Source of the DNA: a virus
Length of the DNA: 34,121 nucleotides
Strand: one strand, 5' to 3'
Virus record (IMG/VR): IMGVR_UViG_3300043427_000608
Span: 1 to 34,121 of that record
Numbering within the stretch: position 1 is the first letter of the stretch; every line of letters begins with the position of its first letter. Below the pieces are notes generated by a model. It saw only the letters and a list, made by a program, of their open reading frames with translations, was not told the origin of the DNA and ran no database searches. A program made the position numbers and the translations under genes. Positions 1 through 34,121 of the stretch are shown here, piece after piece.

Positions 1-850
1 CACTAAAGTCTTTTGCGGCATCACTTCTCAATCTTGAAGAAAGCGATTTCCCATAGTTGTTAAAGGAAGAAACAACTGCTTGAACAGCATCTGGTGGGCT
101 AAGTGTTTTGTCGCTTGCTTTGTTAAACAAGTTTGTTAAAAAAGACTCAACATCATAAGCCTGTGCTTTCTTGAACTCAGATGGCAATGCTCCTGTTGAT
201 GGTTCAGCAGAAATTCTTGCTTCTGTTGCTAATTGCTCTCTGCTTAAACCAAGTTCACCAGGAGTAAGTCTTCCAACTCTTGTTAATTCACTTGTTTCTG
301 CTGTTTGAGGAAAAAGACCTGCTGGCTTTGTCATTTGTTGACCAGCAACAGTAAGGCCGCCTTTTGCTGCATAAGGAGACATTTGCAAAGCCAATTGAGC
401 CGTTGGACTATCTGGTGCAACTTGTTGTGCAAGAACTCCAGTTGTTCCAGAAACACCAAATTCGCCAAGAGTTCCCTTGGCTCCTCTGCCAAACAATCCT
501 GGCACACCAACAGCAGTTAATGCCGCAGCAGGAGCGCCAGCCTCTCCAAATTCATAGGCTCCACGATAACCTGGAATTGATTGAATGTTAACGCCAGTAA
601 GATTTTTTACAGCATTTGCAATCCCTGCGCTAGAAAAAGCATTTGGGTCTTTGCTTCCTTTTAGGTAGTCATACAAGTTTCCCCATCCACCAACAAGACT
701 GACAATTCCTTTAGCTGAACCTTTAAGCAAAGATTCGCCAAACTTTTTGAACTCAGAAACTCCACCTTCTTCTGGGTCAAAAACAGATTGGCTAGAGGTT
801 GTCAATCCTCTGCGTTGCATTTCTGCTTCAACATCTTGTAGACTGCTCAT
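1..850 (-). CDS. Ejection/internal virion-type protein, 3' end cut by the window edge
   Basis: An open frame begins with ATG at 850 and runs off the left edge, giving about 283 residues with no stop. It starts MSSLQDVEAEMQRRGL and is then rich in Gly, Ala and Ser with amphipathic stretches. Its ATG overlaps the stop of the upstream gene (ATGA), so translation is probably coupled. It is the third of three consecutive long, low-complexity, Ala/Gly-rich proteins downstream of the tail hub. In podoviruses that position usually holds internal or ejection proteins (T7 gp14-16 or P22 gp7/gp16/gp20 in role). I see no catalytic motif in the visible part. The role is inferred from position and composition only; the C-terminus is not visible. 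Confidence 0.7.
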   Translation of the reverse strand, partial: MSSLQDVEAEMQRRGLTTSSQSVFDPEEGGVSEFKKFGESLLKGSAKGIVSLVGGWGNLYDYLKGSKDPNAFSSAGIANAVKNLTGVNIQSIPGYRGAYEFGEAGAPAAALTAVGVPGLFGRGAKGTLGEFGVSGTTGVLAQQVAPDSPTAQLALQMSPYAAKGGLTVAGQQMTKPAGLFPQTAETSELTRVGRLTPGELGLSREQLATEARISAEPSTGALPSEFKKAQAYDVESFLTNLFNKASDKTLSPPDAVQAVVSSFNNYGKSLSSRLRSDAAKDFS

Positions 851-2235
851 GGTTTTTTGGCTTTCAATTCGTTAAATTGTTTCATCAATTCTTCATTGCT
901 TAATTCTGACAAAGGCTTTGGAGCATTTGCGCCTAAATTAACAATTGGAATTGTTGGAACATATCCTTTAAGAGTTTTCTCTTTTCTTGCATAGGTTTCC
1001 AATCTGGTTGTTTCATCAACAATTCCTTGATTCTTTTTAACCATAAACTCAATAAGTTGTTTACGGGCTTGCGGACTGTTCTCCAGTTGAGGAACAAGAC
1101 TTTGGATAAATTCACGATCTGCATTTGAGAATCCTGATCCAAGTCTTCCACCAAGAGTAGCAAGAATTACATCACCAGCAGTCTTTTGATAATTTTCAGA
1201 TTTTGCAAGTACATCTCGATCTTTGGCACTTGTAAGGCCAAGTGTATTAAGCAAGTTTGTTGCTCCCAATCTGCCACTTGCAAAAGAACCGCTAATCAAT
1301 GCGCTTTGGTCAAGTTGATTTAATCTGTTTAATGAATTTAATGAGGCTATTGCATTTTCTTGCAATGTCATTGCATTGCCTACTCTATCAGCATCTTTTT
1401 TGTCTAACAGCTTTTCAAATTCTGTTTGCTTTCTTTCTGCTTCAACTTTTGTAGTTGATGTTGCTGTTGCTCTATCAACGCCACCAAAATAAGGAACACG
1501 CATCTGCTTACCATCTGCGCCTTTTTGGTAGATAAATTGAAGGTCTTGATTTACATCAAGGTAAACAGGCTCTCTGCTTCCCATTGCAACACCAACTTCT
1601 TTTACATTGCCAGCCTTTGGTTCTTTTGCTGTCAATCGTGCTAATTCTGATCTATATTTTTCAACATATTGAGGCGATCCAACAGGAAACTCAGCGCCAG
1701 CAATTGCAGCGGCATTTCTCATCTCATTAGATGTTGACTCTGGTTTTGTTGTCAACTCAGTCAATTTATCTTGATATGCTCTATTGAACTCAGGAGAGCC
1801 AGGGCGACCAACAGATGCCGCAAAAGCCAAAGCATTGCGTTGTTCAGTGGTCATCTTCTCCGCAGTTTTCTGTTGAATCGTAGACAAATCAACAGCCGCT
1901 TGACGAGCATAGTTAGCCAAGGCAGTAGCTGCCGCTGTGTCACCAGACTGTGCCGCCATCTGTGCGCCACGCATGATGGACTCAGGATCACTCATATCAA
2001 TCTGTCGTGCCAAAGCATTGCGTTGGCTAATCAGACGCATCTGTGGGTCTTCCACACCCATTGCAGAGGCAAATGCACCACCCAATTGTTGACCAGCCCT
2101 GGCAGCACCATAGGATGCTTGCTCAAGAGGAGCCATTCGTGCCAATTGCATAGCCCGTTGACGAGCCATCTGATCCCGTTGCTCTTGGTACAACTCAGGG
2201 GTCACACCAAACAAACTTCCAACAATATCTGCCAT
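847..2235 (-). CDS. Ejection/internal virion-type protein (462 aa)
   Basis: This is a 462-residue protein starting MADIVGSLFG. I chose the start at 2235 because AAGGA lies just upstream; a longer frame to 2262 would overlap the preceding gene. The N-terminal 150 residues are Ala/Gln/Arg-rich and helical, with repeated short runs such as RDQMARQRAMQLARMAPLEQ. The remainder is charged and helical. There is no signal peptide or enzyme motif. It lies between two other ejection-type genes and overlaps the next by ATGA. Internal virion proteins of podoviruses have this kind of long helical, Ala-rich sequence. Function is inferred; it could also be a structural tail component. Confidence 0.7.
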   Translation of the reverse strand: MADIVGSLFGVTPELYQEQRDQMARQRAMQLARMAPLEQASYGAARAGQQLGGAFASAMGVEDPQMRLISQRNALARQIDMSDPESIMRGAQMAAQSGDTAAATALANYARQAAVDLSTIQQKTAEKMTTEQRNALAFAASVGRPGSPEFNRAYQDKLTELTTKPESTSNEMRNAAAIAGAEFPVGSPQYVEKYRSELARLTAKEPKAGNVKEVGVAMGSREPVYLDVNQDLQFIYQKGADGKQMRVPYFGGVDRATATSTTKVEAERKQTEFEKLLDKKDADRVGNAMTLQENAIASLNSLNRLNQLDQSALISGSFASGRLGATNLLNTLGLTSAKDRDVLAKSENYQKTAGDVILATLGGRLGSGFSNADREFIQSLVPQLENSPQARKQLIEFMVKKNQGIVDETTRLETYARKEKTLKGYVPTIPIVNLGANAPKPLSELSNEELMKQFNELKAKKP

Positions 2236-2245
2236 GACTATTCCT

Positions 2246-4618
2246 TTATGGTTTTGCGCCACCAGTTAAAAACGATTGAACTGCCGCTTTAAATTGTGGA
2301 TCATCTGCAAGGCTTGTAAACAATGAACTATATGGATTAACAGATGAGGTTGGCAACAAAGTGGTTGCCGCATTGCTTGCCGCAGTAGTCCTTCTTCCAC
2401 CCAATGCAGTACCCACATCCAATGCTCCAGCACCCATTGATTCAACAGTGCCAGCAGTACTCAACAGAGTCTTGAATGGATCATAGGCAGAAGTCTGACC
2501 AGCAGTGTACTTGCCAAGGAACTCGCCACCAGCACCAAGCAATCCTTTGCCAAACAAAACACTCTGTTGACCAGCTTGCTGTGCCCCTGCCGCCAAAGCA
2601 GCATCTTGTTGAGCCAGTGCGTTGTAGTAGGCTTCCATCTCAGGAGTGGTTGCGCCAAGACCTCTAGCACCACTAGGACGGGCACTTGTTGCACCAACAG
2701 ACAAACCACCACGACCCGTTTGGAACAAGGTATTTTGCAACTGAGACAGTTGACGCTCACGGCTAGGAGCCAACAAGTCTTGTTGCTTTGCCATGTAGTC
2801 AGAGGCAACTTGCTCTGGCGTTTTGGCAAGATACGATGTACCCAAATCAAACAGGCTTGCAGATGCTTTCTTCAGTGGGTCATACAGGTCTGCAACCTTC
2901 TTAGCCTCATCAAGACTCAGAGTTGCACCAGACATTAACTTATCTTGGATTGCCTTGAGTTCTGGAGTCAGCGTATAACCAGCAGTTTTAAGATTGCCTT
3001 CAGCATCGTATGTGTAGTCTGTAGTTCCAAACCTAGTGGTCACGCCAACAGGCTTGAACCTTTGTGCGTCAGCGGCAGCTTTAGCGGCAGCAGTGGCAGT
3101 ATCAGTAGCCAACTTAGTGCCAAACAAGCCAACGCCACTAGAAATCACACTGGTTGCGGCTTTGGCAAGATTAGGATTATCTTTAAAGAATTTAACAACA
3201 TCTTTGACCGATAGGCCAGTGCCTGTTGAGTAATCTTGGATAGCCTGACTTAAACCCGCAGACATTGCCGCACCTTCTGGGTCTAAATTCAACTCTCGTT
3301 GAATGCCAGCATACATGGTAGCGCCCTCTGGGTCTGCCAAGTATTCACTCAGACCAGCAGACATTCCAGCGCCTTCATAATCAATTACTTCGTCATCTTC
3401 ACCCATGGTTTTTACTCCAGTATTTACAGCAGTTTGTGTGGTGTCTATTTGAGTTGCGTCTGTTCCAACAACATTTGCAACATCTGTAGCAGGATTTATT
3501 ACTCCTGAATCTATGATTGCTGGTGCAGTTGTTGTTGTACTAAATCCAGAACCATCATTAATAACATCTTTTGTGTCAAATGATGATGCAGTTGTATCCG
3601 CAGGAATTGTTGACTCATAAGGAGCCAACTGATTCATCAAGTCTTGCTGACCAGCAAGAACTTGTTGTTCAGTGGGAACAGTTGCAACAGAACCTGGAAT
3701 AAGAGAATCCAACTTTATATTGCTAACACCTTGAGCCAATGACTGGTCAAGCGTTTTACCAGTAAGCAAACCAGCAGTAGTTCCTGCCGCCAATTGACCA
3801 GCAGCCGCAGAACCAGTTGCACCAGCAGCAGCGCCACCAGCAAGACCAGCACCAGTATTAGCAAGACCAGCTATAACGGCATCTTCTGGATTCTTCCCTG
3901 CCACAATGTTTGCCGCTGTGTTTGTAACAAGGTTTTTTACCGTACCGGCATCGCCCACCAAATAGTCACCAACTTTGCCGCCAACATAACCCGCCGCGCC
4001 ACCAACTACAGCACCTTTCAGAACCTCATCTGCCGACTTACCCTGTGCAACTTGTAGGGCGGCATTTGCCAATCCAGTTCCAACCGCTGTAGCAGTAGCT
4101 ACAGTAGTACCAACAGGAAGTAGTCCTGCTGCCAACAGTTGTCCACCAATAGCAGAGCCAACCCCAGGCAATATTACGGCAAGCCCCAATGATGCAAGCT
4201 GTCCAGGAGAGATTCCCTCTTTACTTCTTCTTTGTCCTTGTTCAATCTTTGCTATGTTTTCTTGCCATAAATTATTTATGTCAATTGTTGGCACATTGTT
4301 TTGTTGCAAGTATTTAACTTGATTTGTTGCCAAGTCAGAATTGCCAACAACCATCGATTCAAGCAAGTTTGACTTTACAAATCCAACGGGATTGGTTGAG
4401 GCATCATTAAGAGCCTTGTCCATGATTGCTACGCCAGTAGCCCCTGTTGTTCTTGCACTCGTATCGTCATCACTTGCATATGATGCTTGATTGACAAGAC
4501 TAAACCCTCTAGCAAATTCTGCCTCAAGTCCAGGAATAGCTGACAACTCATTCCATTTTGCTGCGTATGCAGGATAGCGCACTTGCAACATTCGCATTGC
4601 ATCGTTACTTAATGCCAT
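2246..4618 (-). CDS. Large Gly/Ala-rich ejection-type protein with membrane-active region (790 aa)
   Basis: This is the largest protein of the window, 790 residues. Residues about 140-290 are a long run of Gly/Ala/Val with hydrophobic stretches (LGLAVILPGVGSAIGGQLLA), as expected of a protein that enters or spans a membrane. Residues about 415-463 contain three imperfect tandem units of about 16 residues, each with an EGA.MSAG-like core and linked by a DP dipeptide. The C-terminal third is Ala/Gln-rich. It follows the gp10-like hub and the 90-residue fibre-like gene and precedes two more ejection-type genes. I infer an internal virion protein that helps carry DNA across the envelope. No peptidoglycan-hydrolase motif was seen. 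Confidence 0.7.
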   Translation of the reverse strand: MALSNDAMRMLQVRYPAYAAKWNELSAIPGLEAEFARGFSLVNQASYASDDDTSARTTGATGVAIMDKALNDASTNPVGFVKSNLLESMVVGNSDLATNQVKYLQQNNVPTIDINNLWQENIAKIEQGQRRSKEGISPGQLASLGLAVILPGVGSAIGGQLLAAGLLPVGTTVATATAVGTGLANAALQVAQGKSADEVLKGAVVGGAAGYVGGKVGDYLVGDAGTVKNLVTNTAANIVAGKNPEDAVIAGLANTGAGLAGGAAAGATGSAAAGQLAAGTTAGLLTGKTLDQSLAQGVSNIKLDSLIPGSVATVPTEQQVLAGQQDLMNQLAPYESTIPADTTASSFDTKDVINDGSGFSTTTTAPAIIDSGVINPATDVANVVGTDATQIDTTQTAVNTGVKTMGEDDEVIDYEGAGMSAGLSEYLADPEGATMYAGIQRELNLDPEGAAMSAGLSQAIQDYSTGTGLSVKDVVKFFKDNPNLAKAATSVISSGVGLFGTKLATDTATAAAKAAADAQRFKPVGVTTRFGTTDYTYDAEGNLKTAGYTLTPELKAIQDKLMSGATLSLDEAKKVADLYDPLKKASASLFDLGTSYLAKTPEQVASDYMAKQQDLLAPSRERQLSQLQNTLFQTGRGGLSVGATSARPSGARGLGATTPEMEAYYNALAQQDAALAAGAQQAGQQSVLFGKGLLGAGGEFLGKYTAGQTSAYDPFKTLLSTAGTVESMGAGALDVGTALGGRRTTAASNAATTLLPTSSVNPYSSLFTSLADDPQFKAAVQSFLTGGAKP

Positions 4619-4640
4619 ATCACACCCCCAATGACAAAAG

Positions 4641-4662
4641 AACCTGCAAGCACTTGCAAGTT
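4641..4662 (-). terminator. Stem-loop after the 90-residue gene, possible weak terminator
   Basis: AACCTGCAAG at 4641-4650 pairs with CTTGCAAGTT at 4653-4662, giving about nine pairs with one wobble and a tiny loop. Read on the minus strand it is followed by TCTTTTG, a poor U-run. It lies in the 72-base gap between the 790-residue gene and the 90-residue gene, the largest gap in this part of the operon. It may attenuate read-through or act as an RNA processing site. Confidence 0.4.
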
Positions 4663-4690
4663 ACATTGAGATTGTTTTGTACTGTTTTCA

Positions 4691-4963
4691 TTAAACAGTG
4701 CCATTAGCCACAATGTTGCCCAACACAGTCAGATTCCCAGAACTGTCAATCTTCATTACATCAGTCCCTGAGTGACGAATAAGCAGATTAGTGCCGCTTT
4801 CAACAAAACTGAAGTTTGTGAAGGTTCCATCTGCCTTAGTTGCAATGGCAGTCTGAATGTTGGTGAACTCAGTATCAATCTCAGTTCCCTTGACAACCTT
4901 GCTTGCATTCCCTGGCGACAGAGCATCCTTAGCCGCAAAGTTGGTGGTTTTGGTGTAGTTCAT
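4691..4963 (-). CDS. Small fibre-like protein (90 aa) sharing a C-terminal module with the collagen-like fibre
   Basis: The protein has 90 residues and starts MNYTKTTNFAAKDALSPGNA. Its last 40 residues (F.FVESGTNLLIRHSGTDV, then SSGNLTVLGNIVANGTV) align with the last 40 residues of the collagen-like fibre encoded at 14265-15638, including the shared NIVANGT ending. Such short beta-rich modules are common at the ends of phage fibre proteins. It lies between the tail hub and the large ejection protein. I infer a tail-associated, possibly fibre-tip or adaptor, protein. The start has an AAAGGA sequence upstream in the gap after the hub gene. Function is not otherwise assignable. Confidence 0.65.
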   Translation of the reverse strand: MNYTKTTNFAAKDALSPGNASKVVKGTEIDTEFTNIQTAIATKADGTFTNFSFVESGTNLLIRHSGTDVMKIDSSGNLTVLGNIVANGTV

Positions 4964-4974
4964 GTCAAATTCCT

Positions 4975-6531
4975 TTAAACCAGTTTGCCATTCTTGGCTT
5001 GTATCTCAATCTTTTGAATGCTCACAGGATACCCATTGATCTGCACTTCATAACCTGTCTGCACAGTCTTGCCAGAGCCTGATGTTTGACCAACCAAAGT
5101 CTGCAAAGAAATACCATCTGAGTAGTAGGCAACAGGAACACCATTCGCCCCATACTCAGCAGTACCATATTCAGCAACAGTAGACTGAGGAATTTGCAAT
5201 GTGGTGGAGTAATACTGACCCGTGAAGTCATATCCCCACTTGATGATGAAGCCTTGGCTTGAGCCACCAATAACCACCACAGCAATACGCTTCAGAATAG
5301 ATGTGACATTGGGCTGTCCCAAGTCAGCATAAGTCGTGAAATACTGCAATCGGTATGTGGTTGCATGGTCAAGATAGGTTCCATACTTGCCCACATAGCC
5401 ATTCTTGCCAATCAACAAGTCTCCATTGCGTTTAGCAAGGAAAGCAGTTGGCGTGATGGAATCCCACACAGTTACCCGCGCAGAGCCATCTTGCAAAGCC
5501 GCTTTGGTGTCAAAGCAGTAGGTTTGGGTGGCAAGAGGAAAGTTAATCAGATAGAAGGCATTTGACTCTGAGTAGACTGCCTTGATGTTTGCCAATGTCT
5601 CAGCATTCACAATTGTCATCAAGTCATCGCGGACATTCTTAGACAAGTCACGCAAAGGTGCAGACTTCTCTTGAATGGTTCTAAGCAATGACCGAACACC
5701 ACTGTTTGACAAGAAAACCACATCACTGCCTGTATTGGCAATAGAGTCCCTTGCAATGCAACCAACATTGCTGATAGTGTCACTCAGAGACAGGCTTGAT
5801 GGAGTAGTCGCATTTGCATAAATCAAGACTTGACGCTTGCCAAAGATAAACAAGAATCCATTGTGTGCCGCCAACCCTGTAATCTCATCAGAGCCATTAG
5901 GCCATACCCGTGAGATATCCAAAGAACCAGCAGTTCCTGTTGACCAGACATGACCAGCAAGCAAGTCAGAGAAGTAGACAGTTACAGTGTCAGCAGTGCT
6001 ACTAGCAGTCCACAAGCGACCATAGGCAGAGATAACAATGTTGGTTTGGGGAGCAGTCGCAACATAACCAGTTTTCTCACTCACACGCCTGTATGTGGTG
6101 GTACTTACAGCAGGGTCATAGATCAGTGGGTCATAGCCTGACTGAAAGAAATATGTGATTCCATTCAAAGAAGCACAATGCCAGTTGCTTGCGGTAATGG
6201 TGGGGCCAGTACCTCCCCCCCCATAGGTCAACTCAACAACACTTGTTCCACTCAGTTTAAACAGCTTGTTGTTTCCAGCAAACAAAACAGTCAAAGTGCC
6301 ATCAGTCTGCACCAACTCATGGATAACACCAACATTGTTGGCTCCCAAGTTGCCAGAGGATGTATTTACCCTTGACCAACCCTTGCGAGAGCCAATGCGC
6401 CCATACTGGTCAATTACGCAGTTTGTAGCAATTGCAGCGTATCCAGCCGCTAAATCAAGCGGAGAGTCCTGTGTGTTCAGCCCATAAAAGCCTGGGGCTG
6501 AAACAGAAAAGGTCTGGATTTGCTGTGTCAT
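4975..6531 (-). CDS. Tail hub/nozzle protein, P22 gp10-like beta-propeller type
   Basis: This 518-residue protein has an N-terminal region ending in NCVIDQYGRIGSRKGW. That pattern is seen in tail beta-propeller proteins related to P22 gp10 (the 'stabilisation' or hub protein). The rest is rich in beta strands with repeated short motifs such as GTSVVELTYGGGG and NGFLFIFGKRQVLIY, as expected of propeller blades. It overlaps the upstream adaptor gene by four bases (ATGA). The adaptor-then-hub order is the one found downstream of the portal and capsid in P22-like podoviruses. The assignment is by recalled family resemblance plus context. Confidence 0.7.
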   Translation of the reverse strand: MTQQIQTFSVSAPGFYGLNTQDSPLDLAAGYAAIATNCVIDQYGRIGSRKGWSRVNTSSGNLGANNVGVIHELVQTDGTLTVLFAGNNKLFKLSGTSVVELTYGGGGTGPTITASNWHCASLNGITYFFQSGYDPLIYDPAVSTTTYRRVSEKTGYVATAPQTNIVISAYGRLWTASSTADTVTVYFSDLLAGHVWSTGTAGSLDISRVWPNGSDEITGLAAHNGFLFIFGKRQVLIYANATTPSSLSLSDTISNVGCIARDSIANTGSDVVFLSNSGVRSLLRTIQEKSAPLRDLSKNVRDDLMTIVNAETLANIKAVYSESNAFYLINFPLATQTYCFDTKAALQDGSARVTVWDSITPTAFLAKRNGDLLIGKNGYVGKYGTYLDHATTYRLQYFTTYADLGQPNVTSILKRIAVVVIGGSSQGFIIKWGYDFTGQYYSTTLQIPQSTVAEYGTAEYGANGVPVAYYSDGISLQTLVGQTSGSGKTVQTGYEVQINGYPVSIQKIEIQAKNGKLV

Positions 6532-7175
6532 TGCGGAACAAACTCTTGATTCTCAGGATAACGACTGCCCTCCAAGGCAATGTAATCCGACAACATGGAT
6601 CGAAACAGTGTGTAAGCCTCAGATGAAGATAGACCACCATCTTCACCACGCTCAACCAATGCCCTTGCATAAGCGCCTTGAGCAACAACTACATCAGGAA
6701 CAAGAATGACAGTGCCATCTGCCGCTAATGGAGCCTGTGGAACTGCCAAAGCAAACATAAGGCTATAAACGCCATCTGGCCTTGGATACACTGTTACTTT
6801 GGCGTTGTAGCTTGCATCCACGCCATCAAAGTTGTATTCGCTTGGGATACCTGTCATAACCACAGAAAAGTTCTGCTTACGATTCATATCCACAAAGGTG
6901 GTGTTTTTCAGGCCAATATTGCTCGTTGCATTGATGGCATCCATCACTTGGAACTTCTGTCCAGCACCAGTTAAACCATACTGATAAGTGCCAGCGGCAG
7001 TAGTAATAGTGACTGTTTGACCAAGTGCATTCCAGCTAAAAGCATCTTCAACCTGACGCTTTGTGTCATTGACAAACTTGGCAATCAGAGTGGAATAGGT
7101 GGTTTCGTTGTAAGTGGTTACAACAGGCTCACGCAAGCGAATCAATACATCGTTGACAAGTTCTAGTAGTGTCAT
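6528..7175 (-). CDS. Head-to-tail adaptor protein (P22 gp4/SU10-adaptor type)
   Basis: The protein has 215 residues and begins MTLLELVNDVLIRLREPVV, a pattern typical of phage adaptor proteins that bind below the portal ring. A helical N-terminus (VNDTKRQVEDAFSW) is followed by a beta-rich middle and a helical C-terminus (QGAYARALVERGEDGG). Its length fits the family. It overlaps both neighbours by ATGA and lies directly before the hub gene. The adaptor role comes from the N-terminal pattern and position. I cannot separate the P22 gp4-like and SU10-adaptor families from the sequence alone. Confidence 0.65.
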   Translation of the reverse strand: MTLLELVNDVLIRLREPVVTTYNETTYSTLIAKFVNDTKRQVEDAFSWNALGQTVTITTAAGTYQYGLTGAGQKFQVMDAINATSNIGLKNTTFVDMNRKQNFSVVMTGIPSEYNFDGVDASYNAKVTVYPRPDGVYSLMFALAVPQAPLAADGTVILVPDVVVAQGAYARALVERGEDGGLSSSEAYTLFRSMLSDYIALEGSRYPENQEFVPQ

Positions 7176-7507
7176 GCTCTAGTCAACCCTTCTTGTTCAA
7201 ATGTGGCTATAAAACTGAAGGAGCTTCCCGCCTCAGTAGTTATTTTTAACTTGTCATCTTCTTCTAAAACAATGTAGGCATTGCCATCAAACTGAAGATA
7301 TGTTTTTGATTGAAAACTATACTGAGTCAATATATCAAGAGTGGTATTAGCACTTGCGTCATACCATTGAACAGTTATATGCTTGGTAGAGCCACCTGTA
7401 TTGTGTATATACATTACAGTAAATTTGGCGTAATAGCCCTTTGGACAGGTATAGACTGTTGTGTCTACTTCTGCTGTAGGACTAACACCAACTGATAATG
7501 CTCTCAT
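7172..7507 (-). CDS. Small beta-rich structural protein (111 aa)
   Basis: This is a 111-residue protein starting MRALSVGVSPTAEVDTTVYT. It is rich in Thr, Ser, Val and Tyr with alternating hydrophobic residues (FTVMYIHNTGG, HITVQWYDAS), which suggests a compact beta sandwich. There is no signal peptide or metal motif. It overlaps the genes on both sides by ATGA, between the lysine-rich protein cluster and the adaptor. Proteins of this size and type at this place are often head-completion or decoration proteins, but I do not recognise a specific family. Confidence 0.6.
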   Translation of the reverse strand: MRALSVGVSPTAEVDTTVYTCPKGYYAKFTVMYIHNTGGSTKHITVQWYDASANTTLDILTQYSFQSKTYLQFDGNAYIVLEEDDKLKITTEAGSSFSFIATFEQEGLTRA

Positions 7508-7806
7508 TTCGCCTTTGCCTTGTTCCTTGCGGATATAGCTTTAGCTTTTGCCTTTGCGTCAGCTTTGGAGTTTGCACCCCATGCCTTTAGCGAAAGAAGC
7601 AGTCTCGTTGGTTCACCATTCTTGAACTCAGGGCCATCCATGTTACCCATTCGAGCCAAGAAACTTGCTCTACGGGGATTATCCCCTGATTTGACAGGAG
7701 GTTTTAAGTCCCCGCCAGTTGCCGCATTATAAGATGATCTGCCCTTGGCATTCAAGCCGCCTTTTGGATTTTGACCAGCTTTTGTTTGCCAAACAGGAGA
7801 TTTCAT
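7504..7806 (-). CDS. Small basic DUF6321-like protein (100 aa)
   Basis: A 100-residue, strongly basic protein. Its first half carries VWQTKAGQNPKGGLNAKGR, then DNPRRASFLARMGNM, the pattern I associate with DUF6321 proteins of aquatic phages. The C-terminus is a run of Lys and Ala (KADAKAKAKAISARNKAKAK). Its ATG follows the TAG of the preceding gene directly, and it overlaps the next by ATGA. It is one of four tiny Lys-rich proteins in 7504-8587. I infer nucleic-acid binding, possibly packaged with the DNA. No experimental role is known to me. Confidence 0.7.
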   Translation of the reverse strand: MKSPVWQTKAGQNPKGGLNAKGRSSYNAATGGDLKPPVKSGDNPRRASFLARMGNMDGPEFKNGEPTRLLLSLKAWGANSKADAKAKAKAISARNKAKAK

Positions 7807-7965
7807 CTACTTCACCTTTTTAACCTTCTTTGCAGTCTTTGCAGCTTGTTTAAAGTCAGCGGCAGTAGGCGCACCCTTGGCCCCTACCTTACGCATCTTC
7901 TCGCCAGAACCTTCAGCTATACGCTTACGCTTTGCTGCGATGTTGGAATAAAGTCCAGGCTTCAT
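7807..7965 (-). CDS. Tiny Lys-rich protein (52 aa)
   Basis: A 52-residue protein, MKPGLYSNIAAKRKRIAEGS followed by GEKMRKVGAKGAPTAADF and a Lys-rich tail. About a quarter of its residues are Lys or Arg. The ATG at 7965 overlaps the TGA of the preceding gene, and its TAG abuts the ATG of the next, so it is tightly coupled. The 'PGLY.NI.AKRKRI..GS.EKMRK.G.KGAPT' pattern occurs in many aquatic phages in my memory, always without known function. I infer a basic, probably DNA-contacting virion or packaging accessory protein. Confidence 0.65.
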   Translation of the reverse strand: MKPGLYSNIAAKRKRIAEGSGEKMRKVGAKGAPTAADFKQAAKTAKKVKKVK

Positions 7966-8135
7966 TTCTTGGCCTTCTTCTTAGGTTTTGCCATGCCAGC
8001 TTCAGACAATGCAATGGCAATTGCTTGCTTGCGGGAAGTCACTTCTGGCCCCTTTTTAGACCCAGAATGCAAAGTTCCCTCTTTGTACTCACGCATGACT
8101 TTTCCAACCTTTTTAGCCGATTTGGTCATTTTCAT
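7962..8135 (-). CDS. Tiny basic DUF6496-like protein (57 aa)
   Basis: The 57 residues carry the core MREYKEGTLHSGSKKGPEVT then SRKQAIAIALSEAG, which matches my recollection of DUF6496 proteins, found across phages and some bacteria. Both ends are Lys-rich. The ATG at 8135 has AAGGAAACGCT upstream, a good ribosome-binding site. The stop overlaps the next ATG. The family function is unknown. Here it lies in a four-member cluster of small basic proteins between capsid-associated and adaptor genes. Confidence 0.75.
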   Translation of the reverse strand: MKMTKSAKKVGKVMREYKEGTLHSGSKKGPEVTSRKQAIAIALSEAGMAKPKKKAKK

Positions 8136-8144
8136 AGCGTTTCC

Positions 8145-8429
8145 TTAGTACATAATCTTAGCTGTGATGGTTCCAGTGACAAAAACAGTGCAATTTGCTC
8201 TCAAATACTTGGGAGCATTGGCGACAGTAATGATGCCATTTGCAGTCAATGCAGTGCCAATAGTTGACCAGTTTGTGCCATCCAAGCTACCTTGCAAGGC
8301 TACAGTTGCACTGGTGATACCAGAAACTTGCAGGAATGCAGGTTGACCAGCATCTGCCTGAACTGCTGTAGATGCACCAGTTGCAACAACTGCGTTTAAA
8401 AGGGTGATGGGGGCGGTTAAAGATGACAT
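8145..8429 (-). CDS. Small beta-sandwich structural protein (94 aa)
   Basis: This 94-residue protein is rich in Ala, Thr, Val and Ile and carries LQGSLDGTNWSTIGTALTAN then VANAPKYLRAN. That pattern of alternating strands and NG/DG turns is typical of small phage decoration or head-completion proteins. Unlike the flanking tiny genes it is not basic. The ATG overlaps the TAA of the upstream gene (TAATG). I infer a virion surface or collar component. No exact family can be named. Confidence 0.6.
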   Translation of the reverse strand: MSSLTAPITLLNAVVATGASTAVQADAGQPAFLQVSGITSATVALQGSLDGTNWSTIGTALTANGIITVANAPKYLRANCTVFVTGTITAKIMY

Positions 8430-8587
8430 TATTTTGCCTTTTTAGCTTTATTCATCATGTTGGTGGCAGTGCGCTGACCCTTTTTAGGGAGCATCTTTGG
8501 TTTCCCAATTGCTACCATGACAGTGACAGGAACACTTTTCTTCTTTGAAGAAGACTTTGACTCTTTCATTGGCTTGCCGTACATCAT
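8429..8587 (-). CDS. Tiny Lys/Met-rich protein (52 aa)
   Basis: The frame runs from ATG at 8587 to TAA at 8429-8431, encoding MMYGKPMKESKSSSKKKSV followed by PVTVMVAIGKPKMLPKKGQ and a Lys-rich end. A second in-frame ATG follows the first directly. AAGGAAAAAGC lies just upstream, a good ribosome-binding site. It overlaps the upstream stop (ATGA) and the downstream ATG (TAATG), which supports it as a true gene. About a third of its residues are Lys or Arg. It belongs with the basic cluster at 7504-8135; a DNA- or RNA-contacting role is inference. Confidence 0.6.
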   Translation of the reverse strand: MMYGKPMKESKSSSKKKSVPVTVMVAIGKPKMLPKKGQRTATNMMNKAKKAK

Positions 8588-8994
8588 GCTTTTTCCTTGG
8601 TTATTGGCCCACCAGACTTCCAGGCATCACAGGTGCGGGCCGCTGCACAGGTGAATTGAAACAAATCACAGTATCCCAGGTTAGCCGCCTTGACAAAGTT
8701 CTCGTCATAGGACAATTCACCCTCGTTTTCATCCTTTTCCAACCCAGATGTGATGCACTCCATCATCTTGGGCGTCTGAATGAAAGCGGCACAGTTTCCA
8801 CACACCATGCCTTTGATGGTAGATGTGGGAGCGTTATACATCTTGGCTTTTTTCAGCCAGAAAGCGTCATTTGCTTCATCAGGGTTAGGTGGGCCATAAC
8901 CAAACTCTTTGAATGCGTTATTCCTGTTTTTCAGGTTAACAGTTATATCCTGAGTGGCAATGGGGCACGATACGCCTGAGAGCAAGCCCTTCAT
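8584..8994 (-). CDS. Cys-rich protein (136 aa), possible metal or Fe-S binding
   Basis: The protein has 136 residues with nine Cys. One is near the N-terminus (SCPIAT), then VCGNCAAF, MECITSG, LGYCDLFQFTC and RTCDAW. The spacing suggests zinc or Fe-S binding; CGNCAAF plus C-terminal C.....C.....C resembles small high-potential iron-sulfur proteins, but this is only a pattern match. It also contains PNPDEANDAFW. It is coupled by ATGA to both neighbours within the late operon, so it is probably made late and may be in the virion. I do not recognise a named family. Confidence 0.65.
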   Translation of the reverse strand: MKGLLSGVSCPIATQDITVNLKNRNNAFKEFGYGPPNPDEANDAFWLKKAKMYNAPTSTIKGMVCGNCAAFIQTPKMMECITSGLEKDENEGELSYDENFVKAANLGYCDLFQFTCAAARTCDAWKSGGPITKEKA

Positions 8995-9194
8995 TTGAAC
9001 AGCCTCTCACCAACATAGGTAAGTATGCCGCCAACAGTGGAAGCGATGGTCATTCCCATCCAGAATCCACCTTTACTCTTGTTTGCCAACTCAAGCAATG
9101 ATTTCACATCTTTGCTCAAAGTATGAACTTCATTCTGGAGAGCCTCGACTTGAGCCTCCAGTTTCCCGAAATCTCTAGCGTCTATATCAGACAT
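8991..9194 (-). CDS. Coiled coil plus C-terminal membrane segment (67 aa), XhlA/holin-like layout
   Basis: I chose the start at 9194 (MSDIDARDFG), which has AAGGAAAG six bases upstream, rather than the longer frame to 9230. Residues 5-40 form a heptad-like coiled coil (LEAQVEALQNEVHTLSKDV, then KSLLELANK). Residues 43-60 are a single hydrophobic segment (GGFWMGMTIASTVGGILTYV), followed by a short basic end. That layout matches XhlA-type holin-associated proteins and small membrane-anchored phage proteins. It overlaps the upstream gene by eight bases. It is far from the main lysis cluster, so a lysis role is uncertain. Confidence 0.6.
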   Translation of the reverse strand: MSDIDARDFGKLEAQVEALQNEVHTLSKDVKSLLELANKSKGGFWMGMTIASTVGGILTYVGERLFK

Positions 9195-9402
9195 TTGCAA
9201 CTTTCCTTGGGCGACCCATGCGCCGTACAACTGGCGGTGTGAAAGCAGTATCTGTTCTCACGGCATTGGCATCATACGCATCAGGCTCTTTTTCTTGCTC
9301 GTCAATACGAACATAACCTTGATGACCCTTCATTGAGTCAATGTCATGTTGCAAGGTAAAACTAACTGTGTTACCAGACTGAAGACAGCGAAAAGTTGCC
9401 AT
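9187..9402 (-). CDS. Small protein (71 aa) with AT-hook-like C-terminus
   Basis: A 71-residue protein, MATFRCLQSGNTVSFTLQHD, then an acidic middle and a basic tail RRMGRPRKVANV. The GRPRK core resembles an AT-hook, a minor-groove DNA-binding motif. TTGGAGTTAATC precedes the ATG at 9402, giving a GGAG ribosome-binding site. It lies immediately downstream of a strong terminator and is the first of a run of small coupled genes. The family is unknown to me; DNA binding is inferred only from the tail. Confidence 0.6.
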   Translation of the reverse strand: MATFRCLQSGNTVSFTLQHDIDSMKGHQGYVRIDEQEKEPDAYDANAVRTDTAFTPPVVRRMGRPRKVANV

Positions 9403-9410
9403 TGATTAAC

Positions 9411-9440
9411 TCCAAAACAAGAAAGGGGGGCGAACCCCCC
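9411..9440 (-). terminator. Strong rho-independent terminator downstream of the 108-residue gene
   Basis: Read on the minus strand there is a perfect six-pair G:C stem (9425-9430 with 9435-9440) closed by a TTCG tetraloop, followed by TTTCTTGTTTTGG. It sits in the 43-base gap between the genes at 9446 and 9402. Together with the terminator at 9794-9824 it brackets the 108-residue gene and should lower expression of everything downstream relative to the capsid gene. Confidence 0.8.
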
Positions 9441-9445
9441 TATTC

Positions 9446-9772
9446 TCAAAGCACTGCCCGACCAATCACCAGTTGCAATGTGGTTGATGCTAAATTAACA
9501 TCACCTGCTGTTGGGTTGTAGGTAACGATAGTCACAGTGTCAGCGGCAGAGATATAGGCTCTACGAACCAATCCTGCTTCACTCACACCAACTGACATAC
9601 CAAGAACCATGTCACCCAAAGCAACGCCTGGAACAGCCACTGTGTCAGTTGCCGTAGCAGTAGTAGCGATTAAGGCGCTATCTAAAGTACAAGCCACATC
9701 CCAAGTGTCTGAAAACAGGCCACGAAATTGATCGTTACCACGGCGGGAAACGACTGCGGTTGCTGCTGCCAT
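9446..9772 (-). CDS. Small structural protein after the capsid gene (108 aa), possible decoration/head protein
   Basis: This 108-residue protein, MAAATAVVSRRGNDQFRGLF, is rich in Ala, Thr and Val (TATATDTVAVPGVALGDMVL), consistent with a compact beta-rich head protein. AGGAGAAATCAAA lies just upstream of the ATG, a good ribosome-binding site. It lies one gene downstream of the major capsid protein and is flanked on both sides by strong terminators, a layout often seen for highly expressed head or decoration proteins. I infer a head-associated structural protein; no named family is recognised. Confidence 0.65.
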   Translation of the reverse strand: MAAATAVVSRRGNDQFRGLFSDTWDVACTLDSALIATTATATDTVAVPGVALGDMVLGMSVGVSEAGLVRRAYISAADTVTIVTYNPTAGDVNLASTTLQLVIGRAVL

Positions 9773-9793
9773 TTTGATTTCTCCTAATAGGTT

Positions 9794-9824
9794 AAAAAAG
9801 TCCCCCCACCACTAGGGCAGGGGG
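9794..9824 (-). terminator. Rho-independent terminator after the major capsid gene
   Basis: On the minus strand CCCCCTGCC pairs with GGTGGGGGG (9816-9824 with 9802-9810), nine pairs including two wobbles, with a five-base loop. It is followed by ACTTTTTT. It lies between the capsid stop and the ribosome-binding site of the next gene. It probably works partially, so that the capsid mRNA is most abundant while some read-through feeds the rest of the operon. Confidence 0.75.
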
Positions 9825-9835
9825 CGCAACTGCAA

Positions 9836-10813
9836 TTAGGAAGGCACAACCAAAGCGAACATGGATGCGGCATTCGGGTCAGTGCCAGTGGTAGAAGTGC
9901 GGAGAGCCTTCACACCATAGAGCGTGTCCGAAGTGAACAGCGTACCCAAGTACTCTTGTTTGTACTGAGTTTGTGAACGGATGCCCACTTGCTCAACCAA
10001 AACCATAGAGTCTTTGTGACCCATCAAGCAAACGCGAGCGATTGCAGTACCAGATGCGGGGAAAGTCGCAGTGGCAGATGCAGAGTCAGCGTTGCTGGAA
10101 GTGAACACAGGGATGCCGTACAGGTTGCCGATTTCACCATTGCGGATGGTGTTGCCATCACCCACAAAGGCTTGCTCAGTGTAACGAGCCAAACCCATCA
10201 GCGTGTTACGGCTAGACGGGGGGATGATGAAGAAGCGACCATCCATAGGAGTGTCGTTGTCATCCAAACGCTGAATGGTGCGGCGAATAGCGGCATCAGT
10301 CAGAGCAGAGGCGTTACCAGTGTTGGTGTTAGCCGTGTAGTCGAAGGCAGTCGTGCCATCGCCACCGATGTAGCCACCAGCGTAACGAGCGTTGTCAGCA
10401 GTACCACCGTTGGCAGAACGACCCAACTGGATCAAGTCGGTATCGACTTGTTTAGCCAGGGCATAACCAGCATCATTGGTATAGAACTGACGCAAGCTGT
10501 TCAGGGCTTGAGCCTCAACGATGTCTTCAATCAAGCGGCTATATTCATAGTGCTTGTTGATCGACACTTGAACTTCAGTCTCAGTGGCTGCAATCAGCGT
10601 CACTGCGGTAGAAGCGGCCTTGGCAGAAGCAGAACCACGATAAGGTGCAGGAATGTGAACAGTGTCACCTTTCTTGCCCTTGAAGTTCATCTTCATAACC
10701 AAATTTGCCAGCACCAAGTTTTTCTTGTATGCGGCAACAATTTCATCACTCCAAATTTCAGGAATGAACGTTGCGGCGGTAGTCGTAGTTACCGCAGGGG
10801 TAGGAAATGCCAT
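9836..10813 (-). CDS. Major capsid protein
   Basis: The protein has 325 residues and begins MAFPTPAVTTTTAATFIPEI. It carries an N-terminal SDEIVAAYKKNLVLANLVM segment, then VHIPAPYRG, IEDIVEAQ and DTDLIQL, a pattern I associate with P22-type or related HK97-fold coat proteins. The C-terminal half has IPVFTSSN and YGVKALR, typical of the domain that packs between subunits. AAGGAGAAACATC lies upstream, a strong ribosome-binding site. The scaffold-like gene lies just upstream and a terminator follows, both usual for the coat gene. The exact coat family is from memory. Confidence 0.85.
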   Translation of the reverse strand: MAFPTPAVTTTTAATFIPEIWSDEIVAAYKKNLVLANLVMKMNFKGKKGDTVHIPAPYRGSASAKAASTAVTLIAATETEVQVSINKHYEYSRLIEDIVEAQALNSLRQFYTNDAGYALAKQVDTDLIQLGRSANGGTADNARYAGGYIGGDGTTAFDYTANTNTGNASALTDAAIRRTIQRLDDNDTPMDGRFFIIPPSSRNTLMGLARYTEQAFVGDGNTIRNGEIGNLYGIPVFTSSNADSASATATFPASGTAIARVCLMGHKDSMVLVEQVGIRSQTQYKQEYLGTLFTSDTLYGVKALRTSTTGTDPNAASMFALVVPS

Positions 10814-10842
10814 GATGTTTCTCCTTAGAAACGAAAGTTAAG

Positions 10843-11601
10843 TTACTTGACCCGACCTTCAGAATACGCAGCAAGAATTTCATCATTCAGTGCCTCGTAT
10901 CGAGCTGGATCGGTCATCTTCAGCCGAATCAGGTCAGCCCGTCTGTATACCCTCTTTGAACTCTCACCAGTTCCACCAACATCCACTTGTGCGGCCTTCA
11001 TGTTCTGCTTCCTGGCGGTTTCACCCGCTTGCTCAGTCTGCTTTGACTTGACACCACGCAACTGCTTGTAAGTAGACAGCAACTCATTAGCACTATCAAA
11101 ATCAAACTCACCATCTGCTTTTGCATACAGACCAAGGCGAACAGGCGAGGATTTCACCCAATTCACAAAGTCCTGATCTTGAGCAATCTGAGTGTAGTCA
11201 GGATGCTCTTGCACTAACTTCTGCTGAATCTGCATCCTCTTGAACTCAACACCTGCTTGACGGGCGGCGAGAACATCAGGATGGTTATCAATAGTCTTTT
11301 GAACTGCCTTCTGTGGATTCTCAAAGAAATCTACTTCTGGCTCTTCCTCTTTAATAGTCTGTTGCTTTGAACTGAGGTTCTGCTTAATGAGTTCATCAGC
11401 AAGTTTCCTTACCTCTCCCACTTCTTGCGCTTGCTTGCCAATTAACTTTTCAGCTTCTTGGTGCATCCGAACAATATCTTCCAGACTTTTGTCCCTGTAT
11501 TTATCAGGGAGTCCAGGCGCTGTTGGCGCAATGGTGTTAGATAGCTTGGATTCTTCAGCTTCTAACTCACTTTTCATCTCAGGTTCGTTATCAATCAACA
11601 T
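10843..11601 (-). CDS. Scaffolding protein
   Basis: This 252-residue protein is highly charged and almost entirely helical: acidic at the N-terminus (DNEPEMKSELEAEESKLS), with coiled-coil segments (MHQEAEKLIGKQAQEVGEVR) in the middle and a basic C-terminal region (KRVYRRADLIRLKM). Its position immediately upstream of the coat gene and its composition are those of phage scaffolds, which guide procapsid assembly and then leave. AAAAGGGAAAAT precedes the ATG. There is no protease motif, so prohead cleavage is not suggested. High confidence in the class, none in an exact family. Confidence 0.8.
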   Translation of the reverse strand: MLIDNEPEMKSELEAEESKLSNTIAPTAPGLPDKYRDKSLEDIVRMHQEAEKLIGKQAQEVGEVRKLADELIKQNLSSKQQTIKEEEPEVDFFENPQKAVQKTIDNHPDVLAARQAGVEFKRMQIQQKLVQEHPDYTQIAQDQDFVNWVKSSPVRLGLYAKADGEFDFDSANELLSTYKQLRGVKSKQTEQAGETARKQNMKAAQVDVGGTGESSKRVYRRADLIRLKMTDPARYEALNDEILAAYSEGRVK

Positions 11602-11655
11602 ATTTTCCCTTTTCCTGCCGTTTCGGTTGTAGGAGAATCAACTCGACATTTCTGT

Positions 11656-11883
11656 TTAAGAGTTGGCTTTGCGTTCAGATTTTAGCTTATCAAGGTGACT
11701 TTTCTCGAACTTCCCATGCGCTGATGGAAAAGAACCAGACCACCCCTCCAACCTAAATGCTGGCGCACTAAGAATGCGATTGGCTGTTTCACCGCATTCA
11801 CACCTAAAACTCTGAGCCTCATAAACACAGAGTCTTTCGGTTTTATGCCCGTTTGCACAGGCAAATTCAAACATTCTTTTCAT
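11656..11883 (-). CDS. Small zinc-ribbon-like protein (75 aa), FmdB-like
   Basis: A 75-residue protein with two Cys pairs and a His in a ribbon layout: FACANGHKTERLCV, then FRCECGETANRIL. The N-terminal FEFACANGHKTER and CECGE resemble small FmdB-type zinc ribbons that occur in phages. The C-terminal half is basic and lacks Cys. It overlaps the upstream gene by 17 bases and lies just upstream of the scaffold gene. I infer a zinc-binding accessory protein; its role in the late operon is unknown. Confidence 0.65.
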   Translation of the reverse strand: MKRMFEFACANGHKTERLCVYEAQSFRCECGETANRILSAPAFRLEGWSGSFPSAHGKFEKSHLDKLKSERKANS

Positions 11884-12109
11884 TTAGTTCCTCATATGCT
11901 CTCTCGCTGACCTGTCGCAAGGTTTTCAGCCAAGTAAGTATAGAAAGTTCACCTTTTTTGAATTGTAGGCTTTGTTCATCAGGAATCACAGATATATTAT
12001 TTAAGGATGCAATCATGGAGTCAATATCCTCCACCAAGTCTTTCCACCCATCACTTCCCATCATAGAGAAGCGATCTTCATAATATTTCTGTAGTTCAGG
12101 ACTCACCAA
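11867..12109 (-). CDS. Small helical acidic protein (80 aa), unknown
   Basis: An 80-residue protein, MVSPELQKYYEDRFSMMGSD, with acidic helical segments (GWKDLVEDIDSMIASLNN) and a Lys/Glu C-terminus. It overlaps the upstream gene by seven bases and the downstream zinc-ribbon gene by 17, so coupling is likely. Small proteins of this kind occur between the portal and scaffold genes in many podoviruses without assigned function. No motif, signal peptide or membrane segment is visible. Confidence 0.65.
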   Translation of the reverse strand: MVSPELQKYYEDRFSMMGSDGWKDLVEDIDSMIASLNNISVIPDEQSLQFKKGELSILTWLKTLRQVSERAYEELNEKNV

Positions 12110-12393
12110 GGCACTCCAGTCGCTTTAACAGGGTTCTTTTGCAATTCAATCTGAGCCTCTAAGGAAGCCTCTACAGCCGCTTTATCCACACCGTTGGCCC
12201 AAATCCATCCTAAGACAGTTTCCTTTGTCAAAGATGCGTATGGAATGGTTGCAGTGCCTTCACTCCATGAGCAAGTGCTATACACAGATGCAGAGTAATT
12301 GCCATCTGTTGCATTGCACTGCCAATGAGCAACTGTCACAAAACCTGTTGCAGATTGTCTTTCAAGAGTACTAACATTCCATTGTGTGTTCAT
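12103..12393 (-). CDS. Small protein (96 aa), unknown beta-rich
   Basis: I chose the start at 12393 (MNTQWNVSTLERQSATGFVT) because AAAGGAGAAATC lies directly upstream; a longer frame to 12471 runs into the HNH gene. The protein is Trp/Thr/Ser-rich with strand-like alternation (VAHWQCNATDGNYSASVYST), and its C-terminus is helical (DKAAVEASLEAQIELQ). I recall similar DUF7936-type proteins near phage tail fibres, but the name is uncertain. It lies just after an HNH gene that seems to have been inserted between it and the S74 fibre. Confidence 0.65.
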   Translation of the reverse strand: MNTQWNVSTLERQSATGFVTVAHWQCNATDGNYSASVYSTCSWSEGTATIPYASLTKETVLGWIWANGVDKAAVEASLEAQIELQKNPVKATGVPW

Positions 12394-12403
12394 GATTTCT
12401 CCT

Positions 12404-12892
12404 TTAAATTCTAGCGTGTGTTCCGTGATACAAAATTCTTGCTTCATCTGCGACCAAACAAGCAAGCTCAATATCCGTAAAAGTTCCTAAGTGCATTACT
12501 TTTTTATTTATCTGAACTTTTGCCAACCATTTTTTTTCTCTTTTTAACCATATAACACCTTTGTGCCCAGAGGTATTATGCGATGGAATTTTAGAATTAC
12601 ACGCATTCAGTGATTTATTAGACTTTCTTAAATTTTCAATCTTATTATTTTCTGAATTGCCATCAATATGGTCAATGAGTTTTGGTACATAACCATATTG
12701 CATCAAAAAAATAATTTGATGCGTATAATAAAACTTGTTGTTTAAGCTAAGTTTTTTGTATCCATGCCCAGTATTTGCGCCAGCTTCGGAATTTGTTTTA
12801 AATTTCCTACTACCTTTTGGGCACTGTTTCCAATGCAACACACCATCCCTGTATTCAAACAAGCGGTGTGCTTCTTCTTGGGTCAGGGACAT
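12404..12892 (-). CDS. HNH homing endonuclease with AP2-like DNA-binding domain (162 aa)
   Basis: This 162-residue protein carries an HNH core (LIDHIDGNSENNKIENLR, then KSLNACN) at about residues 90-117. It is followed by an AP2/ERF-like DNA-binding segment (GHKGVIWLKREKKWLAKVQI, then HLGTF). That domain pair is typical of free-standing phage homing endonucleases, which nick DNA next to their own insertion site. The gene is visibly more A+T-rich than its neighbours. It sits between the S74 fibre and the next gene, each retaining its own ribosome-binding site, consistent with late insertion. Two other HNH genes are at 17699 and 32460. Confidence 0.85.
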   Translation of the reverse strand: MSLTQEEAHRLFEYRDGVLHWKQCPKGSRKFKTNSEAGANTGHGYKKLSLNNKFYYTHQIIFLMQYGYVPKLIDHIDGNSENNKIENLRKSNKSLNACNSKIPSHNTSGHKGVIWLKREKKWLAKVQINKKVMHLGTFTDIELACLVADEARILYHGTHARI

Positions 12893-12910
12893 GGTTTACT
12901 CCTTTAAGGT

Positions 12911-14251
12911 TTATGGGTGTGATGCTTTGTAGGCATCAAATTCTGCTTTGAGTTCTTGGATTGCTTTGACCAATGTGGGTATCAAGTTAGCATTGATTGC
13001 TTTATATGGTTCTTCACCTTCTGGTGGCGTATCAAGCCATTCTTGAATCATGTCGGGGAATACAGTCTGAAATTCTTGAGCGATAAAACCCCGAGCATTT
13101 TTAATGTCTTGTCCTTTGCCTTCTTTCCAATCAAATTTGCGCGGTTGAAGTGCCATTACTTTTTCTAAACCATCATCCAAATCACGAATGTTTTCTTTCA
13201 GGCGTTGGTCAGAAATAGCTGTGATAGTTGTGTTTGTTGCATTTATGTTGCCAGCATAAGTAACATAAAATCTGTATGCGCTTGCTGTTGTGTTGTAAAA
13301 AGCAATCCCCGCCGCTGTTGAAACAGTACCTGCACCGGCAATGTAAGCCGCTGGAGAATTTGTTCCAGCACCCGCAGGTGTGAGTGAAATACCGTTGGAT
13401 GTTCCGCTTTGTGAAGTCTGCCCCACCATCAAGTTACCGCTGGAGTCGATACGGGCACGCTCTGTCGTACCATCACCCTCAACAAAAGTCAGTGTTCCCG
13501 CTGTTGTAGAGTTACTTGCGCCATACATAATTTGGCAAGTGCCAGAAGGGTCGGCACTTGTACCAGAGATTAAACTTAGTGTGGCGTTTCTTCCATTTAC
13601 ACTATCGTTTGCATTGATTGTTAATTTTGGGTTTACACCAACAATTTCTAATCTAGAGCTTGGACTTGTAGTCCCAACACCCAAGTTACCGCTGGCATCA
13701 AGGGTCATTGCTTGGGTGAAGGTGAGCACATTTCCTGCTGTGCCGGATGGGGCGTTAAACCAAGCATGAGCGCCTTGCTGTTGGTCATAGCGTGAAGCGG
13801 CTTCTGTTGTTTTGTATATGTAAGTTGAGCCGTTGTAATAACTGTTTTGGAAGAATCGTATATTGTTTGTACTGCTACACGCAATCGCCCCACCTTGGTT
13901 TTCAAAGACGTTTGTAAAAGTCGCCCAACCACTAGTAGGCGAAACACCCAATCCCAAATTATTACTAGAGTTAAAAACCAACGCACTACCCGTAGTCAGC
14001 ACCTTGGAGCCATTGAGATAGGCCACGCCATTGGCTGTGCCATCAGAGATAGTTGGGCTTGATACGCTAGGTGTAGTCAGCGTCTTATTGGTCAGCGTAT
14101 CAGTCGTTGCCTTACCAACCAAAGTGTCGGTAGCCGCAGGAAGTGTCAAAGTGGTAGTACCAGCTACCGCAGTTGCTTGCAGTGTCGTAGTTCCTGAAGT
14201 TGAACCAGAAATATCAATTGCGTTTGGTTTTAGCGTTACTGTGGTTGCCAT
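12911..14251 (-). CDS. Tail fibre with C-terminal S74 intramolecular chaperone (446 aa)
   Basis: The N-terminal part is Thr/Ala/Gly-rich with beta repeats (GTTTLQATAVAGTTTLTLPA), typical of fibre shafts. The last 100 residues form an S74-type intramolecular chaperone: SDQRLKENIRDLDDGLEKV at about 347-365, with Ser347 and Lys352 as the expected autocleavage dyad, then RKFDWK and ARGFIAQE. Such domains trimerise the fibre and then cut themselves off. It lies next to the collagen-like fibre. TAAAGGAAAGTAAATC upstream of the ATG is a good ribosome-binding site. It most likely helps host recognition. Confidence 0.85.
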   Translation of the reverse strand: MATTVTLKPNAIDISGSTSGTTTLQATAVAGTTTLTLPAATDTLVGKATTDTLTNKTLTTPSVSSPTISDGTANGVAYLNGSKVLTTGSALVFNSSNNLGLGVSPTSGWATFTNVFENQGGAIACSSTNNIRFFQNSYYNGSTYIYKTTEAASRYDQQQGAHAWFNAPSGTAGNVLTFTQAMTLDASGNLGVGTTSPSSRLEIVGVNPKLTINANDSVNGRNATLSLISGTSADPSGTCQIMYGASNSTTAGTLTFVEGDGTTERARIDSSGNLMVGQTSQSGTSNGISLTPAGAGTNSPAAYIAGAGTVSTAAGIAFYNTTASAYRFYVTYAGNINATNTTITAISDQRLKENIRDLDDGLEKVMALQPRKFDWKEGKGQDIKNARGFIAQEFQTVFPDMIQEWLDTPPEGEEPYKAINANLIPTLVKAIQELKAEFDAYKASHP

Positions 14252-14264
14252 GATTTACTTTCCT

Positions 14265-15638
14265 TTAAGGTGTTCCATTTGCAACTATGTTAGTTACAGA
14301 TGTAATGACTCCAGTTGAAGACATTGATGCAATTGTCGTTGCACCATACTTGAACAACAACTTTCCACCACTTTCTTCAATCGTGAAGTTTGTAGTCAAG
14401 AGTTTAGGGGTAGATGCCGCAGTTCCAGTAGTATTCTGGTTGAATGTCGGAAATGAAGTCAAAGATGCCGCTGATCCCGTGGGAGCCAACACATCAGTAC
14501 CAATCACCAATCCAAGATTCGTCCTAGCATCAGATGTAGTAGTTGCACCTGTACCACCATTTAAAACCGCAACAGTACCCGTCACATTAGATGCTGTGCC
14601 AGTTGTGTTTTGGTTAAAAGTAGGAAATGAGGTCAGGCTTGCAGCCGAGCCACTTGGAGACAGAACATCAGTCCCAATGACCAAACCCAGATTGGTTCTG
14701 GCATCACCAGCAGTAGATGCGCCCGTACCACCATCAGCAACTGCCAAATCTGTGATACCTGTGATTGAGCCACCAGTGATAGAGACATTGCTTGATGCTT
14801 GAGTAGCAATTGTTCCTAAACCACCAATGTCAGCAGTGGTCAGAGTAATAGCGCCAGTTCGCCCTGCAACTGAAATAACCAAGTTGGTCTGGTCAATCTT
14901 TTGCCAAGCAGTGCCGTTGTAGATTGCCCAATCTCCTGTCACCCAATCAGTGATGCCATTGAGGTTGGTTGAGCCAGAAACGCTGACTACATAGTAATAG
15001 TTGCTTGTGCCTGAACTTGATGTAAGCGTAGGCGTGTTTGTGGATGCGTTCCAGGTTCCCTGATAGCTTAAACCACCGCTGATAGCACTGATTTGAGCCT
15101 GTAGGCTTGCTAGAGTATCAAGTACATACTGAGAAGTACCGCCACCATTAGTAATGACTTTGATGCGTTCAGCAATATCAAAAGGAACAACCTCACCAGC
15201 ATTAATCTCACGACCATCATCAAGAGTGATGACAAGGCTACCATCAAAATCAATGCGAGCAGCGGAAACACCAATACCATTGTCGCCATCAACTCCATCA
15301 CGCCCAGGAAGGCCATCTCTACCTGTTGCGCCTGTTGCTCCTGCTGGCCCTTGCTTGCCATCTCGTCCATCTTTGCCATCTTTGCCATCCTGTCCATCTT
15401 GCACAGAGGCAACTTTGCTCTGAATCTCGCCATTCAACTGAGCAAACTTTTGCTCCATGTCTGACTTGATCTTTTTCAAGCCTTGGATAACAAGTTCAGC
15501 CCCCTTGCCAATAGACTCGCTCTTGGCCTTGGCAATCTTCTCTGCGGCAGACTGTTGCAAAGCAGTAATGATTTCCATCTGCTGTTCAGCAGAGATTCCA
15601 TCAATTCCTAGCTTACGCTCAAGATCGGCAATATCCAT
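14265..15638 (-). CDS. Collagen-like tail fibre (457 aa)
   Basis: Residues 1-80 form a helical coiled coil. Residues about 82-121 are 14 uninterrupted G-X-Y triplets (DGKDGKDGRDGKQGPAGATG), a collagen-like triple helix. The middle is beta-rich. Two tandem units of about 58 and 47 residues follow, each with GGTGA..T..DARTNLGL and ASLTSFPTFNQNTTGTA. The C-terminal 40 residues match the small fibre-like protein at 4691-4963. The ATG overlaps the portal stop (TAATG), so it is coupled to the portal. I infer a trimeric side fibre or spike-anchoring rod. Confidence 0.85.
   Translation of the reverse strand: MDIADLERKLGIDGISAEQQMEIITALQQSAAEKIAKAKSESIGKGAELVIQGLKKIKSDMEQKFAQLNGEIQSKVASVQDGQDGKDGKDGRDGKQGPAGATGATGRDGLPGRDGVDGDNGIGVSAARIDFDGSLVITLDDGREINAGEVVPFDIAERIKVITNGGGTSQYVLDTLASLQAQISAISGGLSYQGTWNASTNTPTLTSSSGTSNYYYVVSVSGSTNLNGITDWVTGDWAIYNGTAWQKIDQTNLVISVAGRTGAITLTTADIGGLGTIATQASSNVSITGGSITGITDLAVADGGTGASTAGDARTNLGLVIGTDVLSPSGSAASLTSFPTFNQNTTGTASNVTGTVAVLNGGTGATTTSDARTNLGLVIGTDVLAPTGSAASLTSFPTFNQNTTGTAASTPKLLTTNFTIEESGGKLLFKYGATTIASMSSTGVITSVTNIVANGTP
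14418..14732 (-). repeat. Tandem fibre repeat (two units)
   Basis: Unit 1 covers 14559-14732 and unit 2 covers 14418-14558 within the collagen-like fibre gene. At the protein level they share GGTGA..T.(G/S)DARTNLGLVI and the GSAASLTSFPTFNQNTTGTA stretch. At DNA level they have diverged at many third positions, so the duplication is old and kept for the protein. Such repeats often vary in number between related fibres. Confidence 0.75.
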
Positions 15639-17698
15639 TATCTGAGTTCCTGAGAAAGACGATTGAGAAATTCATCTTCAACGCTCGACATTTTGCCCTT
15701 CTTGTCAGCCATTTGCAACTCGACAATCTTGGACTTGTTCTTAATGTCAGCTTCTTTGAGCATCAATTCAGCAATCTTAACCCGCTTGTCAAACTCTTTA
15801 GAACCAGCATCATCTTGGTTTGGCAAGTTCTTGGTCATTGCAGCCATGTTCTTGGCCTGAATCTCTTGAGGCATCAACTGAGTCTCTACCTTCAGCTTCT
15901 CAGCTTCTGCCCGATTCTGTTCAGCTTGGGTTGCATTCACAGCAATCTGAGCCTGAGCAGCTTGCATAGCCAACTGTTGCTGTACTTGAGCCATTTGCTC
16001 TGCTTGCGGGTTAGGTTGGCTCATCTTGTCCAACTGCTCCATCAGTTCATAGCGGTTGGTCAGTGAAGAATTAGCCAAAACACCCTTCAGAATCAGTGGC
16101 AACACAGGAGTGTTGGGGCCAAGGGTCTGGAGCAAACCAATGAACATCTGTTGCTCATGCTCACGGGCAATGATGCCAAGGGTGGCAGTAGGAATGAAAG
16201 TCATGTCCACAGAGGGGTAACGCTCTGGGTCAAACTGCATATAGCGGAAAGCCGCCTTCTGGATGAAGGGAATCAGGAAGTCTTCTTGGAAGTTTACCAA
16301 AGTGCGCTTGTACTTCTTGATGATGGTGGCAATAGCCATAGACATACCGCCTTGGCCCATGTCTCTAGCGCCAGCAGTAACCATGCCTTGAGAATCCAAG
16401 GTTCCCGTGGATTGCAGGAGCATTCGCTCGAAATCCTTGGCAGTCGCCATGTTGTTGCCATCAGTCTGCCCAAACTTAAATGGATACAGAATCTCTGAAG
16501 GCGCACCATTGGTGAGAATAGCTTTTCCAGGCTTTACTTCAAACTTAGCACCACGGGGCAGACGGGTTGCATCCATTGCAATCATGGGGCTAGTTGTCAG
16601 CGCCAATGAATCCAAGTGAGAACGAATCTGAGCATCAATAGCTTTTTGCATATTGAAGGCTTTTTCCACTGTGCCACGACCCAAAAGACGATTAGGAATC
16701 GTGTCATCTTGGTATGTCAGAACAGGGCGATCCTTCATCATGTAAGGATTTGCCTCTGCTTTCAGCAACTGCCCATCGTTGGCAATCACGACAATGGCCT
16801 CAACCATGTCTGTGTATTCTTCAGCAGTAGAGTTCTCAGGGAACAACTCGACAATCTCTTTGCTTTCCTTGAGATTTTCCAAGTATTCACGCGGGACGAG
16901 ACCATAGTAGGTCAGTAAAAGCACCTTTTCGTCCTGATACTGGCTCACCTCTTGGGTTGGCTCCAAATCAGTATCTTCACCAGCAGTGCCAATGTCTACT
17001 TTGCGGTAGATTCCGCGCTCAATACCTTCAACAATCTTGTGGATAGAGATGTATTTCTCAATTGCCACCCCCATGCAGTCATCAACTGAGGTTCCATTGG
17101 GGTCAAAAAGGAAGTTTTTTGGATTTACAGGTGAAATCTTGACTGCAATGCGGTCTTTTTCCACAACTCCAATGGCAGCTTGGCCCATTTGCCCAGGAAT
17201 TGGCTGAGTAGAGGGCACATACTGCTTTTCTGTCTTAACAACAATCTCGCCAATGCCTGTGCCGTAGATTTCTGCCATCAACTCAATCTGGTCAATGGAT
17301 TTGCGAATCTTGTCCCGCTTGAAATCCTCCATCAACTGGGCTTTGATGATGCCCACATCAATGGGATTGTTGTTCACATCCCGAATATCATCTTGAATGT
17401 CAAAGAACTCGCCTTGACCAAAGATGGCTTCCATGATCTCAGCATGGCGGGTCTCTACGGCTTGTTGTGTGGCAGGGGTTACGATGCGTGAACGCTCAGA
17501 GTCACGGGTTTTGTCTTCAACAGCCCACTGTCCACGAAAGATTCGCTCGTATTCAAGCCAATCTGGAAGGAAGTTGGTGTCCCGATAGTCACGCCAGCGA
17601 TTGCAATGGTCAACAACAAAATCAGTCAGTTCTTTGTCAGCCTGTGTAGGCTCATAGAATTGATTTTGCTCTAGCTTATCTTGCTTATCTGTTGCCAT
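15638..17698 (-). CDS. Portal protein (P22-like)
   Basis: This 686-residue protein starts MATDKQDKLEQNQFYEPTQA and has the charged, helix-rich body of P22-type portals: RWRDYRDTNFLPDWLEYERI, then VTPATQQAVETRHAEIMEAI, and GRGTVEKAFNMQKAIDAQI in the wing and stem region. The last 150 residues are a long Gln/Ala/Lys-rich coiled coil (QVQQQLAMQAAQAQIAVNAT), like the barrel extension of P22 gp1. Length fits the P22 portal (about 725). It lies two genes after the large terminase, separated from it by an HNH gene. The portal forms the DNA channel at one capsid vertex. Confidence 0.85.
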   Translation of the reverse strand: MATDKQDKLEQNQFYEPTQADKELTDFVVDHCNRWRDYRDTNFLPDWLEYERIFRGQWAVEDKTRDSERSRIVTPATQQAVETRHAEIMEAIFGQGEFFDIQDDIRDVNNNPIDVGIIKAQLMEDFKRDKIRKSIDQIELMAEIYGTGIGEIVVKTEKQYVPSTQPIPGQMGQAAIGVVEKDRIAVKISPVNPKNFLFDPNGTSVDDCMGVAIEKYISIHKIVEGIERGIYRKVDIGTAGEDTDLEPTQEVSQYQDEKVLLLTYYGLVPREYLENLKESKEIVELFPENSTAEEYTDMVEAIVVIANDGQLLKAEANPYMMKDRPVLTYQDDTIPNRLLGRGTVEKAFNMQKAIDAQIRSHLDSLALTTSPMIAMDATRLPRGAKFEVKPGKAILTNGAPSEILYPFKFGQTDGNNMATAKDFERMLLQSTGTLDSQGMVTAGARDMGQGGMSMAIATIIKKYKRTLVNFQEDFLIPFIQKAAFRYMQFDPERYPSVDMTFIPTATLGIIAREHEQQMFIGLLQTLGPNTPVLPLILKGVLANSSLTNRYELMEQLDKMSQPNPQAEQMAQVQQQLAMQAAQAQIAVNATQAEQNRAEAEKLKVETQLMPQEIQAKNMAAMTKNLPNQDDAGSKEFDKRVKIAELMLKEADIKNKSKIVELQMADKKGKMSSVEDEFLNRLSQELR

Positions 17699-18265
17699 TT
17701 AAATCTCTCCACCAAAATATTTATTCATATTGGTATGTCTTTTTGTCAAATTCCATTTTGCTGGAACAACTTGAAAGTTATAGGCATTATGCAACCCACA
17801 GGCATTTTTATGGTTTAGCGGAACAATGTGATCAATATGCCAATCAATTCCCGTTGTTTCTTTTCTAAGTTCCTTTAGTCTAGTTGCTTCATCAAAAACA
17901 AATTGGTCTAGCTCTGTAAACTCAAAGGTTTTAAGTTTTAGCCTTCTTTTGTGAGCATACTGATTGTTTGATGCTTTTCTGCCTTTAGCGGTCAAAAGAC
18001 GTTTTGCAAAATATTCTTGCCTTGACATAAAACCCATACGCTCTCTTAAACGTATATTCTCTGCTTTTCTTGAATCTGGATTTTCTAGTCTTAGTATTTT
18101 TTTGTTTTCATAAGAACAAGATTTGCATAAATTCAAGTGCCCATCACGCATCATTTTGTGTTTGTTAAAATTTACCTTGGCTTTTGTTTGTTTGCAAGAA
18201 TAGCAAGTTTTGCTTGAATTATCAAACAATTCTAATTGCAATCTTTTGTCAAACAAAAAGGTCAT
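17699..18265 (-). CDS. HNH endonuclease with zinc-binding N-terminus (188 aa), inserted between terL and portal
   Basis: I chose the start at 18265 (MTFLFDKRLQLELFDNSSKT); a GTG nine bases upstream is also possible. Residues about 20-52 carry two CxxC pairs (TCYSCKQTKAKVNF, then LNLCKSCS), a zinc finger common in phage HNH enzymes. The catalytic part is DWHIDHIVPLNHKNACGLHN, then AYNFQVVPAKWNLTKRHTN. The gene is A+T-rich and lies one base downstream of the terL stop. HNH enzymes beside terminase can aid packaging in cos phages, but here the layout fits a homing endonuclease equally well. Confidence 0.8.
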   Translation of the reverse strand: MTFLFDKRLQLELFDNSSKTCYSCKQTKAKVNFNKHKMMRDGHLNLCKSCSYENKKILRLENPDSRKAENIRLRERMGFMSRQEYFAKRLLTAKGRKASNNQYAHKRRLKLKTFEFTELDQFVFDEATRLKELRKETTGIDWHIDHIVPLNHKNACGLHNAYNFQVVPAKWNLTKRHTNMNKYFGGEI

Positions 18266-18266
18266 A

Positions 18267-19526
18267 TCACACACCGCTTATGATGTCTACAGGCTCCCAC
18301 TCATCATCTTCTTCACCCTCAAAGTAAGATGTTACAGCCAATTGGTCAATATAACTCAAGGCATCAGGAAGGTCATCGTGTACGCCATTGGCAGGAAACA
18401 TCAAGAGTTGATCGGTGAAATCATCCCAATCTTCTTCAGAGTTCAGCACAATACGCCCATGCTCAAACCGCCCTTGGAGACTCCAGATGATTCTGTCTGT
18501 CTTTTTCCTGTTGCCATGCGTTAGGTCAACTATGTGGGAATATACATTATTTTTCCGCATCAGGTCACTGAGGTACGGCAAAACAGCGTTTTTTAACGCT
18601 CCACGCTCGATTCCTACCGAAATTGGCCTGTAATCCCGCATCTTCATCAGGATTTTGGCAGCAGTTTCCCGAATGTCCCACCGCCCGTGGTCAATCTCTT
18701 TGACAAACCATTTGCCATCATCAGTGACTTTGACCACTGCAATGGCACTCTCATCTAGTCTTTTTTTCGCGTTAGCAGCTTGTTTAGCCACTTCTTCAAA
18801 TCCTGCCAAGTCGATTGCAATGAAGTAACTACCATACTCAGGTTCCACACCATATTTGATCCAATCTTCTTTAAAAACATCGCTTCCTGCGTTATCAAAG
18901 GATGCTAAGTATTCCTGCTTGAAAGCAAATGAACTTAGCGTCTTCTTGGCAGACTCAATCTCAGTTGGGTCTATCAATGGGTTGTCTTGGGTTGTGAAGT
19001 GCCAGGACTTCCAATCAGGATCAGATTCTTCTTGGCCCATCTTGAACAGATCATAGAACCAGTTGCGACCCTTGGGTGTGCCAATGAATATGGCCCTGCC
19101 CTTCTTGTCTGACAAAGAAGCCCTGATGACTTGCTCCCAGGCTTCAGGCTTAATGTCTGCAACCTCGTCTAGTACCGCATAGGTAAGGGACACACCCCGC
19201 AGGGTATCTGGCCTATCAGCACCACGAACATAAATCTTTGCACCATTTATCATGGTTATGTCCATGTTGTTGATGTGACTAGCCTGGATAACATCCCTGC
19301 CAATGTCTAACAACACATCCCAAATGATCTGCCGCGCTTGTCCATTGGTAGGCGCAACATAGAGAACTGCACTTCCTGCTGGGCAACGCAATGCTTCAAT
19401 AATTAGCGTAGTAGCCGCTAACCTAGACTTACCACAACGCCGACCAGCAGCCACAACCTTAAACCTTGTTTTATCAGCAAAGACTGTTTGCTGCCAAGGA
19501 AGAAGTGAGAAGTTGAGGTCAGACAT
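18267..19526 (-). CDS. Terminase large subunit
   Basis: This 419-residue packaging motor has a Walker A motif AAGRRCGKS at about 26-34, and a Walker B motif TYAVLDEVAD at about 115-124 with Asp120 and the catalytic Glu121. A GTPKGRNW coupling motif lies at about 149-156. The C-terminal RNase H-fold nuclease has FIAIDLAG (Asp239), VGIERGA (Glu307) and VHDDLPDALSY (Asp385/Asp388). It overlaps the small terminase gene by eight bases. It cuts concatemers and pumps DNA into the procapsid through the portal. The length is short but complete for the family. Confidence 0.95.
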   Translation of the reverse strand: MSDLNFSLLPWQQTVFADKTRFKVVAAGRRCGKSRLAATTLIIEALRCPAGSAVLYVAPTNGQARQIIWDVLLDIGRDVIQASHINNMDITMINGAKIYVRGADRPDTLRGVSLTYAVLDEVADIKPEAWEQVIRASLSDKKGRAIFIGTPKGRNWFYDLFKMGQEESDPDWKSWHFTTQDNPLIDPTEIESAKKTLSSFAFKQEYLASFDNAGSDVFKEDWIKYGVEPEYGSYFIAIDLAGFEEVAKQAANAKKRLDESAIAVVKVTDDGKWFVKEIDHGRWDIRETAAKILMKMRDYRPISVGIERGALKNAVLPYLSDLMRKNNVYSHIVDLTHGNRKKTDRIIWSLQGRFEHGRIVLNSEEDWDDFTDQLLMFPANGVHDDLPDALSYIDQLAVTSYFEGEEDDEWEPVDIISGV

Positions 19527-19911
19527 TTTTTGTTTCTACATCAGTCACATCTTGCAAGGGTTCAATCTCTACGCCACCAATGCCTGTGATGTTGATGGTA
19601 ACGGCATTCCTTTGCTTGCCTTCTTTCTCAAACAGACTGACGGGAAGCATACGATCCATACAGAGTTTGAGCATAGCGGCCTGTGCAGGGTGATCGTCAT
19701 TCATGGCAATCTCAATTGCTTTGTGAACAACATTAGAACCTGCACTGTTTATCAGGAGGTCTTTGAGTTCTTTGATGCGCTGAACTTCAGTCTTTGGCAA
19801 GAGTGCCGCAGGTCTTTCAGCATAGGTAGCCATAGTGAACTTCTTGTTCACAGCACCCTTTGGGCGACCTTTTTTCTTTAGGTTGTTTGGCAGTGCATCA
19901 ATCACATTCAT
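19519..19911 (-). CDS. Terminase small subunit
   Basis: A 130-residue protein with a basic N-terminus (NNLKKKGRPKGAVNKK, AT-hook-like) followed by helical RIKELKDLLINSAGSNVVHK and DHPAQAAMLKLCMDRMLPVS. I associate this pattern with small terminase subunits that recognise the packaging site and hand DNA to the large subunit. It is the first gene of the minus-strand late operon and overlaps terL. The ATG at 19911 is the only good start; GGGTAAAGT upstream is a weak ribosome-binding site. Confidence 0.75.
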   Translation of the reverse strand: MNVIDALPNNLKKKGRPKGAVNKKFTMATYAERPAALLPKTEVQRIKELKDLLINSAGSNVVHKAIEIAMNDDHPAQAAMLKLCMDRMLPVSLFEKEGKQRNAVTINITGIGGVEIEPLQDVTDVETKNV

Positions 19912-19941
19912 ACTTTACCCAGTTATGGAAGTAGTATAGAT

Positions 19942-20045
19942 TGTTAGTGGATGGAATCGAACCAACGACTCGATTGAGGCCACAGCAGTCATTTCCTACT
20001 GCCTCGGAGTTCCCCTATCCGTTCTGCCAACTGAACTACACCAAC
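19942..20045 (-). tRNA. tRNA-like element 1, anticodon not assignable (104 nt)
   Basis: Read on the minus strand, GTTGGTG at the 5' end pairs fully with CACTAAC at the 3' end (seven pairs, one wobble). TA and a four-pair D-arm (GTTC, loop AGTTGGCA with the GG, GAAC) follow. A T-arm with a canonical TTCGATT loop precedes the 3' acceptor half. Between D-arm and T-arm are 54 bases instead of the usual 22-40. They contain GAGGC/GCCTC and GCAGT/ACTGC pairings but no normal seven-base anticodon loop with U at position 33. CCA is not encoded. It may be a decayed tRNA, an expanded one or a tRNA mimic. Confidence 0.4.
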
Positions 20046-20116
20046 ACGGCTGGAGACTGTTGTCGGCGTGGTGTCCACCTAAAGAACCTGGGTTCCCTGC
20101 AATCCCCATGCGTGTT

Positions 20117-20220
20117 AGCTGTTGATGAGATTCGAACTCACGGAGGCCCAAGTATTGCCCATGACGGCACTCAAGTCTCTTTAGTCATGTCACCAATAGA
20201 CCAGACTCTGGCACAACTAC
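20117..20220 (-). tRNA. tRNA-like element 2, anticodon not assignable (104 nt)
   Basis: On the minus strand, acceptor halves GTAGTTG and CAACAGC pair in six of seven positions. A long D-arm of class II type (CCAG, loop AGTCTGGTCTA, TTGG) follows. The T-arm GTGAG-TTCGAAT-CTCAT is perfect. The 51 bases between D-arm and T-arm hold a six-pair stem CATGAC/GTCATG with an 18-base loop, but no regular anticodon arm. Length and layout parallel element 1, 71 bases away. It may be a degenerate Ser/Leu-type tRNA or a structured non-tRNA. Confidence 0.4.
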
Positions 20221-20252
20221 TAACAACAACAATGTAACTCACTTTCTTTTGT

Positions 20253-20281
20253 TTGACAAGTGGGGTAAACCCTAGTACATT
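20253..20281 (+). promoter_or_regulatory. Sigma-70-type promoter with GGGTAAACCC in the spacer
   Basis: TTGACA at 20253-20258, a 17-base spacer and TACATT at 20276-20281 form a near-consensus host promoter facing right. The spacer contains GGGTAAACCC, a GGGT/ACCC inverted repeat, which fits the recurring AGGG..CCCT element seen elsewhere in the window and could be an operator. Downstream lie about 720 bases of structured, apparently untranslated sequence before the first gene at 21002. Confidence 0.6.
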
Positions 20282-20520
20282 CTTCACGGGGCCATCACCC
20301 AGCCCTCTATGCGGTGGAACCGACCAATTAGGATAATCGTAGCGAGTCAGGCGACTCTTAAGTAACCCCCCATCATTCGGGATGAATCATGGCAAGGTGA
20401 ACAGGAAATGTAGTCTGAGCCACTTGTCTGACAAACAAGATACTGGTTAGCTTAGGCCTATCAAGGCTCTGTCTCCCAAGACAGAATAAACAAGAGGTTC
20501 ACTTCTGAAAAGAAGACTAA
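20282..20520 (+). other. Gene-free stretch with a chain of small hairpins
   Basis: I see no convincing gene here. Four hairpins follow one another: GAGTC/GACTC at 20344-20357; CTTGT-CTGACAA-ACAAG at 20423-20439, which has the exact 5-7-5 shape of an anticodon arm; a seven-pair TCTGTCT/AGACAGA stem with a CCCA loop at 20468-20485; and CTTCT-GAAA-AGAAG at 20502-20515. If transcribed from the promoter at 20253 this would be a highly structured leader or a small RNA. Function is unknown. Confidence 0.45.
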
Positions 20521-20688
20521 CCCTCACGGGTGCCTGAACTCGTCTATACCCTACCACCACCCGTCTGTAGCACCTTCTTCCTTCCCAACAATAGGCTTTG
20601 TTTGTGAAAAGGCTAATTTCACCTTTTTTGTGGATAGGGGGCACCACAAAATCTCTCACACCACACACACCCCCTCCCCCCCCTACAA
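20521..20688. other. Gene-free stretch with a C-rich low-complexity tract
   Basis: No supported gene. From about 20651 to 20688 the plus strand is almost pure C with CA and CT steps, including a C4-T-C8 run. Long pyrimidine tracts can form unusual structures and sometimes mark packaging or replication start regions, but nothing here decides between those and simple low complexity. Confidence 0.4.
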
Positions 20689-20700
20689 ACCCTTAAGGGT
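20689..20700. promoter_or_regulatory. Perfect 12-bp palindrome ACCCTTAAGGGT
   Basis: ACCCTTAAGGGT is perfectly self-complementary and is followed directly by AAACCCT, so that AGGGTAAACCCT overlaps its right half. This is the same AGGGTAAA..CCCT family as the elements at 20868, 20901, 26592, 27455 and 28832. It is most likely an operator for a dimeric regulator. Confidence 0.5.
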
Positions 20701-20769
20701 AAACCCTGATGGCCATCTTTAGACAGAAAAGTCATAAGGCTTAGATGAAAATGGCATAAGCACCTTTAT

Positions 20770-20780
20770 CAGGTAACCTG
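20770..20780. promoter_or_regulatory. Inverted repeat CAGGTAACCTG
   Basis: A perfect five-base inverted repeat around a single central A, in the gene-free control region between the divergent operons. It may be an operator half of the same array as its neighbours at 20689 and 20815. Short, so the call is weak. Confidence 0.35.
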
Positions 20781-20802
20781 ACTAATTCAACTGCACACAC
20801 AA

Positions 20803-20831
20803 TTGCATACAGGATTGTATACACTATACAA
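20803..20831 (+). promoter_or_regulatory. Candidate promoter with overlapping operator TTGTATA-CAC-TATACAA
   Basis: A perfect seven-base inverted repeat with a three-base centre occupies 20815-20831. Its right half contains TATACA, which lies 16 bases after TTGCAT at 20803-20808, so the palindrome would cover the -10 region of a rightward promoter. A repressor bound here would block it. The first downstream gene starts at 21002. Confidence 0.5.
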
Positions 20832-20865
20832 GAACATAGATTGTTATCCGTATACTTTATGGTTC

Positions 20866-20882
20866 ATAGGGTAAGCACCTAT
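20866..20882. promoter_or_regulatory. AGGG..CCTA element, variant copy
   Basis: ATAGG-GTAAGCA-CCTAT is an inverted repeat with seven central bases. It has the same architecture as AGG-GAAAACA-CCT at 26004, 26592 and 27455. It lies about 120 bases upstream of the first gene of the plus-strand cassette. Confidence 0.5.
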
Positions 20883-20900
20883 ATAAATAATAGGGGAACC

Positions 20901-20915
20901 TAGGGTTTATCCCTA
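20901..20915. promoter_or_regulatory. TAGGG-TTTAT-CCCTA inverted repeat
   Basis: Five-base arms around five central bases. The left edge also overlaps AACC-TAG-GGTT (20897-20907). It is close in sequence to the TAGGGTAAATCCCTA element at 28832 read on the other strand. Together with the preceding elements it forms a dense operator-like array. Confidence 0.5.
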
Positions 20916-20949
20916 TATCTTTGGGGTGATCTGCGCGTTATATTTATAT

Positions 20950-20971
20950 CACTAGGCAAACAAACCTAGTG
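20950..20971. promoter_or_regulatory. Hairpin/operator CACTAGG-N8-CCTAGTG before the cassette
   Basis: Perfect seven-base arms (20950-20956 and 20965-20971) around CAAACAAA. It ends 30 bases before the first ATG of the plus-strand cassette and would form a stem in the mRNA leader just upstream of the ribosome-binding site. It could act as an operator in DNA or as a translation-modulating stem in RNA. Confidence 0.5.
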
Positions 20972-21001
20972 CTTCATTCAATCAATTTAATAGGTGTCAC
21001 A

Positions 21002-21265
21002 ATGAATATTCTCAAATTAAACTATTTCACCGATCCGGGCCATGGCTGGGTGTCTATCAAGCGCAAAACCTTGATCGACCTAGGGATTGACAATCAAATA
21101 AGCACATATTCTTATATGCGCGGGTCTAGTGCTTATCTTGAAGAAGATTGTGATTTAAACTTGCTTTATAGCGCTTGTGATTCTAAGGGCATCAAAATCG
21201 ACCTAGTGGCAAAGCACACGAACAAGCGCAGTCCGATCCGATCATATGCGGTTTATCGCGCATAA
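21002..21265 (+). CDS. Small protein (87 aa), first gene of the CCGG-rich cassette
   Basis: I chose ATG at 21002 (MNILKLNYFTDPGHGWVSIK), which follows the leader TTTAATAGGTGTCACA; a GTG at 20969 is less likely. The 87-residue protein has a compact, mixed alpha/beta look (RKTLIDLGIDNQISTYSYMR, then a C-terminal RSPIRSYAVYRA). The N-terminal DPGHGWV and the length match small proteins I recall from phages and plasmids of Betaproteobacteria, all of unknown function. Base use differs from the late genes: it contains CCGG and many GATC sites. It shares its leader with the genes at 21301 and 22576. Confidence 0.7.
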   Translation: MNILKLNYFTDPGHGWVSIKRKTLIDLGIDNQISTYSYMRGSSAYLEEDCDLNLLYSACDSKGIKIDLVAKHTNKRSPIRSYAVYRA

Positions 21266-21300
21266 AAACCCGTTCATTACTTTTTAATAGGTGTCACACA

Positions 21301-22059
21301 ATGAATAACCCGTACAAAACCATCATCAAAACCCTTGGATTGACCTACAAAACAATTCTAGGGGAATCATCCGCTAAGACAATTAAAGGGGAATCCATCG
21401 GTTACTTAACCGGGATTGTCTACCTAAAACCCGATCACACAATCTGCGCCATGGCCCAATTGGCCGGATGCATGAACGGGTGTCTAGAATCGGCGGGCCG
21501 TGGTGCATTCAATAGCGTACAAAATGCCCGTATCGCTAAAACCCGGTTTTTCTATGATCATCAACAATCGTTTTTGTTGTCGTTTGCTGCGGATGTGTGG
21601 ACACTAAGAAATAAGGCCAAAAAACAAGGGTTTACCCCATTAGTGCGACCTAATGGCACATCGGATATCCCTTACGAGAATTTAATTGTCCATGATGGCA
21701 AAAACATCTTTGAATTGTTTCCCGATGTCCAATTCTATGACTACACAAAACATCCGGGGCGTAATTTGACGGGCAAAACACCGGGTAATTATGATCTTAC
21801 CTATTCGTTTAGTGCTATCACACCTAAACCGATATCAATCAAGGGATTGACTAATCCCAATAATTCTCGTGTTGCTGTGGTTTTTCAAAAACAAGGGGAT
21901 ATCCCGGACAATTTTAGGGGCTGGCCCGTGATTGACGGGGATAACACCGATGTGCGCCATATTGAACCTAAATCCGTTGTCGTTGCATTGTATGCAAAGG
22001 GCAAAGCTAAGCGCGATTTTTCCGGGTTCACTCAGATCAAAGGGGTTCACTATGCGTAA
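21301..22059 (+). CDS. Gp88-like protein (252 aa)
   Basis: This 252-residue protein has the conserved core ICAMAQLAGCMNGCLESAGR then GAFNSVQNARIAKTRFF (Cys49, Cys57, Cys61), which I recognise from the Gp88 family (mycobacteriophage gene product 88, PF17338). It then has NLTGKTPGNYDLTYSFSA and VIDGDNTDVRHIEPKSVVVA. The three Cys suggest metal or Fe-S binding. The family occurs in phages and plasmids and its function is not established. It is preceded by the shared leader TTTAATAGGTGTCACA and overlaps the next gene by eight bases. It is the largest gene of the compositionally odd cassette. Confidence 0.8.
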   Translation: MNNPYKTIIKTLGLTYKTILGESSAKTIKGESIGYLTGIVYLKPDHTICAMAQLAGCMNGCLESAGRGAFNSVQNARIAKTRFFYDHQQSFLLSFAADVWTLRNKAKKQGFTPLVRPNGTSDIPYENLIVHDGKNIFELFPDVQFYDYTKHPGRNLTGKTPGNYDLTYSFSAITPKPISIKGLTNPNNSRVAVVFQKQGDIPDNFRGWPVIDGDNTDVRHIEPKSVVVALYAKGKAKRDFSGFTQIKGVHYA

Positions 22060-22222
22060 AACAATCCAAATTGTCCACAATAAATTACTAGGTGGCTGGT
22101 TTATTGTGCGTGGGCCACATCAAACCCCTATCGGTGGCCGTTTTGATACAAAAGAAGATGCACAGCAACATCGGGATAATGTCCGGGCCTACTACAAAGG
22201 GGCAACATCATGCAAAAAGTAA
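22052..22222 (+). CDS. Small protein (56 aa), unknown
   Basis: The 56-residue protein starts at ATG 22052 (MRKTIQIVHNKLLGGWFIVR), inside the end of the Gp88-like gene, with AAAGGGGTTCACT just upstream as ribosome-binding site. It has a beta-hairpin-like N-terminus, then TPIGGRFDTKEDAQQHRDNV. Such 'GGWFIV.GP..TPI.GRF.TK..A' proteins look like small folded domains in phage accessory regions. It overlaps the following gene by 13 bases. No function is assignable. Confidence 0.65.
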   Translation: MRKTIQIVHNKLLGGWFIVRGPHQTPIGGRFDTKEDAQQHRDNVRAYYKGATSCKK

Positions 22223-22476
22223 TGGCTGCAAAATATCCGGGGCGCTGTAGTGTGTCGGGTTCGCCCATATATCCGGGAGATACGATTAAATTCGATACAT
22301 CAACCCGCAAAGCATGGCTGTGTGAGCATGACGATATGGGGGTGTATTTTGCACAGCGTACAGCAACAAAACCCGGTTATATCTCCCATGTGTTTAATGT
22401 AGCGGGTAAAGACTATTATCAAAACAAGGGGGGCCGATGCATTGACGCGCCATGTTGCGGATGTTGCAATATTTAA
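22210..22476 (+). CDS. Cys-rich small protein (88 aa), possible zinc ribbon
   Basis: The 88-residue protein starts MQKVMAAKYPGRCSVSGSPI. Residues 8-30 resemble a treble-clef or ribbon start (KYPGRCSVSGSPIYPGDTIK), and the C-terminus is packed with Cys (GGRCIDAPCCGCCNI). Zinc binding is likely. AAAGGGGCAACATC precedes the ATG. The first part reads like proteins I recall beginning 'YPG.C..SG..I..GD.I', found in phages and actinobacteria. It overlaps the preceding gene and ends just before a long inverted repeat. Confidence 0.65.
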   Translation: MQKVMAAKYPGRCSVSGSPIYPGDTIKFDTSTRKAWLCEHDDMGVYFAQRTATKPGYISHVFNVAGKDYYQNKGGRCIDAPCCGCCNI

Positions 22477-22478
22477 TA

Positions 22479-22526
22479 GCGCATAAACTGAAACACATCT
22501 TATCTGGTGTGTTTTGGCCTATGCGC
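22479..22526 (+). other. Long two-part inverted repeat (hairpin or cruciform)
   Basis: Outer arms GCGCATA/TATGCGC (22479-22485 and 22520-22526) and inner arms AAACACA/TGTGTTT (22491-22497 and 22508-22514) would form one stem with a small internal mismatch and a ten-base loop. It begins three bases after the stop of the Cys-rich gene. There is no U-run, so it looks more like an mRNA-stabilising stem or a protein-binding site than a terminator. Confidence 0.6.
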
Positions 22527-22575
22527 TGCGCTTAGGATGCTTCCCGGCATTTTCCGGGGTTTAATAGGTGTGATT

Positions 22576-22659
22576 ATGGAAACCATTGACAAAATCGTTT
22601 GCTGGGTGTGTTGCGGGTGTTTTGCTGCCCTTTGGTTAATCATTGGATTGACGGGTTAA
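22576..22659 (+). CDS. Tiny Cys-rich membrane peptide (27 aa)
   Basis: A 27-residue frame METIDKIVCWVCCGCFAALW then LIIGLTG. It has a short acidic start, a Cys-rich patch and one membrane-length hydrophobic segment. It is preceded by TTTAATAGGTGTGATT, the third copy of the leader found at 21002 and 21301, which is the main reason to accept so short a gene. It lies 99 bases after the previous stop and just before another hydrophobic mini-frame. Role unknown; a small inner-membrane peptide is likely. Confidence 0.5.
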   Translation: METIDKIVCWVCCGCFAALWLIIGLTG

Positions 22660-22662
22660 ACC

Positions 22663-22716
22663 ATGGTTTATGCCACTCTCGCCCTTATTCTCCGCATACT
22701 AACCCGTAAAAAGTAA
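22663..22716 (+). CDS. Possible hydrophobic mini-peptide (17 aa)
   Basis: ATG at 22663 begins MVYATLALILRILTRKK and stops at 22716, directly after the previous gene and just before a clear terminator. It has a hydrophobic core and a basic end, like leader or membrane peptides. No good ribosome-binding site is visible; coupling to the preceding stop is possible. Reported with low confidence. Confidence 0.3.
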   Translation: MVYATLALILRILTRKK

Positions 22717-22732
22717 TCAACCACTAACTAAT

Positions 22733-22754
22733 ACCCGCCAAGTGCGGGTTTTTT
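22733..22754 (+). terminator. Rho-independent terminator of the plus-strand cassette
   Basis: ACCCGC pairs with GCGGGT around CAAG(T), followed by six T. It closes the plus-strand block 21002-22716 and separates it from the repeat array and the converging minus-strand genes. Confidence 0.85.
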
Positions 22755-22766
22755 CTTGCCTGTTTT

Positions 22767-22855
22767 AAGCCCTTGCAAGCCCTTGGGGTCATCACCATGC
22801 GCCCACCACAAGAAAAGCCCCTTAAAGCCCCTTTTAAGCCCTTTGGAAAGCCCTT
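22767..22855. repeat. AAGCCC(C)TT iteron-like array, six units
   Basis: Units at 22767, 22777, 22815, 22825, 22836 and 22848 read AAGCCCTT or AAGCCCCTT. Within each cluster the spacing is 10, then 10, 11 and 12 bases, close to one helical turn, so a protein could bind all units on one face. An 11-base direct repeat TCATCACCATG lies at 22789-22799, between the two clusters, and again at 22866-22876. The array lies between converging operons and beside replication and resolvase genes. I infer a replication origin or operator array. Confidence 0.6.
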
Positions 22856-22861
22856 TTGTGG

Positions 22862-23086
22862 TCAATCATCACCATGGTTCGGCAGTGTAGTTACCAAACC
22901 CACAAAATTTAGGTTCATTTCAGGGTCAAGCCCACAATTATAAAAGTGGCCCGCTTGATCGATGGCGACCTTCAATCCTTGCGTCATGTTACCGCCTCCG
23001 ATCAATTCCAGAATTGACCTTTGCTCTGGGCTTAAATCCAGTTTAAAGTCCGTTTGGGTTCGGTTTGGGTTTATCTTGTTTGCCAT
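22862..23086 (-). CDS. Small protein (74 aa), unknown
   Basis: A 74-residue protein, MANKINPNRTQTDFKLDLSP, then EQRSILELIGGGNMTQGLKV. The helical segment around residues 19-40 (EQRSILELIGGGNMTQGLKV) looks like a small DNA-binding or dimerisation helix pair, resembling plasmid regulator fragments, but this is weak. The ATG lies 44 bases inside the upstream resolvase gene, with GAGCAGTTGA before it. Its last codons form the second copy of the TCATCACCATG repeat. Confidence 0.55.
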   Translation of the reverse strand: MANKINPNRTQTDFKLDLSPEQRSILELIGGGNMTQGLKVAIDQAGHFYNCGLDPEMNLNFVGLVTTLPNHGDD

Positions 23087-23540
23087 TCAACTGCTCACGC
23101 CAATAAAGTGCGATTAGTAATGCCTCGGCCCTGTTTCCGTCTTTCTTTCTGGTTAACTTTGCCTCGGGCCAAAATGATCGGGCAAGGTCTAGGCTTTCGT
23201 TTTTATCGCTTGTTAAATGAAAATACTTTTTCCATTTCTGAGGGGTTACCAAGTGGAAAGGGTAATTTGTTAATTCAGCGACTGCACTGATAACGCCGAC
23301 TGCCCTGCCAAACTGAAAAGATGATGCAACCCCTTGCCCCGGCATTGAATGCACTGATTCCATACATATCTCTGCCCCTTCCCTTGGGTCAATGCACCGC
23401 AATATCATGTTTTTGAATACGAGGGGCAATATATTTTTGTCTTTATGCTCAATCATAAAAGAGTCCAAATAATCGCCATTTGAATCCAATGCACCAACTG
23501 CGCCGCTTATGCTGCCAGGGTCAAGCCCGATCCAGACCAT
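23043..23540 (-). CDS. RuvC-like Holliday junction resolvase (165 aa)
   Basis: This 165-residue RNase H-fold nuclease begins IGLDPGSISGAVGALD with the first catalytic Asp7 in DPG. The second acidic residue is Glu61 in CMESVHSMPGQG. A C-terminal KKDGNRAEALLIALY block (Asp134, Glu139) matches the DG.AEALLIA pattern of phage and bacterial RuvC-type enzymes. Phages use such enzymes to resolve branched DNA before packaging. The ATG overlaps the end of the upstream frame (TAATG). High confidence in the family. Confidence 0.85.
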   Translation of the reverse strand: MVWIGLDPGSISGAVGALDSNGDYLDSFMIEHKDKNILPLVFKNMILRCIDPREGAEICMESVHSMPGQGVASSFQFGRAVGVISAVAELTNYPFHLVTPQKWKKYFHLTSDKNESLDLARSFWPEAKLTRKKDGNRAEALLIALYWREQLNGKQDKPKPNPNGL

Positions 23541-23782
23541 TATTGCGCTCCTTCATTTGTTGAATTAAGTCCTGGGTTATCCCTCTCCACAAATGGGTAG
23601 AACAACTCTCTAATTCCTTGGCCCTGTGCCATGCGTGTGCCTTCCACCCAGGTTGTTTTGCAAGGTGCACAAGATGGGCTAATGTCTCCTGATATAACCA
23701 AGGCTCTGTTAACAAGGTACTGCGGGACGGCAAGTCCTTGCTTTCGTTGTTCAAGTATTTCATGGGCTTGGGTTTTGTTCAT
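23521..23782 (-). CDS. Small phage protein apparently split by a +1 frameshift
   Basis: Two overlapping frames cover this stretch. The first starts at 23782 (ATGA overlap with the upstream stop): MNKTQAHEILEQRKQGLAVP, then QYLVNRALVISGD, and ends at 23540. The second runs to 23521 and contains LAHLVHLAKQPGWKAHAWHR then AKELESCSTHLWRGI. From memory a single protein family has the first N-terminus followed by the second C-terminus, which would need a +1 shift near 23687. It may be a sequencing error, a broken gene or programmed frameshifting. The conceptual protein is about 86 residues. The product would be a helical protein of unknown function. Confidence 0.5.
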
Positions 23783-24276
23783 TTTGTCATCTTTTCTTTA
23801 AAACCTTGATAAAAATCACTACTGTCCATCAATTTAAAAAGACCGAAACCTTCTTCAAAATCAACGGTATATCGCTCACAAATGTAGTCGGCATATTCCA
23901 TTTCAAGTTGAGATGTTCTCATTGCTGCCTCAAATTCTTGCTCAGTCATGGGAACCTTTGCAATTTCAGCGGCTGCGCGGGTGATTGCTAGGCGAGTGGC
24001 TTCAGCAGTGTTAATGCCCGTTCTCACAAAAACCATAGGTGTTTCTTCTTTAAACCGCACCTGCACATTCCCTTGATTGATGGTGATTTTCATCTCCAGC
24101 TTCACCGCTAGACGCAGTGCATCGCCATCATCTTCAAGGGGGTTCCATGGCTTTGCTTCAAAGATGTTAAATCCTGGCGGCAAGCGAGTGCAGTTACGCC
24201 AAACGCCATTGGGGTCTTTTATCGCGTTGATTCTCGCCCCTTTTGCAGCCAACTCTATCAGTTCACTATCAGTCAT
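23779..24276 (-). CDS. Phage ABA-sandwich-type protein with extra C-terminal module (165 aa)
   Basis: Residues 1-105 carry MTDSELIELAAKGARINAI, then WNPLEDDGDALRLAVKLEMK and ATRLAITRAAAEIAKVP, the pattern of the 'phage ABA sandwich' domain of small phage proteins. Residues about 108-165 form a separate module (MTEQEFEAAMRTSQLEMEYA, then DYICERY, GLFKLMDSSDFYQGFKEKM). It is clearly homologous to the whole C-terminal half of the protein at 25402-25635. The domain function is unknown. The ATG lies 12 bases after the methylase stop, with GTAGGGTAAATACTT before it. Confidence 0.7.
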   Translation of the reverse strand: MTDSELIELAAKGARINAIKDPNGVWRNCTRLPPGFNIFEAKPWNPLEDDGDALRLAVKLEMKITINQGNVQVRFKEETPMVFVRTGINTAEATRLAITRAAAEIAKVPMTEQEFEAAMRTSQLEMEYADYICERYTVDFEEGFGLFKLMDSSDFYQGFKEKMTK

Positions 24277-24287
24277 AAGTATTTACC

Positions 24288-25058
24288 CTACTTGCTTAGG
24301 ATTTGCCAAGCGGTTGCCGCGCAGAGGGGCACTTGTCCATTTCCAATGGCTTTAAGTCTGTCCACCCTAGCGGCCACCCCATTAGCCACTCGACCCACAT
24401 TGGGTTCAATTGACCACCAGCTTGCGCTGCCAAAGTCGGTGTGTTGTGCTCCGATTCGCTGGGAGAATTCGTTTCTTTTGCGTTGTGCGCTGTCGGTGTC
24501 GGCCAAGTTCCTTTTCTCATTGCTGACTTGCGGCTGTTGCTCCCACCATTCAAGCCTTGCGTTGTAGGCGTTGGCAACAATCCAGATTCTGTCCCTCTGA
24601 TGGTTTGCGCCAACATCTGCTGCTCCCAGCACTCCCCATCTCGCATCAAACCCCATTGTGGCCAAGTCTCCAAGAACTCGTCCAAGTCCCCTAGAAGTGA
24701 GCATTGGTGAGTTCTCCACAAAGACGAATCGGGGTCGTACTTCGTGAATGATGCGCGCCATTTCTCCCCACATTCCGCTTCGTTCTCCATCAATTCCTGC
24801 GCCCTTTCCTGCGGCACTGATGTCTTGGCAGGGAAAGCCGCCCGATACGACATCAACAATTCCTCTCCACGGCTTGCCATCAAAGGTTTGTATGTCATCC
24901 CAAATCGGGAAAGGCGGGAGAAGTCCGTCATTTTGTCGGGCGCACAGTACGCTTGCTGGATAGGGTTCCCACTCGACTGCACAGACTGTTCTCCATCCAA
25001 GCAGTTTTCCCCCAAGAATTCCTCCACCAGCACCTGCGAAAAGAGCCAACTCATTCAT
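24288..25058 (-). CDS. Cytosine-5 DNA methyltransferase (256 aa)
   Basis: This 256-residue Dcm-type enzyme has motif I LFAGAGGGILG at 6-16, motif IV GGFPCQDIS at 73-81 with the catalytic Cys77, motif VI VENS at 114-117, motif VIII QRDRIWIVA at 154-162 and motif X RLKAIGNGQVP at 234-244. The target-recognition region between VIII and X is short, about 70 residues. It would transfer a methyl group from AdoMet to cytosine, most likely to protect phage DNA from host restriction. No restriction gene is nearby. It overlaps the upstream gene by ATGA and contains a second long frame (next entry). Confidence 0.9.
   Translation of the reverse strand: MNELALFAGAGGGILGGKLLGWRTVCAVEWEPYPASVLCARQNDGLLPPFPIWDDIQTFDGKPWRGIVDVVSGGFPCQDISAAGKGAGIDGERSGMWGEMARIIHEVRPRFVFVENSPMLTSRGLGRVLGDLATMGFDARWGVLGAADVGANHQRDRIWIVANAYNARLEWWEQQPQVSNEKRNLADTDSAQRKRNEFSQRIGAQHTDFGSASWWSIEPNVGRVANGVAARVDRLKAIGNGQVPLCAATAWQILSK
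24296..25054 (-). CDS. 252-codon frame nested inside the methylase gene, possible dual coding
   Basis: The frame starts with ATG four bases after the methylase start and stays open for 252 codons to 24296, so it is almost fully nested. It encodes MSWLFSQVLVEEFLGENCLD, then KYDPDSSLWRTHQCSLLGDL, TWPQWGLMRDGECWEQQML, SGLLPTPT and LNPMWVEWLMGWPLGWTDLK. From memory this W.T.QCSLL/TWP..G..R.G.CW/PTP/LMGWP.GWTDLK pattern is a database family of phage proteins that also occurs outside methylase genes. That would make both frames real. Other frames here also lack stops, so composition could explain part of it. Confidence 0.5.
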   Translation of the reverse strand: MSWLFSQVLVEEFLGENCLDGEQSVQSSGNPIQQAYCAPDKMTDFSRLSRFGMTYKPLMASRGEELLMSYRAAFPAKTSVPQERAQELMENEAECGEKWRASFTKYDPDSSLWRTHQCSLLGDLDEFLETWPQWGLMRDGECWEQQMLAQTIRGTESGLLPTPTTQGLNGGSNSRKSAMRKGTWPTPTAHNAKETNSPSESEHNTPTLAAQAGGQLNPMWVEWLMGWPLGWTDLKPLEMDKCPSARQPLGKS

Positions 25059-25405
25059 TGCCGCCTTAATTGAGCCAAACGCTCTTTGATGTGATCGGGC
25101 ATAGGAGAGGCTTTGGCAATGTCTGCCTTGATCTTGGCTAGGGCAGGGTCTACAAGCGGTTTAAACGCCATTTCAGGCACTTCTGCGCCATCCCAGCGTT
25201 GTTGGTTCAGATACACCAAAGGGGCAGGGATAAACGCCCCATTTGCCTTTAGCCACTGCTCTGTGGTCTTCATCCAGGCTAAGTGCTTCATTATCTGGTC
25301 TGCTTGGGTATCGCAGTAGGACTTGTCCCAAACCTTCTTACAAGCCGATTTAGCCCCTTTTCTGGGACTGCTAGGCCATGCCTTCCAAAAGTCTTCAAAC
25401 ATCAT
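25055..25405 (-). CDS. Replication-protein C-terminal-like domain (116 aa)
   Basis: A 116-residue protein, MMFEDFWKAWPSSPRKGAKS, then HLAWMKTTEQWLKANGAFIP and APLVYLNQQRWDGAE. The FW.A.P..PRK..K..C...W...F.PAPL.YLNQ.RWDG pattern is the one found at the C-terminus of many phage replication-initiation or helicase-loader proteins. Here it stands alone with no N-terminal winged helix, so it may be a split or minimal replication factor. It overlaps both neighbours by ATGA and lies upstream of the methylase. Confidence 0.7.
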   Translation of the reverse strand: MMFEDFWKAWPSSPRKGAKSACKKVWDKSYCDTQADQIMKHLAWMKTTEQWLKANGAFIPAPLVYLNQQRWDGAEVPEMAFKPLVDPALAKIKADIAKASPMPDHIKERLAQLRRQ

Positions 25406-25635
25406 TTGTCACCCCACATGATATGTTCTTTGAAATCCTCATAGAGTTCGCCTCTCTCCATCAATCGGATTAGCATCTCTCCATTGCCAACATTTCTGCG
25501 CTCCATGATGTACTCAGCATACTGTTGATCGAGTTCATACCTGTTCATTTTGTCCTCAAACTCTTCTTCAGACATAGGTTCTCCAAGGGTGGATAGACTG
25601 AGTATCCTTCCCTCTCCAGACTTGTCAGTGTTCAT
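25402..25635 (-). CDS. Small protein (77 aa) homologous to the C-terminal module of the 24276 gene product
   Basis: A 77-residue protein whose residues 20-77 (MSEEEFEDKMNRYELDQQYA, then EYIMERRN, IRLMERGELYEDFKEHI) align with the C-terminal module of the ABA-sandwich protein. The shared pattern is EFE..M...EL...YA.YI.ER....L..LM......FKE. TAATAGGAGTCAATAA precedes the ATG, a strong ribosome-binding site with the recurring leader. The two copies probably arose by duplication and fusion. Function unknown; helical protein-protein contact is plausible. Confidence 0.7.
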   Translation of the reverse strand: MNTDKSGEGRILSLSTLGEPMSEEEFEDKMNRYELDQQYAEYIMERRNVGNGEMLIRLMERGELYEDFKEHIMWGDK

Positions 25636-25648
25636 TTATTGACTCCTA

Positions 25649-25819
25649 TTAAGATTGAAAAACTAAAAAAGCCCCAAGTGCGCTTGACGGGTTTGTTCGC
25701 TTATACATCTGGCCTTGTTTTCCACCGTGTACCAGATGCTTCAACAGTCGCCAAACCAACGCTGTTCGCCTTTTGCCCTTGGGTGTGTAGGGTGCGGTGT
25801 TTTCTTCCAAGCCGTCCAT
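25649..25819 (-). CDS. Possible small basic protein (56 aa)
   Basis: In a 380-base stretch without a clear gene, this frame runs from ATG 25819 to TAA at 25649: MDGLEENTAPYTPKGKRRTA, then LVWRLLKHLVHGGKQGQMYK. It ends exactly where the leader TAATAGGAG of the next gene begins, and it lies downstream of a promoter-like sequence. The ribosome-binding site is weak (AGCAGAGCG). Alternative frames on both strands overlap it. It could equally be an untranslated leader. Confidence 0.35.
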   Translation of the reverse strand: MDGLEENTAPYTPKGKRRTALVWRLLKHLVHGGKQGQMYKRTNPSSALGAFLVFQS

Positions 25820-25972
25820 GCAAACGCTCTGCTATCGTGTGGAGTACGATCAAGAACGCAAAAGGCCACTTACTACTGCGCTCCAGTGATTGCCCCACTG
25901 TCCCTTACGGGTAAACGCATGAGTAAATGGCCTCATGTTTCGTCTATGCGGGGCAATCGCTTTGACGAACGA

Positions 25973-26002
25973 AATGTACACCATAGAAAAACCCGCTGTC
26001 AA
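25973..26002 (-). promoter_or_regulatory. Sigma-70-type promoter reading left
   Basis: On the minus strand TTGACA (26002-25997), 18 bases and TACATT (25978-25973). It lies directly downstream of the AGGGAAAACACCTA element at 26004-26017 and upstream of the small gene(s) 25649-25402. Same hexamers as the promoter at 20253, which makes both more believable. Confidence 0.55.
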
Positions 26003-26003
26003 G

Positions 26004-26017
26004 TAGGTGTTTTCCCT
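26004..26017 (-). promoter_or_regulatory. AGGGAAAACACCTA element (minus strand copy)
   Basis: An identical 14-base copy of the element at 26592 and 27455, here in reverse orientation. It overlaps the last base of the Cys-rich secreted gene's stop codon and ends one base before a -35 hexamer. A bound regulator would sit against the promoter at 25973-26002. Confidence 0.6.
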
Positions 26018-26169
26018 TAAAAACAGTTTGTTGTGCAATTGCCATAGGCATAACAACAGGTTGTACAAGTGACGATTCGCCCACCAGACATGATGGTGTG
26101 AGTCGTACACGATGCCCAAACCATAGTCACTGCCAAACTCAACCAAACCCCAATAATTGCCTTTTTCAT
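26017..26169 (-). CDS. Small secreted Cys-rich peptide (50 aa)
   Basis: A 50-residue protein that begins with a signal peptide (MKKAIIGVWLSLAVTMVWA). It continues SCTTHTIMSGGRIVTCTTCC, then YAYGNCTTNCF. The repeated CTT and paired Cys after the signal point to an exported, disulfide- or metal-stabilised peptide. I recall similar CTTHTIM.GGR...CTTCC....CTTNC peptides in phages and bacteria of the Betaproteobacteria, all of unknown role. WASC is a poor lipobox, so export may be by ordinary signal peptidase. The ATG overlaps the upstream stop. Confidence 0.65.
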   Translation of the reverse strand: MKKAIIGVWLSLAVTMVWASCTTHTIMSGGRIVTCTTCCYAYGNCTTNCF

Positions 26170-26540
26170 GCTTGCGCTCCTTTGTGATAAATCAAATTGT
26201 CGCCAAAGCGACTGGGATACTTCAGAAAATCATAGCAACCCTGCCGAAACACATTTCTCCGCAGTTCTTTGCCATCATAGATTTCTTTGACAGACCCATT
26301 CTCAATCCGCATGGCTGCACCACTGATAGCCCGATTCATCTCCATGCGCCCGTACTCAGTCAGATGCCACTTCTCCTGATGGTTGATGACATAGCCGAAC
26401 CTCTCCAGTTCAGGCAAGTATCTTTGATAGTGGAACGATACAGCATTGTTGTCTGTCGCACTGTGGGTCATGTCGAGCATTGACCTGGGGCCGCCTGATA
26501 GGCGCTTGAGAATGGTTCGATGGGTCTGGTTTAAACGCAT
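26166..26540 (-). CDS. Winged-helix DNA-binding protein (124 aa)
   Basis: This 124-residue protein has a winged-helix look: MRLNQTHRTILKRLSGGPRS, then VSFHYQRYLPELERFGYVIN (recognition helix) and WHLTEYGRMEMNRAIS (wing). The arrangement resembles small archaeal and phage transcription regulators. GGAGACAATCAA precedes the ATG. It is the first gene of the minus-strand block and is divergent from the plus-strand recombination block, with an AGGGAAAACACCTA element between them. I infer a regulator of the early genes; autoregulation through that element is possible but untested. Confidence 0.7.
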   Translation of the reverse strand: MRLNQTHRTILKRLSGGPRSMLDMTHSATDNNAVSFHYQRYLPELERFGYVINHQEKWHLTEYGRMEMNRAISGAAMRIENGSVKEIYDGKELRRNVFRQGCYDFLKYPSRFGDNLIYHKGAQA

Positions 26541-26591
26541 TTGATTGTCTCCAAAAACCTCAGTATGATGGGTTTTCTAATTTTATGTACT

Positions 26592-26605
26592 AGGGAAAAC
26601 ACCTA
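26592..26605 (+). promoter_or_regulatory. AGGGAAAACACCTA element in the divergent promoter region
   Basis: Identical to the copies at 26004 (minus) and 27455. It lies in the 134-base gap between the divergent genes starting at 26540 and 26675. No strong -35/-10 pair is visible here, so the element may itself be a phage-specific promoter part, or an operator. It contains the inverted pair AGG/CCT around GAAAACA. Confidence 0.6.
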
Positions 26606-26674
26606 TTCCACGCATCTTTTTTTTGTGCGACAGTCCTATCACTGCTATTTGGCAGTGGTCAACAGGAGTTACAA

Positions 26675-27025
26675 ATGCCAACCGATGAAGAAAGATTTAA
26701 ATACGAGTGCTGGGCGATTGTCCAGGAGTTAGACCCAGAAGACATTGCTGATTCCATTGTGGACAGTGTGGCTCTGGTGGAGGCCATCAAAGCAAACCAT
26801 GCTGAAGATGTTGCAAGCATCGTGATGAACAGAGTAGAACTCAAGGTGCGCCGCAGGGCTGAACTGCGAGTGTTTGATGTTGTCAAGACCCAATGGATTG
26901 ATGACATTGAAGAACTCCAGCACTATCGCAATCTGCGAATTGAACGAGTCCAAAAAGCCCTTGATGAGCGCAAGATCACAGCAGCTAAAATGGATGGCCC
27001 TTTTCAACAAATGTTTGATGAGTGA
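26675..27025 (+). CDS. Acidic helical protein (116 aa), unknown
   Basis: A 116-residue, strongly acidic helical protein, MPTDEERFKYECWAIVQELD, then ESIVDSVALVEAIKANH-like helices and RVELKVRRRAELRVFDVVK in the middle. AACAGGAGTTACAA precedes the ATG, a strong ribosome-binding site. It is the first gene of the plus-strand recombination block. Composition suggests a protein-binding or anti-host factor, but no family is recognised and no enzymatic motif is present. Confidence 0.65.
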   Translation: MPTDEERFKYECWAIVQELDPEDIADSIVDSVALVEAIKANHAEDVASIVMNRVELKVRRRAELRVFDVVKTQWIDDIEELQHYRNLRIERVQKALDERKITAAKMDGPFQQMFDE

Positions 27026-27032
27026 GGACAAC

Positions 27033-27218
27033 ATGAAAATGAAATCACGCTTACAAGAAATCATTGGAGACAATCAAGATGAAACTTTTGACGATTGCGA
27101 TCAAACGAGTCCTATCTTATTTCGAGATTGTGATCTCGCAACCCAGCTTGCCTATCTTGCTGAGAGACAAAATGCCAGCAAGGATGACCCTGCCAACCCT
27201 GGCAATCACCGATCCTAA
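27033..27218 (+). CDS. Small acidic protein (61 aa), one of two overlapping frames
   Basis: ATG at 27033 follows GAGGACAAC (good ribosome-binding site), seven bases after the previous stop. It encodes MKMKSRLQEIIGDNQDETFD, then DLATQLAYLAERQNASKDD. It overlaps by 140 bases a different frame starting at 27079, so only one may be real, or both. The TQLAYLAERQN helix and the coupling to the upstream gene favour it. Function unknown. Confidence 0.5.
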   Translation: MKMKSRLQEIIGDNQDETFDDCDQTSPILFRDCDLATQLAYLAERQNASKDDPANPGNHRS

Positions 27219-27384
27219 ATTTGTCTACAAAAATGCTTCTTGCACAGACATAACTCAAACATTTCAAAAGGCTAAAGATGAGCGACTTCAACGATTACGC
27301 AACGATGCTGATAGCAATCGAACAAAAGACCAAAGCACTGGAGAGCAAGTGTCTAAACAAAAACTACGCAGGGTTCACGGCTGA
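27079..27384 (+). CDS. Basic protein (up to 101 aa) overlapping the previous frame
   Basis: The frame from 27079 (MKLLTIAIKRVLSYFEIVIS) has TTGGAGACAATCAAG upstream; an internal ATG at 27172 (MPARMTLPTLAITDPKFVYK) is an alternative start with GAGAGACAAA before it. The stretch ITDPKFVYKNASCTDITQTF resembles a pattern F.Y..A..TD...TF.. that I recall from small phage proteins, which supports the 3' part. It overlaps the genes on both sides. The shorter form (70 residues) is the more likely product. Confidence 0.45.
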   Translation: MKLLTIAIKRVLSYFEIVISQPSLPILLRDKMPARMTLPTLAITDPKFVYKNASCTDITQTFQKAKDERLQRLRNDADSNRTKDQSTGEQVSKQKLRRVHG

Positions 27385-27490
27385 CATTCAAACAATTCAA
27401 AGCCAACTGACCTTGCTGACGATGTGGATCACACAAGCCCAATGTGAACAAATTAGGGAAAACACCTATAGAATTCTCAACAAAGTCTGA
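27278..27490 (+). CDS. Small helical protein (70 aa), unknown
   Basis: A 70-residue helical protein, MSDFNDYATMLIAIEQKTKA, then LTLLTMWITQAQCEQIREN. AAAAGGCTAAAG precedes the ATG. It overlaps the end of the previous frame by 107 bases. The AGGGAAAACACCTA element lies inside its last 12 codons, so the regulatory element and the coding sequence share bases. It directly precedes the annealase gene. No family is recognised. Confidence 0.55.
   Translation: MSDFNDYATMLIAIEQKTKALESKCLNKNYAGFTADIQTIQSQLTLLTMWITQAQCEQIRENTYRILNKV
27455..27468 (+). promoter_or_regulatory. AGGGAAAACACCTA element before the annealase gene
   Basis: Third identical copy, 58 bases upstream of the annealase start and inside the 3' end of the preceding gene. 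The continuing TATAGAATTC could supply a -10-like TATAGA. This position argues that the element controls the recombination genes. Confidence 0.6.
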
Positions 27491-27525
27491 CACAATTAAA
27501 TCTCACTTTTTAACAGGAGTCCCAA

Positions 27526-28215
27526 GTGAATACAAAGTACGATAAAGAGGCGTTAGTTCTTTCGCCAAAACTAGAGCAAAAAGGTCATTTGGTTGACCGC
27601 AGTGAACTCATAAATGAATTGCTCAAAAAGAATGTCAACGAGCATACAGAGAAGAAAAACAATCTCACATACCTATCATGGGCGTGGGCGTGGGCAGAGG
27701 CTTTAAAGGCCGATTCAAACGCAACATACAAGGTGGAGATGTTTGGAGACAAGTGCTTCATGGACATTAACGGCACTGCAATGGTGTTTGTAACTGTCAC
27801 CATGTTTGGCAAGCCAATGACCTGCCAGTTGCCTGTGATGGACTATCGCAACAAGGCAATTCCAAATCCAGACGCATTTGCTGTTAACACTGCCATCATG
27901 CGTTGCATGACTAAGGCATTGTCGTTGCATGGCCTTGGTTTGTACATCTATGCTGGAGAGGATATCCCCGAAGGTGGCGCAACAATCAAGCCCACAGATG
28001 GAGTCATTGTTGACAAGAACAGGGAAAACATCATTGCGGATGTTGCGATTGCTGTTCAAGATAGATTCGAGGCAAGCGATTTGATCGGGGCTTATGAAGA
28101 ATACCTGGGAATCCATGACCAGGAGGAAAAGGTGGCGCTTTGGGCATTGCTTCCAAGTAATGTCCGCAGCGCATTGAAAAAACATGGTGAATCATTGAAA
28201 GGCTTGAAAGGCTAA
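27526..28215 (+). CDS. Single-strand annealing protein, DUF1071/Sak family (229 aa)
   Basis: This 229-residue protein carries YLSWAWAWAEALKADSNATY, then VEMFGDKCFM, PVMDYRNKAIPNPDAFAVNT and IMRCMTKALSLHGLGLYIYA, the core of DUF1071 proteins, which belong to the Rad52-like Sak group of phage annealases. These bind single strands and anneal homologous DNA during recombination-dependent replication. The start is GTG at 27526 with AACAGGAGTCCCAA upstream. No exonuclease gene is visible nearby; an SSB-like small protein follows immediately. Confidence 0.85.
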   Translation: MNTKYDKEALVLSPKLEQKGHLVDRSELINELLKKNVNEHTEKKNNLTYLSWAWAWAEALKADSNATYKVEMFGDKCFMDINGTAMVFVTVTMFGKPMTCQLPVMDYRNKAIPNPDAFAVNTAIMRCMTKALSLHGLGLYIYAGEDIPEGGATIKPTDGVIVDKNRENIIADVAIAVQDRFEASDLIGAYEEYLGIHDQEEKVALWALLPSNVRSALKKHGESLKGLKG

Positions 28216-28216
28216 T

Positions 28217-28459
28217 ATGGAAAATAAGCGTGATAACTCAGGTGTTTTGTTCAAATCGGACAAAAAGGACAAGCCAACATCTCCAGACTACAAAGGCAAC
28301 ATTACTGTTGATGGCGTAGATTATTGGTTGAGTGCTTGGATCAAAGAAGGAAAGAACGGTAAGTTCATGGGCTTGGCAGTGAACCCCAAGGAAGAAAAAG
28401 CACCAAGTCCAAAGAAGGCATCTTTTGATGACATGGATAGCGATTCAATCCCTTTCTGA
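28217..28459 (+). CDS. Small ssDNA-binding-like protein with SSB-type acidic tip (80 aa)
   Basis: An 80-residue protein, MENKRDNSGVLFKSDKKDKP, then NITVDGVDYWLSAWIKEGKN and GKFMGLAVNP, followed by a Lys/Pro linker and the end DDMDSDSIPF. That acidic tip ending in IPF closely resembles the C-terminal partner-docking tail of bacterial SSB proteins (DFDDDIPF). The body is a short beta domain that could bind ssDNA or an annealase. It starts two bases after the annealase stop. I infer a partner of the annealase or a host-SSB mimic. Confidence 0.7.
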   Translation: MENKRDNSGVLFKSDKKDKPTSPDYKGNITVDGVDYWLSAWIKEGKNGKFMGLAVNPKEEKAPSPKKASFDDMDSDSIPF

Positions 28460-28469
28460 TAAACCTCAC

Positions 28470-28483
28470 GGGGCTGCGGCCCC
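28470..28483 (+). other. GC hairpin between the SSB-like and winged-helix genes
   Basis: GGGGC-TGCG-GCCCC, five G:C pairs with a tetraloop, ten bases after the stop. It is followed by ATTTAATAGGAG, which lacks a U-run but contains the recurring leader and ribosome-binding site. It may stabilise the upstream mRNA or separate translation units. Confidence 0.5.
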
Positions 28484-28501
28484 ATTTAATAGGAGTTGAT
28501 G

Positions 28502-28840
28502 ATGACAAAATTAAGCAACATTTGGTTTGATGGCATGGTTGAAAAGTTCTTTGGAACACCAGCATTCAAACTCTCTCGCAAAGAAGACCCTGCCACTTCT
28601 CACATGGCAGCACAGGCAATCGACACCACAAAGATGGAGTCCTTGGTCTATGAAACCATTGCAGCCTATGGCCCAGATGGTTGCATCTCAGATGATGTAC
28701 TTGCCAAACTGCCATTTCTGCCCTATTCCTCTGTCACAGCCCGATACAAGGCGCTGATTGACAAAGGCTTTATCGAAGTCATTGGAACCCGTAAAGGCGT
28801 TTCTGGGCGGCTACAAAGGGTTATGCGTAAGGTAGGGTAA
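28502..28840 (+). CDS. Winged-helix protein (112 aa) of phage recombination modules
   Basis: I chose the second ATG (28502), six bases after AGGAG; another ATG directly precedes it. The 112 residues carry RKEDPATSHMAAQAI, then YETIAAYGPDGCISDDVLAK and PYSSVTARYKALIDKGFIEV, a winged helix whose wing continues GTRKGVSGRLQRVM. I recall DP.TS..AA......Y..I...G..GCISD....LP..PYSSVTAR as a common phage protein next to recombination genes. Role: probably DNA binding. Its stop codon lies inside the TAGGGTAAATCCCTA element. Confidence 0.75.
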   Translation: MTKLSNIWFDGMVEKFFGTPAFKLSRKEDPATSHMAAQAIDTTKMESLVYETIAAYGPDGCISDDVLAKLPFLPYSSVTARYKALIDKGFIEVIGTRKGVSGRLQRVMRKVG

Positions 28841-28846
28841 ATCCCT
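28832..28846 (+). promoter_or_regulatory. TAGGG-TAAAT-CCCTA element
   Basis: A perfect five-base inverted repeat that includes the stop codon of the winged-helix gene and continues ATTCCA exactly as the copy at 26592 does. It lies 36 bases upstream of the next start, so it may drive or control the block of small genes 28882-30721. Confidence 0.6.
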
Positions 28847-28881
28847 ATTCCAATCTCTGTCAGACAAGGCAGAATTGACGC

Positions 28882-29058
28882 ATGAACCAACAACAAACAA
28901 CCCGTTTAAACGCTTTCTGGCAGGATGTAGAGGCTCACAAGGCTCTCAATCCATCCTTGCCAGAGAGCGCCCTTGTAATCCTTAAATCTGTGGCCCTGGA
29001 TGCTCTCCTTGCCGCACAAGACATTGAACAGATAGGAGTGAATGATGCAAACAATTGA
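28882..29058 (+). CDS. Small helical protein (58 aa), unknown
   Basis: ATG at 28882 opens MNQQQTTRLNAFWQDVEAHK, then LPESALVILKSVALDALLAA, an amphipathic all-helix protein of 58 residues. AAGGCAGAATTGACGC precedes the start; the ribosome-binding site is fair. It overlaps the next gene by 14 bases. It follows the TAGGG..CCCTA element directly. No family is recognised. Confidence 0.55.
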   Translation: MNQQQTTRLNAFWQDVEAHKALNPSLPESALVILKSVALDALLAAQDIEQIGVNDANN

Positions 29059-29305
29059 ATTTGTGCCTTTTGATTGGGTAGACGATGATTTCAATCCAGA
29101 CATTGACCGCATTGAAGTTGATTATGAATGGCATGAAGCAGATGATTCTGTTGGCTTAATCGCATACTGCGAGAAAACAGTCAAGTGGATGCGCTTTAAC
29201 CTGCAAATTAAGGACATAACTGATGAGTTGTCCTATGCTGATTTGGCATACCTGAAGCATGAAATCAAGCGTAACGATCAGGAGATTGCAGATGAAAGAA
29301 CCTGA
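29045..29305 (+). CDS. Acidic protein (86 aa), unknown
   Basis: The 86-residue protein starts at the second of two adjacent ATGs, six bases after AGGAG: MQTIEFVPFDWVDDDFNPDI, then DYEWHEADDSVGLIAYCEKT and ELSYADLAYLKHEIKR. It is strongly acidic, which could suggest DNA mimicry or protein binding, but no family is recognised. It overlaps neighbours on both sides, consistent with a tightly packed operon. Confidence 0.65.
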   Translation: MQTIEFVPFDWVDDDFNPDIDRIEVDYEWHEADDSVGLIAYCEKTVKWMRFNLQIKDITDELSYADLAYLKHEIKRNDQEIADERT

Positions 29306-29513
29306 AGATGAAGCATTTGATGAACTCAGTCGCAGACAAGGCGATTGGGGTCTTCAAGGTTCACGCAAACACCAGATCATGCGTTATGTTGAGAACAACG
29401 CTAGGAATGAAGTGATTGAAGAAGTCGCCCAACACATTGAGAAATGCACTCTAGCGTTTGGCAAAGACACTATTCAATCGTTTACTGCTTATGTGAGAGG
29501 AATGAAAAAATGA
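29292..29513 (+). CDS. Small protein (73 aa), unknown phage family
   Basis: ATG at 29292 has CAGGAGATTGCAG upstream and gives MKEPEDEAFDELSRRQGDWG, then LQGSRKHQIMRYVENNARNE. The MKEPEDEAFDEL.RRQGDWG start recurs in many phage proteins I recall, with no known function. The C-terminal part is helical. The stop overlaps the next ATG. Confidence 0.65.
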   Translation: MKEPEDEAFDELSRRQGDWGLQGSRKHQIMRYVENNARNEVIEEVAQHIEKCTLAFGKDTIQSFTAYVRGMKK

Positions 29514-29725
29514 CACCCACAACAAAATTTAGATATGTTGAGCGAGATAGTTATTCACACAATGGCGAGCATTTCATAGAGCCGCACAGAGTTCGCATTC
29601 TTCAGCAATGGTGGGAAGACAAAAACATTGTGCTGGCAGTACACATCACCGACAAAGATGGAAACACTTTGCCATCACCCAATCGTGGCGAATGGCGTGA
29701 TGTACCACTGGAGGAAGAAGCATGA
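29510..29725 (+). CDS. Small protein (71 aa), unknown
   Basis: ATG at 29510 overlaps the preceding TGA. The 71 residues (MTPTTKFRYVERDSYSHNGE, then VRILQQWWEDKNIVLAVHIT) look like a small mixed alpha/beta protein. The end is acidic (EWRDVPLEEEA). It overlaps the next gene by ATGA. No family recognised. Confidence 0.6.
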   Translation: MTPTTKFRYVERDSYSHNGEHFIEPHRVRILQQWWEDKNIVLAVHITDKDGNTLPSPNRGEWRDVPLEEEA

Positions 29726-30171
29726 CACAAGATGAAATCATTGAGATGGCACAAGAATGTGGATTGATTGGTATGCGCCCTCATCTTGATGGCATTTATA
29801 TTGAATCACTTTTAGCCTTTGCAAAGCTGGTGGCAGAGGCAGAGCGTGAGCGCATTAAACAGGCCAACGCTCCAGAGATTGAGAAAATTAATGCATACAT
29901 AGACCACGCCATGCGTGAGACACAGCGCCGTGGGCAAGAGATTGAGCAAGAGCCTGTGGCGTGGCTATCAACAGACAGCATAGGAGAAAGGTATCTTTGT
30001 TTCGACAAGCCGTTAGATAACGACCCTGTGCAACCCCTTTACACCGCCCCACCACAACGCAAGCCGCTGACGCATGATGAACTAGCAGACCTTTGGTACA
30101 AGCCGTCGCTCGATTGGATGAAGTTTGCCCGAGCCATCGAAGCCGCACACGGCATAAAGGAGAACACATGA
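29722..30171 (+). CDS. Phage protein of the 'YTAPPQR' group (149 aa)
   Basis: A 149-residue protein: MTQDEIIEMAQECGLIGMRP, a helical middle (AKLVAEAERERIKQANAPEI), then PVAWLSTDSIGERY, VQPLYTAPPQRKPLTHDELA and FARAIEAAHGIKE. Proteins with the PVAW....PLYTAPPQR..LT pattern are very common in phages and prophages; their function is unknown. The modular N-terminal DEIIEMA..CGL...H segment is also common. It is coupled by ATGA to both neighbours. Confidence 0.75.
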   Translation: MTQDEIIEMAQECGLIGMRPHLDGIYIESLLAFAKLVAEAERERIKQANAPEIEKINAYIDHAMRETQRRGQEIEQEPVAWLSTDSIGERYLCFDKPLDNDPVQPLYTAPPQRKPLTHDELADLWYKPSLDWMKFARAIEAAHGIKENT

Positions 30172-30293
30172 AATTTATTTTGATACCGCTTGTCTGGGTA
30201 ATGGTTCCGCTTGCTTTTATTGTTGTTGCTTTTGATGTCGCCAAAGCATTTGTTGAAAGTAAGGTCGAATTCAAACTTAGGGAGAACACATGA
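30168..30293 (+). CDS. Small membrane protein (41 aa)
   Basis: ATG at 30168, overlapping the previous TGA, with AAGGAGAACAC upstream. It encodes one long hydrophobic segment (MKFILIPLVWVMVPLAFIVV) and a short charged tail. The frame also fits an earlier start, but the strong ribosome-binding site decides. Likely an inner-membrane peptide of unknown role; superinfection exclusion or membrane remodelling are possibilities only. Confidence 0.6.
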   Translation: MKFILIPLVWVMVPLAFIVVAFDVAKAFVESKVEFKLRENT

Positions 30294-30442
30294 AAGCACG
30301 AAAAGTATTCATAGCCCTCATGACGGGCAAAGGTTATGCTGAATCAGAACTTGTGTGGGACGGTGAGAAATTCACCAATCAGAACATGACTACCCGATGG
30401 AATTACTTTTTATTGGGTTGGGAAATGCGGGGTGTGATGTGA
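30290..30442 (+). CDS. Small protein (50 aa), unknown
   Basis: ATG at 30290 follows TAGGGAGAACAC, a strong ribosome-binding site, and overlaps the previous TGA. It encodes MKARKVFIALMTGKGYAESE, then LVWDGEKFTNQNMTTRWNYF. Trp/Phe-rich with a basic start. It is coupled to the next gene by overlapping TGA and GTG. Function unknown. Confidence 0.6.
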   Translation: MKARKVFIALMTGKGYAESELVWDGEKFTNQNMTTRWNYFLLGWEMRGVM

Positions 30443-30543
30443 TTGAGACGATCTTCACTATCTTTGCTTTGGGGTTCTTAGGAATCGCTCTAGCTGTTCT
30501 TTTTATCTGTTTTATGGTTTGGCTTGCCCTCAATGAATCCTAA
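30439..30543 (+). CDS. Tiny membrane peptide with GTG start (34 aa)
   Basis: GTG at 30439 overlaps the previous stop and opens MIETIFTIFALGFLGIALAV then LFICFMVWLALNES, a single long membrane segment with an acidic start. The upstream GGGGTGTGAT is a weak ribosome-binding site, so translational coupling is assumed. It overlaps the following zinc-finger gene by 11 bases. Confidence 0.5.
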   Translation: MIETIFTIFALGFLGIALAVLFICFMVWLALNES

Positions 30544-30721
30544 GAGTACGAATAACTCCGGCATGAAGTGTCCCGAGTGCAAAGCAATCTCGTTTGTTCA
30601 ACACACCAAAACTGAGGAGAATATGCTTGTCAGACGAAGGGAGTGCTATAACGGGCATCGCTTCATCTCACATGAGAATGTCCTCAGAATGGTCAAGCGT
30701 CACAAGACCGATAAGGCTTGA
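30533..30721 (+). CDS. Zinc-finger protein, NrdR/Ogr-like N-terminal ribbon (62 aa)
   Basis: A 62-residue protein with KCPECKAISFVQHTKTEENM, then RRRECYNGHRFISHEN: Cys-x2-Cys ... Cys-x3-His, the ribbon found at the N-terminus of NrdR and in Ogr/Delta-type phage regulators (RRREC..GHRF). A start at the internal ATG before KCPEC (MKCPECK) is possible. It ends 22 bases inside the convergent endolysin gene. Likely a small regulator or anti-regulator. Confidence 0.65.
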   Translation: MNPKSTNNSGMKCPECKAISFVQHTKTEENMLVRRRECYNGHRFISHENVLRMVKRHKTDKA

Positions 30722-31293
30722 TTGGTTTCGTTTATGCGTTGGTCAAGCCCTATCGTCCCGCCGTTGATCTTCTTTGTGAGACCCGTCCAATTTGCTTCCT
30801 CCGCAAGACGGTTGCAATCGTGTGTAGACCAAAACCATCCGGCAGTGAGTGCAGCATATTTAGGTGTGGCGACTAGATCGGGTTCCATCACGAAATCTAC
30901 TCCGAGTGCTTGTCCGGCATGGAAGTAGTTAGCGTGTCCGGTAAGCTGAATGCAACCTCTACCGCGAAATCGATACCCGTCCCCGCTAGCTTCATCTCTG
31001 TTGCCCATACGATTCGAGTAAACAGAATTTGCAATCTTTCGCGGATTTTTCTCGTACTGTTTAGCAAAATCAAGCGTTGGAAACCGCTTAGGCCACAGCT
31101 TCATCAAAGTCTCAGCACGATAGTTTAGGTTTTCTTCCAATGTCTTGAAGTGTCCGCATTCGTGTCCACACTGACCGATGAAGGCAGCTTGTTGGCGTTT
31201 GGTGGAGATATTGAATCTGCCAAAGGTCTCATTGAGTGCATCAACCCACTCAGCACCAATGTGGAGTTTCTTTAGTTGGTCACTTGTTACCAT
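30700..31293 (-). CDS. Endolysin, GH19 chitinase-like lysozyme (197 aa)
   Basis: I chose ATG 31293 (MVTSDQLKKLHIGAEWVDAL), which follows GGAGATCATCA. The 197-residue enzyme contains QAAFIGQCGHECGHFKTLEE, where the Glu residues are the expected catalytic acids. It also has GDGYRFRGRGCIQLTGHANY, the hallmark of GH19-type phage endolysins, and PKYAALTAGWFW. It has no signal peptide, so it depends on a holin. It overlaps the Rz gene by 14 bases and the convergent zinc-finger gene by 22. Confidence 0.9.
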   Translation of the reverse strand: MVTSDQLKKLHIGAEWVDALNETFGRFNISTKRQQAAFIGQCGHECGHFKTLEENLNYRAETLMKLWPKRFPTLDFAKQYEKNPRKIANSVYSNRMGNRDEASGDGYRFRGRGCIQLTGHANYFHAGQALGVDFVMEPDLVATPKYAALTAGWFWSTHDCNRLAEEANWTGLTKKINGGTIGLDQRINETNQALSVL

Positions 31294-31771
31294 TGATGAT
31301 CTCCATTGCTTTGTTGTAACTGTCCACACAAGCGTTTAATTGCGCGGTGTTTCTGTCGCCTTGGGCGATGATTTCGGCGATTGCTGCAAGGGTTGCTCTG
31401 TCGGAGTCAGAAGTTTCATAAACCTCTCGGTTAGGTTCACTTCTCTCTTTTGGCTGATCTCCGGTGGGAGTGGGGGCATTTGTGGGGGCTTGTACGCAAC
31501 TTGTGGACGGGAGGCGCAACCGACCATCACGAATAGCGCGATCAAGACTAGACTGCTTTTGATTGATGACATTATTGGCCTCCGAAAGTTTGGTTGATTG
31601 GTCATTCAATTGTTGGGCAAGTTCACGCTCTTTTTCCCGTGATTCTTCATTCTTTTTGGCAATCTCAACTTGCATCTCAGCGTCACGATCACCCCATCCA
31701 ACATGATGCCCATAGCCGTAGGCGCCACCCACAGCAATCATTGCCCCAATAATGAAATAGGGGTTAAGCAT
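31280..31771 (-). CDS. Rz: Inner-membrane spanin (Rz-like, 163 aa)
   Basis: The protein has an N-terminal membrane segment (MLNPYFIIGAMIAVGGAYGY), then a long charged coiled coil (EIAKKNEESREKERELAQQL) and a C-terminal helical part. That is the Rz layout: inner-membrane anchor with a periplasmic coiled coil that fuses inner and outer membranes at lysis. It overlaps the holin-like gene upstream and the endolysin downstream. The matching outer-membrane partner is nested within it (31336-31572). Confidence 0.85.
   Translation of the reverse strand: MLNPYFIIGAMIAVGGAYGYGHHVGWGDRDAEMQVEIAKKNEESREKERELAQQLNDQSTKLSEANNVINQKQSSLDRAIRDGRLRLPSTSCVQAPTNAPTPTGDQPKERSEPNREVYETSDSDRATLAAIAEIIAQGDRNTAQLNACVDSYNKAMEIINGNK
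31336..31572 (-). CDS. Rz1: Outer-membrane spanin lipoprotein (Rz1-like, 78 aa), nested in Rz
   Basis: Nested in another frame within the Rz gene. I chose ATG 31572 because GGAGG lies seven bases upstream. MSSIKSSLVLIALFVMVGC is a lipoprotein signal with lipobox VMVGC. The mature part is Pro-rich (KPPQMPPLPPEISQK) as usual for Rz1. The full nested arrangement matches lambda-type Rz/Rz1 pairs and strongly supports both calls. Confidence 0.85.
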   Translation of the reverse strand: MSSIKSSLVLIALFVMVGCASRPQVAYKPPQMPPLPPEISQKREVNLTERFMKLLTPTEQPLQQSPKSSPKATETPRN

Positions 31772-32249
31772 TCTTCACCTCTTGGCGAGCAAGGGCGATT
31801 TCTTCCCGCACAGAGTCATGCTCAAGGTGGTTTGGTGGCGTTGTAGGAGGAGGCGGTGGTGTCCAGGTTTCATCCAAAGGAGGATTCACCCAAACAGGCA
31901 AAGCGCCAGAGGGAGAAGTCCAGGTAGAGGTTGCAGGAGGGCTAGGAGGGGCAGGAACAGGCGTAGGAGGCGCTGAAATCTGAGGGGCAGGCGTTGTGCT
32001 TGTCACAGCACCCACAGCCCGTTTACCAACAATGCCGCCAATGCCACCAACAATCAACAACACAATGTCATTCAACATCTTGGTATAGGCTTGATCGATG
32101 GGAGCCATACTCTTGATGGGCTGAGTTACAAAAGTAACTGAGTAGAGAAGGGCGATCACGATGCCAAACAAAATGATGGTAATCATCACCACAACAAAGC
32201 CCCAAATGCGAACTTCTAAGTCTTCTGGGGTGTATTTACTTTTTGTCAT
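31764..32249 (-). CDS. Probable holin with Pro-rich tail (161 aa)
   Basis: Two membrane segments lie near the N-terminus (IWGFVVVMITIILFGIVIAL and DIVLLIVGGIGGIVGKR). A long Pro-rich cytoplasmic or periplasmic tail follows (PPTPVPAPPSPPATSTW, PPPPPTTPPNH). The start is one of two adjacent ATGs at 32249/32252 with GAAGG upstream. Position directly before Rz, Rz1 and endolysin genes suggests a holin that forms the lysis hole. The Pro-rich tail is unusual for a holin; a structural membrane protein is the alternative. Confidence 0.65.
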   Translation of the reverse strand: MTKSKYTPEDLEVRIWGFVVVMITIILFGIVIALLYSVTFVTQPIKSMAPIDQAYTKMLNDIVLLIVGGIGGIVGKRAVGAVTSTTPAPQISAPPTPVPAPPSPPATSTWTSPSGALPVWVNPPLDETWTPPPPPTTPPNHLEHDSVREEIALARQEVKNA

Positions 32250-32463
32250 CATCGGCCTTCTTTTCTTCAACCTTTGGGGGTTCAATTTTCGTGGTCAAGA
32301 TAGGTGCTACAAGGTATTCAGGACATGTTTGGGTGAACAAGCATCTGGGCTTTTGGCACTCAGGCAGGTCAAATTTATCAGGATTTTGGCAAACATATCG
32401 GTAAGTATCTTTACAGCCAACAAGACAAAAAATAAAAAAAGCCGCAAATTTTAATTTTTTCAT
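32236..32463 (-). CDS. Small Cys-containing lipoprotein (75 aa)
   Basis: MKKLKFAAFFIFCLVGC is a lipoprotein signal with lipobox CLVGC. The mature part carries YRYVCQNPDKFDLPECQKPR, then CLFTQTCPEY and a Lys/Glu/Asp tail. I recall similar YRY.CQ.P.....C.KP.C....TC.E lipoproteins next to phage holins, especially in aquatic phages. Possibly part of lysis or of outer-membrane modification of the infected cell. It overlaps the holin-like gene and the HNH gene on either side. Confidence 0.7.
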   Translation of the reverse strand: MKKLKFAAFFIFCLVGCKDTYRYVCQNPDKFDLPECQKPRCLFTQTCPEYLVAPILTTKIEPPKVEEKKADDDKK

Positions 32464-32966
32464 AATGCTACGTGGTGAGTAAAATAAAAGTTCTCTGCCA
32501 ATTTTCTTGATGCTACAGCTTCCTCAATTGTTGAGTAATTTCCTAAATGAATTTTTTTATAATTATGAGTGATGTGTGATTGCCAAGGATTCGTTTTTGC
32601 TTTTTTGTTAAAATGAATTCCTCGAAATCCAGTGGTGTTAGTTTTTGCGCGAAACATATTTTCGCTATTTTGTTTTTGCGTTGCAAGTCGCAAATTGATT
32701 GGTTTATTGTTTGTCCTATTTCTATCTATATGATCTACTTGCAATGATGGAATATAGCCATAAACATAGAGCCATATTAACCGATGAGCTAAATAATCTT
32801 TTTGGTCTATGCAAATATAAACATATCCATTTGCACTAACCACTCCAGCTTGCTGACCCTTCTTGGCCCTACCACCCATTGTGTGCCGCCAAGTAAAGAT
32901 GCCATTTTCTGTGTCAACTTCTAGCAGTTCGCACAATCTATCTCGTGATAAAATTTTCTCAGCCAT
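32460..32966 (-). CDS. HNH homing endonuclease with AP2-like domain (168 aa)
   Basis: I chose ATG 32966 (MAEKILSRDRLCELLEVDTE) because AAGGAGCATCAA lies directly upstream; the frame also runs further up. HNH core: AHRLIWLYVYGYIPSLQVDH, then DRNRTNNKPINLR. C-terminal AP2-like part: GFRGIHFNKKAKTNPWQSHI, then HLGNY. It has the same two-domain layout as the gene at 12404-12892 but is clearly diverged. A+T-rich, and it interrupts the lysis cluster. Confidence 0.85.
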   Translation of the reverse strand: MAEKILSRDRLCELLEVDTENGIFTWRHTMGGRAKKGQQAGVVSANGYVYICIDQKDYLAHRLIWLYVYGYIPSLQVDHIDRNRTNNKPINLRLATQKQNSENMFRAKTNTTGFRGIHFNKKAKTNPWQSHITHNYKKIHLGNYSTIEEAVASRKLAENFYFTHHVAL

Positions 32967-33036
32967 TTGATGCTCCTTCATCGTGTTGGTTAGAAATGCC
33001 ATTCGGTTCCCGCCGTTTGGCATTTTGCATTTTAAC

Positions 33037-33120
33037 TTAAACACCTTCACATCCACCCAGAAAAATAATCACCGCAATGGATACAACAATCACGCCCCAC
33101 AGGAATTTATTTTGATTCAT
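33037..33120 (-). CDS. Tiny lipoprotein (27 aa)
   Basis: A 27-codon frame MNQNKFLWGVIVVSIAVIIF then LGGCEGV, with a near-perfect lipobox (LGGC) and only three residues after the Cys. AGGCAACGCA precedes the ATG, which overlaps the end of the upstream gene by 14 bases. If real it is almost nothing but a lipoprotein signal, similar in idea to entericidin-type or minimal Rz1-like peptides. Very short, so moderate confidence. Confidence 0.45.
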   Translation of the reverse strand: MNQNKFLWGVIVVSIAVIIFLGGCEGV

Positions 33121-33301
33121 TGCGTTGCCTATCTAGTTGTTGACGCTCGTACTCTAACTGTTGGCGCAGTCTCTCCATGCGCTCAATCTGCATTTTGCTC
33201 TCTCTTTGTGCCGCCAATGTGTCATAGTAAATGCTTCCTATCAGCGGAAGCAGTAGGACAAAGACCAGCACCATAGCAACTAATGCGACTAGAAACCCCA
33301 T
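33107..33301 (-). CDS. Membrane segment plus coiled coil protein (64 aa, longer start possible)
   Basis: From ATG 33301 (AAAGGTACG upstream) the protein is one membrane segment (MGFLVALVAMVLVFVLLLPL) and a charged coiled coil (RMERLRQQLEYERQQLDRQR). A start at 33424 with GAGAGGTTGA would add a basic, Pro-rich 41-residue N-terminus and overlap the upstream gene by 136 bases. I prefer 33301, which overlaps by only 13. Layout resembles an inner-membrane spanin or lysis accessory protein; with a lipoprotein gene just downstream (33037) it could form a second, minimal pair. Confidence 0.6.
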   Translation of the reverse strand: MGFLVALVAMVLVFVLLLPLIGSIYYDTLAAQRESKMQIERMERLRQQLEYERQQLDRQRNESK

Positions 33302-33966
33302 CGTACCTTTCGATCCATTATTAGAAGGCTGAAGAACAGGAGGAGGTACAGGACGAATACTAAACAAGCTACCCCGTAGATTGCCTTGTCTTGGATTGCG
33401 CTGATTACCTTTCTGCGTTGCCATTCAACCTCTCGTTGTTTCTTCTCTTGGGCCAATCTTGCTTCTTCTTGTTCTTCAATGATCTGAACCCGCATTGCAT
33501 TAACCCGTGTATACAAGTTCCCCAACTCTGGGGGTGACTGATACACCATAATCTCTCGAATCTCCTTGGCTAACTTCTCAAACTGCGTCTTGGCTAACTC
33601 TCTGTTTAGAGCCGCTTCCATGATGTTTTGATTTGGGTCATAAACAGTCTTAGACTTCTCTTCTTCTTCTCGAATGTGGTCTGCAAGCTGTTGCTGAACC
33701 TTGAAGAACTGAGACAGATTCGCCGCCAGATCAGCCACAACTCTACCTTCATCCCAAATTTCGGCCTCTGCCTTTTTTGCTTTGGGAGCAACTGGAGTTG
33801 CTGTGGGCTTGGGCTTTTTCTTCTTGAAGAACCCAAAGAAGCCACCCACTTCTTCAGCAATAGCCGTGACCTCTTTAACAGTCTTTTGGGCTGCGGCAAC
33901 AGTTCCCTTGACCTCTTTATAGAGTTCACAGCCTTTGCGAATAGCTGCGACACAGCCATTTGCCAT
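33289..33966 (-). CDS. Coiled-coil protein with C-terminal membrane segment (225 aa)
   Basis: A 225-residue protein, MANGCVAAIRKGCELYKEVK, with a Lys/Pro patch (GFFKKKKPKPTATPVAPKAK), then a long acidic coiled coil (FFKVQQQLADHIREEEEKSK) and a hydrophobic C-terminal segment (AIYGVACLVFVLYLLLFFSL). A tail-anchored membrane protein. The start at 33966 has no strong ribosome-binding site. It is upstream of the lysis genes and downstream of the partial gene at the right edge. I recall similar proteins in tail/lysis junctions of podoviruses but cannot name a family. Confidence 0.65.
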   Translation of the reverse strand: MANGCVAAIRKGCELYKEVKGTVAAAQKTVKEVTAIAEEVGGFFGFFKKKKPKPTATPVAPKAKKAEAEIWDEGRVVADLAANLSQFFKVQQQLADHIREEEEKSKTVYDPNQNIMEAALNRELAKTQFEKLAKEIREIMVYQSPPELGNLYTRVNAMRVQIIEEQEEARLAQEKKQREVEWQRRKVISAIQDKAIYGVACLVFVLYLLLFFSLLIMDRKVRWGF

Positions 33967-34000
33967 CGCCAGAAGGGTAAGAGGGTCAATCTTGCGCCCC

Positions 34001-34121
34001 TTACATTAGCCCACGGGCTTTCATTTCAGCCTCGTATTCCATGAGAGATGGAATAGGTGCTGTTTCTTGTTCCGCAGAAGGCATTTCTGGGCCAACAGTT
34101 TCAAGCATTGGGCCAGCACGA
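34001..34121 (-). CDS. C-terminal end of a gene cut by the right window edge
   Basis: An open frame enters at the right edge and stops at 34001-34003. The visible 39 residues read RAGPMLETVGPEMPSAEQET then APIPSLMEYEAEMKARGLM. The ending EYEAEMKARGL is similar to the start of the protein at the left edge (DVEAEMQRRGL). It probably is another virion or ejection-type protein of the late operon. Nothing more can be said from this fragment. Confidence 0.6.
   Translation of the reverse strand, partial: RAGPMLETVGPEMPSAEQETAPIPSLMEYEAEMKARGLM

Follow-up and report, generated by a model that had tools for sequence, protein, structure and literature searches.

Here, we show that three neighboring elements on the minus strand of a viral DNA, a tRNA-like RNA (T2), a hairpin (hairpin A) and a second tRNA-like RNA (T1), are modules of one tandem array of structured RNAs. 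The window, by which we mean the whole 34,121-nt stretch of DNA analyzed, carries this array between the leftward terminase and structural operon and rightward genes that begin near 20969. The features concerned are as follows.

20259-20231, minus strand: promoter-like site TTGTCA-17-TACATT, proposed from a consensus match alone
20114-20224, minus strand: T2, 111 nt (boundaries refined), with acceptor, D and T arms and the anticodon arm replaced
20143..20189, minus strand: replacement of the T2 anticodon arm, a stem CATGAC/GTCATG interleaved with a second helix
20041-20118, minus strand: hairpin A, CTAAC-ACG-CA-TGGGGATTG...CAGTCTCCA-GC-CGT-GTTGG with a variable loop; folding energy z -3.4
19942-20045, minus strand: T1, 104 nt, with acceptor, D and T arms and the anticodon arm replaced
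19967..20020, minus strand: domain replacing the anticodon arm of T1, 54 nt, a long hairpin predicted
19519..19911, minus strand: first gene 3' of the array, terS by its position directly upstream of terL

T1 proved to be as an earlier reading of the sequence alone (the sequence-only reading) had described it: 104 nt long, with a 7-bp acceptor (GTTGGTG/CACTAAC), a 4-bp D arm (GTTC/GAAC) with GG, a T arm GTTGG-TTCGATT-CCATC containing one U-U mismatch, and a 54-nt gap between the D and T arms without a U33 loop. It scores 40.1 bits (E 2.9e-5) with the Rfam tRNA model (RF00005; cut-off 29 bits), for which a 42-nt insertion is needed. In T2 the same reading had picked out a real element but had been wrong about its boundaries and about how far it resembles T1: because the closing helix spans 11 nt and includes a conserved A that stays unpaired, T2 extends from 20114 to 20224, and it combines a 3-bp D stem and a loop of class II type with the T arm GTGAG-TTCGAAT-CTCAT. 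Standard tools did not fold the pair as ordinary tRNAs, as ARAGORN in its standard mode called no tRNA at T1 or T2 and RF00005 left T2 unreported even at E 10. An anticodon arm with a 7-nt U33 loop is absent, and relatives of both elements carry a different arm.

Neither element is outstanding in folding energy against shuffled sequence (z -1.6 for T1, -0.4 for T2), so their reality rests on comparison, and the compensatory changes that the sequence-only reading had proposed looking for in relatives were found both for the arms of T1 and for T2. An alignment of the acceptor, D and T arms of T1-type elements, with the variable insert removed (A2), has 97.7% of its cells paired and changes on both sides in 5 of 16 pairs. 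In the T2 alignment (A1, eight sequences) 99.1% of cells are paired and both sides have changed in 8 of 28 pairs, a result that 0 of 500 shuffles equaled; partners slid out of register paired at 34-46%. The pattern used to collect T2 relatives fixed part of the sequence, its two free positions being the covarying columns 54-33 and 55-32. Within 20143..20189 it is columns 32-55, 33-54 and 41-73 that change on both sides, and this region is probably an H-type pseudoknot whose second helix varies at few pairs. Pairing is thus kept by compensatory changes while the anticodon arm is replaced, which supports the earlier suggestion of tRNA mimics and argues against degenerate or decayed tRNAs. A related design for T1 and T2, proposed from their seemingly equal length, was not borne out: they belong to different families with different relatives, the figure of 104 nt was a coincidence, and their true kinship is the modular frame that they have in common with hairpin A. 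Roles as RNase P sites or as decoys, also put forward at that stage, would be compatible with the structure.

Read along the minus strand, the order is promoter-like site, T2, hairpin A, T1 and terS (start 19911). The promoter-like site places the expected transcription start near 20224, which is the first base of T2, so that the position first assigned to the elements, at the operon head where its transcript should start, is upheld. When filled and empty slots are compared, the -10 element of this site arrives with the array and is missing from empty-slot relatives. The putative terS has no PHROG match of its own, and terL of the window matches phrog_2. Further into the window, 14265-15638 on the minus strand encodes a probable tail fiber protein with collagen-like Gly-X-Y repeats.

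Hairpin A, missed in the first reading, lies between T2 and T1 and is better conserved than any other part of the array; CTAAC is common to T2 and hairpin A, and GTTGG to hairpin A and T1. Across 159 distinct frames the pairs of the A stem are mostly 94-100% formed and the CA/GC internal loop is nearly invariant, while the pair that holds the free base of the search pattern occurs as G-C, G-U, A-U, C-G and U-A, with 27 double-change cells. The general plan of the arrays is CCAAC-hairpin A-GTTGG-body B-CCAAC, repeated in one to three units. GTTGG can pair either with the preceding CCAAC, which closes hairpin A, or with the following CCAAC, which closes body B, and as both use the same strand the two closures are mutually exclusive. 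T-arm motifs occur in 10 A loops, where dinucleotide shuffles lead one to expect 0.18, and in 14 B bodies, where the corresponding figure is 0.48. Most B families show no recognizable T arm, and 'tRNA-like' therefore describes a subset alone. No CCA end is encoded by the arrays.

To follow the array through its relatives, we aligned 80 loci of TerL relatives over the slot. Loci L001 and L149 nearly duplicate the window. Conservation extends through the leader as far as TTGTCAAACAA and is seen again in the terS gene, and the slot between the two is hypervariable. Among relatives with 88-100% identical TerL, the slot is empty (about 37 nt) in 27 loci and holds array modules in 34, and either state is found with 100% identical TerL proteins (L001 filled, L002-L005 empty). 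A filled slot contains one to three units, each reading CCAAC - A hairpin - GTTGG - B body - CCAAC-AACCTA. Some relatives (L013, L015, L023 and L054) have a small extra gene (MPKGIPKRADELTP...) between the array or empty slot and terS.

Beyond these relatives, scans with exact A-frame patterns recovered at least 222 distinct units in at least 184 arrays on diverse contigs; because the frames were collected with exact patterns, these counts are lower bounds and the conservation of the frame is partly by construction. The 222 units listed comprise about 109 A-loop and about 82 B-body sequence similarity families, freely combined, and among them ten B families are joined to one A family. Frames thus stay conserved as their contents are swapped between phages in the form of discrete modules. 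A single array was present in each of 20 long contigs. Of 134 arrays whose last unit is closed, 120 are followed by an open reading frame on the same strand within 200 nt (median distance 28 nt), and under stricter rules (ATG, ribosome site, at least 60 amino acids, within 100 nt) 45 of 133 arrays qualified, compared with 7 when the divergent direction was counted. The genes downstream fall into 52 clusters, of which terminase small subunits are the commonest, and canonical tRNA genes on the same strand lie near 18 of the 184 arrays listed, against 3.5 expected. Among 399 genomes from the order of a Burkholderiales metagenome-assembled genome (MAG), the frame pattern was carried by that MAG alone, on a short phage-like contig. 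Of 15 pattern matches in genome contigs, a full unit is present only in L208, and the other 14 are probably due to chance.

INPHARED held no close match to the window array. At Rfam 15 gathering scores, the window and 15 array loci gave tRNA matches alone and no other family, and the open-access papers searched contained no description of arrays of this kind. Outside the usual frame, a cyanophage, Cylindrospermopsis phage Cr-LKS3 (L274, 2001-2065), carries the A0 loop module at 80% identity.

Built from different frame sequences, the same plan recurs in P1-like, lambdoid, Ackermannviridae and Schitoviridae phages, and it is found in hundreds of unrelated phages. About 200 INPHARED phage records contain body B6 (GAATGCGCAGGCTGATGCGC ... 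GCCGGAGATCAGCACCGGC), as do P1-like plasmids, and many of these matches are partial. Its outer stem varies yet pairs, with at least 6 of 7 pairs formed in 99 of 106 cases, against 28% in a mismatched-partner control that is high because many relatives have a common frame; its two loops are able to form a kissing contact (GCTGAT:ATCAGC), in which six A-U replacements occur. B6 is carried by P1-like plasmids, E. coli phage ep3, HK620, Klebsiella phage UPM2146 and IME11, within noncoding stretches of A-B plan that use another frame sequence (CACAACAGGTAAGAGCATT / ATGCTCTTTCCGTTGTG) and reach 3.3 kb. In UPM2146 (L398, 1390-4726), the 3.3 kb of unannotated sequence that precedes tRNA-Met and tRNA-Arg seems to consist of RNA modules of this type strung together. 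Noncoding coliphage arrays in 766 INPHARED records have a module resembling the tag region of tmRNA (AAATGCAAACGA...), whose tag-like 10-codon frames read, for example, ANDEQFLAVA, ANDDVVLMAA, ANEEMYLAVA and ANDDLMMVAA vs. ANDENYALAA in E. coli. This module is unannotated in most of the INPHARED records listed and was not found in the open-access papers searched; examples are as follows.

L393 (HK620), 2190-2400: tmRNA-tag-like module
L398, 2260-2420: tmRNA-tag-like module
L399, 2270-2410: tmRNA-tag-like module
L275, 810-940: tmRNA-tag-like module

In T4, RNA C (rnaC, species 1 RNA; L276, 1409-1547, and L548-L550) is an annotated small stable RNA with compensatory changes in its acceptor-like stem (CGA..TCG to CGG..CCG) and in its T stem (CCGGG, CCTGG, CCAGG). 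Likened to the arrays by its plan alone, it appears to be a molecule of this type.

Structure and array organization are well supported; as to function, we infer a working model in which the array would be transcribed from the promoter abutting T2. During synthesis hairpin A would form first, and its outer pairs could afterwards be displaced by body B. The tRNA-like frames (acceptor stack, T arm and D/T elbow) may be recognized by host tRNA-maturation enzymes such as RNase P, excised as stable small RNAs and protected from decay, with the domain replacing the anticodon arm and the A-hairpin loops as the putative working cargo. This cargo most likely would bind and titrate host factors that recognize tRNA-like RNA, such as defense nucleases, toxins or RNA-processing proteins, and such titration would account for the fast module turnover between near-identical phages. 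That elbow and T arm are retained without an anticodon points to partners reading the top half of tRNA, for example RNase P, which makes the variable domain in place of the anticodon a natural candidate for function. Modules are exchanged between near-identical phages, are present or missing at one slot and occur irrespective of the gene downstream, a pattern closer to accessory cargo than to an essential regulator, and for this reason we tentatively favor leader-encoded RNAs on a tRNA frame, probably processed by host tRNA maturation, that carry variable mimic or decoy domains.

The main rival, which we consider rather unlikely, is a cis-acting leader, in which the array would govern how the downstream operon is processed, stabilized or translated, with the tRNA-like elements punctuating cleavage and GTTGG serving as a switch through its choice between CCAAC partners. 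The short median distance of 28 nt to a same-strand open reading frame, the mutually exclusive closure of A and B through their common GTTGG strand and the location of the HK620 B6 element between the late promoter and the lysis genes are all consistent with such control. It is difficult to reconcile, however, with the 27 close relatives that do without an array at the same slot, with the 14 B families that precede the same terS, and with the occurrence of the same modules ahead of many genes (52 downstream clusters).

Less probable again is an element acting as DNA, either recombination-site hairpins resembling integron attC (R'' / spacer / L stem / variable tip) or a region near terS where packaging starts. 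The layout is indeed attC-like, with outer CCAAC/GTTGG, an unpaired spacer, an inner stem and a tip of 21-112 nt, the modules shuffle, and the slot adjoins terS in many cases. The core site of attC is GTTRRRY, and the CACCAAC/GTTGGTG of the arrays, read directly, fails the R'' RYYYAAC / R' GTTRRRY core. Moreover, a wobble is kept on one strand (T-G in 126 of 159 frames at one A pair, which would be A-C on the other strand), tRNA T loops and D/T kissing are unexpected for attC, each genome has one array, often not before a terminase, and no integrase was present among the window proteins scanned.

We regard it as improbable that the elements are components of phage trans-translation, as a split or mimicked tmRNA. 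In favor of this, enterobacterial arrays built to the same plan contain a reading frame, exactly 10 codons long, that resembles a tmRNA tag, and tmRNA likewise has an insert replacing the anticodon arm; against it, a tag-like reading frame occurs in none of the 222 freshwater units listed, and T1 and T2 keep a D stem (covarying in T2), which tmRNA does not possess. Degenerate or intron-containing tRNA genes are the least credible origin, since, though a weak match of the T1 D arm to phage tRNA-Asn genes makes tRNA ancestry plausible and intron-tolerant ARAGORN reads T1 as tRNA-Ala(GGC) with a 31-nt intron, intron calls were also made on 343 of 400 shuffled inserts (31 equaling the score of T1), calls on relatives were inconsistent (Ala, Phe, Pyl, Arg or none) and compensatory changes indicate ongoing selection on the non-tRNA parts of T2. 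An intron-containing tRNA was therefore rejected for T1.

Returning to tRNA-scaffolded cargo, a broader and more doubtful proposal is that the arrays constitute an undescribed RNA cassette system present in many phage lineages, in which exchangeable effectors on tRNA-like and hairpin leader frames would be matured by the host and serve as mimics or decoys against defenses that sense or cut tRNA. If this is true, the arrays would be an RNA counterpart of anti-defense islands, and the 50-year-old stable RNA C of T4, for which we know of no function, would be a relic or a member of the system. The arrays offer a comparative handle on this molecule. A large set of phage RNAs, conserved in structure and quickly shuffled, has seemingly been overlooked because gene finders skip noncoding leaders and tRNA finders need an anticodon, and since well-known phages (P1-type, HK620 and IME11) also carry arrays built to this plan, their function is directly testable.

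Several known systems share part of this design. RNA anti-CRISPRs (Racrs) are, like the arrays, small phage RNAs and possible mimics, but Racrs mimic CRISPR repeats (PMC10651486) and no CRISPR-repeat resemblance was noted for the arrays. As in tmRNA, including phage-encoded tmRNA (PMC9004378), T1 and T2 have tRNA-like ends and an insert replacing the anticodon arm, but they are about 100 nt long, retain a D stem and, in the freshwater arrays, come without a tag reading frame. Canonical phage tRNA genes, of tRNA-Asn type for T1, are alike in acceptor, D and T arms, and arrays often adjoin tRNA genes, whereas T1 and T2 have no anticodon arm, no encoded CCA and a closing helix shared with the neighboring hairpin. 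RNA C of T4, a small phage RNA in a tRNA cluster with more than 90 nt replacing the D and anticodon region, differs in being a single gene without hairpin A and in having two U-U mismatches in its acceptor. Finally, in tRNA-scaffold vectors for stable RNA expression a foreign RNA replaces the anticodon arm; those vectors are artificial, whereas the arrays are natural, tandem and exchangeable.

Follow-up and report, generated by a model that had tools for sequence, protein, structure and literature searches.

Two overlapping frames of a viral cytosine methyltransferase gene probably encode the two halves of one split enzyme

Does a single stretch of phage DNA encode, in two frames of one strand, both a C5 cytosine methyltransferase and a second selected protein, and if so, what is the second protein? 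The question arises in a viral DNA of 34,121 nucleotides (IMG/VR record IMGVR_UViG_3300043427_000608; hereafter the window), in which a first-pass annotation reported a frame of 252 codons that starts 4 nt past the ATG of a methylase gene and lies almost wholly inside it. Both frames are present at the positions given there (Table 1); we term the methylase frame alpha and the nested, +1-frame protein beta. Replication and recombination genes surround the locus (positions 23043-28215). Several plus-strand ORFs also span the gene (24292-25073); these look like chance openings, because antisense frames carry stops in relatives. To our knowledge, long same-strand gene overlaps have seldom been established outside small viral genomes.

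Table 1. Features of the alpha/beta locus and neighbouring genes, with positions in the window
Feature	Positions	Strand	Basis or remark
Alpha, C5 cytosine methyltransferase frame	24288..25058	-	256 aa; motifs I-VIII, linker, motif X
Beta, nested +1-frame protein	24296..25054	-	252 aa; 6 stops vs 409 expected in 74 genes; phrog_1008, 5.7e-28
Overlapping starts, ATGAATG	25052..25058	-	beta ATG 4 nt after alpha ATG
Alpha residues 1-162, catalytic motifs I-VIII	24573..25058	-	selection dominated by methylase frame
Alpha residues 174-229, presumed free linker (VIII to X)	24372..24539	-	pLDDT <50 at 174-176 and 182-229
Alpha residues 230-256 and stop, motif X (RLKAIGNGQVP) and C-terminal helix	24288..24371	-	AlphaFold helix, invariant residues
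Beta residues 1-158, N-terminal part antiphase to motifs I-VIII	24581..25054	-	stop count and profile-score shuffles
Beta residues 159-212, two cassettes (LLPTPTTQGLNGGSNSR..., WPTPTAHNAKETN...), presumed target-recognition modules	24419..24580	-	nested-frame coding signature
Beta residues 213-241, GGQLNPMWVEWLMGWPLGWTDLKPLEMDK, presumed motif IX segment	24332..24418	-	fixed fourfold sites
RuvC-like resolvase	23043-23540		neighbour of the alpha/beta locus
Replication-initiation-like protein	25055-25405		shares 4 nt with methylase start
Sak-like annealing protein	27526-28215	+	neighbour of the alpha/beta locus

The odds of so long an opening at random had been put at about 5 in a million. This figure proved too extreme: when the methylase protein and the gene's own codons were kept, the nested frame of the window gene alone was open in 2 of 2000 synonymous shuffles (mean 4.35 stops), or about 1 in 1000, and the strength of the case therefore lies in conservation rather than in the openness of a single gene. 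We fetched 80 contigs by methylase sequence, to avoid selecting by the nested protein. In 79 of them the nested frame runs uninterrupted from its ATG to at most 17 codons from the methylase end, so that interruption by stops in close relatives, named beforehand as an argument against the frame, was not borne out; the sole exception is L122, with a stop at codon 144. Across 74 distinct genes, 73 from these contigs plus the window's own, the nested frame holds 6 stops where synonymous shuffles predict 409, and 69 genes are free of stops. The third frame of the same genes shows no suppression (1316 stops seen, 1057 expected). The nested 252-codon frame is thus real and is selected as a protein.

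The suppression extends to the catalytic part of the gene considered by itself, where 26 nested-frame stops were counted against 228 expected in 87 loci (14 from phages and 73 from genome contigs, 11 of 98 having been dropped). Nested-protein patterns were used to fetch the genome loci of this set, which biases it toward an intact nested frame; the 74-gene count remains the main one. Over the same part, which corresponds to the N-terminal part of beta, the nested-profile score exceeds that of all 200 synonymous shuffles in 78 of the 87 loci. The nine others are L006, L010, L240, L247, L248, L250, KFPoly, a Porphyromonas phage and the Paenibacillus phage Shelly, and full nesting is therefore not universal. 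KFPoly has 4 nested-frame stops in this part, and Shelly carries an annotated "internal gene" at the position of beta.

In many loci, shuffles constrained by the methylase alone still average 60-130 bits against the nested profile, so that part of the distant similarity is passive, imposed by the methylase. The suspicion that database hits to the nested protein are mere overlapping translations of methylases is to that extent correct for distant hits, yet most loci outscore every one of their shuffles. This passive component is also what might recommend a view in which the nested frame is no gene and simply follows from the sequence and codon use of the methylase: methylase motifs fix part of what the nested frame encodes, and the opening of a single gene, at about 1 in 1000 here, comes far oftener in loci of high G+C (in L248, 161 of 200 shuffles were open by chance). 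We give this view almost no credence; for the window's group of relatives it is contradicted by the stop counts and by the nested codon signature of the cassettes, the fixed fourfold sites and the conserved start described below.

Selection switches frame along the gene. In a frame-blind comparison of 83 genes, using ungapped blastn segments of at least 60 nt and at most 97% identity, divergence at nested codon positions 1, 2 and 3 was 0.067, 0.240 and 0.123 in the catalytic region, where the third position of the methylase is fastest, and 0.098, 0.076 and 0.377 in the cassette region. Because divergence there peaks at the nested third position, the cassettes evolve as beta; the catalytic part is selected as methylase and the middle as the nested protein. 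Across the cassettes the methylase frame is merely kept free of stops (2 seen and 282 expected in 80 genes, as against 359 and 336 in the third frame); alpha must still be read through. The frame-blind test took the place of an earlier comparison of seven cassette families, in which amino-acid differences of 3-22% in the nested frame and 40-67% in the methylase frame were obtained with nested-frame patterns that bias the result toward the nested frame; one further pattern gave zero matches.

Synonymous sites of the methylase were examined as well. The 74-gene set has 70 fourfold-degenerate columns at which the methylase residue is conserved; in 18 of these a single base accounts for at least 95% of the genes, and the sites at alpha residues 219, 221, 222, 224, 227, 229 and 232 are 100% fixed. 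These seven underlie the pattern P.WV.W..G.P..W of beta. Within 68 more diverse genome loci, 4 of 33 fourfold columns reach 95%, with 100% at alpha residues 227 and 229, and most of the remaining columns are free to vary. The check for synonymous-site constraint proposed in the first-pass annotation turned up both fixed sites, at residues 219-232, and the hand-over between frames.

The start of beta is likewise maintained. Its ATG is kept in 73 of 73 distinct methylase-selected contigs. The codon at the usual first position of alpha is ATG in 34 of these, TTA in 12, GTG in 10, CTT in 8, TTG in 7, TTT in 1 and CTA in 1, so that ATG, GTG or TTG stands there in 51 of the 73. Of these 51 contigs with overlapping starts, 44 have a Shine-Dalgarno-like run before the alpha start and 7 lack it. 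Such a run lies just 5' of the beta ATG in 13 of 13 contigs of the TTA/CTA class, by a loose pattern applied without a chance control, and in the contigs read it sits within an extended N-terminus of alpha. In all 9 contigs of the CTT/TTT class, beta begins further upstream, again with M[S/T/A]WL, in other codons. The start signals of beta are conserved independently of alpha.

Alpha matches PF00145 (E=2e-31, residues 4-196), and we take its motifs to be I, IV (PCQ), VI (EN) and VIII (RxR). In 53 alpha sequences P76 C77 Q78, E115 N116, R155 and R157 are invariant, as are G239, G241 and V243 of the motif X part. The AF2 model of alpha (pLDDT 78.5, pTM 0.74) is of low confidence (<50) at residues 174-176, 182-229 and 237-239, and its C-terminal helix, 242-255, is confidently modelled. 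Aligned to M.HhaI with VIA-align, the model gave Z of 19.6-21.5 over 188 residues, with rmsd 2.1-2.5, for five entries, the remaining M.HhaI entries aligning lower or more loosely; its ends, residues 1 and 256, align to M.HhaI chain residues 12 and 320. Alpha thus models as an M.HhaI-like large domain that includes the C-terminal motif X part, and a split of the enzyme here would therefore follow the domain boundary. Between motifs VIII and X alpha shows no conserved recognition domain of its own; this is the segment of low model confidence and other-frame evolution, and its linker DNA is also much of the cassettes and EWLMG segment of beta.

Beta has a significant profile match to phrog_1008 (E=5.7e-28, best over residues 41-200), and the suggestion that it belongs to a phage protein family is thereby upheld; phrog_1008 may itself derive from overlapping-frame sequences. 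No match to beta was found in Pfam at E up to 1 or in NCBIfam, beta-type proteins likewise drew nothing from these two databases, and a profile search of the PDB gave nothing significant (best E 0.031). A small-domain fold of beta is unsupported, because its AlphaFold model is too poor (pLDDT 57, pTM 0.22; only about residues 211-240 exceed 70, with 221-230 best).

More is learned from actinophages, some of which have the C-terminal module of beta outside a methylase overlap, either as a largely separate downstream gene or as an in-frame fusion. In Gordonia phage Gudmit gp58 (461 aa) and Mycobacterium phage Fancypants gp73 (408 aa), the module lies in frame behind the catalytic part of a single chain, with phrog_1008 matches at residues 301-457 (3.6e-49) and 249-407 (1.1e-48), respectively. 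The stand-alone KFPoly gp77 and Colucci gp83 match phrog_1008 at 1e-95 and 2.2e-91, and it is the common match to this profile that ties these four phages to the window. Direct comparison of beta with Gudmit gp58 by hhalign is weak and covers the cassette part only (probability 39.9, 65 columns); that with Colucci gp83 is better but short (92.5, 29 columns). A total of 572 phage records, chiefly of actinophages, match the C-terminus of Gudmit gp58.

In these relatives motif X (GNGV) follows an EWMM segment in the same chain, whether that chain is single (Gudmit, Fancypants) or is encoded by a second gene that overlaps the first by 32-50 nt (Vash, Colucci, Rebeuca) or 173-209 nt (KFPoly, Dylan). 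The segment EWLMGWPxGW of beta is presumed to be motif-IX-like, since its counterpart precedes motif X in the single chains of Gudmit and Fancypants, where the Pfam methylase model stops short of the C-terminal module. The surmise that the nested family also exists without an overlapping methylase thus holds for the C-terminal cassette/EWLMG module. The N-terminal part was not seen without a methylase: a methylase match is present at each of 171 loci, and the nested match overlaps the methylase in the +1 frame at 90 of 90 loci.

This constant +1 phase, shared by the five actinophage pairs, raises the alternative that programmed +1 ribosomal frameshifting after motif VIII fuses the catalytic and cassette parts, the nested ATG being incidental. 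Single-chain relatives do exist, and one +1 shift would complete a chain of motifs I-VIII, cassettes, IX and X both in the actinophage pairs and in genome contigs L235, L238 and L249, where alpha terminates a little past motif VIII and the nested frame carries motif X. In genes of the window type, however, motif X is in frame 0 and the fusion would lack it; moreover, selection acts on the nested frame across the catalytic part as well, and the ATG, the MSWL start and the Shine-Dalgarno-like runs of beta are conserved apart from the N-terminus of alpha. We therefore regard frameshifting as unlikely.

That beta lacks a recognised domain or fold would also suit a protein of separate function (an inhibitor, a regulator or an anti-restriction protein) overprinted on the methylase and standing outside the enzyme. 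However, single-chain methylases carry the C-terminal module of beta in frame as their own C-terminal part, the phrog_1008 members read adjoin catalytic halves or are fused to them, and no region of alpha is conserved from motif VIII to motif X. A separate function is thus very unlikely, and the inhibitor role floated in the first-pass annotation is not supported; the evidence favours the recognition half of the same enzyme. The companion suggestion, that one stretch encodes two proteins, is supported, and the second is most likely a partner of the methylase.

Two selected frames, a hand-over of selection between them, a separately conserved beta start and a module shared with single-chain methylases are best explained if the locus is a naturally split C5 DNA methyltransferase, with its two structural domains encoded by the same DNA in two frames; we consider this very probable. 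The split relatives (the five actinophage pairs and L235, L238 and L249), the M.HhaI-like model of alpha and the avoidance of methylase-frame stops across the cassettes also favour it. Alpha, in frame 0, would be the large catalytic domain, with motifs I-VIII, a sequence-tolerant linker and motif X. Beta, in frame +1, would be the small domain, composed of the N-terminal part, usually one to three exchangeable recognition cassettes and the motif-IX-like segment. Alternative initiation at ATGAATG would yield both chains; these would combine into a single enzyme, with the beta cassettes reading the DNA and determining its specificity. Such an enzyme would probably be an orphan phage methylase that shields phage DNA from host restriction.

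The middle of beta usually contains one to three cassettes that open with a PTPxAxD-like sequence and are followed by LNPxWVEWLMGWPxGW. We sorted 184 cassettes into 32 families by a cut that yielded none for one protein and left 86 of the 184 in one loose family. That cassettes are modular and exchanged is argued by the 50 combinations found in 83 proteins and by the occurrence of families at different ordinal positions. Of the nine pairs with backbones at least 88% identical, one has no cassette family in common, and among pairs below 70% a family is shared in 1093 of 1562, compared with 2290 of 3403 among all pairs; this comparison does not prove shuffling. In Gordonia phage Shivanishola, gp4 (L261:2021-3055) contains a beta-like block WNPSRMLWETETLSLFS...SETLPTSGMTRNG in frame with FILAHPADA and several PTP cassettes. 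FILAHPADA resembles motif VIII, and gp4 is perhaps a hybrid of two frames.

On balance we think it probable that the locus represents a widespread class, found in phages and prophages as well as in genome contigs assigned to many bacteria and, by their labels, to a few archaea. In this class one DNA stretch would encode both domains in two frames, with cassettes passed between genes as whole units and motifs IX (in beta) and X (in alpha) partly overprinted. In the window, the DNA of the beta segment GGQLNPMWVEWLMGWPLGWTDLKPLEMDK doubles as code for the start of motif X in alpha. Traded cassettes would have to be free of stops in both frames, because the other frame makes of each an interchangeable linker. 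The series from single chain through short-overlap split and long overlap to full nesting suggests how nesting may have originated. At least 600 viral stretches encode a relative of the nested protein, and 6 plasmid records match it (E up to 1e-3). Three genome contigs, L243, L249 and L251, carry archaeal titles; the host labels of some genome contigs are uncertain, as these are metagenome bins. When the gene of Salmonella phage S9-5 was used as query, 4 of 5426 E. coli genomes matched (two at 94.5% and two at 75%), with annotation as a methyltransferase.

The nearest known system in kind is M.EcoHK31I (YGGCCR), whose small subunit is also encoded within the large one, in another frame; the likeness is one of layout, in two polypeptides. 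Alpha fits a large subunit of this type, with motifs I-VIII and X, and motif IX would fall to beta, judged by position. The accessible part of one source describes both M.EcoHK31I and M.AquI as two-polypeptide C5 methylases and, for M.EcoHK31I, places motifs I-VIII and X, together with the predicted target-recognition domain (TRD), in the larger polypeptide, which leaves the smaller with motif IX alone (PMC3404938). The codon signature reported here, by contrast with that prediction as the accessible part gives it, puts the variable region in the small subunit; the prediction thus counts against our reading. Neither modular cassettes nor a wide spread are described for M.EcoHK31I in the same part (PMC3404938). 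If our reading is true, there are grounds to re-examine the location of its recognition domain.

M.AquI (CYCGRG) is also a two-subunit enzyme, and its layout resembles that of L235, L238, L249 and the actinophage pairs. The window departs from it on two points: alpha retains motif X, and beta lies nested within nearly the full length of the alpha gene. A second frame or gene that carries motif X, as in M.AquI, is seen only in relatives such as those just named. Phages SPR and phi3T encode single-chain, multispecific C5 methylases with several exchangeable target-recognition modules. The likeness to the present locus lies in the presence of several modules, which here are in an overlapping frame. 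The label of phrog_1008 ("DNA methyltransferase", 329 aa) is silent on a recognition subunit or a nested gene. No description of the modular nested form was found among the papers listed by the literature searches, most subscription papers being outside its reach, and the accessible parts of PMC3404938, PMC3439449, PMC11860570, PMC6070908 and PMC6456624 do not show the nested family. As far as these searches show, nested-frame recognition cassettes, modular exchange in two frames, partly overprinted motifs IX and X, the layout series and the wide spread appear to be new.

An overlap kept across diverse phages and genome contigs would here have a functional logic, the two proteins being halves of one enzyme. 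If so, the specificity of the family has been annotated in the wrong frame, and the locus would offer a natural modular split methylase, together with a rule, open to testing, for how cassettes can be exchanged when two frames must be kept. Pfam recognises alpha only; with the NCBIfam dcm model, alpha falls short of the cut-off and beta gives no score. In two phage records (L006:2001-2699 and L003:2001-2729), the nested frame alone is annotated, as "hypothetical protein", and the methylase frame is not.

Several loci show irregular frames. Contigs L195, L198, L201 and L203 have a stop in the methylase frame, after motif VIII in the first two and within the catalytic part in the others, and the nested frame is open; these are either decaying copies or truncated forms of alpha. 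A copy from a Gallionella bin (L234:4001-4984) is frameshifted, and its methylase and nested matches switch frame at the same place. In Mycobacterium phage Llama (L256:1805-2564), the methylase is found in two frames by comparison with SG4, and the two pieces are annotated as gp74 and gp75.
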